Source: Planctomycetaceae bacterium
GTDB lineage: Bacteria; Planctomycetota; Planctomycetia; Planctomycetales; Planctomycetaceae
Length of the DNA stretch: 46,752 nt
Direction of reading: 5' to 3'
Assembly: GCA_021732845.1 (NCBI GenBank)
Contig: JAKFUF010000129.1
Location: forward strand, 1 to 46,752
Within the stretch, counting starts at the first letter, position 1. Every line of letters starts with the position of its first letter. Below are positions 1-46,752 of this stretch, one piece after another. The translations under genes and the position numbers were made by a program. The notes below the pieces were generated by a model. That model made no database searches and was not told the DNA's origin. It saw only the letters and a list, made by a program, of their open reading frames with translations.

Positions 1-2
1 CG

Positions 3-110
3 AACCGTCCCGGACGATCCTTCGAGCGCGAGGCCTATCACAGACAACACAAGGCCACCAGTTTCAAAAAACGAAAACGCAAACAGGAGGCCCCTGAACC
101 AAAACAGTAA
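3..110 (+). CDS. C-terminal fragment of a basic hypothetical protein
   Basis: An open frame enters from the left edge in frame 3 and ends at TAA 108-110, giving 36 residues. The tail is strongly basic (FKKRKRKQEAPEPKQ at the end), like the ends of many DNA- or RNA-binding proteins. The other two frames read less like protein. The family cannot be recognised from so short a piece. The repeat-rich stretch that follows supports this being the last codons of a gene. Another gene in the window (32842-33990) also ends in a polybasic tail, but no real alignment can be made. Confidence 0.4.
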   Translation, partial: NRPGRSFEREAYHRQHKATSFKKRKRKQEAPEPKQ

Positions 111-120
111 AGTAAGTACC

Positions 121-200
121 ATTGGGCTAAGGCCTTCCGGCTCATTGGCTGTACGGCTTGTCAAAAGTCGACAGTTATTCTTGCCGCGGCCCTAACACGA
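121..200. repeat. Family 3 repeat, partial copy
   Basis: The segment reading GGCTAAGGCCTTCCGGCTCA and continuing through a TTATTCTTGCCGCGG motif matches, in inverse orientation and with few differences, the segment at about 34252-34317. It shares the CCGGCTCAT core and the TTATTnTTGC(C)GCGG end with the copies at 25825-26012 and 34003-34456. It is probably a remnant half of the palindromic element. Confidence 0.6.
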
Positions 201-230
201 ATATTCGAAACGAGTGGCCCAAATGTTTTA

Positions 231-626
231 GGGTCGGAGAATGAATAACTGTCGCATTCTTGGAACGAATTACTCTCCCGGGCGACGATGCCAAAAGATC
301 ATCCCGGAGGGATGAAAGCTCTTAGCCGGGGGTTGAGCGAAGCGACACCCCCGGTTAGGAACCAGGAAAAGATCCGATCCCGGAGGGATCGCAGCATCTG
401 GCGAGGAACGGTGCTGGCACCCCTGCCGGGGTGCGTTCGTCACGATCGCTTTTCCGGGGGTGTCGCTTCGTGTCTGTCGACACTTCGCTCAACCCCCGGC
501 TAAGAGCTGTGATCCCTCCGGGATCATCCTTGGTGACGCTGCTTTTTCAATAAACTGCTGTTCTGTGCTCCTCAACACGCCGACATAAAACTCCCTGTTA
601 TTGATGACGCGATCCTTATTCGTGAA
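231..626. repeat. Family 1 long palindromic repeat, copy A
   Basis: A large imperfect inverted repeat has its left arm at about 297-356 (ATCATCCCGGAGGGATGAAA, then CTCTTAGCCGGGGGTTGAGC) and its right arm at about 454-528. Between the arms lie two smaller hairpins (GATCCCGGAGGGATC and GGCACCCCTGCCGGGGTGC). Conserved flanks run from GGTCGGAGAA to ATTGATGACGCGATCCTTA. Three more copies occur at 10195-10531, 18453-18925 and 34485-34871. Short ORFs inside (for example 288-503) follow the palindrome and are not genes. Confidence 0.9.
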
Positions 627-775
627 ATTCGTTTGATTCGTGGTTAAATTCTGAAGCGTCTGCTGAACATGACGCGTTGTCGGCACTGTCGTCGCGGAAA
701 ACCATCTCAATCCGTCGTGGTTGGTCGCGAACACGAACTCGTGGCTGTTGCCCCTCTGCTCTTCCGGATGGTTCC

Positions 776-2029
776 ATGAAGCCCTTCTGCTATATCGTTT
801 TCAGCCTGCTCCTCTCGACAACAATCGCCCAAGCCGACGATTGGCCGGGTTGGCGCGGGCCGCGGGGGGACGGGATCAGTCTGGAAACCGGCGCTCCGCT
901 GCACTGGTCCGCCACGGAGCACATCGTCTGGAAGGCTCCGGTGCCGGGGGTCGGACGCTCGTCACCGATCGTGGTGGCGGACAGGGTGTTCGTGACCACG
1001 GGTGATCTCACCGACAACTCACGGCGTGTGCTGGCATTTGATCGGACCAGCGGGAGGCAACTGTGGAACACCGCCGTTCACCACGGTCCCGGCGGCAAGA
1101 TGCACCGCCTGAACACCACCGCCTCCAGCACGCCAGCTTGTGATGGCGAACGGGTGTACGCGGTGTTTGTCGACGACAAGGAACTGCGCGTCTTTGCCCT
1201 CGATCTTGAAGGCCACATCGTCTGGACGAAGACCCCCGGCACGTTCCTCTCCAACCACGGCTTCGCCGCGTGTCCCGTGATGTACGGGAATGGCGTGATC
1301 GTCAATGGGCAGCAGGACGGCGAGGCGTTCCTGGTGATGCTCGACCGACGGGACGGGCACGAGATCTGGAGGCACAAACCGTCGGTGAATCTGCGGTCGT
1401 TCTCGACTCCCGTGTTGACCCAGGTGGACGGCCGGGACCAGTTGATCGTCACTGGATCGATGCGAACGCAGGCTCTTGATCCGGCCACGGGCGAGACGAT
1501 CTGGTTTGCCGAGGGACCGAGCCAAAAGTTTGTCTCCACTCCGTCAGTCGGGCATGGCATGGTCTTCAGTTTTGGCGGCTCTCCCGACAAGCACGCCATG
1601 GCGGTCCGGCTGGGGGGTCGTGGCGATGTCCTCGAATCCCACCTCGCCTGGCGGAATCAAAAGTCGATGCCGTACATCCCATCGCCAATCCTCGTGGGAG
1701 ACTTTCTGCACATCATCAACGACGCCGGAATTTACACCTGCCTTGAGCCAAAGAGTGGCAAGGTCCTGTCGTCGAGTCGCAAGCTTGGCCCCGTGAACAG
1801 TTCGCCGGTGGCGGCCGCCGGCCGGATCTACTTCTTCGAGGATTCCGGGGCCTGCACGATCATTGAAAACAGTGCGGAGTTCAAAGTCGTGGCCAAAAAT
1901 CAGCTCGATCAACAGGTCTTCAGCACCCCCGCGATCAGCAACGGACAGCTCTTTGTCCGCACCGAAACCGAGTTGATCTGCATCGGCTCGGCAGCGGTCA
2001 AAGTGACGGAAGGCAAACCGTCGCCGTAG
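776..2029 (+). CDS. Secreted PQQ-like beta-propeller repeat protein
   Basis: This 417-residue protein belongs to the PQQ_2/BamB-like propeller group that planctomycetes encode in large numbers. The ATG at 776 is chosen because it is followed at once by a signal peptide (residues 1-20, ending before ADDWPGW). The longer frame from 677 runs back into repeat DNA. The mature start WPGWRGPRGDG is the usual beginning of these exported proteins. Repeated blades follow, with V(Y/F)V-type strands and the pattern ALDxxTGxxxW (residues about 85-400). No catalytic residues can be assigned. Such proteins probably act outside the cytoplasm as binding scaffolds or dehydrogenase-like proteins, and the ligand is unknown. 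The gene converges on the TAXI gene with 21 bp between stops. Confidence 0.85.
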   Translation: MKPFCYIVFSLLLSTTIAQADDWPGWRGPRGDGISLETGAPLHWSATEHIVWKAPVPGVGRSSPIVVADRVFVTTGDLTDNSRRVLAFDRTSGRQLWNTAVHHGPGGKMHRLNTTASSTPACDGERVYAVFVDDKELRVFALDLEGHIVWTKTPGTFLSNHGFAACPVMYGNGVIVNGQQDGEAFLVMLDRRDGHEIWRHKPSVNLRSFSTPVLTQVDGRDQLIVTGSMRTQALDPATGETIWFAEGPSQKFVSTPSVGHGMVFSFGGSPDKHAMAVRLGGRGDVLESHLAWRNQKSMPYIPSPILVGDFLHIINDAGIYTCLEPKSGKVLSSSRKLGPVNSSPVAAAGRIYFFEDSGACTIIENSAEFKVVAKNQLDQQVFSTPAISNGQLFVRTETELICIGSAAVKVTEGKPSP

Positions 2030-2050
2030 TGTCACCCAACCGGGCGTGGC

Positions 2051-3427
2051 TCACATCACGGACGGTGGATCGGAACTGCCGATTGTTGGTTCCGCTGCCC
2101 GTCCGTGCAGGCGGCTTTCATGGGCAAACAGAGATTCCAGGTAGCTCCGGACATCGCTGACGTGGGTCAGGAAGCTGATCATCTGCTCTTCGCCCTTGAG
2201 CACCCCCTCCGCGTGCTTTTCCAACGCTTCACTCTTCAGCTCGGTGAGCCGGCGGCGAAGCGGCAGCAGGTGCGCCGAATCGAGACCGCCAGCTCGCTCC
2301 ATTTCAAGCGCCTCCACCTCGATTTCCGTGACGCCGTCGATGTAGGTTTCAAAGCCGATCATTCTGCGGCGGACCTGCCACCGCCACAGCAGAAAGCCGG
2401 CCACGGCCGCCGAGACCAGAAAGCTCCGCAGATTTTCGGCGCTCTCCAGAACCTCTCCCGTCACGAGTGGCTCGTTGCGGTGCAGATACTGCACCGTTCC
2501 CGCATGCAGCGGGAATTCGCGGGCCGTGTCGGTCGCCGCCGCCGACAGCGGCGGCAGGTTGGCGAGACGAGAAAAATCGCTTTCGAACACTACCTCCAGC
2601 AGTTGGCGGACGGCCGCCTCGGGAATCCCGCGACGCCCCACGACAAGCAGGCGGACGCCCACGGTATGCACCGGCCGCTCTGGAACCGGCGGAACCACGC
2701 AGTAGCTGTAGGGAGGGATCTGCATGTCGTGGAGCGCGGAGTCCCGGAGCGACAGCGCCTCACCGAAGGGAAGCTCCATCAGCCTGTAACCATGATGGCG
2801 GATCAGATCGGCTCCCAGCGTCCACGGCAGGGCGGACACGGCAAAGATCCCATCGGGCAGCTCGCTCGGTGGAAGCTTCATCAGTTCGGCGTAAGACCGC
2901 TCCTCATCCTGAAAATCGACGCCGGCCCGCAGGCCGATAAACAGCAGAGTGTCGGTCGCCACTTTGCGCGTGCCGCTTCCGCGGGTGCTGAGATTCAGCC
3001 GCTTCCCGCGGAGAGCTTCGAGGCCGCCGTTGACCAAGGCCGGTTTCACGAACAGATGCAGCACTTCACTGTGCAGCACGGCGATCTGGGTGAGTTCCGG
3101 ATCGACCACATTTAAATCCCCCTGCACCAGGGCCACATCCAGTTTGCCTTCAGTCACCTGGGCCAGCGCCTCTTTTGAGCCGGAGGTCGGCCGCAGCGTG
3201 ATGTCCACCCCGTGACGCGCCGCCTCGTCGGCCAGGACCTGGGCCAGCTCATGCCGGTAAGTCAGCGGGTCACCCGCGGTCAGACTCAGGCTGTGGCGCT
3301 GTGGGCGACGTCCGGCGAACCACAGGAAGCCAGTGATCAGCAGGCACATGATCGCGACAAGTGCCACCACGCGGTTGCTGCGAATCCGTGCAGCCAGAGC
3401 ATTCCGAGCGAGTATTACCTGCGACAT
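2051..3427 (-). CDS. TAXI-family TRAP-type solute-binding protein with membrane anchors
   Basis: The 458-residue protein resembles TAXI-family periplasmic solute receptors of TRAP transporters. An N-terminal membrane segment (about 19-39) is followed by the binding domain (about 45-315), with a GSKEALAQVTEGKLDVALVQ stretch and a STRGSGTRKVATDTL stretch typical of the family. A second membrane segment (about 335-351) and a charged, probably coiled-coil cytoplasmic tail of about 100 residues follow. That tail is unusual for a free solute receptor. The start at 3427 is chosen over 3502 because GGGGAGG lies 3 bp before this ATG. No TRAP permease (DctM/DctQ) gene is adjacent, so it may sense a solute rather than deliver it. 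Function beyond binding is inferred. Confidence 0.8.
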   Translation of the reverse strand: MSQVILARNALAARIRSNRVVALVAIMCLLITGFLWFAGRRPQRHSLSLTAGDPLTYRHELAQVLADEAARHGVDITLRPTSGSKEALAQVTEGKLDVALVQGDLNVVDPELTQIAVLHSEVLHLFVKPALVNGGLEALRGKRLNLSTRGSGTRKVATDTLLFIGLRAGVDFQDEERSYAELMKLPPSELPDGIFAVSALPWTLGADLIRHHGYRLMELPFGEALSLRDSALHDMQIPPYSYCVVPPVPERPVHTVGVRLLVVGRRGIPEAAVRQLLEVVFESDFSRLANLPPLSAAATDTAREFPLHAGTVQYLHRNEPLVTGEVLESAENLRSFLVSAAVAGFLLWRWQVRRRMIGFETYIDGVTEIEVEALEMERAGGLDSAHLLPLRRRLTELKSEALEKHAEGVLKGEEQMISFLTHVSDVRSYLESLFAHESRLHGRAAEPTIGSSDPPSVM

Positions 3428-3727
3428 GATCCTCCCCGATTTCACACGGCTTTGGACACAACCACGAAGTTTGCCGGCTCTGGTGCCAGAAGCCGGCTCC
3501 AACAGGGTAATCGAAGCGGCGGCACGGCGAGATCAATCGCAGGCGTTTTTCACGGGCAATTCACAACCGCTTCATCGGGGGTTCATAACTCCCGCCATAA
3601 TGCGTTCTCAACACAGTCTGAAAAGTTTTGCTCGCTCCGGAACCCCTGGCGCGGAGGGGTAGCTATCCCACCTTCCTCATCCGCTATCGGGGTTCCTCTC
3701 TCACTGTCGCATCTCCAGGGCGGTCAC
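3428..3727. other. Divergent intergenic region
   Basis: The 300 bp between the start codons of the TAXI gene (minus) and the PhoX-like gene (plus) must hold both promoters. Apart from the Shine-Dalgarno sequences at each end I see no clear operator, hairpin or repeat. Reading frames crossing it (for example 3333-3662) lack coding character. Confidence 0.5.
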
Positions 3728-5104
3728 ATGAAATTCTCCGATGAACCACTGCCACGAAGGCCTTTTCTCGCGGCCACGGCCACAATCTTGGGATCGTGGG
3801 CGGTCCCAGCGTCCTTTAGCGCGCTGCTGCACGCAGAAGCGCAACGGAAGAAGGCCAGGCTGCGGCCAACCATCGACGAGACCACCGGCCTGCCGTTGCT
3901 GATGCTGCCCGAAGGGTTCCGCTACCAGTCCTTTGGCTGGACCGGCGACCCGCTGGCCGACGGAACGCCGACCCCCGCCGCGCACGACGGCATGGCGGTG
4001 ATTGCCGCCGATGAAGGGGTGCTGACCCTCTGCCGCAACCATGAACTCGGCAGCTCCGGAACTGCCTTCGGCGCGGCGGCGATCATTTACGACAAGCTGG
4101 CCACCGGTGGCTGCACCAATCTGCAGTTCGACACGGTTCAGGGCAAGTGGGTGCGGGCGTGGACCACTCTCGCTGGCACGATCAAGAACTGCGCTGGCGG
4201 TCCCACGCCGTGGGGCAGTTGGCTCAGTGTTGAAGAGACGGTCGTCGAGGATGGCGACATGGTCGACGAGAAGCGAATTGAACTGTCGCAGCCACACGGC
4301 TACGCCTTCGAGGTTCCGGCCACCGGATCGGCGAAGCCCGTTCCCTTGAAGGCGATGGGCCGCTTCGTGCATGAGGCGGTCGCCATCGACCCCTCGACGG
4401 GCATCGTGTACGAGACCGAAGATCGCACCCCGGCTGGGTTTTACCGCTTCACCCCCAAGGTGAAGGGTGTGCTCGCTGAAGGCGGGACATTGGAGATGCT
4501 CAAGGTCAAAGGCAATCCCGATCTGATCGGTGCGGCAATGCCGGGCATGGACTACAAGGTCTCGTGGGTGGCCATTGAAGATCCCGACCGGCCGCACTCG
4601 CCGGGAACGCGGGATGGCGGCGGCGTTTTCACCCAGGGAAAGGTTCAGGGCGGAGCGTCCTTCGCACGGCTGGAGGGCTGCTGGTGGGGCAACGACCTGT
4701 GCTACTTTGTTTCCACCAGTGGAGGTCGGGCGAAAGCGGGCCAGGTGTGGCAGTACAACCCCCGCGAGGAAACCCTGCGGCTGGTGTTTGAATCACCCGG
4801 CGCGGAGTTCCTCGACAGCCCCGACAACATCACCGTCAGCCCCCGTGGCGGGATTGTCCTCTGCGAAGATGGCAACCGCGTGCCCCAGCGCATGCACGCC
4901 CTCTCGCGCAGCGGCGAACTCGGCGATCTGGCCGCGAGCAATGTTCAACTGCGGGGTGAGCGGAACGATCTCAAGGGAGACTTCCGTGGCTCGGAATGGG
5001 CCGGGGCGACATTCAGCCCCGATGGGAAATGGCTCTTCGCCAACCTGCAAAGCCCGGGGATCACGTTCGCCATCACGGGACCGTGGGAAGCGCTGGGGCT
5101 CTGA
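3728..5104 (+). CDS. PhoX-like (DUF839) Tat-exported phosphatase
   Basis: This 458-residue protein fits the DUF839/PhoX family, Tat-secreted metal-dependent phosphatases with a six-bladed propeller. The N-terminus carries a twin-arginine leader (PRRPFLAATATILGSWAVPA, residues 9-28) ending near HAEA. Family signatures include HDGMAV, LCRNHELG, a GG-C-TNL segment, the SVEETV stretch and GRFVHEAVAIDPSTG, which hold acidic and metal-binding residues in characterised members. The start at 3728 matches the leader and is preceded by AGGGCGG. The frame extends upstream to 3212, but that part is antisense to the TAXI gene. It probably hydrolyses phosphate esters in the periplasm. Substrate and phosphate control are not shown by the sequence. 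Confidence 0.8.
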   Translation: MKFSDEPLPRRPFLAATATILGSWAVPASFSALLHAEAQRKKARLRPTIDETTGLPLLMLPEGFRYQSFGWTGDPLADGTPTPAAHDGMAVIAADEGVLTLCRNHELGSSGTAFGAAAIIYDKLATGGCTNLQFDTVQGKWVRAWTTLAGTIKNCAGGPTPWGSWLSVEETVVEDGDMVDEKRIELSQPHGYAFEVPATGSAKPVPLKAMGRFVHEAVAIDPSTGIVYETEDRTPAGFYRFTPKVKGVLAEGGTLEMLKVKGNPDLIGAAMPGMDYKVSWVAIEDPDRPHSPGTRDGGGVFTQGKVQGGASFARLEGCWWGNDLCYFVSTSGGRAKAGQVWQYNPREETLRLVFESPGAEFLDSPDNITVSPRGGIVLCEDGNRVPQRMHALSRSGELGDLAASNVQLRGERNDLKGDFRGSEWAGATFSPDGKWLFANLQSPGITFAITGPWEALGL

Positions 5105-5412
5105 GAAGTTGATGCGCGCGTGGTCGGCAGCGCACAGGTTACAAGGTTCACGAGATATTCATGCTGGGCACACAATAGCTTCAAGGAGTGCGGTTACAAC
5201 GACCGCACTTCCGCTCTCCATCCTTCATTTCATCCCGTCGCCACGGCGGAATTGAGTGAATAACGGCCCCCGCGGCCGCTCATATAGGTCCCGTGAATCG
5301 CTCTGCACACCAGGTTGCATTGTGTGCCGGAGGTCCGCTCTGCCGGGCCATCGCGATTCTACGCCTGCGAAGCAGTCCTTCCTCGTATTCCAGGTTTTTA
5401 GGAGAGGTCAAG
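5105..5412. other. Intergenic region before the DUF1559 gene
   Basis: About 308 bp with no recognisable gene. It presumably carries the promoter and leader of the DUF1559 gene. Only the AGGAGAGG ribosome-binding site at about 5400-5407 is clear. I see no repeat family member here. Confidence 0.4.
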
Positions 5413-6420
5413 ATGCGAAGTCCGAAATCCCGCGTCCGCGGATTCACACTCATCGAACTGCTGGTGGTGATCGCCATCATCGCCATCCTGGTGGCACTGC
5501 TGCTGCCGGCCGTGCAGCAGGCGCGGGAGGCGGCACGCCGCTCGCAGTGCCAGAACAACCTCAAGCAGATCGGCTTGGCGTTCCACAATTACGAGAGCAC
5601 CTACCGACGCCTGCCGATGTGCATCATCAGCGGTGAGTGCAACGGCCTCGCTTGGGGTGCCAACAGCACGGCCTTCGACGACGACGGGTTCAACTGGACC
5701 GCGTCGATTCTGCCCTATGTGGACCAGACGCCAGCCTACAACGCCCTGTCGACATCTCCCTGGTGGGGCAAATTCGGCGCGACGGAACTCTATGCGAACT
5801 CAGTGGGCAATCCGGCCACGGGTGCCATTATTCCCGGATGCGAAAAATCGATTCCTCTGTTCAAATGCCCGTCCTCAATCCTGCCGTTGTACGTCCCCGC
5901 CACTTTCACGGTCCCGGGAAACACCGTGGCAGGGACGACCAGCACCGTTCGTTCGATTGGCTGGCCGGTCTGCGACTATAAGACTGCCGGCGGCAGTTGC
6001 TACGGCGATGACGGCATTATTCAGAAGAACTGCGAAGTCCCCGGCGGTCACCTCTTTGCCGATGTCGTGGACGGCTTGAGCAACGTGATCATGGTGGCTG
6101 AAAGCGCCCAGGTGACCACCAACACCAACCCCACCCTGGGTGGCACCGGCGTCCAGGACTGGCCCACGCTCTATGCGACCAATGGCGATGACGAGATGGC
6201 ACGGGTCAACGGCCGGACTTCGGCGCCGATCAACAACGGTGTGAACCTGAACCGCATGGCGGCCAGCGTCAACGACGATGCCGCCTTCAGCTCCCACATC
6301 GGCGGGGCCCAGTTCGTCTTCGCGGATGGCTCGGTGCATTTCCTCAGCGAGAACATCAACATTCAGGTGTACTGCAACATGCATTCCATCAATGACGGCA
6401 ATGCACTGGGTGACTACTGA
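5413..6420 (+). CDS. DUF1559 protein with prepilin-type cleavage/methylation site
   Basis: A 335-residue member of the planctomycete-specific DUF1559 family. The N-terminus is a type IV pilin-like signal: basic leader, cleavage after G10, then [16 protein letters not shown] with Glu at mature position 5, as prepilin peptidase needs. It continues into the family-typical [17 protein letters not shown] and [13 protein letters not shown]. Near the C-terminus stands the second signature [15 protein letters not shown]. The ATG at 5413 is supported by AGGAGAGG upstream. Frames opening earlier (5293) lack this support. The role of the family is unknown; a pseudopilin-like envelope structure is the usual inference. 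A lipoprotein and two envelope genes follow on the same strand. Confidence 0.93.
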
Positions 6421-6487
6421 GGCCCGCGGTGTTCCGTAACGCCGTAAGCCAACCTGTCCGTTCAATGGATGTATGCAATGCCAACGT

Positions 6488-6517
6488 GAGGCTTCGCCGC
6501 AGTTGCGGCGAAGCCTC
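6488..6517 (+). terminator. Perfect 13-bp hairpin between DUF1559 and lipoprotein genes
   Basis: GAGGCTTCGCCGC (6488-6500) pairs perfectly with 6505-6517 across an AGTT loop. Only a weak T-rich run (CATTTTC) follows, so it may be a partial terminator or an mRNA-stabilising processing hairpin that sets the ratio of the DUF1559 protein to the downstream gene products. Confidence 0.7.
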
Positions 6518-6547
6518 CATTTTCAACAGTGGCTTCAAGGGGGCGAG

Positions 6548-7027
6548 ATGCAAGCTCGAGTGTGGACGATTGTCGGTGTGGGACTCGCGGCAGTCCTGCA
6601 GTCCGGGTGTGATGGCCGGACCAAGATGAACGTGGCGAAGACCCATGGCCAGGTGCTCTGCGAGGGAGAGCCCGTGCAGTACGCGACGGTGTACTTCGAA
6701 CCTCTCCAAACTGGCAAAAATGCCAATGTTGGCAAGCAGGGAATTGCCTACGCCGACCGCCAGGGCAACTTTGTCGTCACCACGTACGACACGGATGACG
6801 GCGCGGTGGTGGGCAAGCACCGGGTGCGCGTGGGCCGGCCGCTGGGGGAACTGAAGAGCGACGTCAAATGCGAATGCGTCCTCAGCGAAGAAGTGGATGT
6901 CACCCAGGTCGAAGTGGAGGCGGGGAAAGACAACACGTTTGAGATCGTGCTGAAAAAGCCCGCTTCGGCCGATGTGAAAGCCAAAATCGAAAGCCGCGCC
7001 GCCAAGGATGCCGAGATTGATGACTGA
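6548..7027 (+). CDS. Small planctomycete lipoprotein downstream of DUF1559
   Basis: The 159-residue protein starts with a lipoprotein signal peptide whose lipobox LQSGC puts the acylated cysteine at residue 21. The start at 6548 gives this signal and has AAGGGGGCGAG just upstream. The rest (THGQVLCEGEPVQYATVYFE, then a TTYDTDDGAVVGKHRVRV segment) resembles the transthyretin-like/carboxypeptidase-regulatory-like small lipoproteins that commonly follow DUF1559 genes in planctomycetes. The C-terminus is charged. Function is unknown. A membrane-anchored envelope role alongside the DUF1559 product is inferred from position. It overlaps the next gene by 8 bp, which suggests translational coupling. 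Confidence 0.85.
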   Translation: MQARVWTIVGVGLAAVLQSGCDGRTKMNVAKTHGQVLCEGEPVQYATVYFEPLQTGKNANVGKQGIAYADRQGNFVVTTYDTDDGAVVGKHRVRVGRPLGELKSDVKCECVLSEEVDVTQVEVEAGKDNTFEIVLKKPASADVKAKIESRAAKDAEIDD

Positions 7028-8552
7028 CCGGCTGATGGTGAGCCGCACTGCGGCAGACGCACACGCTGTCGTCCCCGTTCCGCTTGATCCGGTGGCTCCG
7101 CGGCAAACCGCCGCGGAGTGCCTTTTCGGCCGGCTGCTGTCACGCTGTGACCTGGCCTCCATGGCGGTCTTTCGGATTGGCTTCGGCCTGTTGATGGCGG
7201 GATGGGGTGCCGAGTACCTGGCATCGGGGCGTGTCTGGTATCTCTACATCGTGCCACGGTTTCACTTCACGTACTTCCCCTTCGACTGGGTACGGCCGCT
7301 GCCGGGGACGCTGATGTACGTCCACTTCGTGGTACTCACGGCGATGGCCCTGGGCATCGCACTGGGCCTGTTCTACCGTGTCTCCGCCACGTTGTTTGCC
7401 GCCGGCTTTACCTGGTTCTTTCTGCTGGAGCGGACCAACTATCAAAATCACTATTACCTGGTGCTGCTGCTGAGCTGGCTGCTGCCCCTGTTGCCGCTGA
7501 ATGGGATGTGGTCGCTGGACGCCCGGAGAACTCCCACCCTCCGGTCGCAGACCGCGCAGACCTGGGCTTTGTGGCTGCTGCGGTTTCATGTCGCCCTGCC
7601 GTATGTTTTCGGAGGCCTTGCAAAGCTGCACCCCGACTGGCTGGCAGGCCAGCCGATGCGGATGATTCTGGCCGCGCAGCCACGGGGCGACCTGCTGTCG
7701 CAGGACCATTGGGTGATGTTCTTCACGCTGGGCGGGCTGTTGTTTGACTTGGGAATCGTGCCGCTTTTGTGCTGGAGGCGGACCCGTCTGTTGGCCTATG
7801 CGCTGTGCGTCGCCTTCCATGGGATGAACGCGCTGCTGTTCCAGATTCATGTGTTTCCGTGGATGATGATTTTTGCGACCACCATTTTCTTTGAACCTGG
7901 CTGGCCCCGCGCGCTGGTTGGCTTAAGCCGTCAGCGCAAGTTGGAGCCACGGCCGGTTTCGTGGAACACCCTGTCCCGACCGGTCAGGTGGGGCATGGCA
8001 CTTGGCCTTGGATACTGCCTGTTTCAGTGTGCCTGGCCGCTCAGACACAACCTCCATGCGGGGGATTCGAACTGGACGGAGCGCGGACACCTGTTTTCAT
8101 GGCACATGATGCTTCGGATCAAAACCAGCGGTGTTCGCTACTACATGACGGATCCCCGCACGGGCACGACGTGGAACCCGGACCTGCGTCCGTATCTCAC
8201 TGAAGAACAGGCCGGCAAGTTTTCCCGTGATCCGGAGATGATCCGGCAACTGGCGCGGTTCCTGGCGGAGGAGCACCGGCGGAAATTCGGCGGCGATGTG
8301 GAAGTTCGCGCCCTCGTCCTGACATCGCTGAATGGCCGGAAACCGCAATTGTTCATCGACCCCACCGTGGACCTCGCCCGTGAGCCACGGGGCTGGCACG
8401 CCCAAAGTTGGGTCTGGCCCCTCGTCGAACCGCTGCGACGCCATGCCTGGAACCTCCCGCTGACAGAGTGGGAACGGCATGTCGACATTCCCCAGTTCAA
8501 GACCCGCAATACCAACTCCGCAGTACAAACACCGCCCCTGCCTCCTGAGTGA
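7020..8552 (+). CDS. HTTM-domain (vitamin K-dependent gamma-carboxylase-like) membrane protein
   Basis: About 510 residues with multiple membrane helices in the N-terminal two thirds and a soluble C-terminal part of about 130 residues. The order and motifs fit HTTM proteins, related to vitamin K-dependent gamma-glutamyl carboxylase: SMAVFRIGFGLLMAGW near residue 48, then ERTNYQNHYYLVLLLSWLLP (about 137-156) with an Asn-His pair, and FHVALPYVFGGLAKL, a strong family motif. Whether it carboxylates anything is unknown for bacterial members. The start is uncertain: 7020 (overlapping the lipoprotein stop by 8 bp, with AAGGA upstream) is preferred over 7008 or 7035. It lies 5 bp before the phosphatase gene, so the two are probably cotranscribed. 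Confidence 0.85.
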   Translation: MTDRLMVSRTAADAHAVVPVPLDPVAPRQTAAECLFGRLLSRCDLASMAVFRIGFGLLMAGWGAEYLASGRVWYLYIVPRFHFTYFPFDWVRPLPGTLMYVHFVVLTAMALGIALGLFYRVSATLFAAGFTWFFLLERTNYQNHYYLVLLLSWLLPLLPLNGMWSLDARRTPTLRSQTAQTWALWLLRFHVALPYVFGGLAKLHPDWLAGQPMRMILAAQPRGDLLSQDHWVMFFTLGGLLFDLGIVPLLCWRRTRLLAYALCVAFHGMNALLFQIHVFPWMMIFATTIFFEPGWPRALVGLSRQRKLEPRPVSWNTLSRPVRWGMALGLGYCLFQCAWPLRHNLHAGDSNWTERGHLFSWHMMLRIKTSGVRYYMTDPRTGTTWNPDLRPYLTEEQAGKFSRDPEMIRQLARFLAEEHRRKFGGDVEVRALVLTSLNGRKPQLFIDPTVDLAREPRGWHAQSWVWPLVEPLRRHAWNLPLTEWERHVDIPQFKTRNTNSAVQTPPLPPE

Positions 8553-8557
8553 ACCCC

Positions 8558-9931
8558 ATGAAATCTCAAACACTGACCCGCTTCGTCGTGGTTCTGGCCG
8601 TGTCCGGATTCGGACTCGCGCTGTACTCAGCCGGGGGCAATGACGCACCCGCCACACTCTCTCCGGCCGACATGTACCGGCCGACGGTCGTCCCCGACCG
8701 GATCATCCTCACCTGGACGGGCGATCCCGCCACCACGCAGGCCGTGACATGGCGCACTTCGACTGCCGTGAAGGAGGCCCAGGCCGAGATTGCCATTGCC
8801 GAAGCCGGCCCGGCGTTCACCAAAGAGGCGAAGACGGTCGCTGCCAGCACCCAGCCGCTCACCACCGACCTGAGCGAAGCGAATTTCCATACCGTCAATT
8901 TTGAGAAGCTGAAGCCTGCCACCAAGTACGCCTATCGTGTCGGCAACGGCAGCACCTGGAGTGAGTGGTGCCATTTCACGACCGCCAGCACCAAACCCGA
9001 ACCCTTCTCATTCATCTATTTTGGCGATGCGCAGAACGACATCCGCTCGCTCTGGTCACGCGTGATCCGCGAGGCCTACAGCGATGCCCCCAAGGCCCGG
9101 TTCATGATCCACGCGGGCGATCTGATCAATTCGGCGGAAAAAGATGAGGAATGGGGCGAATGGTTTGGCGCTGGCGGGTGGCTCAACGCCATGGTTCCCA
9201 GCGTGGCCATCCCCGGAAACCACGAGCAGGCCAAGGACAAGGACGGGAAAAGTCGCCTGTCGCACCACTGGCGGCCGCAGTTCGCCAATCCGGAGAACGG
9301 CCCCGCCGGGCTGGAAGAGACCTGCTTCACGCTCGTCTACCAGGATCTGCGGATCATCGGCCTGGACAGCAACCGCGACATCGAACTCCAAACCCCGTGG
9401 CTCGACAAGGTGCTCGCGGAAAACAAGTCCCCCTGGGTCATCTGCACCTTCCACCACCCGATTTTTTCCACGGCCAAGGACCGCGACAATGCGGCGCTCC
9501 GCGCTGCCTGGAAGCCAGTCCTGGACAAGTACAAAGTGGATCTTGTCCTGCAGGGGCACGACCATTCCTACGGTCGCACCGGATTGACCACGCCTCTGCG
9601 CCTCCCGGAAACGGTCGCCAATGTCCCAACCGGAGTGAACCAGTCCGACGAAGCCACTGGAACGGTGTACGTTGTCTCCGTCAGCGGTCCCAAAATGTAC
9701 AACATCAACCGCAAGCCGTTCATGATGCGGGTCGCCGAAGACACCCAGCTCTACCAGATCATTTCGATCGACGGCAGCTCGCTGCGTTATGAAGCGCGGA
9801 CCGCCGTCGGCGAGGTGTATGACGCGTTCACGCTGAAGAAAACACCCGGTCAGGTCAACCAAATGACCGAACAGATTCCCATGACGCCCGAACGGCTCCG
9901 GGCCACGCACAACAATTCCCATACCCATTGA
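8558..9931 (+). CDS. Purple-acid-phosphatase-like metallophosphoesterase
   Basis: The 457-residue protein has a hydrophobic signal segment (about 7-25). An N-terminal fibronectin-like domain (about 45-145) of the purple acid phosphatase type contains the TWTGDPATTQAVTWRT stretch. A calcineurin-like metallophosphoesterase domain follows with all metal-binding blocks: FGDAQ (D157), HAGD (185-188), GNHE (220-223), HH (299-300) and GHDH (333-336). It probably hydrolyses phosphomonoesters or diesters outside the cytoplasm. ATG 8558 is preferred over GTG 8549 because it begins the signal peptide directly. It closes the run of genes from 5413, all on the same strand. Confidence 0.9.
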   Translation: MKSQTLTRFVVVLAVSGFGLALYSAGGNDAPATLSPADMYRPTVVPDRIILTWTGDPATTQAVTWRTSTAVKEAQAEIAIAEAGPAFTKEAKTVAASTQPLTTDLSEANFHTVNFEKLKPATKYAYRVGNGSTWSEWCHFTTASTKPEPFSFIYFGDAQNDIRSLWSRVIREAYSDAPKARFMIHAGDLINSAEKDEEWGEWFGAGGWLNAMVPSVAIPGNHEQAKDKDGKSRLSHHWRPQFANPENGPAGLEETCFTLVYQDLRIIGLDSNRDIELQTPWLDKVLAENKSPWVICTFHHPIFSTAKDRDNAALRAAWKPVLDKYKVDLVLQGHDHSYGRTGLTTPLRLPETVANVPTGVNQSDEATGTVYVVSVSGPKMYNINRKPFMMRVAEDTQLYQIISIDGSSLRYEARTAVGEVYDAFTLKKTPGQVNQMTEQIPMTPERLRATHNNSHTH

Positions 9932-10012
9932 GCGGGGCTTGGAAGAGTGGTTGAGACAGTTGCAACTGGCGCTCGTTACTCCGACGAACGCCGGTTGTTT
10001 TTCATAAAGTGT

Positions 10013-10119
10013 CGTGTTCTTCTTGCCTTTCCTGGTGGTCCAAAGAACCAGGTGGACAGGATCTCGGCCCCATCATTTCTTTGGGTAAAAGAAAAACCAC
10101 GAAAGGCAAGAAGAACACG
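10013..10119. repeat. 107-bp inverted repeat with 18-bp perfect arms
   Basis: CGTGTTCTTCTTGCCTTT (10013-10030) is exactly complementary to 10102-10119. Imperfect pairing continues inward (CCTGGTGGT against ACCAC), and the smaller palindrome TGGTCCAAAGAACCA lies inside. The 62-residue frame covering it is formed by the palindrome and is not a gene. It could act as a terminator region for the phosphatase gene or be a separate small repeat element. Confidence 0.7.
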
Positions 10120-10194
10120 AAAAGCGGCACCTTGAACCACACGACCCTTCACGAATGAAGCTGTTGGTCAAGCCGGATGGTCCGGCAAAACGGC

Positions 10195-10531
10195 ATAAGA
10201 TCATCCCGGAGGGATGAAAGCTCTTAGCCGGGGGTTGAGAGGAGCGTCAGCGAAGCGACACCCCCGGTCATGATCGGAAAGGATAGCCGATCCCGGAGGG
10301 ATCGCAGAAGCCTGCGAGGAACGGTGCTGGCACCCCTGCCGGGGTGCGTCCGTCGAGGGTGCCTTTCCGGGGGTATCGCTTCGTGTCTGTCAACACTTCG
10401 CTCAACCCCCGGCTAAGAGCTGTGATCCCTCCGGGATCATCCTTGGTCACCCCGTCCCTGTCAGCATGGTGCCTTGCGCCGTCATCAATGCGCCAACATA
10501 CAGTTTACTTTCATTGATGACGCGATCGTTA
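10195..10531. repeat. Family 1 long palindromic repeat, copy B
   Basis: This has the same architecture as copy A, from AGATCATCCCGGAGGGATGA (starting about 10198) to ATTGATGACGCGATCGTTA ending at 10531. It carries an additional GAGCGTCA segment in the left arm. The final TTA (10529-10531) is, on the minus strand, the TAA stop codon of the M56 gene, so the element abuts that coding region with no spacer. Confidence 0.88.
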
Positions 10532-13500
10532 CTGCAGTTTCAGTTCAGGAGCAGTGATCTCCCCCGTTTCCAGGACCTCGATCTGCAACTCGGCCTGCAC
10601 GGCGGGGCCGAGGATTCCTGAACGAACGCGTTGTTCCGGGGTCAACGGCGAATACCCCTTGGCCCGCAGCAGATACCGGCCGGGTGGAATCCGCTCGGTC
10701 AGGTAGCTGCCGTCTTCTGTGGCGACCTGGGACGAAAATTCGGTCTGCCACTCATGGCTGTCAGCCTGCTTTTCGGCTTTCTCGGCCGATACCGACACGA
10801 TCACCCCCTGCAGTTGTTTGCCTTCCGGCCAGGAGACTTTGCCGCGAATGCGGCCTCCCTTCTCGCGGACCATGTCGATTTCACGGGCTTCGCCGGCTTT
10901 GATTTCGACAAATTGCCGGTCCAGCATCGCCCCGAAGCCAATGTCGGTCAGGCGGTTCATCACATGGCGGCAGATTTGGTATTTGCCCGGTGGTAGGGCA
11001 TCAAGGGTCAATTTTCCGCCATTGCTGATCTTCAATTCGCGCATGCTCTGCAGCCGCTCAAACCCAGGCTGTGGCCCAAGACGCTGATAGAACACCCGGC
11101 TCTCCTCGGCCGCCCCCTCAATGTCGAGCAGGACATCGATGCGTCCCGGTGCCGGCAGCCGGATCGTCACCTCGCCCTTCTCTGGAATCACGGCTGGCCA
11201 GACATCCATCACCTTGCACGAAACCGCCATGCTCTTGGCATCACCCGCCGCCAGTTCGAAGCGGCCGGCCTCGTCGGTGAAGGTTGGCCGGGGCACTGGG
11301 TCAGCCTCACCCCAGGTGGACCAGGCCTGGCCCGCCGCCAGATTCAGCCCACCAGGGCCGAGGGCGAACACCGCGGCCCCTTTGAGCGGTTTGCCTTCGT
11401 GATCCAGCACCGTTCCCCGCACCGATCGGCCGCGTTTGAGGCGGACCACCAGTTCAATCTCTGTCTTGTCATCGGGCGGAGCCTTCTCCATGAGCGGATA
11501 GGGCAGATAGCCATCGGCCACAATCCGTGCGGTCCAGCCATTCGCCCATTGAATGGTGGTGGAGAACGAACCGTCGGTCGCACTGGACCGGCTTTCGGAA
11601 TAGCCCCACGAGACCTTTCCCGGATTCGCGGGGTCGAACATGCCGCCCTGAATCAGCAGCGTGGGCACGGCCTTGCCGGTTTCAGCGTCGATCACCCGGC
11701 CACGGAGGGAGACCGTCTTGGCCGCAGGCTTTGGCTTGGCCTCCAGCACACCGGCTTCCATCACGCGCACGGTTGCCTGCCGAACTCCAATCTCGGCAAA
11801 CAGCCCTTCCTCCTTGCCGTTGTTGTTCCAATCCCACTCGATGCGAAACCGCTGCCGCTGCCGTTCCTTGTCCCGATCCGTGGCCGGGATGGCCGTGACG
11901 GTTCGGGTCTTGAATTTGCCCTGCGACGGCAGGTTGAGGGCGATCGAAAGCATCGCCTCGACTCCCGCCAAATCGCCCGCCGTCATCCGCTGCGCCAGTT
12001 CTTTCGCAACACCCTCGGGCGTGGCCATCCAACCGAACCCCTCCCGCTTGGAGAGCGCTTCAATGCCTGCGGCCGTCACGGCCGTTTCATCCAGCGTCAC
12101 GCCCCGCAGTTTGGGAAATCCTTCGAGCGTCTTCAGTCCGGCATCACTGACAGACGTCTCCGACAGCTTCAGGCCCTCCAGTTCCTTCAGCGGAGTGAGC
12201 GCCTTCAGGCCCTCATCAGTGACCTTGGAGCGGGCCACATCCAGTTCACGCAGGGCCGTGAGTTTTCCCACGCTGGTCATCCCGGCATCGGTGAGGCCGG
12301 TGCCGCCAAGCTGCAGGCTTTGCAGCGAACTCAATCCGGCCAGCGCGGCGATCCCGTTGTCGGTGACCTTGGCATCCCACAAGTTGAGCTTCTTGAGGGC
12401 CTTCAAGCCTGACCATTGCCGCAGATCGTCGTCCTTGACGTTGGAACGCTGCAGGCTGAGCCACGTCAGGTGGGTCAATTGACCGATGATCCGGGCATCG
12501 CCCGCCTTCAATTCAAATTCGGCAAGCTGCAGTCCGACAATCTCGCCCTGTTCGTTCATGGCGATCGGGTCGCCGCCAAACGGCCCGCGCTTCACTGCAT
12601 TGAGGCGGCTTAGGAACTCCTGCAACTCGGCAGAGGATTCGGCCTTCTTGTCGACCTTGACTGGCTCCGCGGCGCTCGCCTGAACCGTCGTTTTTTGGAC
12701 CGCGATGGCCCCCACGTCGAGTACCGGTGGATTCTGTCCTGGCACCTCGGGATCGATTTGGAACTGCGTATTGGCCCGGCCGCCTTCCACAGTGAGGAAG
12801 AGCTGATATCTGCCGGGCAGCACATTGTCGATCTTGAAGGTTCCGTCCGCGTTCACTTTCAAATTGTCCCGGAAGAACAGCGGCCCGATGGGGCTGCGTT
12901 TGAATTTGTCGAATGCCACCCACATCTCGTTGTCGCCGCCGAAACCAAAGTGCGGGGCGGTTGGATGCACATGAAACGTGGCCTTGTCCCATGAATCGCT
13001 GCCAGTGAATTTTCCGGTGACGGTTCGTCCCTGTCCCCCCAGCATGACCTTCGTCGGCTCGCCGGCCTTGATCTGGAGGTGGCTGAACATCCCGTTGAGA
13101 ATTGCCTGATTGGAGTCAGGCTTGTCTGAGAGGCTGATCGGTCGCGAAAGCTGCGCCAGTCCCGGCAGCAGCTTGTCAAACGTGAACTGACCGTCGGCAT
13201 CGCTGCGCCCGCTCGCATAGCTGGCCACCATGCCGGGATATCCATAGTCATCGCGATGCGTGCCCAGGGTCACCGGTTCGTCGACGCCGGGTTTGTCCTT
13301 CCAAAGAACCCGGCCTTCGACGCGGCCCCACCCCTGCAGCGTGAGTTCTGGTGATTTTTTGAAATCGCTGTAGGCCAGTTCGCGAACGCCGGAATCATGC
13401 ACGACGAGCACGGCCGCCACGGATGTTTCCGTCGGCAACTGGAACCGTCCTTCGGCGTCCGTCTTCACGATTGTTGGCAATCGCCAGCGGTCGCTGGGAT

Positions 13501-15250
13501 GGTCTGGACGCGGTTTGTCCGATCCCCAGATCCGGCCGTTCTCGAGTCGGATGTCGCGCTGCACGAGACCAAGCGCGATTGTCGCCCCTGCGGCTGGCTT
13601 GCCGTCTGGCTGCAAGACACGGCCCTTGATCCCCGGATCTTCCGCGAGCATGAACACGAGGTGCTTCGGGCCGTCGGACTTTTTGATCCATGCCGAGGTT
13701 TGCGGAACAAGGCCATCGGCTTCGACGCGTATCGCCATTTCGTCGTAGGCCCTTTCCAGCGGCCAGATGAAATCGCCGTCCTTTCCAAGGCGAAGCGTGT
13801 GTGGCTGCCAGACAACAACGTCACTGCCCGTCCGTTTCTCGAATTCCTGCGAAACCGACGAACGAACGCCGGCCAGCACCCGGAACTCGGGGATTGGCCT
13901 GTCTCTCTTGGCATTCATGACGCTCAGGTGGATCCCTTTCTTCCGGGCCGCCAGTTCTTCCGGCGTGGCGTTCCGTGGCTCAACCTTCGGCTCTTCCACT
14001 GCCGGCACCGCAGGCGCTGCCTGCGTGACGGTGGGCTTCACGGTTTCCCTGGACGTCGTGTCGGCTTTCGGTACGGGTTCTCCGGCTTGGAGCATCGCCA
14101 GTGGAACGAGGACCATTGCCAACAGCAGGAGCGCGACCAGACTCGTCATCGCGGTAAGCGCTGTGCGGTTCTTGCCTCCGTCCAGCACCGCCCGCAGCCG
14201 ACTTTCCAGAGCCGAATGCCGCGCCATCGGCACGGCCGCCAGTGCCATGAGTGGTCGATCCTGATAGTTCGCGGCGATCGCCAGGAGTTCACGGGCGTAG
14301 TCGCTGGCTTTCGCGCCACAGGACAACACCAGGTCATCGCTGGCCTGCTCACGCTCGACATGCATCCGCCGCGCCGCGAGCCACGCCAGCGGGTTGAACC
14401 AGTGGACCGCGCAGGCGGCGTGAGCCAGCATCTGCGTCAACCAGTCGAGCCGCCGCACATGGGCCAGTTCATGCAGCAGCACCAGGCGGCGGCGTTCGGG
14501 CGACCAGCCATCTGCTTCGGCGGGGATCACGAGCACAGGCCGCCAGACCCCGAAGGTCAGCGGCATGGAAGCGCCTGCACTGCGCAGGATTCGCACCTCG
14601 CGCCGGATTTTCAATGTTGTGCGCAACCCATCCAGCAGTTCGGTCCAGCGACCGTCCAGCACGCGTGTGGCCCCCTTCTTCAGCCGCTCCAGTTGCCAGA
14701 GCCCGGTCAACGGCGCAATCAGGCATGTCAGTGTTCCGGTCAGCCACACTGGCACCAGCCAGAGCAGCCAGCCACTCCCGGCCCGAGGGTCTGCCGGTGC
14801 GCTGGTCATGGTCACCATTTCAGGGTTCTCAACGGCTGAGGTCTTGAAAGGACTGTTCAACGCCGCTGAAGCACCTGCTTCGCCGGCCAGTCCATCCATG
14901 GTCTGGTGGGAACTCATGCTCTCCAGACGAGAGGTCGGGACATTGCCGGGCACCTTCACGGCGGCATTCGCCTTCTCCGCTTCGGCGGGTTCCACCTTGG
15001 CCAGCCAATGAGGCAGGAACGGAACTCTCCAGGCTGGCAGCGCAGCCGAGAGCAACGGCAGGACCAACAGGCCGGCCATGCCAAGCGACCACACCAGATG
15101 CCGTCGGGCCGCGGAGGCTCGGCGCGAGGCGGCGGCGAGCAGAACGACGGCCAGCATGAGCACCAGCCCCTTTGCTGCGGCGTCAGCGAGGGGGATGAGC
15201 CACGGTTGCCAGGCGGCGGGTGAAGACCAGTCTGCGAGAAGTGTGAACAT
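10529..15250 (-). CDS. BlaR1/MecR1-like M56 peptidase fused to LRR and carboxypeptidase-regulatory-like repeats
   Basis: This is a very large protein (1573 residues). The first 390 residues are the M56 antirepressor peptidase: membrane helices near 25-42, 53-72, 160-185 and 365-388, with zinc motif HELAH at 260-264 and the downstream VEREQASDDL segment that supplies the third ligand. A linker and extracytoplasmic carboxypeptidase-regulatory-like beta domains follow (about 420-870), then leucine-rich repeats (about 915-1075, with repeated LxxLxLxxTxLTDAG units). More regulatory-like domains reach the C-terminus. By homology it senses an outside signal and cleaves the BlaI-type repressor encoded 1 bp upstream. 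BlaR1 usually ends in a penicillin-binding sensor domain; here LRR and beta domains take its place, so the ligand is unlikely to be a beta-lactam. Confidence 0.9.
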   Translation of the reverse strand: MFTLLADWSSPAAWQPWLIPLADAAAKGLVLMLAVVLLAAASRRASAARRHLVWSLGMAGLLVLPLLSAALPAWRVPFLPHWLAKVEPAEAEKANAAVKVPGNVPTSRLESMSSHQTMDGLAGEAGASAALNSPFKTSAVENPEMVTMTSAPADPRAGSGWLLWLVPVWLTGTLTCLIAPLTGLWQLERLKKGATRVLDGRWTELLDGLRTTLKIRREVRILRSAGASMPLTFGVWRPVLVIPAEADGWSPERRRLVLLHELAHVRRLDWLTQMLAHAACAVHWFNPLAWLAARRMHVEREQASDDLVLSCGAKASDYARELLAIAANYQDRPLMALAAVPMARHSALESRLRAVLDGGKNRTALTAMTSLVALLLLAMVLVPLAMLQAGEPVPKADTTSRETVKPTVTQAAPAVPAVEEPKVEPRNATPEELAARKKGIHLSVMNAKRDRPIPEFRVLAGVRSSVSQEFEKRTGSDVVVWQPHTLRLGKDGDFIWPLERAYDEMAIRVEADGLVPQTSAWIKKSDGPKHLVFMLAEDPGIKGRVLQPDGKPAAGATIALGLVQRDIRLENGRIWGSDKPRPDHPSDRWRLPTIVKTDAEGRFQLPTETSVAAVLVVHDSGVRELAYSDFKKSPELTLQGWGRVEGRVLWKDKPGVDEPVTLGTHRDDYGYPGMVASYASGRSDADGQFTFDKLLPGLAQLSRPISLSDKPDSNQAILNGMFSHLQIKAGEPTKVMLGGQGRTVTGKFTGSDSWDKATFHVHPTAPHFGFGGDNEMWVAFDKFKRSPIGPLFFRDNLKVNADGTFKIDNVLPGRYQLFLTVEGGRANTQFQIDPEVPGQNPPVLDVGAIAVQKTTVQASAAEPVKVDKKAESSAELQEFLSRLNAVKRGPFGGDPIAMNEQGEIVGLQLAEFELKAGDARIIGQLTHLTWLSLQRSNVKDDDLRQWSGLKALKKLNLWDAKVTDNGIAALAGLSSLQSLQLGGTGLTDAGMTSVGKLTALRELDVARSKVTDEGLKALTPLKELEGLKLSETSVSDAGLKTLEGFPKLRGVTLDETAVTAAGIEALSKREGFGWMATPEGVAKELAQRMTAGDLAGVEAMLSIALNLPSQGKFKTRTVTAIPATDRDKERQRQRFRIEWDWNNNGKEEGLFAEIGVRQATVRVMEAGVLEAKPKPAAKTVSLRGRVIDAETGKAVPTLLIQGGMFDPANPGKVSWGYSESRSSATDGSFSTTIQWANGWTARIVADGYLPYPLMEKAPPDDKTEIELVVRLKRGRSVRGTVLDHEGKPLKGAAVFALGPGGLNLAAGQAWSTWGEADPVPRPTFTDEAGRFELAAGDAKSMAVSCKVMDVWPAVIPEKGEVTIRLPAPGRIDVLLDIEGAAEESRVFYQRLGPQPGFERLQSMRELKISNGGKLTLDALPPGKYQICRHVMNRLTDIGFGAMLDRQFVEIKAGEAREIDMVREKGGRIRGKVSWPEGKQLQGVIVSVSAEKAEKQADSHEWQTEFSSQVATEDGSYLTERIPPGRYLLRAKGYSPLTPEQRVRSGILGPAVQAELQIEVLETGEITAPELKLQ

Positions 15251-15251
15251 T

Positions 15252-15638
15252 CTACCGTCCCTCTTTTCGGGCGTTTTCGATCAGTTCACTCAGGCGCTGC
15301 AATTCATCCGGCGACAATCTGGCATCCGCGCCCTGCAACAGTGCGGCGACCGCCTTCTCCAGCGATCCCTCGTAAAACGTTTCCAGCACACGGACCAGGG
15401 CCGAACGCCCGGCGCGGGCGCGGCGGCGCGTTGGCGAGTAGATATAGCGGCCTTGTTCGCTCCGGTGCTTGAGGTGCCCCTTCTCGACGAGAATTGCCAG
15501 CAGGGCCCGCACCGCGGAATAGCTGGGCGGATCCGGCAGCCCCTCCAGCACCTGGGCGGCCGAAGCCTCCTCGTGGGCATAGATGACATCCATGATCTGC
15601 CGCTCGCGGCGGCTCAGTTCAGGGGGGCGCGTGCTCAT
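15252..15638 (-). CDS. BlaI/MecI/CopY-family transcriptional repressor
   Basis: A 128-residue winged-helix repressor with the BlaI layout. It begins ELSRRERQIMDVIYAHEEAS, has the recognition-helix region SYSAVRALLAILVEKGHLKH (about 39-58) and a YIYSPT wing. A C-terminal dimerisation part follows, which in relatives contains the site cut by the partner M56 protease. Its stop lies 1 bp from the start of the M56 gene, so the pair is certainly cotranscribed. No Shine-Dalgarno sequence precedes the ATG; the promoter -10 box ends 6 bp before it, suggesting a leaderless message. It probably represses its own operon at the dyad at 15639-15658. Confidence 0.93.
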   Translation of the reverse strand: MSTRPPELSRRERQIMDVIYAHEEASAAQVLEGLPDPPSYSAVRALLAILVEKGHLKHRSEQGRYIYSPTRRRARAGRSALVRVLETFYEGSLEKAVAALLQGADARLSPDELQRLSELIENARKEGR

Positions 15639-15673
15639 GGTGCTAGAATATTAGCACCACGGGCGGAAATCAA
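15639..15673 (-). promoter_or_regulatory. blaI promoter with overlapping operator dyad
   Basis: Read on the minus strand, TTGATT (15673-15668), a 17-bp spacer and TATTCT (15650-15645) form a good housekeeping promoter. Transcription would begin about at the ATG (15638). A dyad with arms GGTGCTA (15639-15645) and TAGCACC (15652-15658) covers the -10 box and start point, the expected place for a BlaI-type repressor. A weaker similar half-dyad, GTGCTAAATTTTCAGCA, lies at 15681-15697 upstream of the -35 box. Confidence 0.75.
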
Positions 15674-15775
15674 CCCCGAAGTGCTAAATTTTCAGCAGCC
15701 GTGCCGGCTGGGATCGCAACATCCAACTGTTGGCCAAGTCGGCTGTCCGGCAGAACGGTGTGTGAATCGGATGGT

Positions 15776-16320
15776 TAGAAATTTGACCACGAATCTTCAC
15801 GAATCCTACGAATGTCACGAATCGTCAACCGGCTTCGTATCGCGGGTGACGGAATCCATCTTGTTGTGATTTGTGTCATTCGGCTTATTCGTACTACTAA
15901 CCGTCAGGTTGTTGGCGTGCCGCGACGATTTCGCCAGCGTGTGCTGGAAATCAGCGATCAATAGCGGGTTCTGCTTCTGGTCAGACTCTGGCCAACCGCC
16001 CCAACGGGGCAGGATTCGACAGCCCAGGGCGCAGCCGACGAATGTCGGCGGAGCCCTGGGTCGGAGTCGGTGCGAGAAAGGGAGCCCCAACGGGGTGAGA
16101 TTCATTGAACATCCGACAAACATCACGGTCACGCCCCGATTGGGGCTCCGTCGTTCGTCGTCATTGCACCCAGGGCTCCGTTGGCGTTGCCAACTTCGCC
16201 CTGGGCTATCGAATTCTGCCCCCTTGGGGCTGACGATGCGACACTAAGGGGTGTTGGGTTTCGGGCAAGCCCGCGCCATGAATATTCGTGGTTCCCCTTC
16301 TCGCTGTCTAAGATCGGCCT
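15776..16320. repeat. Family 2 repeat, full-length copy
   Basis: It starts with short ACGAATCNT-type direct repeats (about 15788-15826). A long stretch shared with 34890-35325 follows (TAACCGTCAGGTTGTTGGCG, CTGGCCAACCGCCCCAACGG). Palindromic blocks include GCCCCAACGGGG at 15998-16009 and 16084-16095, and AGCCCAGGGC against GCCCTGGG. Relative to the second copy this one holds an extra 86 bp between the two GCCCCAACGGGG blocks. No gene is visible in 15659-16403. Confidence 0.85.
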
Positions 16321-16403
16321 TTGGTCAGCAATTGGAGCGCACAGTGATTCTTTTTCCGGTCCTTGGCAGCCTCACCAGATAGGATGCGTGAGGCGTTTCC
16401 CGA

Positions 16404-16871
16404 TCAATCCTCAATCAGCGGCCGATTGAGTTCGGTCTTCCACTCCCGCGGATCCTGGCTCGACTCCGGTCCGGTGACGTACACCTCCCACAGGTCCGGG
16501 GCGGCGACGTGGCCATTGGCCCTGATCCAGGCGTCGAACTCGCCCCACGCGGCGGCAAGCCCTTCATAGGCACCGTGATAAACAGTGCGAGCCACCGCGG
16601 TCGCCGGCAACTGCCCCGCGATCACGCGCCCAACAGGTCTGACCGTGGCGTTGACTGGTGCTCCAACCTCGAAATCAAAAGTGTCCGGAAGCATCCGCAA
16701 ATGATGCGAAAACAACGGCCCGGCCGGGGAGCGGCCCTGCGCCGCCAATGTGGACATCAATTCAGCGATGGCCAGCCCCATCACACTCCTGATCTCATTG
16801 CGGGGAATGGTCAGGCGGATCACCGCAGTCTGCTGCACTGTGGTTTCGATGAGGTGTGGCGTGTCGAGCAT
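16404..16871 (-). CDS. GyrI-like / AraC effector-binding domain protein
   Basis: A 155-residue single-domain protein of the GyrI-like small-molecule-binding superfamily (SHS2 fold repeated twice). Visible features are the early IRLTIPRNEIRSVMGLAIAE segment, the central GPLFSHHL stretch, and the ending AWIRANGHVAAPDLWEVYVT, which closely follows the family pattern (a conserved Glu is used in ligand binding). There is no DNA-binding domain, so it is a stand-alone binder or hydrolase-like protein. It lies 21 bp downstream of the MFS gene on the same strand and may handle the same compound. The ligand is unknown. Confidence 0.85.
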   Translation of the reverse strand: MLDTPHLIETTVQQTAVIRLTIPRNEIRSVMGLAIAELMSTLAAQGRSPAGPLFSHHLRMLPDTFDFEVGAPVNATVRPVGRVIAGQLPATAVARTVYHGAYEGLAAAWGEFDAWIRANGHVAAPDLWEVYVTGPESSQDPREWKTELNRPLIED

Positions 16872-16892
16872 GTCGTGGCTCCTTTTCCGCCG

Positions 16893-18296
16893 TCATGTCG
16901 CGCTGTTGCGGCGCTCCACGGCGGACCGGGTGGAATTCAAGAACAGCCATCCCAGTGCGCTGAGAAGGTAGGCGGCGGCGATGACGTACAGCACCAGATT
17001 CCAACCCCAGGGGCGGGCAAGTGCCCAGAAGGAGAGTACAGTCGGCGATGCGCCATCCGCCGCCGTTGGCGGATGTCTGATGCCCGCGAACAGTTGCCCG
17101 ACCAGCCACGGACTGCAAGCCGCTCCGAGCACTCCGGACAAATTGACAATCCCGCTGACCACGCCGGTATATTTGCCGCTGAGGTCGAGGAGCGCCGCCC
17201 AGGTGCAGGGCCCCGCCATCCCGGCGAAGAACGCGGCCGCGGTAATGACAGCCACGGCCGCTTCCACGGTGTTGGCGCGGGTGGCGGCAAGGGTGCAGGC
17301 CGCGCTGGCCGACAGTGCGAGCATCGCCGTTCCGCTGCGGCTCAGCCATTTGCTGTTTGTCCGCCGGTAAATCTGGTCCACAATCAGGCCGCCCACAAAT
17401 CCCCCCGTGGCCACCGCCAGGAGGGGAGCCATCGTCAGCAGGCTGGCATTTTCAATCGACAATTCTCTGGAGTTCTTGAGGAAGGCGGGGAACCATGTGG
17501 GGAAAAACTCGTAGCCGAACGATCGCCAGAATTGCTGGAAGCACAACAGCCACAGGCTGACGCTGGTGAGCAGCAGGCCGAGGATGATGCCGATCTCGCG
17601 TCGGGAAACGGCCGGCCGGGCCGCCTCGGACCTGCCGCGGGAGATCCAATCAAGCTCCGCGCGGTTGATCCACGGATGCTCGGCGGGCCGGTTGCGGAAG
17701 AGAAACAGGAACGCCAGCGACCAGACAAGGCCGGTCGCGGAGTAGACACAGACGCACGTCCGCCAGTGCCACTCCAGCGAGCCCAGCAGGAACCCGGTCA
17801 GCCCCATCGCCAGCAGGCCGCCTGCCTGCATGCCGCCGGTCACCATCGCCGAGGCGATGCCACGTTCCGCGTCCGGAAACCAGTCACCCACCACTTTGGC
17901 AGAACACGGGATCAGCCCACCCTGAAACACTCCGATGGCGAACCGTGCCCAGTAAATGTGCTCCTTGCCGGCGAGTCCCGACCAGAGAGCGCACAGCGAC
18001 CAGCCGACGCAGATCAGCGGCAGCACGAGCCGCGCTCCAAAACGTGAACCGAGATATCCACCGGGAATCTGCATCCACAAATACCCGACCATGAAGCCGG
18101 CCAGCACGGTTCCCATCTGCTTGTCGTCGTATCCGAACTCGGCGGCCATCGCGGTGTTGATCGCGCCAATGTTCCGCATCAGATAGGCGACGGCCATCGC
18201 CAGCGTCAGCATTCCCAGGACCACGAAGCGGATGCGTGTCGGCTGCTGATCGGATGCGGAGTCGTCAGCCAGCGGAAAGACGCTCAAATCTGCCAT
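16893..18296 (-). CDS. MFS transporter, anion:cation symporter-like
   Basis: The 467-residue protein has about 12 predicted membrane segments in two halves and a central hydrophilic loop (about residues 200-235). The first half has YLMRNIGAINTAMAAEFGYD followed by GFMVGYLWMQIPGGYLGSRF, the pattern of the anion:cation symporter (ACS) family of the major facilitator superfamily, which imports organic acids such as sugar acids. The later FFAGMAGPCTWAALLDLSGKY and GIVNLSGVLGAACSPWL segments agree. The start at 18296 (MADLSVFPL) is preferred over 18389, because AGGCG precedes it and the longer leader has no membrane or coding character. The substrate cannot be named. It probably shares an operon with the GyrI-like gene. 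Confidence 0.88.
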   Translation of the reverse strand: MADLSVFPLADDSASDQQPTRIRFVVLGMLTLAMAVAYLMRNIGAINTAMAAEFGYDDKQMGTVLAGFMVGYLWMQIPGGYLGSRFGARLVLPLICVGWSLCALWSGLAGKEHIYWARFAIGVFQGGLIPCSAKVVGDWFPDAERGIASAMVTGGMQAGGLLAMGLTGFLLGSLEWHWRTCVCVYSATGLVWSLAFLFLFRNRPAEHPWINRAELDWISRGRSEAARPAVSRREIGIILGLLLTSVSLWLLCFQQFWRSFGYEFFPTWFPAFLKNSRELSIENASLLTMAPLLAVATGGFVGGLIVDQIYRRTNSKWLSRSGTAMLALSASAACTLAATRANTVEAAVAVITAAAFFAGMAGPCTWAALLDLSGKYTGVVSGIVNLSGVLGAACSPWLVGQLFAGIRHPPTAADGASPTVLSFWALARPWGWNLVLYVIAAAYLLSALGWLFLNSTRSAVERRNSAT

Positions 18297-18452
18297 GCTG
18301 TCGCCTGAGTGTGAACCGCGGGGGTGGCAATGCAGGCTGGGATCGAGCCCGAGGCCGTGCATTGTGGCCGAGCATTGAAGTCCCGACAAGGATGCTCAGG
18401 CTGGGAAAGTTCACTTCGCCTTCAGGGGTTTTGCCGTCGGCAGCCATGGGAT

Positions 18453-18925
18453 TAGGGGTCGGAGAAAGAATAACTGTCGCATTCTTGGAACGAATTACTC
18501 TCCCGGGCGACGATGCCAAAAGATCATCCCGGAGGGATGAAAGCTCTTAGCCGGGGGTTGAGCGAAGCGACACCCCCGGTTAGGAACCAGGAAATGATCC
18601 GATCCCGGAGGGATCGCAGCAAGCCTTGCGTGATTCCGGGACACCGCCAGTGGAGCCAGAGCGAATGGCTTCACGATAGGTGTTCCGGAATCTCGCAATT
18701 TGATACAGCGAGGAACGGTGCTGGCACCCCTGCCGGGGTGCGTTCGTCACACTTGCGTTTCCGGGGGTGTCGCTGCGTGTCTGTCGACACTTCGCTCAAC
18801 CCCCGGCTAAGAGCTGTGATCCCTCCGGGATCATCCTTGGTGACGCTGCTCTTTCAATAAACTGCTGTTCTGTGCTCCTCAACACGCCGACATAAAACTC
18901 CCTTTTATTGATGACGCGATCCTTA
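18453..18925. repeat. Family 1 long palindromic repeat, copy C with nested insertion
   Basis: Nearly identical to copy A over the outer parts (GGGTCGGAGAAAGAATAACT to GATGACGCGATCCTTA). It is interrupted at about 18622-18707 by a segment absent from the other copies. The repeat ends at TTA 18923-18925, which is the TAA stop of the minus-strand Uma2 gene. The 115-residue frame at 18513-18860 follows the repeat and is not a gene. Confidence 0.9.
18628..18696. mobile_element. Small palindromic insertion nested in family 1 copy C
   Basis: Arms GCGTGATTCCGGGACACC (18628-18645) and GGTGTTCCGGAATCTCGC (18679-18696) are inverted repeats with two mismatches in 18. Other family 1 copies have only about 5 bp here. 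The size (about 70-85 bp) and terminal inverted repeats suggest a tiny non-autonomous element. No target-site duplication is clear. Confidence 0.5.
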
Positions 18926-19654
18926 GGGGGCCAATTCGTCCGGTCCGGTGGGGTCGACCCTTAGTTTCGCGAGCATTTCGCGCAACATGGCATTTTCGTC
19001 CTCCAGTGCCTTACGTTGTTCTCGTTCGGAGGCTGCCACCTCAAGGGCCTGCTGCTCACGTATGCGTGCGGCTTCGGCCGGAAACAGCAGATGCGTCCGC
19101 GTGGCAGGGTTCCACAGCTTCAGATCCTCGCCCGCCGCTTCAAAGTGTAGGTGCAGTTCCATGCTGGGCAGTCGGCCTTCGACCGGGAGGATCGCCCGGT
19201 AGGTGCCGGCCTCCAGCCGGTATCCCTTCAGAGGCGGCTTCAGATACTCCTGGCGGGGGTCAAACAGAAAATACTCCTGAACCTTCAAGACATCCCGGTA
19301 GAGTTCAAACTTGTGAGTTTGGTCTTCGCGGCTCGTCGATGCCGAACTCAGTTCAATCACAACCTGAGGTCCGAGCCCCTCTTCCCACATCAGGTAGTAA
19401 TCGCGAAGCCGTTTGGGAACGCCGCGGACGAAAAACACATCGGGTGAAACATGTTTTCGTTTGTTGCCCTGCTCGTAATACAGGAGCAGGTTCCCGGTGA
19501 CGTAGACATCTGGGTCGGCAGCAAATTGTGCGTCCAGTTTTTGGATCAACCGGACCATCAGGTTGCGGTGCACGTCAGTTTCGGCCATCGGTTTGCCATC
19601 CGAGGTCGGGTAGTCCACTTCTTGAATTGCGGGATGAGAGGCAGCGGTTGTCAT
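18923..19654 (-). CDS. Uma2-family (DUF820) restriction-endonuclease-like protein
   Basis: A 243-residue member of the Uma2/DUF820 family, a PD-(D/E)xK nuclease-fold group expanded in cyanobacteria and planctomycetes. Core motifs are SPDVFF (D72), then VVIELSSASTSRED (E101) and the nearby K115 in DQTHKFELYRD. The C-terminal region (about 190-235) is a charged coiled coil rich in Arg/Glu, as in many members. Nuclease activity and biological role are unproven for the family. The last codon and stop lie exactly at the boundary of repeat copy C, whose final TTA supplies the TAA. No strong ribosome-binding site is visible before ATG 19654. Confidence 0.9.
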   Translation of the reverse strand: MTTAASHPAIQEVDYPTSDGKPMAETDVHRNLMVRLIQKLDAQFAADPDVYVTGNLLLYYEQGNKRKHVSPDVFFVRGVPKRLRDYYLMWEEGLGPQVVIELSSASTSREDQTHKFELYRDVLKVQEYFLFDPRQEYLKPPLKGYRLEAGTYRAILPVEGRLPSMELHLHFEAAGEDLKLWNPATRTHLLFPAEAARIREQQALEVAASEREQRKALEDENAMLREMLAKLRVDPTGPDELAP

Positions 19655-19678
19655 AGGAACGGCTCGTGACGACCTGCA

Positions 19679-21097
19679 TCATGGCTTTAATGGGAGAGGC
19701 TTCACGCCTTTCAAAACATCAATCCATTCTATCACCGAAATGGGCGTGGCATAGAGGGCGACGGCGGTGATCGACACAACGGCGAAGATCAGAAAGGCGT
19801 CAGAAATCCGGTTTGGCGCGAGTCGGCGGTCGGTGTAGCGGTAGCGCAGATAGAGCGCCGCACTGCAGATGATTGGCAGGGTGGCTGCCTGGACCATTCC
19901 GCCAAACTTCACCATCGCCTGCGGGGACTTGGGAAAAGCCAGGAAAAAAGTCAGCGCCAGCAGTGGGTAGAACACACACAGTCCGCGAATCCATGCCCGG
20001 CGTGAATCGCTTTCAGGGAACCGGACAAACTTCGCCAGACCGAAGAAATCGGCGGTGAGGCGGCTGTGTCCAGCCGATGAGACATACAGCGTCTTGAACA
20101 GCACGGCCCAGGCTCCGATTAGAAATGCCCGAACAGTCCAGGATCCGAAGCTTTCCTCATAGAGATGTGACAGCACCTCGATCATCTGTGAGTCGGCTGG
20201 ATCCATTTTCTTGGGATGCAGGACAGCCGCCCCGAGAAAGTAGAACGCCAGCGTCGCCGAGGTGAAGACGACCATGCTGACCCATGCATCCAGTTGCAGG
20301 ACGCGCATCCAGCCCCGCGCCCGGCGGCCCCAGGCCTCATCGTCGGTGCGCGGTCCCGTCCAGCGGGCGTACCCCTTTTCGACGCACCAGTAGGGATAGT
20401 AGTACAGTTCATTCGCGCCGACTCCCGTAATTCCAAAGCACGCGAATGCGTAGTAGGTCGCCTTCGCGTGATCAGGAAGCCCCGGCACCAAACCCTTGCC
20501 AATCTGATCCCAGGAGACCGCGAAGGATGTGAACTGCAGTGCCACTGCCCCCAGCACGGTCACGGCCGTGACACTGACAACTAAAAAAGTCGTCAACCGT
20601 TCGATCATCACATAGCCGCCGCTCAACAGCAGAACGATGATTGACACTGCGATGAACACCCCCCAAGCCCAGGGCGGAACACCCGGAAGGGTCAGATTCA
20701 ACGCCTGCTGAACGCCGCCGATCATTCCTCCGAGTTGAGCCACTGTCGCCAGCAGCATGAAGAACCACCACCAGACGAGCCAGTGCGTGCGCCACCGCGG
20801 CCCGGGCAGCGCGTCCAGCGCGGCCAGGGTCGGTTTGCCGGATGAAATGGCGTAGCGGCCCAGTTCGATTTGGACAAACACCTTGATAATGCAGCTGTAA
20901 AGGATGAGCCACAGGAAGGCGAAGCCATACTTGGCACCAAGCCCCGTCGTGATGATCAGTTCGCCGGAGCCGACGATCGACCCGGCCAGAATGATGCCCG
21001 GCCCGATCTTGCGCAGCGCCTGCCACAAGCTCGTCGGCGGTTCCTGGATGTCATCGACAGAGAGGGCATACGGGTCGTACTGCGCGGCTTCGCTCAT
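19679..21097 (-). CDS. Nramp-related transporter lacking the usual metal-binding motif
   Basis: The 472-residue protein has about 11 membrane helices and overall similarity to Nramp divalent-metal transporters: the first helix reads IGPGIILAGSIVGSGELIIT (31-50). Canonical Nramp proteins have DPGN in this helix and a Met-x-His-type motif in helix 6. Here the DPGN position reads GSGE, and helix 6 reads CFGITGVGANELYYYPYW. The metal-binding aspartate and methionine therefore appear to be missing, so it may carry another ion or solute. The start at 21097 (MSEAAQYDPY) is preferred over 21139. It lies 24 bp upstream of the Uma2 gene on the same strand. Confidence 0.8.
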   Translation of the reverse strand: MSEAAQYDPYALSVDDIQEPPTSLWQALRKIGPGIILAGSIVGSGELIITTGLGAKYGFAFLWLILYSCIIKVFVQIELGRYAISSGKPTLAALDALPGPRWRTHWLVWWWFFMLLATVAQLGGMIGGVQQALNLTLPGVPPWAWGVFIAVSIIVLLLSGGYVMIERLTTFLVVSVTAVTVLGAVALQFTSFAVSWDQIGKGLVPGLPDHAKATYYAFACFGITGVGANELYYYPYWCVEKGYARWTGPRTDDEAWGRRARGWMRVLQLDAWVSMVVFTSATLAFYFLGAAVLHPKKMDPADSQMIEVLSHLYEESFGSWTVRAFLIGAWAVLFKTLYVSSAGHSRLTADFFGLAKFVRFPESDSRRAWIRGLCVFYPLLALTFFLAFPKSPQAMVKFGGMVQAATLPIICSAALYLRYRYTDRRLAPNRISDAFLIFAVVSITAVALYATPISVIEWIDVLKGVKPLPLKP

Positions 21098-21290
21098 AAC
21101 CGGAGAGCCTCTGTTCGCGGGGGATACGCGGCGCGCCACTCGTCAGCGCAGTCTGGCAGGATACACTGCCCGGGAGGCACAATCCACAGGGGAGACAGAG
21201 TTTCGACCGCGGACGTCCCCTGAGCGCCAATCCGCAATTGGCGTCCCGTGGATCTGGTTCCGTTGCGGCGAAAGGAAACTGACGCTCAGA

Positions 21291-22739
21291 TCACTTCGCC
21301 ACCACCGTGTTCATCTGCACGGAGTGCAGTTCACTCCCGGTCCAGACGCCCAATGACGCTGCCCCGCCAGGTGGAATCTTCAGAATCTGGTCGGCAAAGC
21401 TGGCGATGGTCGGCGTTGTCACGCCATTGACGCTGACAATGAGATCCGCGGCGTTCAATTTGCCCAAGGCTGGCCCGTCAGGAGCGACGGATTCGACCAG
21501 AATTCCGTTCGTCGTCGGCAATCGCAGCGTCTGCGCCAACTCGGGACTGATATTGTACCCCAGTTTGACCCCCAGTTGCCGCTCCCCTGGAAGCAGGCGT
21601 GGCTCAACCGGAACCATCTGGACGATCAACTCCTTCTTAATGGTGCTGGAGCCTCGCGCGAGCTTCACATCCAGCGTATCTCCGGGTGTCAGTTCTTCGA
21701 TCTTGCGGCGGATGTCCGACACATCCCGAAACGGCTTGCCGTTCAATTCGAGCAGGATGTCTCCCGCCCGGATGCCGCCTTTTGCCGCGGGAGAATCCGG
21801 TATGCAATAGTCGACCAACATCAACGCCTGCCCCTTGGGAAGCTCATTCGGCGGGGTGAGAATCACGCGATGCATCAGCAGTCCGAGCCACCCGCGGCGA
21901 ATCCGCTTGTACTCTTTGAAATCGTCGAAGGCCCGTCTCACCGTGCTGGAGGGGATGGCGAAGCCGATGCCCATGTTGCCATCGCCGATGATGAACGTGT
22001 TGATGCCGACAACCTCCCCCTTGAGATTCACCAGGGGGCCGCCGCTGTTGCCGGGATTAATGGCGGCATCGGTCTGGATCAGATCCTGGCTGTCGAAGTT
22101 TTCCAGTTGCGCGTGCCGTCCCTTGGCGCTGACAATGCCTGCCGTCACCGACTGATCGAGGCCAAACGGGTTGCCAATCGCAAGGACCCAGTCCCCCACC
22201 TCCAACTGGTTGCTGTCCCCCAGCGTCGCCGGAGACAATTCGTTCGTTCCGGGGTCAAACTTGATCAAAGCCAGGTCCATCCGCGCATCGCTGCCCACAA
22301 CCGTGGCGGTAAACCGTTCGTCCGCATTCTGGAGCTTGACCCGCAGCCCCTTGCCACCGGCAACCACGTGGTGGTTGGTCAGCACGAAGCCACTTTTGTC
22401 GATGATCAGGCCGGATCCAGCCTGTCGCAGATATTGGAGGCCGGCGCGCGGCTCTTCATCGACATCGGTGGCATCACTCCGGACAATCGATTCCACGACA
22501 TCGACATGGACGACGGCCGGCCGCACCTGTTCGCTGACCAGTCGAAATGCCTGCGAGGTCACATTCAACTGGTCAAGCTGCTGTTTGACACCCAGCCGCC
22601 GGGCGTCGTCCCGGCCCCGTTCCAGGGCCATGCTGATCCGGTAGGCCACAATCGGCAGGCCGTAGATCAGCATCAACCCGCCCAGAAAACCAACGAGGCA
22701 AACCGTCAGCCACCGCTGCGCAGGAGAAAGGGGAGTCAT
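21291..22739 (-). CDS. HtrA/DegP-like serine protease with two PDZ domains
   Basis: A 482-residue S1C-family protease. A membrane anchor (about 10-34) is followed by a short coil, the trypsin-like domain (about 65-270) and two PDZ domains (about 280-380 and 395-475). The catalytic triad is intact: H124 in TNHHVVAGG, D155 in MDLALIKF and S232 in NPGNSGGPL. Such proteins degrade or refold damaged proteins in the periplasm. The anchored form with two PDZ domains resembles DegS/DegQ-type enzymes. No strong Shine-Dalgarno sequence precedes ATG 22739. A minus-strand thioredoxin-like gene lies upstream, and both may serve envelope protein quality control. Confidence 0.95.
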   Translation of the reverse strand: MTPLSPAQRWLTVCLVGFLGGLMLIYGLPIVAYRISMALERGRDDARRLGVKQQLDQLNVTSQAFRLVSEQVRPAVVHVDVVESIVRSDATDVDEEPRAGLQYLRQAGSGLIIDKSGFVLTNHHVVAGGKGLRVKLQNADERFTATVVGSDARMDLALIKFDPGTNELSPATLGDSNQLEVGDWVLAIGNPFGLDQSVTAGIVSAKGRHAQLENFDSQDLIQTDAAINPGNSGGPLVNLKGEVVGINTFIIGDGNMGIGFAIPSSTVRRAFDDFKEYKRIRRGWLGLLMHRVILTPPNELPKGQALMLVDYCIPDSPAAKGGIRAGDILLELNGKPFRDVSDIRRKIEELTPGDTLDVKLARGSSTIKKELIVQMVPVEPRLLPGERQLGVKLGYNISPELAQTLRLPTTNGILVESVAPDGPALGKLNAADLIVSVNGVTTPTIASFADQILKIPPGGAASLGVWTGSELHSVQMNTVVAK

Positions 22740-22823
22740 GGTTGGACGCGCTGTGTTCTAGGGATCAGTCTCTTAACAATTGAAAACGCTTTGTCAGCAG
22801 CGCCGACCACCATCAACCAGATG

Positions 22824-22851
22824 GTCATTTGTCATTTGTCATTTGTCATTT
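22824..22851. repeat. Tandem repeat of GTCATTT, four units
   Basis: Four perfect copies of the 7-bp unit GTCATTT stand in the 127-bp gap between the thioredoxin-like gene and the HtrA gene. Slippage could vary the spacing upstream of the HtrA gene, but the array is about 85-110 bp from its start. Confidence 0.9.
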
Positions 22852-22866
22852 TGAGTTCACCTCTAC

Positions 22867-23856
22867 TCATTCCTTGATCGGCAACAGTTTCGCCACCGCG
22901 GCCCGCAGGTTGCCGCCGTACAGGTCGACGTTGACCACGTTCCCCTTCTGGTCAATCACGAACAGCGAGGGGATGGTGACGACGCGAAAGTCAGTCTGCA
23001 GCCGGCCGGCGGGTTGTTCATTCATGACCATCCGCCACGGAAGCTGCCGGCGCGTCTTAAACTCTTCCACATCCGACACCCGCTCGTCCAAGCTGACGCC
23101 GACAATCTCGAGGCCATGCGGATGGAACTCCTCGTGAAGCGCCTTGAGCTGCGGCAGTTCTTCGAGGCAGGGCGGGCAGTTGGTCGCCCAAAAATCGAGG
23201 ATCAGGACTTTGTCCGAGAACTGCGACAGTTCAACCGCTTCGCCTTTGATGTCGGTGGCGGAGAACGGCGGACTCGGCTTGCCGATCAGGCCGATCTTGG
23301 CCACGCGGGTCTCGGCAATCTCGGCGATGACCGGGTTGATGGGGAACGCGGCGACCAGCCGCTCGTAGACGGCCCGCGAGGCTTCGAGATCGCCATTGAG
23401 CCGCGCCTGGACGGACAACTGATGGGCAAAATCGAGCGTGCGAGTCGCCGCCTGAAACCGCGCCCCGCGCAGCAGTTCATCAAAGCTGCCGAGGGCCTCA
23501 GGGATCTGCCCGGACTTCGCGAGCCCCAGACACTGGACCCGCCGGGTCAAATTCGCCGCATCGGCATCCAGCACCGGGTTGCTCAGCCGGGCAGCCGCCG
23601 TGGAGAGCGCGAGGTCTTCAAGCCCGCTGGTGAGCGCCGTCTCCAGAATCCAGTGCCGCGCCGCCTCCGCATCGGCGGCTCCCGGGTTCTGCTGAACGTA
23701 GGCGATCACCTCCTGCATCAGCGCCCGCTGCCGCGTTTGGACCAGTTGTCGAAAGCCCGGTGCTTTGGTCGGCTCTTCGGCGTGGCTCACGCCGCCCCAA
23801 ATCACGATCAGGCTGAACAGCAGAGCCGTGTGGCGGCAATTGAAACGAACTGGCAT
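22867..23856 (-). CDS. Exported TlpA/ResA-like thioredoxin-fold protein
   Basis: The 329-residue protein has a signal peptide (1-26, cut after SHA). A helical, TPR-like N-terminal part (about 30-185) precedes a C-terminal thioredoxin domain of the TlpA/AhpC-TSA type (about 190-329). The redox motif is C227-P-P-C230 in DFWATNCPPCLEELPQLK, and a cis-proline occurs in VTIPSLFVID. It probably reduces disulfides or handles oxidised thiols outside the cytoplasm. GAGGA a few bases before ATG 23856 supports the start. It is separate from the second TlpA-like gene at 44229, which has no helical domain. Confidence 0.9.
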   Translation of the reverse strand: MPVRFNCRHTALLFSLIVIWGGVSHAEEPTKAPGFRQLVQTRQRALMQEVIAYVQQNPGAADAEAARHWILETALTSGLEDLALSTAAARLSNPVLDADAANLTRRVQCLGLAKSGQIPEALGSFDELLRGARFQAATRTLDFAHQLSVQARLNGDLEASRAVYERLVAAFPINPVIAEIAETRVAKIGLIGKPSPPFSATDIKGEAVELSQFSDKVLILDFWATNCPPCLEELPQLKALHEEFHPHGLEIVGVSLDERVSDVEEFKTRRQLPWRMVMNEQPAGRLQTDFRVVTIPSLFVIDQKGNVVNVDLYGGNLRAAVAKLLPIKE

Positions 23857-23940
23857 GATTCCTCACGTGACAGAATTGGCATTCGGTGCGGCGGTGCCGG
23901 ATGACAGGTTCACAAAACCTACGTATCGATTCGAGCGGTC

Positions 23941-24471
23941 TTAAGCGGCAGGTTCCCGAATGGCGGCGATGATGCCCTTCATGAATGCGGGGAGGTCATC
24001 CGGCTTGCGGCTCGTGACCAGGTTGCGGTCGCGGACCACTTCGGCATCGGACCAGACGGCCCCGGCGTTGACCATGTCGTCCTTGATCGCGAAGAAGCTG
24101 GTCACCTTGCGGCCTCGAAGAGCGCCCGGAGCCGAACAGAGCATCCACCCGCCGTGACAGATCGCGCCCACCGCCTTGTTCTGCGTCATCGCGTCCGCCA
24201 CGATCTTGTTGATCGACGCGTGCCGCCGCATGTGGTCCGGAGCATATCCGCCGGGGATGATCAGACAGTCGAAGTCGGCCATCGACACATCCTTGGCCGC
24301 CTTGTCGCTGACGGCGGGGTAGCCGATCTTCGAGGGGTAGGTGGTCTTTGCCTCGTTGCCCACCAGAATTGTCTCGACACCTTCTTCACGCAGCCGGTAC
24401 AACGGATACCAGACTTCCATTTCTTGGTAGAGTTGGTCGACCAGGACAATTGCCTTCTTGCCATTCAACAT
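23941..24471 (-). CDS. DJ-1/PfpI-family protein (type 1 glutamine amidotransferase-like)
   Basis: A 176-residue protein of the PfpI group. The nucleophile elbow AICHGGWML places the catalytic Cys at 105 and His at 106. The glutamate partner lies in the YQEMEVWYPLYRL stretch (E17 or E19), and IIPGGYAPDHMRR is the family oxyanion loop. Members have been described as proteases, glyoxalases or deglycases, and the true activity is debated. The length equals that of PfpI/YhbO. A GGAG motif lies 9 bp before ATG 24471. It probably has a stress-protective role in the cytoplasm. Confidence 0.93.
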   Translation of the reverse strand: MLNGKKAIVLVDQLYQEMEVWYPLYRLREEGVETILVGNEAKTTYPSKIGYPAVSDKAAKDVSMADFDCLIIPGGYAPDHMRRHASINKIVADAMTQNKAVGAICHGGWMLCSAPGALRGRKVTSFFAIKDDMVNAGAVWSDAEVVRDRNLVTSRKPDDLPAFMKGIIAAIREPAA

Positions 24472-24547
24472 GATTCAATGCTCCGCATGAATTGAAGTCT
24501 CGAGGTTGCAGGATTTCCCATCTTAAGAAGTCGAAACGGGGTCAGCC

Positions 24548-25807
24548 ATGATGCGGTCGAGCCTCCTGCTTTGCGGTTTGCTGGGTCTGGTCCTTGCCGT
24601 CCAGGGCAGCGGTGCACCGCCCAGGCTGACCGACTCGGGAACGGATGTCGTCTCCATCAAGGCCGGTCCCCGCCTGCAGGGAGCGATCCTGCATCGCGCT
24701 GCGGATGGCACCGTTGCCTTGGCTGTCCAACGCTCGTGGCTCGCCCGGCGGGGCGCGAAATTCTACGACCAACAGCTCAAGAAAGAGACCGCCTTGGCGA
24801 TCGCAGCCGTCAAGCAGTGCCTGGAACGGATTGATGCTTGGAAGACCGATCGAGAAAACGACCGCAATCTGGTCATTTTTCTCGACAAGGAAGTCGACCG
24901 TTTGACGGCGCTGCAGGCGGATCTGGATGCCGGACGGCCCCTCACCACGCGGTTCATGCAACTCGAGATTCCCGCCGCGCACATTGAACGGGTCACCGTG
25001 CAACCGGCCGATCGGCGGCAGGTGGCCATCGCTGCGTGGCACGAACAGATTCCCGATGTCGAGGACACGACCGTCGACGCCCTGGCGGCAGAATTGAAGC
25101 GGCGGGGCATCGATTTCGCCAACCGCCGGTTCGATCTGTCGCAGGAACTGCCGCCCGCGGTGCAAACCGCGGAGCAGTGGGCCGCCCGGCAGGCCGTCGT
25201 GGAATACAGCCTGCGTCGCTCGCTGACCTTTCAGGGCACGCAGGAACTCCTCCTGCGCACTGGTGACGGCGCGGCCGCGCCGGAGATGACGCGGCTGATT
25301 GGCGACTTGTTCAAATCCCAGCTCGAAGGGCAGCTTGCGGATCTGCTGGGCGAAGGCGGCGCTTCCAAGCCCCGGGAAGATGCTGGCAACAAGGCCCTCC
25401 AGGGCGCTCAACAAACAGCAGAGAAGGAGGGCGTCAGCGGATTCCGCGTGACGCGGCTGGCATTCCAACTGGCCAACAAGACCGTGTCGGTTGAAGGCCG
25501 GTTTCTGGCCCGCATGCCCAACGGCACTTGGCGCACAATTTGGCGGCACACGGAGACCGTGGATGCCTCCAGGCCCCAGGAAGAGGCGGAAAAAGAGCTG
25601 GCAGAAGACCCGCAGATCAAGCAGGTGCTCACAATTGCCAAAGCCGGTGGCTTCGGTGCGGACGACGACCAGATCCGCCAGGCCCTGCGGTTTGGCGCAG
25701 CCACGCGAACCGCACAGGAAACAGCCGACACCCGCTTCTTCGAGTTCTTCGACCGCCATGTTCAGCACGTTGACGGGCCGCCGTTGGTGCTTCCGCCGAT
25801 GCCATGA
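24548..25807 (+). CDS. Secreted planctomycete protein of unknown function
   Basis: The 419-residue protein has a hydrophobic signal peptide (about 1-22, cut before APPRL). I do not recognise the family. After a short beta segment (VVSIKAGPRLQGAILHRAAD, like an SH3-type or Planctomycete SHD1-like strand set) comes a long, highly charged helical region (about 60-270), then a more beta-rich part containing VEGRFLARMPNGTWRTIW. It is chosen over the equally long antisense frame at 24542-25822 because of the signal peptide, ordinary amino-acid composition and lack of a plausible start on the other strand. It is divergent from the DJ-1 gene. Confidence 0.65.
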   Translation: MMRSSLLLCGLLGLVLAVQGSGAPPRLTDSGTDVVSIKAGPRLQGAILHRAADGTVALAVQRSWLARRGAKFYDQQLKKETALAIAAVKQCLERIDAWKTDRENDRNLVIFLDKEVDRLTALQADLDAGRPLTTRFMQLEIPAAHIERVTVQPADRRQVAIAAWHEQIPDVEDTTVDALAAELKRRGIDFANRRFDLSQELPPAVQTAEQWAARQAVVEYSLRRSLTFQGTQELLLRTGDGAAAPEMTRLIGDLFKSQLEGQLADLLGEGGASKPREDAGNKALQGAQQTAEKEGVSGFRVTRLAFQLANKTVSVEGRFLARMPNGTWRTIWRHTETVDASRPQEEAEKELAEDPQIKQVLTIAKAGGFGADDDQIRQALRFGAATRTAQETADTRFFEFFDRHVQHVDGPPLVLPPMP

Positions 25808-25824
25808 TTTCGCTCTGACCAAGC

Positions 25825-26012
25825 TCAGGATCGCAGCAACAATAACAGGGGCATTTTGCTTGCGAGATGGCTGGCCGATGTGAACGAGACCATGAGCCGG
25901 AACGCGTTAGCGTCCGGTTCCGGCAGTCGTAAAACCGGACGCTAACGCGTGCCGGCTCATTGGCGGGTCAACGAATCGAAATCGAACAGTTATTTTTGCG
26001 GCGATCCTAAGC
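25825..26012. repeat. Family 3 palindromic repeat (GCGTTAGCG type)
   Basis: Two 28-bp arms, 25892-25919 and 25933-25960, are complementary with one mismatch. They begin ATGAGCCGGAACGCGTTAGC and enclose a 13-bp loop. The arms are framed by TTAGGATCGC-like borders in inverse orientation (25827-25845 and 25988-26010). The left flank (GCTTGCG to GGCTGGCCGATGTGAACGA) recurs at 34008-34048. The stretch 25808-26200 contains no gene. Confidence 0.85.
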
Positions 26013-26200
26013 GAATGAGTGTCACAAACAGGCATCTTGAAATGAGAAAACAACCGGCTTTCTCCTCGCGGACCGGATGCAGGATGCGTGGTCGAGAACT
26101 TCCGTCTGACCGATGTGCGTGGTAACGTCAACACGTCGATTTTGGCGAGATACATGCATCCAGACGACAAGCAACCTGCAATTTCCCGAATGCCACTCCC

Positions 26201-27403
26201 ATGCTGATTGAAACCGTTTCTGTCAACAATTTTCGGTCGATATCTCATCTGGACCAACTGGCGCTCAGGCCAATCAATGTTTTTTTCGGCCCAAATGGTT
26301 CCGGCAAGTCGACATTCCTTGATGCCCTTTGGTTTCTCCGCGATTGTGCCATCCGCGGTGCCACCGCCGCAGCCAACAGCCGCAGTCACGGTATCGGCCT
26401 CGTTTGGAATGGTGCCGACCCGCAGACACCCATCGAAATTGAAATCGCCACCAAGTCCGTCCGTTACAAAGTCAGCATTGTGGTCGACCCCGGCGTGCCT
26501 GACATCTTTCCGGGCGAGGCGCTGTGGCGCACCGACATTGGGGCAGGTGCCGCGGCAAATCCCATCCGTCGCAAGCCCCGAAGCGTTTCCGTTGAGATGT
26601 ACAACGGCGTCGTACAGAGCACTCTGCCAGTACCGCTGAGAGATCCAGACAAGCTTAGCCTGGGACTCTATTTGGATTTCAACGCTGATGACAAGGTCAG
26701 CTCGGACTTAGATTATGCGCTGAGGAATCTCCGACAACACTCGTCGCGCTCGTTCTTCCTCCACGGAATCAAGACACAGGGTGTCGAGTCTCAGGCGGGT
26801 GTCATGCGGCTGGCAGATCGCGCCGAGAACCTCTGGTCCGTGCTGAGAAATCTAAACGACAGGCGGGATATTGACGAGCGTTTTGACACCATTCTGAGGT
26901 ATATGAGGCAGGCCTTTCCCGCGTTTTCCGCCCTTTCGATTGAGCAGACCGGTCCGGAGTCTTTGTCAGCCCGGTTTCAGGAAAAGCACTTGAGCCGGCC
27001 GATGTCGGTCTCGGGCATGTCGGACGGGCATCTCCAGATGCTGATCCTGCTCACGGCAATCTTCGCGGAGGGGCGGCGTCCGACTTTGGTGATGTTCGAC
27101 GAGCCTGACTTGTCGTTGAACCCCTGGGCACTCCAGGTGCTGGCGGAAGCCCTGCAGGAGGCCGCCGACCACTGGCATTCGCAGTTCATCATCGCGACGC
27201 ATTCTCCCGTTCTGCTGAGCATGTTCAATGAAGCAGACTTGATCGTGAGTCGGAATGACGGACAGGCATTGTACGAACGGCTGGTCGACCAGGAAAACGT
27301 CAAGGTCCTGCTCGACCAATACGCCGCGGGATCACTCTACATGATGCAGTTGATCGGCGAGCAGGCAGAGCCGATGGTTCACGAGGTCGACGCGCATCCA
27401 TGA
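26201..27403 (+). CDS. AAA ATPase of the AAA_15/AAA_21 (OLD/RloA-like) type, candidate defence component
   Basis: A 400-residue ABC/SMC-like ATPase of the kind paired with nuclease-like partners in antiphage modules. It begins IETVSVNNFRSISHLDQLAL, the standard N-terminus. Walker A is GPNGSGKST (30-38), the signature region is SGMSDGHLQ (271-279), Walker B LVMFDEPDLSLNP (296-307) has catalytic E301, and the switch histidine is H334 in IATHSP. The middle (about 80-260) is a variable insertion without a coiled coil, so it is shorter than Rad50/SbcC. It has no TOPRIM domain of its own, unlike OLD nucleases; the partner gene overlaps its stop by 4 bp (ATGA) and may supply that activity. It could act as a sensor and gate for the partner. 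Confidence 0.92.
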   Translation: MLIETVSVNNFRSISHLDQLALRPINVFFGPNGSGKSTFLDALWFLRDCAIRGATAAANSRSHGIGLVWNGADPQTPIEIEIATKSVRYKVSIVVDPGVPDIFPGEALWRTDIGAGAAANPIRRKPRSVSVEMYNGVVQSTLPVPLRDPDKLSLGLYLDFNADDKVSSDLDYALRNLRQHSSRSFFLHGIKTQGVESQAGVMRLADRAENLWSVLRNLNDRRDIDERFDTILRYMRQAFPAFSALSIEQTGPESLSARFQEKHLSRPMSVSGMSDGHLQMLILLTAIFAEGRRPTLVMFDEPDLSLNPWALQVLAEALQEAADHWHSQFIIATHSPVLLSMFNEADLIVSRNDGQALYERLVDQENVKVLLDQYAAGSLYMMQLIGEQAEPMVHEVDAHP

Positions 27404-28188
27404 ACAATGGCTGGAACTTCTTCAAGTTTGGGCTGATCGTCACTGGAGATGGAGAGCGGGACTTCGCCCCCAGGCTTTTCAAGGATCTCACCAGCACGGG
27501 AAAGTGCACGTTTGTCATACTCCGTCAGACTGGCCAGCGGAATCCAATCGGCGCCAAGAAGCAACTGGCCTACATCAAGACCGGCAAGAAGATTCCCGAC
27601 AAGGATGCAGAGATCATTTGCGAGGCCCGCGGTTGGTTGCTTGCCGAACCGTCGCGCCATGTCATTTGGCTCGACGATCTTGAGTCATCACAGCGGCAAA
27701 ATGCCCATTCCAAGTTTCAACGGTTAAGGAAGGCCATTGATGTGGTATTGGCCCGCAATCCGGAATTGCGAGAACGATTCGCCGTCCATTTCTTTGTGAA
27801 CATGATCGAAGCCTATTATTTTGCCTGCATTGACGTGGTGAATCAGGTGCTTGGTCTGTCATTGTCAGCCTTGGAGACAGATTGTGAAAACATTGAACAC
27901 CCGAAAGGTGAGTTGAAGCGCGCCATGCGAAACCTTGGGCATGGCAAAAGCTTTGATGAAAAAGTGGATGGAGAACGAATCGTTGAATCGATCGCCTTGG
28001 AGCAGGTTTTGAATCGCCCTCTCCATTGTCGCGCGCTGCGTACGTTGGTCGCCTGGTGCTGTGAGGTCATTGGCGAGCATCGAACTGAGCGTTTTCAACT
28101 TTCAGGCGGGCTCTATTGGGATGTCACGGCCCACCAGCTTCGTAGTCCGCCCCCGGTCGAGAAGATCGGACCGTTGGATCCGGGGTAA
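27400..28188 (+). CDS. DUF4276-like partner of the AAA ATPase (probable TOPRIM-like nuclease)
   Basis: A 262-residue protein translated by overlap with the ATPase gene. It follows the DUF4276/RloB-like pattern: FGLIVTGDGERDFAPRLFKD near the N-terminus with E19 in the place of the TOPRIM glutamate, HVIWLDDLES (D92, D93, E95) as the acidic metal-binding loop, and FFVNMIEAYYFACID (E137), matching the family's EAW/EAL block. TOPRIM-fold partners of AAA_15 ATPases (OLD, PARIS AriB, RloB) are nucleases or immune effectors. Activity here is inferred. The first motif is more divergent than usual (TGDGE rather than EGxxE), so the family call is moderate. Confidence 0.72.
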   Translation: MNNGWNFFKFGLIVTGDGERDFAPRLFKDLTSTGKCTFVILRQTGQRNPIGAKKQLAYIKTGKKIPDKDAEIICEARGWLLAEPSRHVIWLDDLESSQRQNAHSKFQRLRKAIDVVLARNPELRERFAVHFFVNMIEAYYFACIDVVNQVLGLSLSALETDCENIEHPKGELKRAMRNLGHGKSFDEKVDGERIVESIALEQVLNRPLHCRALRTLVAWCCEVIGEHRTERFQLSGGLYWDVTAHQLRSPPPVEKIGPLDPG

Positions 28189-28328
28189 TCCACGGAATGT
28201 AGTTGCGTTTTCAGTTCCGGCACCCATTCAAAGTTATCAATTGTCTCCGATGTGAGTATCCTGTATTCACGATCCTCACGAAGGCGGGTCACGATGGCCC
28301 GCGGTGCCAATTGACCGGGAGATTCCCC

Positions 28329-30452
28329 ATGCTTTCCTTTCAACAGCGGCCAGGGCGTTTGTGTGATGGCATGGGCCGGCGGGAGTGGCTCCGCGTGGGC
28401 GGCTTGAGCCTCGTGGGGCTGTCGCTGCCACAGTTGCTCGCGGCACAGGGGGCATTGGGAGCCACGCCAAGTGAGAACAAGCTGGCGGCGGGGTTGTCGG
28501 GCGTGATGTTTGGGCGGGCGAAGAACGTCATCTTCCTGTGGCTCCAGGGCGGACCGCCACAGCACGAGACCTTCGACCCCAAGCCCGACGCGCCAGTCGA
28601 GATCCGCGGGCCGTTCAGCCCGGTGCAAACCAACATTCCCGGCATCAATTTCTGCGAGCTGCTGCCGCGAACATCCCAGCGGGCCGACAAGCTGGCGGTC
28701 ATCCGATCGCTCGCCACCGACGACAACAGCCACGATGTCAGCGGCTACTGGGTGCTGACGGGTTATCCGTACGGACCTGGCACCGCGCGGGCGATCAAGC
28801 CGACGGATTGGCCGTACTTCGGCTCGGTCGTCAAGATGCTCAAGCCCAGCGAACGCCTGCCCGCGCTCACCAGCGTGTGGCTGCCGGACATCATGCGGCT
28901 CAACGACAATGTGACCCCCGCCGGGCAGACCGCGGGCTTCCTTGGTTCCATGTGGGAGACTGACCGCTTCATTGGCGACCCCGCCAGCGACCAGTACCGC
29001 ATCACCGGCCTGAGCCTGCCGGTCGAACTCTCGGCCGCCCGCATGCAGGACCGTGCCGCACTGCTCCGGCAGCTCGACAATCAGGTGAGCCACGAGAACC
29101 GTCCCGCCGGGGCCTGGGATCAACTGTCGTCGTTTGCCCTCGACCTGGTGACCTCCGGCAAGGCGAAAGAGGCCTTTGACATCAGCAAAGAGCCGGACGC
29201 GCTCCGCGAGCGGTATGGGCGGCACACCTGGGGCCAGACCTGCCTGTTGGCACGCAGGCTGATCGAATCCGGTGTGCGGCTGGTGCATGTCAACTGGCCC
29301 CGCGAACCGGGCGACACCGCCGTCGACAACCCGCTGTGGGACACCCACACGCTCAATGCCGACCGGTTGCAGGACACCCTCTGCCCCATGTTCGATGTTT
29401 CGTTCGCGGCGCTGCTGGACGACCTGGAACAGCGTGGTTTGCTGAGTGAGACACTGGTCGTGGCGATCGGCGAATTCGGCCGTACGCCGAAGATCAACAG
29501 TCAGGGCGGCCGCGATCACTGGGGGCCGGTGTTCAGCGGCGTGCTGGCCGGGGCCGGCATCGCCGGAGGTCAGGTGTTCGGAGCCACGGACAAGATCGGT
29601 GGCTACCCGACGGTCGATCCCATCCGCCCGCACGACCTGACAGCGACGATCTTTCATCTGCTGGGCATCCCGCACGACGGGGCCTTCCACGACCGCACAA
29701 ACCGCCCGCAACTGCTGACCAAGGGCACTCCGCTCTACCGTCTGCTGGGCGATGAGGCGGCCACGGCAATCCGTTGTGTCTCCACGGCCGATGAGGCATT
29801 TGTGCCACCGTTCGACGCCCGCAAGCTGCTGGATGTCGACTTCGCCTCACAAAAGCTCCACCCCTGCGCCCCTGCCTCAAGGGAAAAGGGCTGGCGGGCC
29901 ACACCCCTTGTCGCGGCACCCGCCGGAGTGGCTCAGAGCGTTCCCTCGCCACGCCCGCACGTCCAACTGGGGCTGGACGGCCGCGACTTGAAAGCGGCGC
30001 AACCAATCCCCGCCGGTTCCCGGGCCATCGTGGCTCAGGAAATCCGCAACGCCCGTGGCGGCCACTACACTTTCCGCGTCACCATCAGCGGCGGTGGCTC
30101 ATCTCCCGCCGCCTTCCAGCGCTGGTTTGAAGGCCCGCTTGCCTGCCGCCTGATCCTGTTCCGCTACGCCAACCAGAACAAGAACCCGCTGGAAGGCCAG
30201 GAACTCGCCAGCCTCCCGTTCCATCCCACCTTCTCCGCCTTCGAGTCCCCCACCGAATTCACGCTGACCCAATTCCTCGGCTCCACCGTCCCCGGCGCCA
30301 ACTTCCCCATCGGCAACGGCCTGGGAGTGGCCCTCATCATCGACTCCCGCGCCGCCCTCGACCTTCCGCCCGGTGAATCCGCCTACCTGCGCTTGCATGA
30401 GGTGCGGCTGGAGTTCAATCCGCGGCCGAGGGATGAGAATGTGACGATTTGA
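28329..30452 (+). CDS. DUF1501 protein with extended C-terminal beta domain
   Basis: The 707-residue protein has a Tat-like leader (GRREWLRVGGLSLVGLSLPQ, residues about 17-36) and a DUF1501 domain (about 50-490). DUF1501 is related to the alkaline phosphatase/sulfatase superfamily, and the domain shows FLWLQGGPPQHETFDPKPDA, later VAIGEFGRTPKIN and GGRDHWGPVFSG. Typical DUF1501 proteins have about 450-490 residues; here about 200 extra residues form a second, beta-rich domain (about 500-707). Planctomycete DUF1501 genes often follow a DUF1549/DUF1553 cytochrome-like gene, which is absent here. The start at 28329 follows CCGGGAGATT. The function of DUF1501 proteins is unknown; export and hydrolysis of sulfate or phosphate esters are guesses. 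Confidence 0.88.
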   Translation: MLSFQQRPGRLCDGMGRREWLRVGGLSLVGLSLPQLLAAQGALGATPSENKLAAGLSGVMFGRAKNVIFLWLQGGPPQHETFDPKPDAPVEIRGPFSPVQTNIPGINFCELLPRTSQRADKLAVIRSLATDDNSHDVSGYWVLTGYPYGPGTARAIKPTDWPYFGSVVKMLKPSERLPALTSVWLPDIMRLNDNVTPAGQTAGFLGSMWETDRFIGDPASDQYRITGLSLPVELSAARMQDRAALLRQLDNQVSHENRPAGAWDQLSSFALDLVTSGKAKEAFDISKEPDALRERYGRHTWGQTCLLARRLIESGVRLVHVNWPREPGDTAVDNPLWDTHTLNADRLQDTLCPMFDVSFAALLDDLEQRGLLSETLVVAIGEFGRTPKINSQGGRDHWGPVFSGVLAGAGIAGGQVFGATDKIGGYPTVDPIRPHDLTATIFHLLGIPHDGAFHDRTNRPQLLTKGTPLYRLLGDEAATAIRCVSTADEAFVPPFDARKLLDVDFASQKLHPCAPASREKGWRATPLVAAPAGVAQSVPSPRPHVQLGLDGRDLKAAQPIPAGSRAIVAQEIRNARGGHYTFRVTISGGGSSPAAFQRWFEGPLACRLILFRYANQNKNPLEGQELASLPFHPTFSAFESPTEFTLTQFLGSTVPGANFPIGNGLGVALIIDSRAALDLPPGESAYLRLHEVRLEFNPRPRDENVTI

Positions 30453-30467
30453 GCGAGTCTATTCCGT

Positions 30468-31526
30468 TCAATCTTTCATGAAGAAAACGGAAAGCCGCAA
30501 ATTGTGGACGGTCACCTCTGCCGTACGCATTGCCGTGCCAGGCATCGAAATCGTCAAGGTGGCGCTCGCCCCACCATCAATGCGGACCAGCATTTCACCG
30601 GGCCGTTTTGCCTGAGACTTGCACTCGGTGTAGAGGGCAGGTGAGAAGATGTTGACCTGCTCCAAGTTTGCAAGACGCCTCAATTCGGTAAGCTCGGAGA
30701 AACGAACGTCGCCCTTCAAATGCAGGATTTTCAGGGACCGTAAAACCGGCAGGTACGCCAGGGAGCCTGCTTCCACTTCTTCCAAGGCGAGCGTCTCAAG
30801 CGATTCCAACGGACTCAAAGCCCGCAGAGATGCATTGGAGAACTGCCGGGCGACGAATGGCGAGTCGCCATCCGGCCCATAGTTTCCATTCAAGAGGATG
30901 AGGTGTTTGAGTCGGGACAGCTTTCCGAAGACCTCCTGGTCTGGCATGGAGATGTCACCCTTCAAGGCCACATCCCCGAGATACGGGCAACCGGCCAGGG
31001 CCTCAAATTCGTGTTTTCCGAATTCTTTGGCAGCCAGCCTGAGGATGTGGAGTTGATGGGATTTCCGAAAGTGCTCGACACCACCGTCCGTCGTCGTGAG
31101 ATCCATGTCCAGAAAAATCAGCCGCGGATAATAGGGCAGCCCTCGTAGTTCGCCCCCCGTCAAAGTGTTGCGGAGCGTGATGGACTCCAGCTCGGGAAAC
31201 TGCTCCAGACATTGCCGCTCTGCATTCGTGACTCTGCGTGACAGGTGCGAGAGGTCACAGAATTCGACGTAGTTGAGTCGAACGAACCAAGTCTTCTTGA
31301 TGGATGGCGGCAGATTCCGGGTGATCCAGTCTGGCAGGCGGCTCTCAATTCCGAGGTTTCCCGCGGAGTTCTCGATGGGCAAATTCCCCTCTTTAAGCAG
31401 TGCCATAAGGACCACGTGACGGCGGTATTCCGGAATCGCAACTGCGGCGACAAGCAGCGAGAACACCAGTCCAGCGGTCAATGCGAGAATTTGCAGGATC
31501 CGACGGCGTGTCAACATCTCGCGCAT
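30468..31526 (-). CDS. Membrane-anchored leucine-rich-repeat protein
   Basis: The 352-residue protein has one N-terminal membrane helix (about 10-31). A mostly extracytoplasmic region follows with irregular leucine-rich repeats (about 110-300: LESITLRNTLTGGELRGLPY, LIFLDMDLTTTDGG, LKHLILLNGN, LETLALEEVEAGSLAYLPVL). A short beta-rich tail ends the protein. No catalytic motif is visible. LRR arrays usually bind proteins, so a scaffold or receptor role is possible. GAGG 7 bp before ATG 31526 supports the start. The gene converges on DUF1501 with 15 bp between stops. Confidence 0.75.
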   Translation of the reverse strand: MREMLTRRRILQILALTAGLVFSLLVAAVAIPEYRRHVVLMALLKEGNLPIENSAGNLGIESRLPDWITRNLPPSIKKTWFVRLNYVEFCDLSHLSRRVTNAERQCLEQFPELESITLRNTLTGGELRGLPYYPRLIFLDMDLTTTDGGVEHFRKSHQLHILRLAAKEFGKHEFEALAGCPYLGDVALKGDISMPDQEVFGKLSRLKHLILLNGNYGPDGDSPFVARQFSNASLRALSPLESLETLALEEVEAGSLAYLPVLRSLKILHLKGDVRFSELTELRRLANLEQVNIFSPALYTECKSQAKRPGEMLVRIDGGASATLTISMPGTAMRTAEVTVHNLRLSVFFMKD

Positions 31527-31625
31527 GGCGTGGCCTCAAAAAATTACGTCGAGCCAACGCGCCAACCGATGTCGCGCTGTTGCCGCAGCCCCCAGTCCTG
31601 ACGCGAGTTCCCTGGCCGCGGGCTT

Positions 31626-32621
31626 TCATTCACGGGGTGCGTTGGCGTTCCACAGGGCTTCAAATTCGGCGAGCATCGCGCGATACATGGGAGACGCTGC
31701 ACGGGATTCCAGCAGCGGAGATCTGGAAGTGCCGTCACCGTAGAGCACCAGGGCGCTGAGCATCATGTGGTCATTGCGGGACTGCTGCTGGTGCAGACAA
31801 CCTGTGCGGATCTGGCGGAACTCGATATTGGGACACTCCTCCGCCAGCTCTTCAAAGAAGGCCAAGGCACCGCCAATGTCGTTTGGCAGTTGATGATGCC
31901 GCTGTCCCACCGAATTGTTCACGTACTGGCCCAGGGCCGGATTCTCGGCATCCATGATGAGCAGGCGGATTTTGCATCCCTGCCGGGCCTTCTCCAACAT
32001 GGTCGGCCGAAACGCATTGATTTTGAGCCACCATCTGAGCGAGACCCCGGACAGGTCAAACGTTTCTTTGGCGTTCCGCAGCAGATCGAGCCACCGCTCG
32101 GTGTTTCCAAAATCCTCGACCTTGTTGTACAGCTTGAACAGTTCCGGTTTGCCGCCAAGGGGTGACAAGTGGCTTCCAAACGGGACCTGGACCTGCCAGT
32201 TGCAGGCCTCCAGATTGCGGACATGGTCAATGATCTGCTTGGAATACACCCTGTCCCGCAGGGGCCGTGGCTTCAGGTCGTATTCGATCGCCCGCAGATC
32301 CCGGATGTCGAACGGGATCGTCTGACCTTTCTCGATCAAGATGATGACCGGACGGGCCGCGCTCTGGGCGATCGCCAGTTCATAAAACACATTCGGGTTG
32401 TGAAACGTCAGCACGGCGATGCACAGATCATCCGTCAAAATCGAACTGAACATCTGGTCGGTGATCCGCCCGATCTGCTGGCTGTGGTCGGCGCGGTACG
32501 CCACGATCCCCAGTTCATCCATGGCCGGCTTGATGATGAAATCCAGCACATCATCCGAATGCTCGCGGACGACGGATCCAGCTTCCCCGATGGGGCTGAT
32601 CACAAAACAGCGTTTGGGCAT
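31626..32621 (-). CDS. TIR/nucleoside-deoxyribosyltransferase-like protein with phospholipase-D-like C-terminus
   Basis: A 331-residue two-domain protein. Residues 1-125 have the pattern of TIR-like/DRHyd predicted nucleotide-binding proteins: RCFVISPIGEAGSVVREHSD, YRADHSQQIGRITDQMF, then HNPNVFYELAIA with E81 in the position of the catalytic glutamate, and PFDIRDLRAIEYDL. Residues about 185-330 resemble a PLD-like (DUF5919-type) domain: RWWLKINAFRPTMLEKARQG, IRLLIMDAENPALG, and a late NDHMMLSALVLYGDGTSRSP block with H285. TIR-like domains in bacterial immunity act as NADases or signal makers. The fusion is inferred to be an effector or sensor. ATG 32621 is preferred over 32678, because GGTGA precedes it and the family begins there. 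Confidence 0.75.
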   Translation of the reverse strand: MPKRCFVISPIGEAGSVVREHSDDVLDFIIKPAMDELGIVAYRADHSQQIGRITDQMFSSILTDDLCIAVLTFHNPNVFYELAIAQSAARPVIILIEKGQTIPFDIRDLRAIEYDLKPRPLRDRVYSKQIIDHVRNLEACNWQVQVPFGSHLSPLGGKPELFKLYNKVEDFGNTERWLDLLRNAKETFDLSGVSLRWWLKINAFRPTMLEKARQGCKIRLLIMDAENPALGQYVNNSVGQRHHQLPNDIGGALAFFEELAEECPNIEFRQIRTGCLHQQQSRNDHMMLSALVLYGDGTSRSPLLESRAASPMYRAMLAEFEALWNANAPRE

Positions 32622-32841
32622 GTGGTCACCGGCTTTCGCGGTTTGGAACGGGGATTCCGCAGCACGGCAACTTAGCACAGCCGGGAAATGCGGTCAAAAC
32701 TGCCGATTGACAGGTTCCCAAAACACCACACAATTAACAATTCATATTCTTGACGTTTTTGTGTTTTTCTTCTTGACTGCCGGGCTGCCCGCCGATACCG
32801 TTGTTTTGAACTGACGTATACCACTCACGAAAGGGGCCGAA

Positions 32842-33990
32842 ATGAAAGCTTGCAACGTGCGTTCGGCGGGGGCGGCTGATTTGATGGGGAACGATTTGGC
32901 GGCACCGATTCCGGCAGGCAAGGGGCGGGTGCGGAAGGAGCGGTCGGACTGCAAGGTCACGGAGGATGAGCTGTACGATTCCATCGTGGCTCACTTTGGG
33001 ATCCTCACTTACGTGGCGATCGCGGTGGGGATCACCCGGCCGGCGCTCTACAAACGGATTGACCGTGCTCCGCGGCTGCAGGCCGCGCGCGACGGGGCGC
33101 GGCGGGTGGTGGTCGACGTGGCGACCTACCATTTGCGCAGGGCCCTGCATGTCGGAACCGCCTGGGCCGTGCAGTTCGCCATGTGCCGGATGGATGGCAT
33201 TCCCCTGTTTTCCATGACGCCCCCACAACCGCCGCAGGAGCCGAGAGAGCCTGGAGCGACGCGCGAGCCACGGGCAGAGCCGCCGGAGGCGGGCAGTCCA
33301 CAGCCAGAGCGTGCGCGAAAGACGATGCTCCGCCTGATCCACGCCGTGGAGCGCGCCGAGCCGTGGGCGGTGAAGTACTGCCTGCGGCATTTGGAGCCGG
33401 CGGTCCGTTACATGACCACACCCGGGGGCACGGGCGTAGAAACACCGCGGACCGAGATTGTTCCCGACCAGCCACCGCGCCTGTGCGAACAGCGGGCCGA
33501 GGCACTGGCGCGGGCCAGCTACGGGCAACTGGTGGGACGGCCGCTGCATGGAAGAGGGAAAACACCCGCCCCTGCCGCCTCCACTCACCCTGAAATTCCG
33601 GCCGAGGCCTCTGCTCCCAGCGACTCCGTTAACCATAAGGGAGATCAGAAACAGACCGCAGGACCGTCGCACCCAATGCTTGAGGAGACGAAGTCCGTCC
33701 CGCCCGCCGTGCCCGATGCACCGGCCTGCGGGGCGAACTTCGCGCCAACTCTTTCGCCAGCGGAGTCGACACCAGGGATGCCGGCCGCGCCGCATCTGCC
33801 GCCGGCTCCCGGACCACATCTGAATACTGCGCCATCCGTAGCTTGCACATCATCCCAGTCTACAAAGCGTCAACCGTCTGTTGCGGGCAGGCAGGACAAG
33901 TCCCACACCGCCGATCGCAAACGAAAACGCCGCGCCCGCGCTGCCTCCCGAAAGCGGGGCAGGCGAAAGGCGCGTTTGAACAGGCGGTGA
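32842..33990 (+). CDS. Helix-turn-helix, terminase-small-subunit-like protein with polybasic tail
   Basis: The 382-residue protein has an N-terminal helical domain (about 37-118) reading KVTEDELYDSIVAHFGILTY, then GITRPALYKRIDRAPRLQAA, then a HLRRALHVGTAWAVQFAMCR segment. This resembles the DNA-binding domain of phage small terminases or resolvase-like helix-turn-helix proteins. A shorter helix pair with similar wording (HAVERAEPWAVKYCLRHLEP, about 167-186) may be a second half-repeat. The rest is Pro/Ala-rich and disordered, ending in an Arg/Lys-rich tail (about 350-382). The gene at 35581-36519 shares the first domain. No phage genes are nearby. AAAGGGG precedes the ATG. The function is unknown, and nucleic-acid binding is likely. 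Confidence 0.7.
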   Translation: MKACNVRSAGAADLMGNDLAAPIPAGKGRVRKERSDCKVTEDELYDSIVAHFGILTYVAIAVGITRPALYKRIDRAPRLQAARDGARRVVVDVATYHLRRALHVGTAWAVQFAMCRMDGIPLFSMTPPQPPQEPREPGATREPRAEPPEAGSPQPERARKTMLRLIHAVERAEPWAVKYCLRHLEPAVRYMTTPGGTGVETPRTEIVPDQPPRLCEQRAEALARASYGQLVGRPLHGRGKTPAPAASTHPEIPAEASAPSDSVNHKGDQKQTAGPSHPMLEETKSVPPAVPDAPACGANFAPTLSPAESTPGMPAAPHLPPAPGPHLNTAPSVACTSSQSTKRQPSVAGRQDKSHTADRKRKRRARAASRKRGRRKARLNRR

Positions 33991-34002
33991 GATTCGACAG
34001 CG

Positions 34003-34112
34003 ATTTTGCTTGCGCGGTGGCTGGCCGATGTGAACGAATCCATGAGCCGGAATGCGTTAGCGCGCGCGTTAGCGTCCGGTTCCGGCAGTCGTCCAACCGG
34101 ACGCCAACCGTC
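34003..34112. repeat. Family 3 repeat, copy with duplicated core
   Basis: It shares its left flank (TTGCTTGCG, then TGGCTGGCCGATGTGAACGA) and CATGAGCCGGAA core with the copy at 25855-25960. The GCGTTAGCG core is duplicated here (GCGTTAGCGCGCGCGTTAGC), and the right arm has decayed. Confidence 0.8.
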
Positions 34113-34186
34113 GTCAGGGACGACGAATGAAGGGGCCGGTCAAGTCGGCCGGTCTGGCAAGTCGGTCCGTAAACCGTACGGTCAGA

Positions 34187-34250
34187 AATTGAACCACGAA
34201 TCTTACGAATCTCACGAATCAACAACCAGCTTCGCATCGCGAGTGAGGAC
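34187..34250. repeat. Short family 2 fragment (ACGAATC repeats)
   Basis: The stretch ACCACGAATCTTACGAATCT, followed by CAACAACCAGCTTCGCATCG, matches the first part of family 2 at 15785-15850 and 34898-34941. It is truncated and joined directly to a family 3 copy. Confidence 0.75.
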
Positions 34251-34251
34251 C

Positions 34252-34456
34252 GCGGCAAGAATAACGGTCGACTCTTGACAAGCCGTACAGCCAATGAGCC
34301 GGAGGGCCTTAGCCCCCGGTTGGAGGAAAATCGGAAGGCGCCATCGCCACGAACCGGACGCTAACGCGCGCTAACGCGTGCCGGCTGATGAATCTGCCCT
34401 CAATCAGCATCCATCCCAATCAACTTCACCATGTTATTATTGCCGCGATCCTGACG
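34252..34456. repeat. Family 3 repeat, composite copy
   Basis: The left part (34252-34317) is the reverse complement of 121-190. The right part ends with AACCGGACGCTAACGCGCGC, then TAACGCGTGCCGGCTGATGA. The terminal TTATTATTGCCGCGATCCTG motif (34433-34452) matches other family 3 borders. The two arms carry different cores (GGCCTTAGCCCC and GACGCTAACGCG), so it looks like a hybrid of two subtypes. Confidence 0.75.
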
Positions 34457-34484
34457 AGATCCATCTTGTTGAGATTCGTGTTAG

Positions 34485-34871
34485 GGCCGGAGAAAGAATA
34501 ACTGTCGCATTCTCGGAACGAATGACTCTCGCGGGCGACGATGCCAAAAGATCATCCCGGAGGGATGAAAGCTCTTAGCCGGGGGTTGAGCGAAGCGACA
34601 CCCCCGGTCATGGACCGACATGAGATCCGATCCCGGAGGGATCGCAGCATCTGGCGAGCAACGGTGCTGGCACCCCTGCCGGGGTGCATTCGTCGCTTTT
34701 GCCTTTCCGGGGGTGTCGCTTCGTGTCTGTCGACACTTCGCTCAACCCCCGGCTAAGAGCTGTGATCCCTCCGGGATCATCCTTGGTCACGCCGTGCCTA
34801 TCAGAGCGGCGCTCTTGTGTCGTCATCAACGCACCGACACAAACTTCACTTTTATTGATGATGCGATCCTG
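34485..34871. repeat. Family 1 long palindromic repeat, copy D
   Basis: Full copy from GGCCGGAGAAAGAATAACTG to ATTGATGATGCGATCCTGA. Both long arms (about 34549-34605 and 34706-34787) and the internal GGCACCCCTGCCGGGGTGC hairpin are intact. The terminal motif reads CCTGA instead of CCTTA, and no gene ends here. Confidence 0.9.
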
Positions 34872-34889
34872 AAGCGTGCCTTTATTCTT

Positions 34890-35325
34890 TGTCCGGTCCT
34901 TACGAATCTCACGAATCAACAACCAGCTTCGCATCGCGAGTGACAAGATCCATCGTGTTGTGATTCGTGTTATTCGAATTATTCGTACTACTAACCGTCA
35001 GGTTGTTGGCGTGCCGCGACGATTTGGCCAGCGTGTGCTGGAAATCAGTGATCAATAGCGGGTTCTGCTTCTGGTCAGACTCTGGCCAACCGCCCCAACG
35101 GGGTGAGATTCATTGAACATCCGGCAAACATCACGGGTCACGCCCCGATTGGGGCTCCGTCGTTCGTCGTCATTGCACCCAGGGCTCCGTTGGCGTTGCC
35201 AACTTCGCCCTGGGCTATCGAATTCTGCCCCCTTGGGGCTGACGATGCGACACTCCGGGTGTTGGGTTTCGGGCAAGCCCGCGCCATGAACATTCGTGGT
35301 TCCCTTTCTCGCTGCCCAAGATCGG
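34890..35325. repeat. Family 2 repeat, copy with internal deletion
   Basis: Closely matches 15800-16320 but lacks the 86 bp between the two GCCCCAACGGGG blocks; here one block (about 35092-35103) is followed directly by TGAGATTC. The deletion is what recombination or slippage between the 12-bp direct repeats would leave. Beyond about 35325 the copies diverge. Confidence 0.88.
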
Positions 35326-35580
35326 CCCTCAGACGGCATTTTTGAGGCGGACATTGATTCGAGAATATTCGTGGTCCCGTACGCCGGGTGTGCCACTGGT
35401 CAGCTCGCTGCCAGTGCGAACGATTGACGACTTCGCCCTCAGGAAAGCACCCTTCTTGAGGTCGCTTCATTGCCAGGAGTCGAGCCCCGTTCGCACTGGC
35501 AGATAAACTGACCGGTGGCACCAGGCCTGAACGAAACATTGTTTCAACATTCAACATTTCTCAATATCAGGAGTTCAATC

Positions 35581-36519
35581 ATGACAGATGAACATTGCCC
35601 GGACTCGAATGCTTCCATCGAGGAGCGTGACGACGGTTCGCGGGCTGCTGAGCCACGGCGGGAGGAACGCAGAGTGCGTGACACGCGGTTTCAGACGTGG
35701 CGGGAGGGGCGGGAGTGGAGTTTGACCGACGAGGAACTGGTCGACACCCTCGAACGGGAATATGGGGAGGTGGTGTTTGTCGCCCAGCGGCTCGGATTTC
35801 CCGAGGAGTTTGTCCGCGAGCAGGTCGCCAAATCCGCGCGGGCACAAATGGTCATTGGTTGGCAGGCGGAGAATGAGCGTGCCTTCGCCCGGCGGCATTT
35901 CCGGGCGGCCCTGTATGGCGGTCAGTATTGGGCCGTGAGCCACCAGATCCGCAAGATGCACCGCGAAGAACGCGAGGTGCGTGATGATCAGCGATACAAG
36001 ACCCGCCTGGCCCTCAAGGCGGCGTATGCCGCACGAACCGTGGCTCAACCCGCGGCCGCCGAAATCCTCCCGGCACCTTCGATCTCCGTGGCTCCCGCCC
36101 CGCACTCCGCACCAAGTGTCGATCTCGCGCCTGAGGCCTGCGTGCCAGACTCCGCCGCCGAAATCCCCGTCAACGCCGATGCCACCGTCACCGCGGCGGA
36201 AAGTGGCTCGGCCTTGCCCGAGAAGGTGGCGTTCACTCCCGAGCAGGAGGCCCAGCGGGCCGAAATTCTGCAGCAGAGAGCCTGGCGGGAGCTGCACCTG
36301 GACCGCTTTTTAGAACACCAGCAAATGGTGGAAGGCGGCTCTCCCACAAACAAATTGCGGGACGCCGGCTATCTGCCCCCAACCGTGAAGAAACAAATGG
36401 AACGGGCCGGCCACGATCCGGTTCGCCAGCCCAACGACGGCCCCCACGGATTATTCCGCCGGCTGCCAGCGGAAGAGAACGGAATGAGTCCGGCGGATAG
36501 CACCAACGCGGCGGACTGA
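35581..36519 (+). CDS. Helix-turn-helix, terminase-small-subunit-like protein, second paralogue
   Basis: The 312-residue protein starts at ATG 35581 behind a clear AGGAG. An acidic/basic leader (1-45) is followed by a helical domain (about 47-126) beginning SLTDEELVDTLEREYGEVVF, then ARRHFRAALYGGQYWAVSHQ. This aligns with the domain of the protein at 32842-33990 without gaps: T-(D/E)-(D/E)-E-L-x-D, VAxxxGxxxxxV, and the (L/F)RxALxxGxxWAV block. A Pro/Ala linker (about 150-230) leads to a C-terminal helical part (about 240-300, RAWRELHLDRFLEHQQMVEG) that the other protein lacks. The family is unrecognised; DNA binding is inferred. Confidence 0.7.
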   Translation: MTDEHCPDSNASIEERDDGSRAAEPRREERRVRDTRFQTWREGREWSLTDEELVDTLEREYGEVVFVAQRLGFPEEFVREQVAKSARAQMVIGWQAENERAFARRHFRAALYGGQYWAVSHQIRKMHREEREVRDDQRYKTRLALKAAYAARTVAQPAAAEILPAPSISVAPAPHSAPSVDLAPEACVPDSAAEIPVNADATVTAAESGSALPEKVAFTPEQEAQRAEILQQRAWRELHLDRFLEHQQMVEGGSPTNKLRDAGYLPPTVKKQMERAGHDPVRQPNDGPHGLFRRLPAEENGMSPADSTNAAD

Positions 36520-36534
36520 ATGACCGGAAGGTGG

Positions 36535-36832
36535 GCGCAAGCCCTCGTTGTTACACACAAGTTGCCGACATCGGGGATTTCATGGTGCCGACCCACAGGC
36601 CGACGTGGCGGGAGGGCGCGGCTCCTGCCGAGCCGCGAGCAAGAAAACACACGGTCTTTACGGCGAATCTGGCCCCGTTCGTGAGGGGAAGGCGGCGAGA
36701 CGCGGGCACGCACTGTTGACCGCGGCTCAGCAGGAGCTTCGCCCTCCCGCCACGTCGACATAGAATCAAACCCTACCACTTGCCGCGTGGCCAATGCCCC
36801 TGTCGACTTGTGTGTAACAGCGAGGGCCTGAA
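36535..36832. repeat. Family 4 nested palindromic repeat
   Basis: Outer arms 36539-36562 and 36806-36829 pair with two mismatches in 24 (AGCCCTCGTTGTTACACACA side). Inner arms CGACGTGGCGGGAGGGCG (36601-36618) and 36740-36757 pair perfectly, and 36621-36637 pairs with 36721-36737 with one mismatch. It begins 16 bp after the stop of the 35581 gene. No gene is visible between 36520 and 37072. Confidence 0.85.
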
Positions 36833-37072
36833 CCCCAGCTCAGCGCTGTGAAGCCTCCGGGATGAGCTGTTTGCATCGTCGCCCGCGAGACTCCTGCGCT
36901 CAAAAACTGTCGCGAAGCGACCATGGATTTAACGTCTGGCATTCTGGGCTGCCTGCGGGATGACCGCCCAAAGCCCCAGATCTCGAAGCAACTCTGGCAA
37001 CTGCGGGAATTCTCCAGTAACCTCCATGGTTCGGGCTGACCAGCACGAAACTCGAACTTGGAAACCTGCCGC

Positions 37073-38527
37073 ATGCATTGCCAACAGTATCTTCCGCCGG
37101 GGCAGTCACGGCGTGAAATGCTTGTCCGCTGCGCCAACGGGTTTGGCGGACTGGCCCTCACCTCACTGTTGACGGAAGCGGCATTCGACCGGCAGCTTGA
37201 AGCGGCCGTGGCTGAACCACGGAGTGGTCCAGACCGGCGCGACCCGCTGGCACCACAAACGACGCACCATGCGGCCAAGGCCAAGAGCGTCATTTTCCTG
37301 TTCATGGATGGCGGTCCTTCGCAGGTCGACACGTTTGATCCCAAGCCACTGCTGGCCAAGGAAAACGGCCAGAAGATCAAGATGAAGGTCCCCCCCACGC
37401 AGTTCGACAACGTGGGCAACGTGCTGATGTCGCCCTGGAAGTTTCGCCAGTACGGCGAGAGCGGGATTCCCGTCAGCGACCTGTTTCCCCATGTGGCTCA
37501 GTGCGTCGACGATCTGGCCATCCTGCGGTCAATGACAGCCGACTTCTCGGAACATACCAACGCCAACTACTTCCTGCATTCGGGCACCGGCATGCAGGGG
37601 CGTCCGAGCATGGGGGCCTGGGCGAACTATGGCCTGGGCAGCGAATGTCAAAACCTGCCGGGGTTCGTGGTTCTCAACAGTGGCATGATACCGCCGGGCG
37701 GCCTCGACTGTTTCGCCAGTGGCTTCCTGCCCGCTTCGTACCAAGGGTCGCTGTTCACCTCGGGCGAGGCCCCCGTGGCCGACATCGTGCGGACCGAGCG
37801 TGACGCCAGGCAGCAGGAACGCAAGCTGGCCCTGCTCCGCAAACTGGACCAGGGTGTCGTCGGGCGGATCGGCAAGATCGACACGCTCGAATCGGCCATC
37901 AGCAACTATGAACTCGCCTTCCGGATGCAGTCGGCAGTCCCGGAACTGGCCAGCCTCGCGGGGGAGACGGCCGCGACGCAGGCATTGTATGGCATCAATG
38001 ATCCCAAGACCCAGGTCTTCGGGCGGCAGTGTCTGCTGGCCCGGCGGCTGGTGGAGCGCGGTGTGCGGTTTGTCGAACTGCTCTGCCAGAGCGTGGGGCA
38101 CGACCGCTGGGACCAGCATGGAAACCTCGTCGCCGGTCATGAGGCCAATGCCCGCGCGGTCGATCTGCCGATCGCCGGCCTCTTGCGCGATTTGAAGGCG
38201 CGGGGGCTGCTGGAATCCACTCTCGTCGTGTGGGGCGGAGAATTCGGCAGAACTCCCATGGCCCAAGGGAGCGACGGACGCGACCACAACCCGTTCGGCT
38301 TCACAATGTGGCTGGCGGGCGGTGGCATCAAGGGCGGCACGGTTTACGGAGCCACCGATGACTACGGCTATTACGCCATCGAAAACAAGCTGCAAATCCA
38401 CGACCTGCACGCCACGATTCTGCACCTGCTGGGCATCGACCACACCCGCCTGACCTACCGCTTCAGCGGCCGCGACATCCGGTTGACGGATGTTTACGGC
38501 GAAGTGATTGATGCTGTCTTGGCATAA
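37073..38527 (+). CDS. DUF1501 protein
   Basis: A 484-residue DUF1501 protein of normal length. It opens MHCQQYLPPGQSRREMLVRC with a twin-arginine motif and a short hydrophobic stretch. The domain then shows SVIFLFMDGGPSQVDTFDPK, FLHSGTGMQGRPSMGAWANY, VVWGGEFGRTPMAQGSDGRD with HNP following, and LHATILHLLGIDHTRLTYRF, all classic for the family. ATG 37073 is preferred over TTG 37058. In many planctomycetes this gene follows a DUF1549/DUF1553 partner; here it stands alone behind family 4 repeat DNA. Role unknown, probably exported. It converges on the CotH gene. Confidence 0.93.
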   Translation: MHCQQYLPPGQSRREMLVRCANGFGGLALTSLLTEAAFDRQLEAAVAEPRSGPDRRDPLAPQTTHHAAKAKSVIFLFMDGGPSQVDTFDPKPLLAKENGQKIKMKVPPTQFDNVGNVLMSPWKFRQYGESGIPVSDLFPHVAQCVDDLAILRSMTADFSEHTNANYFLHSGTGMQGRPSMGAWANYGLGSECQNLPGFVVLNSGMIPPGGLDCFASGFLPASYQGSLFTSGEAPVADIVRTERDARQQERKLALLRKLDQGVVGRIGKIDTLESAISNYELAFRMQSAVPELASLAGETAATQALYGINDPKTQVFGRQCLLARRLVERGVRFVELLCQSVGHDRWDQHGNLVAGHEANARAVDLPIAGLLRDLKARGLLESTLVVWGGEFGRTPMAQGSDGRDHNPFGFTMWLAGGGIKGGTVYGATDDYGYYAIENKLQIHDLHATILHLLGIDHTRLTYRFSGRDIRLTDVYGEVIDAVLA

Positions 38528-38537
38528 TTGCCTGCCG

Positions 38538-40031
38538 CTACTTCGGCGGTGCCTCTCCAGCCAGTTTCAAAGCCTCGTTCACCAGTTTTTCAGCGTCGTC
38601 GATCCGCCCCTGTTCCAACAGCGGACCGACCTGCTGCATCAGTTTCTGAATCGGGGCCACATCCCCGCCGGTGGCCTGGATTTTTTCCGCCGCACGCATC
38701 AGACGCTGAATCTTGGCGATCACTGGCGGTGGCGGCCCGTTGGGACCGGCCGGGTGCATCTGAGCAAATGCCGGCCGCTTACCTGGATTCTCCAACTGCT
38801 GCCGGGCGCTGGCGTAGCGCTTCCGCACAAAATCCTTCATGGACACCACGATGTCCTCGTAGCTGCGGTCTTGGGGGTTCGTGATCCGGCGGTGAGGGAA
38901 CGGGTCGGCCGCCAGATCCGCCTTGATCAGGGCGTAACGGGCATCAATGCGGGCGCACAGTCGTTCTGGCTCGAAGGACTTTTCCAGAACAACGGCGGAG
39001 ATTTCACGGTATCGCCGTAAAAGCGAGGGGTCGGAGACGATGCGTTCCAGCAGGGGATTAGGCTGGGGGGCCGGCCAGGCGGCGTTCCAGTCGGCAAGCA
39101 CCTTCACATGTCCAAAGGCGACTTCAGAAAACCCGACATCAAGGTCCCACGGCAGATACCGCCAGCGGCCGGTTTTAGAATCGCAGTACAGGTAATAATT
39201 ATGGGGATTCCAACCTGTGAGCTGGTCAAATGCACCGGAAAACAGCATGACTGCCGTCACGCGCAGGAAGTCATCGACTTCCAAGACCTTCTCCAGATCG
39301 GCAGGGAAATCCTTCCCCGGCGGCTGGTTGAGCCGGCGGATGAATTCCACGAGCTGCGGCCAGCCCCGCTTGGCCGATTTCGTGTCCGCCTCGAACGCGT
39401 GACGGTAGGCTGCTGGGTCGTCGCCGATGAACTGCAGGTTCGCTCCGGGACCGCCTTCGTCGACCTTGAACAACAGCCCGTTCCGGTCGGGCAGGCTGCG
39501 TTCGAGAAACGTCTCGTCGATCCGCTCGACGTTGACGTAGACCCCCTGGTACTTGTCATTCACATAGAGTTTGGCGTGGTTGCAGCGGTGCGTGGTGACG
39601 CCATGTTCGCGCAGAATTTCGGTGATGATCGGTTCGCTGAGCAGGCTGCCGAATTGAATGCCATTGTCCAGCGACGCCCGCCGCAATCCCAAAAATCGCT
39701 GCCCCTCTGCGTACTCGTCGAACTTGATCAGGTAACTTCGCTTGTGCTGCGGGGAGGGCGACGAGGAGCTGTTCCCCTTGAAGCGGATGGCGACGTTGTC
39801 CAAGGAAATGTCCCGCCAGCGGAATGCAGCCCGCACATAAATGCGGTTCGGCAGGGCCGCCAGCATCCGCTGCAACTCCGCCTCGGCCACGGTCAGGTAG
39901 ACCGACTGGACCGCATCGCTCTGGTAAAACTCTTCAGGGCCTGCCGCCTGTGCGGAAGCGCTGCCCGTACCCGCCGAGATCAGCATCAATGCCACCAGGA
40001 ACGGAGCGAGTGTGTGGCGTCTGAGTGTCAT
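38538..40031 (-). CDS. Exported CotH-kinase family protein
   Basis: The 497-residue protein has a signal peptide (about 1-28, cut after ASA) and a CotH domain (about 40-380). CotH proteins are atypical kinases that phosphorylate spore-coat or other secreted proteins. Motifs include AIRFKGNSSSSPSPQHKRSY (81-100) with the glycine/serine loop and Lys/Arg, FLGLRRASLDNGI, YQGVYVNVERIDETFLERS with its metal/ATP-binding acidic residues, and YLPWDLDVGF with the D-x-D. The C-terminal part (about 430-497) is helical. Kinase activity is inferred from homology. The gene stands apart from spore genes, as planctomycetes do not sporulate. Confidence 0.9.
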   Translation of the reverse strand: MTLRRHTLAPFLVALMLISAGTGSASAQAAGPEEFYQSDAVQSVYLTVAEAELQRMLAALPNRIYVRAAFRWRDISLDNVAIRFKGNSSSSPSPQHKRSYLIKFDEYAEGQRFLGLRRASLDNGIQFGSLLSEPIITEILREHGVTTHRCNHAKLYVNDKYQGVYVNVERIDETFLERSLPDRNGLLFKVDEGGPGANLQFIGDDPAAYRHAFEADTKSAKRGWPQLVEFIRRLNQPPGKDFPADLEKVLEVDDFLRVTAVMLFSGAFDQLTGWNPHNYYLYCDSKTGRWRYLPWDLDVGFSEVAFGHVKVLADWNAAWPAPQPNPLLERIVSDPSLLRRYREISAVVLEKSFEPERLCARIDARYALIKADLAADPFPHRRITNPQDRSYEDIVVSMKDFVRKRYASARQQLENPGKRPAFAQMHPAGPNGPPPPVIAKIQRLMRAAEKIQATGGDVAPIQKLMQQVGPLLEQGRIDDAEKLVNEALKLAGEAPPK

Positions 40032-40106
40032 GGCAGGTCTTTCGCTGAAATATCGGGCGCTGGTCAGATTCGCCGCCTCTCGCTTCCCGCCAGGTGGCAG
40101 CCGTCC

Positions 40107-40766
40107 CTAACTTTTGATCAAAGTTGCAATGCGTTTGGACGACAGGTCGCGCAGCGAATGGACAATCAGCCGGGCGTGAGCCACGCTTTCGGCGGTGTGG
40201 CCGGTGCTGAGCAGGGAGATGCTCAACATGTTGGCGGCGTTGGCGGCGGTGATTCCCGCGGGGGCGTCCTCGATGACGGCGCAGTCCGCGGGTGGGATGC
40301 CCAATTTTTCCGCCGCCTTCAAAAACACCTGGGGGTCGGGCTTGCCGCGTGTCACGTCCCGGCCGGTGACGAAGGCGTCGAAGTATGGCCCCGCGCCGAG
40401 CTTTTCCACGGCCAGAGCCACGTTCTCCGGCGGGCCGGAGGAACCAACCGCCAGTTTGAAACCGGCGGCATGCAGGGCCCGGATGAGTTCCGCGGCACCA
40501 TCCATCGCGGGGAATTTGTGAGCCACCAGGTCGCGGTAGAGGGCCTCCTTGCGATGGTCGAAGGCCGCCATTTCGGCTTCGGTCATCGATCCTTGACCCC
40601 AATGTTCGGCGATGATTTCGCGGCTGGTGCGGCCGAATGTCTGTCCAAACTGCTCGGCCGTCATTTCCCGGCCATACTCGCGGGCCGTGTCCCGCCAGCT
40701 TTCGAAGTGCGCGTCGTAGGAATCGACAAGAACGCCATCCATGTCGAAAATCACGGCCAAGGGCAT
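40107..40766 (-). CDS. HAD-superfamily phosphatase, beta-phosphoglucomutase-like
   Basis: A 219-residue HAD subfamily IA hydrolase. Motif I is FDMDGVLVDS (nucleophile D8, acid/base D10), a helical cap covers about 15-85, motif II is VGSSG (107-111), and motif III/IV are GKPDP (K142) and VIEDAPAGI (E166, D167). This set fits beta-phosphoglucomutase or small sugar-phosphate phosphatases. AGGAAA upstream supports ATG 40766. Substrate unknown. Confidence 0.93.
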   Translation of the reverse strand: MPLAVIFDMDGVLVDSYDAHFESWRDTAREYGREMTAEQFGQTFGRTSREIIAEHWGQGSMTEAEMAAFDHRKEALYRDLVAHKFPAMDGAAELIRALHAAGFKLAVGSSGPPENVALAVEKLGAGPYFDAFVTGRDVTRGKPDPQVFLKAAEKLGIPPADCAVIEDAPAGITAANAANMLSISLLSTGHTAESVAHARLIVHSLRDLSSKRIATLIKS

Positions 40767-41095
40767 GATGCTGTGGGTTTCCTGTATGAGGTGTCGATTG
40801 CAGTCGCCGAATGGAGGGCCAGCGCGTGATCGATGTCTGTCAAAACAGTGTCAAATTTCTCAGTCTGTGGAGCGATGGCAGACTGGGCTTCAGAAGATCG
40901 GCGTCGCAGTGCGATTCAGACACAGCATAACGACTTTTTACTGATAAATCTTAAATCTGAAATTGCGTCGAAACTAGAGAATGGACTTTTGTCGGACACG
41001 TCAAAGGTGAAATTCCAGGGAGCCACCAAGTGACACTCGCCGTCAACTTTCAGATGAAGCGTGCCTGCCGAAAAGCAGGGCGTTGGTCCGCGAAA
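40767..41095. other. Intergenic region between the HAD and DAHP synthase genes
   Basis: 329 bp, both flanking genes on the minus strand. It is AT-richer at about 40925-40985 and presumably holds the HAD promoter. A 66-codon frame at 40833-41033 has no family, ribosome-binding site or codon bias and is not called. Confidence 0.4.
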
Positions 41096-42133
41096 CTACA
41101 CCTGGGCCGCGGCCAGGATCAGCGACTCCGTCTCTTCCCAGCTCAGACAGCCATCGGTGATCGACACGCCGTACTTCAGCTTGGAGGGATCGCCGTTGAG
41201 CTTCTGCTGCCCTTCGTGCAGGTTGCTTTCGAGCATGGTGCCGATGATCGACGAATGACCGGGTTGGCGCTGGCGCAGGACATCGGCAAAGACTTCCTTC
41301 TGCCGGCGGTAATCCTTGCTCGAGTTCGCGTGGCTGCAATCGACCACCAGCCGCCCGGGCAGCCCCGCCGCCTGCAGCTTCGACACCGCGTCTTCCACAT
41401 GCTCGGCGGAGAAGTTGGGGCCGGAGCGGCCGCCGCGCAGGATCAGGTGGCCCCAGGGATTGCCCTTGGTGCGGACCACGCAGGTGCGTCCCTCCCCGTC
41501 GATGCCCAGGAAACTATGGGTCGACTGGGCCGCCTGCATGGCGTTGATCGCCACGTCGAGGTTGCCCTCCGTTCCGTTCTTGTAGCCCACCGGCATCGAC
41601 AGCCCGCTGGCCATCTGCCGGTGCGTGGGGGACTCGGTCGTTCGGGCGCCAATCGAGGCCAGCGTCACCAGGTCGGCGATGTACTGTGGCGTAATCGGTT
41701 CCAGCATTTCCGTGGCTGCCGGCAGCCCCATCTCGGTGATCTGCAGCAGCAGCCGCCGAGCCAGTTTGAGGCCCTCGCTGATGTCGAAGGTGTCGTCCAA
41801 GTGGGGGTCGTTGATCAACCCCTTCCAGCCGACTGTCGTTCGTGGCTTCTCGAAGTAGACCCGCATGATCAGCAGCAGCTTGCCAGCCACACGGTCGGCC
41901 AGGGCTTTGAACCGCTTGGCGTATTCCAAACCGGCCTGGGGATCGTGAATCGAGCAGGGACCGGCCACGACGATCAGCCGCGGATCGTTGCCGGACAGAA
42001 TCGCTTTGACCTCTTCACGGGTTCGGATGACCGTGTCAACGGCGGCAGGCGTAATTGGCAATTCGTCTTTGAGCTGCCGCGGGGAGATGAGCGACACGAT
42101 CTCCTGGATGTTGATGTCCTGAGTGGATTGCAT
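41096..42133 (-). CDS. aroG: 3-deoxy-7-phosphoheptulonate (DAHP) synthase, class I AroFGH-type
   Basis: The 345-residue enzyme condenses phosphoenolpyruvate and erythrose 4-phosphate to DAHP, the first step of aromatic amino-acid synthesis. It matches the AroFGH type throughout: VVAGPCSIHDP (56-65, metal ligand C60), EKPRTTVGWKGLINDP (95-110, PEP-binding Lys/Arg), GARTTESPTHRQMASGLSMP, and the late VDCSHANSSKDY and ESNLHEGQQ blocks. The length equals E. coli AroG/AroF. The feedback isoform cannot be told from sequence, so the symbol is indicative. It is divergent from cysK across 422 bp. Confidence 0.95.
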   Translation of the reverse strand: MQSTQDINIQEIVSLISPRQLKDELPITPAAVDTVIRTREEVKAILSGNDPRLIVVAGPCSIHDPQAGLEYAKRFKALADRVAGKLLLIMRVYFEKPRTTVGWKGLINDPHLDDTFDISEGLKLARRLLLQITEMGLPAATEMLEPITPQYIADLVTLASIGARTTESPTHRQMASGLSMPVGYKNGTEGNLDVAINAMQAAQSTHSFLGIDGEGRTCVVRTKGNPWGHLILRGGRSGPNFSAEHVEDAVSKLQAAGLPGRLVVDCSHANSSKDYRRQKEVFADVLRQRQPGHSSIIGTMLESNLHEGQQKLNGDPSKLKYGVSITDGCLSWEETESLILAAAQV

Positions 42134-42555
42134 GGAAGCAGCGTCGACTTAAGGCGGGAGCGGCTCACGGGTTGAGTAATCCCTGAGCCACGAAAACGCA
42201 GCATGCCAGGCAGCGATTCCCGCCGCCGGGACCCGCTGAACCGCTTGAAACCCCAGTTTACAGCACGCCCCCACACGGGTAAAGGACCGCCATCGACGCG
42301 AACGTTGGGACGTTGCCTGTCGCAGTGAGCCGGCTCTTCAATGGGCTGGGTCGAGATCCCGTTCACCTGGTTCTTTTGGACCACGCATCGTGTCGCCGGG
42401 CCAGCCGTCAATGCCAACAGCGTCTTTCGTGGTCTCCCGGACCCCGCCGATTTTCTACGTTCTAGGGCCAAAGATCAGGGTTGCCCGCAAATGGTTGAAT
42501 CTCCATAATCAGCGCCAACAGACACGTTTACAAATGAATACCCGGAGGGAGCCTG
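42134..42555. other. Divergent DAHP synthase/cysK intergenic region
   Basis: 422 bp without a gene. It must hold promoters for both directions. One likely cysK promoter is listed separately; I see no repeat or riboswitch-like structure. Confidence 0.45.
42481..42509 (+). promoter_or_regulatory. Putative cysK promoter
   Basis: TTGCCC (42481-42486) and CATAAT (42504-42509) are separated by 17 bp and lie about 47 bp before the cysK start. The ribosome-binding site CGGAGGGAG follows at about 42544-42552. No CysB or other operator can be recognised. Confidence 0.5.
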
Positions 42556-43479
42556 ATGCCTGTCTTCAATGACAACGCCGATTCGATTGGCCGCACGCCG
42601 TTGGTCCGCATCAACCGGCTTGCCAAGGGGTTGTCGGCGACCGTTCTGGCGAAGGTGGAAGGCCGCAACCCGGCCTACAGCGTCAAGTGTCGGATTGGCG
42701 CGGCGATGATCTGGGATGCGGAAAAATCGGGCAGGTTGAAGCCCGGCATGCACGTCGTCGAGCCGACCAGCGGCAACACCGGCATCGCCCTGGCCTATGT
42801 CTGCGCCGCCAAGGGCTATCCGCTGACGCTGACGATGCCCGAGACGATGTCCGTCGAACGGCGGCAGATGCTCAAGGCGTTCGGCGCCGAGCTGATCCTC
42901 ACCCCCGGCGCCGAAGGCATGAAGGGGGCGATCGCCAAGGCGGAAGAGATGTCCGCCAACCCCGAATACTTCATGCCCCAGCAGTTCAACAACCCCTCCA
43001 ACCCCGCGATTCACTTCAACACCACCGGACCGGAAATCTTCGCCGACACGGATGGCAAGGTGGACATTTTCGTGGCGGGTGTGGGCACGGGTGGCACAAT
43101 CACTGGCGTTTCGAAGTTCCTGAAGAACGAAAAGAAACTGAAGCTCAGAACCGTTGCCGTGGAACCGGTCAAGAGCCCCGTACTGTCGGGCGGAAGCCCT
43201 GGACGGCATGGGATTCAGGGGATTGGCGCGGGGTTCATTCCGGGCAACCTCGACCAGTCCATCGTGGACGAAATCGTCCAGGTCACGGATGAGGAATCGT
43301 TCGAGATGGCCCGCCGGCTGGCGAAGGAGGAGGGGCTGATCAGCGGCATCAGTTGCGGTGCCGCCATGGCCGCCGCCCTGCGCGTCGCCGCCCGGCCGGA
43401 AGCGGCCGGCAAGACGATCGTCGTCATTCTTCCCGATTCGGGAGAACGGTATCTGTCCACGGCGCTGTTTCAGGCCTGA
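42556..43479 (+). CDS. cysK: Cysteine synthase A (O-acetylserine sulfhydrylase)
   Basis: A 307-residue PLP enzyme joining sulfide to O-acetylserine to make cysteine. PLP-binding K44 lies in [10 protein letters not shown], a slight variant of the usual NPxxSVKDR. The substrate loop is [14 protein letters not shown], the phosphate-binding loop [15 protein letters not shown], and [10 protein letters not shown] and the late [11 protein letters not shown] are diagnostic. The start follows a strong CGGAGGGAG site. It is followed 2 bp after its stop by the histidine kinase gene and lies a few kb from a sulfide-handling operon, which suggests linked sulfur metabolism, though separate regulation is possible. 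Confidence 0.95.
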
Positions 43480-43481
43480 AC

Positions 43482-44225
43482 GTGTCTCAGACATCGGCTT
43501 CCATCGCCACCCCCTCGCTGCTCACGGATGACGAGCGCCAGCGGCTTTTGGCCCAATATGCGGAAATCGCCGCGCTCGCTGGAGGGCTGGCGCACGAAAT
43601 CAAGAACCCGCTGTCGACGGTCAGTTTGAATCTGGAACTGCTGGTCGAGGATCTGGCGGGGAGCGACACGCCGCGCGAGCGGCGGATGCTCAAAAAGGTG
43701 CAGACCATCCAGCGCGAGTGTGACCACCTGGTCGACATCCTCGAAGATTTCCTCAAATTCGCCCGGGTGGGCGAACTGGAATTGGAGGCGGCCGACCTCA
43801 ACCAGTTGCTGCGGGAGTTCATCGAGTTCTATCAGCCGGAAGCGATTGAAAAGGGAATCGAGATCAGCCCCCACCTGGCCGCCGACCTTCCCGCCGTGCC
43901 ACTGGACTGCTCTTTGTTTCGCCAGGTCCTGCAGAACCTCGTGCTCAACGCCCAGCAGGCGATGCCCAAAGGCGGGCTGCTCGAGTTGCAGACAGGGGTC
44001 CGGGACGGCCGGGTCGTGCTGGACCTCATCGACAACGGCAAGGGGATGGATGAACGGACGCTGTCCAAGATCTTCGAGATCTTTTTTTCAACGAAACCTG
44101 GCGGAAGCGGCCTTGGTCTGCCCACCGTGCAGAAGATTGTGCGGGCCCACGGCGGCACGATCGCCGTCGACAGCGCCCCCGGCCGTGGCACACGCTTTTC
44201 CATCTCCCTCCCGCCCGCGGTCTGA
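43482..44225 (+). CDS. Soluble NtrB-like sensor histidine kinase
   Basis: The 247-residue kinase has no membrane segment or recognisable sensor domain. HisKA carries H38 in GGLAHEIKNPLSTVSLNLEL, the group usually working with NtrC-type regulators. The ATPase domain shows the N box LVLNAQQAMPKGG, G1 DNGKGMDE, the F box and G2 GGSGLGLPTVQKIV. GTG at 43482 is taken as start, 2 bp after the cysK stop, because the upstream frame is only the shadow of cysK. No response regulator gene is adjacent. It overlaps no gene and is 3 bp before the TlpA-like gene, so the three are probably cotranscribed. The signal is unknown. Confidence 0.88.
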   Translation: MSQTSASIATPSLLTDDERQRLLAQYAEIAALAGGLAHEIKNPLSTVSLNLELLVEDLAGSDTPRERRMLKKVQTIQRECDHLVDILEDFLKFARVGELELEAADLNQLLREFIEFYQPEAIEKGIEISPHLAADLPAVPLDCSLFRQVLQNLVLNAQQAMPKGGLLELQTGVRDGRVVLDLIDNGKGMDERTLSKIFEIFFSTKPGGSGLGLPTVQKIVRAHGGTIAVDSAPGRGTRFSISLPPAV

Positions 44226-44228
44226 ATC

Positions 44229-44813
44229 ATGTCCGACACACCCGACTCGCCTGGATCCTCCCCCCCCGCATCATCACGCGGGATCTTGTGGGCCATCCCG
44301 GCGGTCCTCCTGGCCACCTTGGGGCTCACCTACCTGCTGCGGGTCGAGGCTGACGGCGGCTTGGAGATCGGCAAGCCAATACCGGAAATTGTCGCCGAAG
44401 GCTGGCTCAACGGCACTGGCCCGACCATGGCCGAACTCAAGGGAAAAGTCCTGGTGATCGACGCCTGGGCCCATTGGTGCAGCCCCTGTGCCCGAGAAGC
44501 ACCGAACCTGGTTCGCGCGCATGAAACTTACAAGGACAAAGTTCAGTTCATTGGCCTGACAGGGGAAGGCAAAGACAGCCGCGACAAGTCCGCCGCGTTT
44601 CTGAAACGCACCCACATCACTTGGCCCAACGGTTATGGGGCCGCCAAGACGCTGGCGGAGTTCAAAGCCTCGGTCATTCCCCTCGTCTGGGTGGTGGGCG
44701 TTGATGGCACGATTGTGTGGAACTTCGGCTCGAGTGGCACGATCGAGGACGGCATTGAGCTGGCACTGCAACAGGCCAGGATTGCCGCGCGGAATTCGGC
44801 GAACGAGTTGTAG
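44229..44813 (+). CDS. Membrane-anchored TlpA-like thiol:disulfide oxidoreductase
   Basis: A 194-residue protein with a single N-terminal membrane helix (about 18-37) and a thioredoxin domain (about 45-185). The redox motif is W83-C84-S-P-C87 in AWAHWCSPCAREAPNLV. The SVIPLVWVVGVDG segment carries the cis-proline. Such proteins face the periplasm and reduce cysteines, for example in cytochrome maturation or sulfur transfer. Its stop (TAG 44811-44813) lies 39 bp before the -35 box of the next operon. Confidence 0.92.
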   Translation: MSDTPDSPGSSPPASSRGILWAIPAVLLATLGLTYLLRVEADGGLEIGKPIPEIVAEGWLNGTGPTMAELKGKVLVIDAWAHWCSPCAREAPNLVRAHETYKDKVQFIGLTGEGKDSRDKSAAFLKRTHITWPNGYGAAKTLAEFKASVIPLVWVVGVDGTIVWNFGSSGTIEDGIELALQQARIAARNSANEL

Positions 44814-44852
44814 TGCCGACCATAATATGGAGATCCGTGCTGGAAAGACTGC

Positions 44853-44880
44853 TTGACACTTCGGAAACTTCCGATATTAT
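44853..44880 (+). promoter_or_regulatory. Promoter with embedded dyad operator for the ArsR gene
   Basis: TTGACA (44853-44858) and TATTAT (44875-44880) are 16 bp apart, a near-consensus housekeeping promoter. The spacer contains the perfect dyad TCGGAAACTTCCGA (44861-44874, 6-bp arms across the central AC). This is a natural place for an ArsR-type repressor to block RNA polymerase. Confidence 0.75.
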
Positions 44881-44908
44881 TGAGTGTGTGGACAGGAGAG
44901 TAAAAGCC

Positions 44909-45223
44909 ATGAGCAAGTCACGACGATTGACCAATTTGGAAGCCTTGGGACAGGCTGCAGAGTGTCTCCGCGTCTTGGCTCACCCACACCGGTTGCGGAT
45001 GGTCCAGATGCTCCTGCAAGGCGACCACACCGTTACGGAATTGGCGGAAGCCTGCGAGTTGCCGACAGCGATGGCGTCGGAGCATTTGCGGCTGATGCAG
45101 CGCTGCGGATTCCTGTCCAGCGAGAAGGATGGGAGAAAGGTGTACTACCACGTCGCCGAGCCGCACCTCAAGCACATCCTCAAGTGCATCGAAGACCGTT
45201 TTGATTCCGCGGAGGGTCAGTAG
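44909..45223 (+). CDS. ArsR/SmtB-family repressor of a probable sulfide operon
   Basis: A 104-residue winged-helix repressor: ECLRVLAHPHRLRMVQMLLQ, then a TVTELAEACELPTAMASEHL recognition region, then GRKVYYHV wing. Cysteines stand at 19, 49, 66 and 93. C49 in the recognition helix and C93 in the last helix could form a sulfide/persulfide-responsive disulfide or metal site, but spacing differs from SqrR/BigR, whose sensing cysteines lie in helices 2 and 5. ATG 44909 follows AGGAGAG and is preferred over GTG 44813. A rhodanese and a persulfide-dioxygenase-like gene follow on the same strand, and the dyad within the promoter suggests self-repression. Confidence 0.92.
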   Translation: MSKSRRLTNLEALGQAAECLRVLAHPHRLRMVQMLLQGDHTVTELAEACELPTAMASEHLRLMQRCGFLSSEKDGRKVYYHVAEPHLKHILKCIEDRFDSAEGQ

Positions 45224-45301
45224 GCTCTTTTTTTGACTCAATGGATCGACAGTTTCCGAACCGTCAAACATTCATCACCACCACCAGATTGGGAATCCAA
45301 C

Positions 45302-45895
45302 ATGAACGTCACGACGATGTCGCCGAAACAACTGCACGATCTCGTCCAGTCGGGCAGCTCGGTCGAACTGATCGATGTCCGGACGCCGGTCGAGTATCGC
45401 GAAGTCCACGTGGGATTTGCCCGCAACGTGCCACTCGATCAGTTGGACGTGACCCAGCTTGCCGCTGGCCGCGATGGCTCGGAGCCGCTGTATGTCATCT
45501 GCCGTTCGGGCAGCCGTGGCAGGCAGGCTTGCGAGCAGCTTCTCGCCGCGGGCTGCACGAATGTCGTGAACGTCGAGGGGGGCACGCAGGCGTGGGATCA
45601 GGCGGGGTTGCCCGTCGTCCGTGGCCAGAAGGCCATTTCCCTCGAACGCCAAGTGCGGATCGCCGCGGGCTTGCTGGTGCTGGTCGGATCGGTGCTCGGC
45701 GCGTTCGTCAGTCCGTACTGGATTGGATTGTCGGCGTTTGTTGGAGCGGGTCTCACGTTCGCTGGGATCACGGATACATGCGGCATGGGAATGATTCTCG
45801 CTCGCATGCCTTGGAATCAAGTTCCGAAAGCGCCGATGGCTGGAACCCCAAGCAGCGGGGCGGCGTGTGCCCTGAAGTCATCCTGCCGCGGCTGA
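45302..45895 (+). CDS. Rhodanese with C-terminal membrane domain (YgaP-like)
   Basis: The 197-residue protein combines a rhodanese sulfurtransferase domain (1-108) with a two-helix DUF2892 membrane tail (about 118-165). The persulfide-carrying cysteine is C67 in the loop CRSGSR, and ELIDVRTPVEYREVHV and NVEGGTQAWDQAGLPVV are family blocks. Domain order equals E. coli YgaP. After the membrane part comes a short tail with four more cysteines in all. It probably passes sulfane sulfur at the membrane. It lies between the ArsR gene and the persulfide-dioxygenase-like gene. Confidence 0.92.
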   Translation: MNVTTMSPKQLHDLVQSGSSVELIDVRTPVEYREVHVGFARNVPLDQLDVTQLAAGRDGSEPLYVICRSGSRGRQACEQLLAAGCTNVVNVEGGTQAWDQAGLPVVRGQKAISLERQVRIAAGLLVLVGSVLGAFVSPYWIGLSAFVGAGLTFAGITDTCGMGMILARMPWNQVPKAPMAGTPSSGAACALKSSCRG

Positions 45896-45947
45896 TTCGT
45901 CCAATCCATCGTTCACAGGTGGCTCACTTCCTGCAGGAGCTTCGATC

Positions 45948-46752
45948 ATGATCCTCAAGCAATACTACCTCGGCTGTCTGGCACACGCGTCGTACCTGAT
46001 CGCCGATGAACGGACCAAGCAGGCCGTCGTCGTTGATCCGCAGCGCGACATCGAACAGTACCTGCGTGATGCCCAGGAGGGCGGTTACGCGATCAAGTAT
46101 GTGGTGCTCACGCACTTTCATGCGGACTTTCTCGCGGGGCACATCGAACTGCGAAACCGCGCCGGTGCCCGCATCGTGATGGGTGCCCGCGCTCAAGCGG
46201 AGTTCGATGTTCATGCGGTGAAAGAGGGCGACAATTTAGAACTGGGCGATGTCCGCATCCAGATTCTGGAGACACCGGGTCACACGCCCGAAGGGATCTC
46301 GCTGCTGCTCTTCGACCGCACGAAGAGCGACACCGTGCCGCACGCCGTGCTGACCGGTGACACGCTGTTTATTGGGGACGTGGGTCGGCCGGACCTCCTC
46401 GCTTCTATCGGCGTCACGGCGGACGAACTGGCCGAAATGCTGTTTCACTCGCTCAACAAGCTCCGCGACCTGCCGGACTCGACGCTCGTCTACCCGGCGC
46501 ACGGAGCTGGTTCGATGTGCGGGAAGAACCTGAGCAAGGAGACGGTCTCGACGATCGGCGAGCAGAAGAAATTCAACTACGCCTTGCAGCCCATGAGTTT
46601 CGAGGACTTCAAGCGACTCGTGACGAGCGATCAACCGGAAGCCCCGGACTACTTCGTGTACGACGCCATCAAGAACCGCCAGGAACGTCCCGATCTGGAA
46701 GCGACACTCCGCACTTCGCTGAAACCGCTCAGCGTTGATGAAGCCGTGCGGC
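45948..46752 (+). CDS. MBL-fold persulfide-dioxygenase-like protein, cut by the window end
   Basis: The first 268 residues are visible and no stop occurs before the right edge. The metallo-beta-lactamase fold shows THFHADFLAGH (H56, H58, D60, H65), then ETPGHTPEG (H112), TGDTLFIGDVGRPDL (D138) and VYPAHGAGS (H185), the ligands and signature of ETHE1/Blh/CstB-type persulfide dioxygenases. The sequence ending LKPLSVDEAVR resembles the lead-in to a rhodanese domain seen in longer homologues. AGGAG precedes the ATG. It would oxidise glutathione- or protein-bound persulfide to sulfite, completing the ArsR-rhodanese module. Confidence 0.92.
   Translation, partial: MILKQYYLGCLAHASYLIADERTKQAVVVDPQRDIEQYLRDAQEGGYAIKYVVLTHFHADFLAGHIELRNRAGARIVMGARAQAEFDVHAVKEGDNLELGDVRIQILETPGHTPEGISLLLFDRTKSDTVPHAVLTGDTLFIGDVGRPDLLASIGVTADELAEMLFHSLNKLRDLPDSTLVYPAHGAGSMCGKNLSKETVSTIGEQKKFNYALQPMSFEDFKRLVTSDQPEAPDYFVYDAIKNRQERPDLEATLRTSLKPLSVDEAVR

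Follow-up and report, generated by a model that had tools for sequence, protein, structure and literature searches.

P1 and P2, two open reading frames on either side of a dispersed-repeat cluster, probably belong to a lineage-specific, massively amplified family of domesticated, stand-alone DNA-binding proteins that descends from the phage small terminase subunit (TerS), a reading that we hold with slightly better than even confidence. A TerS-like core recurs at about sixty places in the genome, and none of the copies examined has a large-terminase ORF next to it. A promoter motif precedes most full copies, and the copies combine a conserved core and fast-changing tails with signs of recombination. 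Both genes lie in the window, the whole 46,752-nucleotide stretch of planctomycete DNA analysed here, which contains the following features:

32773..32801, + strand: sigma-70-like promoter of P1 (TTGACT, 17 bases, TACCGT), from sequence; motif common in the family
32816..32821, + strand: GTATAC before P1, the family's promoter-proximal GTAYMY motif, from sequence; motif common in the family
32842..33990, + strand: P1, family member, 382 aa; open frame, viral TerS profile E 1.9e-17
32950..33192, + strand: P1 TerS-like core, residues 37-117 (helix-turn-helix, long helix, WAVQF helix); alignment and AlphaFold model
33319..33411, + strand: second WAVKYCL helical half-domain of P1, residues 160-190; family alignment and domain model
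33910..33987, + strand: polybasic C-terminus of P1, residues 357-382; from sequence
33991..35580, no strand: dispersed-repeat cluster between P1 and P2, a mosaic of several families; genome-wide repeat matches
35178..35240, + strand: Acido-Lenti-1-like RNA motif within one repeat; RF01687, 36.1 bits vs gathering score 37, E 1.1e-5
35581..36519, + strand: P2, diverged family member, 312 aa; open frame, viral TerS profile E 2e-6
35701..35958, + strand: P2 TerS-like core, residues 41-126; BLASTP vs P1 and profile
36292..36516, + strand: conserved C-terminal part of P2, residues 238-312; matching fragments on contigs C141, C39 and C73

P1 and P2 share a small-terminase core

The sequence-only reading of this region had described two paralogous ORFs that share a gapless, small-terminase-like domain. 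A single BLASTP comparison bore out the gapless domain, aligning 86 residues (P1 32-117 with P2 41-126) at 24% identity and E 2e-7, and the Smith-Waterman score between the two domains was 83, compared with 27.5 ± 4.5 (maximum 51) for 2,000 shuffles. With P2 and its nearest relative, L084, withheld from the family profile, the search still recovered P2 at E 2.7e-5 among 6,270 ORFs, so the two domains do find each other. Paralogy and the small-terminase assignment both gained support from a search profile made of 45 rows of viral TerS, which had been aligned jointly with P1 and P2. Among the same 6,270 ORFs its E values were 1.9e-17 for P1 and 2e-6 for P2, and it matched 59 family ORFs, P1 and P2 included, at E ≤ 0.01. 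The assignment is also backed by the viral homologues, as 74 of their 80 loci contain a same-strand large-terminase-like ORF. Judged by these comparisons, the core of P1 and P2 is a phage small-terminase domain.

The single-chain AlphaFold model of the P1 core reached block pLDDT values of 89-98 across domain residues 11-90, and its helix-turn-helix comprises helices H16-25, H30-37 and H41-50 (domain model numbering). Family alignment revealed that the WAVKYCL helical half-domain is duplicated in P1 (residues about 160-190), which had been overlooked earlier; the model shows this copy, less confidently, as another pair of helices, H130-146 and H149-164, with block pLDDT values of about 63-68 that drop to under 50 at its end. 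The polybasic tail previously ascribed to P1 is present in the sequence, and similar basic C-terminal tails occur in most group A paralogues, L047 and L048 being the exceptions. Foldseek searches of viral models matched an unnamed 119-aa viral protein over 82 columns (1.3 Å, E 9.6e-4) and an annotated terminase small subunit (1.7 Å, E 0.03). Matches in the PDB were weak, with a best Foldseek E of 0.32, and a second comparison against PDB chains placed Sf6 TerS at Z 5.3, below plain helix-turn-helix domains (Z up to 6.7).

Neither Pfam nor PHROGs assigned a confident family to P1 or P2: P22_Cro matched below its Pfam cut-off, and PHROGs listed weak matches of P2 to scaffold and excisionase entries. 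Across 21 family members, HTH_8 was found in 8 (best E 2.7e-5) and the unnamed family phrog_33852 in 12 (best E 9.6e-5). A profile search of solved-structure sequences returned no match, and none of the eight family proteins scanned matched a PADLOC defence model at E 0.01.

The family is amplified in one genome

A profile search of the 9.25-Mb genome that carries P1 and P2 found 64 matching places among the best 150 of 204 candidates. Of these places, 47 are near full length, with 148 or more of the 157 profile positions covered; the other 17 are partial matches or second ones, and some contain a stop. No comparable expansion was found in other genomes of the order (170), class (397) or phylum (392), which are overlapping samples and in which a few genomes hold one to three TerS-like genes. 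These searches scored at most the best 21, 9 and 9 candidates per genome, respectively, and weak members may therefore be missed there, as in the genome of P1 and P2. Queried with P1 and P2, 39 relatives gave no match; neither did two further scans of genome contigs or a search of the plasmid collection, and the phage collection returned six weak Rhizobium phage records (E 0.7-0.8). As far as searched, the amplification thus appears confined to one genome; searches of open-access papers turned up neither a report of such a family nor an earlier case of a genome with sixty TerS-like genes.

The family divides into several subfamilies, including groups A-E. In a tree that excluded fragments and had few columns relative to rows, P1 grouped with A, B and C (support 97) and P2 with L084 (99), and group E fell among the phage rows in a poorly supported placement. 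Fragments on contigs C39, C73 and C141 match the conserved C-terminal part of P2 with 47-76% identity. Family genes have no recurring neighbours except apparently common multi-copy genes and repeat-derived ORFs.

Conserved cores, fast tails and a recurring promoter motif

The core is conserved under purifying selection, and the disordered tails change fast. For the 16 genes of group A, the core domain gave dN 0.014 and dS 0.25 (ratio 0.054), compared with a ratio of 0.56 for the tail, in a first run without L036 and L045, both missed by the start motif. Once P1 and these two genes were included, in a second run that omitted pairs with dS outside 0.02-1.5, the group A domain ratio was 0.15; it was 0.27-0.38 in other groups, and at these higher values constraint is just moderate. 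The motif APP[VI] occurs 134 times in 57 tails, which are mutually related, vs 2.3 expected by shuffling; the disordered tail could be insertion-tolerant filler.

The sigma-70-like TTGAC/TANNNT promoter motif precedes 42 of 52 family genes vs 11 of 142 random genes, and the GTAYMY motif 37 of 52 vs 6 of 142, the forms of both having been chosen after inspection of the family. TTGAC is missing within 150 bp of the assumed start in P2, whose ATG is preceded by AGGAG at 35569, and in nine other tested genes.

Repeats, packaging and mobility as alternative explanations

The 1.6-kb repeat cluster between the genes proved real, and the earlier suggestion had been that P1 and P2 may bind the repeats lying between them. 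The family-gene flanks are indeed repeat-dense: within 600 bp, repeats cover 40% upstream and 29% downstream. The corresponding values for random genes are 7.7% and 9.4%, a contrast that may be exaggerated since these genes came from the interior of large contigs; random intergenic gaps have 13-25%. Against a protein-repeat system, the repeats of the window are dispersed genome-wide (at least 121 matches among the best 40 of 544 candidates). Of 39 merged repeat islands, no more than 7 have a family gene within 1.5 kb. The expectation is 0.9 for the genome as a whole but about 6.2 for intergenic space alone (P 0.43, crude); the test is rough because it used 41 of the 121 match rows (the best per place, with the query's own place omitted), drew on 40 of 544 candidates and assumed a 12% intergenic fraction. 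Four of the seven near islands belong to group D genes at nearly equal distance and are probably one duplicated arrangement, and the kinds of window repeats nearby differ between subfamilies. Genome-wide tracing and the intergenic expectation thus show no specific link, the suggestion of repeat binding is left unsupported, and we regard such a system as very improbable; the repeats appear to be ordinary dispersed elements, about as near to family genes as shared intergenic space would place them. Equally improbable is a packaging role of the kind played by the TerS of satellites or by gene transfer agents, in which the TerS-like proteins would guide host or satellite DNA into particles of a helper phage or of a resident large-terminase cluster. 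In its favour, the core is genuinely that of a TerS, and the genome does contain one cluster of TerL, portal and tail tube genes (about C10:38-51 kb). Yet no family member lies within C10:18-58 kb around that cluster, no large-terminase-like ORF was found in the window or in any of 60 other family regions, and the disordered tail appears to replace the region with which phage TerS contacts TerL. That the literature searches found no precedent for so many TerS-like genes in one genome also argues against packaging.

A more serious alternative, though still an unlikely one in our estimate, is that promoter and gene together form a selfish cassette that spreads by itself, or that they travel as cargo of an unknown mobile system; the protein would then help its own copying in repeat islands and serve no host function. 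The number of places, together with the lack of a similar expansion in the relatives searched, fits this idea, and so do the edges of group A homology, which lie 150-169 bp upstream of the domain start in 101 of 144 pairs (left) and within the last 50 bp of the ORF in 75 of 153 (right). By eye, group A flanks fall into two left and two right types that occur in all four combinations. Further points in its favour are the excess of copies within 3 kb of a contig end (31 of 59 vs 10 expected) and the upstream repeats in 38 of 52 family genes vs 37 of 153 random genes, repeat density of all kinds being higher beside family genes. On the other side, neither P1 nor P2 has a recombinase or transposase domain by Pfam at E up to 10, inspection of group A ends by eye found no constant terminal inverted repeats or target duplications, homology ends are scattered in groups C and D, and repeats piling against a conserved promoter and gene could also yield sharp edges. 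The earlier proposal of an unrecognised mobile element may still apply: about sixty copies, sharp edges and shuffled group A flanks agree with it, whereas no catalytic domain was found in P1 or P2 and no constant terminal repeats were seen.

Proposed origin and role

We return to a domesticated, amplified TerS family as the favoured reading. Its ancestor would be a tailed-phage small terminase, whose helix-turn-helix may still bind a DNA site and whose TerS helices may still multimerise. The disordered, APPV-rich tail, basic-ended in group A, would contact DNA or partners, and the proteins, instead of serving in packaging, would be gene regulators that control their own expression or would shape the nucleoid. 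Repeats would share intergenic space with the copies and probably aid recombination among them. More tentatively, and in our estimate less likely than not, a domesticated TerS may have given rise to about sixty recombining promoter-plus-gene cassettes, each with a fixed multimerising DNA-binding core and an ever-changing disordered tail, forming either a nucleoid or regulatory network or a new self-spreading cassette. The family would place a TerS DNA-binding core outside the packaging context, with many copies kept under purifying selection, and would offer a natural experiment in the domestication of a phage DNA-selection module and in the growth of a bacterial gene family in repeat-rich space.

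Comparison with known systems

Phage TerS normally selects DNA for packaging, and its gene adjoins that of the large subunit. The family resembles tailed-phage TerS (Sf6 gp1, phBC6A51-type) in the order of helix-turn-helix, long helix and WAVxFxL helix, a likeness reflected in the profile and viral model matches and in the presence of Sf6 TerS and phBC6A51 among the weak PDB matches. Unlike those proteins, family members are encoded away from a large terminase and under their own promoter, have the C-terminal half of the core duplicated with an altered LKTxGKxRGY end, carry a long disordered tail and occupy about sixty places in one genome. In phage satellites (PICI) the TerS gene stands apart from any complete phage, accompanied by further genes and a packaging site, whereas the family genes look solitary. 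RcGTA gp1, the TerS of a gene transfer agent (GTA), is likewise a phage TerS taken over by its host; it is part of the GTA and appears to be without a helix-turn-helix (PMC6854486). In the present family, by contrast, the helix-turn-helix is well conserved and no GTA-like cluster is linked to it. The intergenic cluster resembles, by description, REP/BIME-type repeats, which one study reports in Planctomycetes (PMC3733652), in being palindromic, dispersed and extragenic; it differs from them in consisting of several longer families arranged in mosaic islands.

Two genes share a terminase small subunit-like domain

The P1 and P2 genes are separated by 1.59 kb without a long gene.

Features of the P1–P2 locus (coordinates, strand, description)
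31626-32678, minus strand, 350-aa protein without a Pfam match at E 1e-3
32773-32801, plus strand, P1 promoter motif TTGACT-17-TACCGT
32842-33990, plus strand, P1, 382 aa
35581-36519, plus strand, P2, 312 aa
36586-36775, inverted-repeat element of dispersed type (GGGAGGGC...GCCCTCCC), directly downstream of P2

We take the start of the 350-aa protein to resemble a nucleoside-deoxyribosyltransferase/TIR-like effector. Residues 32–117 of P1 and 41–126 of P2 aligned without gaps (24% identity, E 2e-7), and the domain score of 83 was higher than all 2000 shuffles (maximum 51), confirming the shared domain proposed in the sequence-only reading. The domains also find each other, as a profile of the family (approximately sixty related genes in the source genome) built without P2 and the member L084 retrieved, among 6270 ORFs, L084 at 9.4e-11 and P2 at 2.7e-5.

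Pfam and PHROGs gave weak matches only. A profile of 45 viral terminase small subunit (TerS) rows matched P1 at 1.9e-17 and P2 at 2e-6. Among viral loci found with solo homologues (best 80 of 149, flanks up to 3 kb), 74 of 80 carried a large terminase (TerL)-like ORF, always on the same strand. The structure modelled for the P1 domain (mean pLDDT 76, with blocks of 89–98 across residues 11–90) comprises three helix-turn-helix helices, a long helix, the WAVQF helix and, less confidently, a further pair of helices; P1 also bears the helical half of the domain twice. The model superimposed on viral models over 82 columns at 1.3–1.7 Å. PDB matches of this model included Sf6 TerS and phBC6A51, but none was significant and plain helix-turn-helix domains equalled or outscored both. 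Together, the viral profile, the viral loci and the viral model matches show that the earlier label 'small-terminase-like' was right.

The family is amplified in one genome

P1 alone matched 72 places in its own genome (E up to 10) and the family profile 64 (E 1e-3), 47 of which span at least 148 of 157 profile positions and two of which belong to one ORF on contig C1; several copies are truncated or contain stops. The tree resolved groups A (18 rows), D (14), C (9, support 79) and E (4), with B split. No match to P1 or P2 was found in 39 relatives. Across the phylum (392 genomes, E 1e-6) nothing appeared beyond the source genome and one solo TerS, and two pattern-based scans of one genome per species (84,980), a set from which records near the window are possibly absent, gave none.

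A profile of 21 members matched 12 other genomes of the order (170 genomes). The two weakest matches (G084 and G058) correspond to helix-turn-helix ends of regulators of the sigma-54 type; each of the remaining ten genomes carries one to three TerS-looking genes. In the class (397 genomes), 14 other genomes had one match each at E 1e-6. A Pfam scan of ten neighbour ORFs from seven loci revealed terminase large-subunit domains at L132, L139 and L141, a portal gene at L135 and nothing phage-like among the neighbours scanned at L142, L133 and L134. Ten neighbours from nine further loci yielded terminase domains at L182, L183, L184, L174, L172 and L179, a portal gene at L180, an integrase at L175 and no match at L173.

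Repeats and family genes share a habitat

Between P1 and P2, repeats of several families form a mosaic, and these repeats are spread genome-wide (121 matches). One dispersed repeat (35178-35240) contains an Acido-Lenti-1-like RNA motif whose 36.1 bits fall just short of the gathering score (37). In the 600 bp preceding family genes, repeat coverage is 40% versus 7.7% for random genes, and at least 40 bp of repeat DNA lie there in 38/52 family genes versus 37/153 random genes; however, coverage of random intergenic gaps reaches 13–25%, and the regions taken for the random genes were interior parts of large contigs. The suggestion that P1 and P2 bind the intervening repeats was not borne out, as 7 of the 39 merged islands of the window's repeats have a family gene no more than 1.5 kb away, against 0.9 expected genome-wide and, by a rough estimate, 6.2 counting intergenic DNA alone. 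We conclude that repeats and family genes share a habitat and are not a dedicated protein–repeat pair.

Selection, promoters and tails

For the 16 genes of group A, domain dN is 0.014 and dS 0.25 (ratio 0.054; 0.15 once P1 is added), and the tail ratio is 0.56; domain ratios in other groups are 0.27–0.38. With the first ATG taken as the start, and with motifs picked after the family had been inspected, a sigma-70-like motif precedes 42/52 family genes versus 11/142 random genes, and GTAYMY occurs within the last 70 bases upstream of 37/52 versus 6/142. The same scan found no sigma-70-like motif upstream of P2. Ala and Pro are abundant in family tails. Of 57 tails, 48 contain APP[VI], with 134 occurrences in total (2.3 expected by shuffling). 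Eight tails (L060, L064, L067, L070, L072, L076, L079 and L080) contain, within their open frames, repeats of approximately 171–190 bp in varying copy number, and that of L063, by eye, seems to include translated dispersed-repeat sequence.

Spread of the copies and possible roles

Group A homology has a sharp left edge approximately 100 bp ahead of the ATG in 101/144 pairs and a right edge close to the stop codon in 75/153; homology ends are scattered in groups C and D. By eye, group A copies combine two left-flank and two right-flank types in all four ways, a pattern implying that flanks and gene have recombined. L053, L054 and L055 are approximately 99% identical through the gene, with a different promoter region in L054. 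L082 and L083, 99.9% identical, share one contig (C63), where they lie inverted toward opposite ends with matching flanks. Because 31 of 59 members lie less than 3 kb from contig ends (10 expected), the assembly may miss copies. No neighbour is constant: of the clusters formed by 360 neighbour ORFs, the one seen at most loci, a DUF1501-like gene, occurs at 10. Two DUF1501 genes and one CotH gene surround the P1–P2 locus, a gene content suggestive of a planctomycete.

The main rival account of these copies, a selfish cassette, seems to us rather doubtful. A role in packaging is unlikely, because neither the window nor any of 60 other family regions contains a TerL-like ORF, and the sole TerL found when the genome was searched for two terminase families, on contig C10, has no family member alongside. 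On balance we lean towards the family being a set of domesticated DNA-binding proteins derived from TerS, as the most likely reading.

The C10 TerL sits in a phage gene cluster beside kdpA. This region (G000:C10:38000-50600, L165) carries morphogenesis genes for a head-tail adaptor, a tail tube or minor tail protein, the large terminase and a Mu-type portal. A glycosyltransferase gene separates tail tube from terminase, and kdpA and a P-type ATPase gene come after the cluster. Homologues of its terminase occur in 15 of 24 same-family genomes (G001–G024), as a single match in 12 of the 15, mostly in frames of approximately 500–570 aa; it could be a conserved domesticated phage cluster.

TerS proteins combine a helix-turn-helix with an oligomerisation domain and are described as forming rings of 8–11 subunits proposed to wrap DNA (PMC6854486). 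By analogy with this biology, the family proteins may likewise bind DNA, multimerise and act in regulation.
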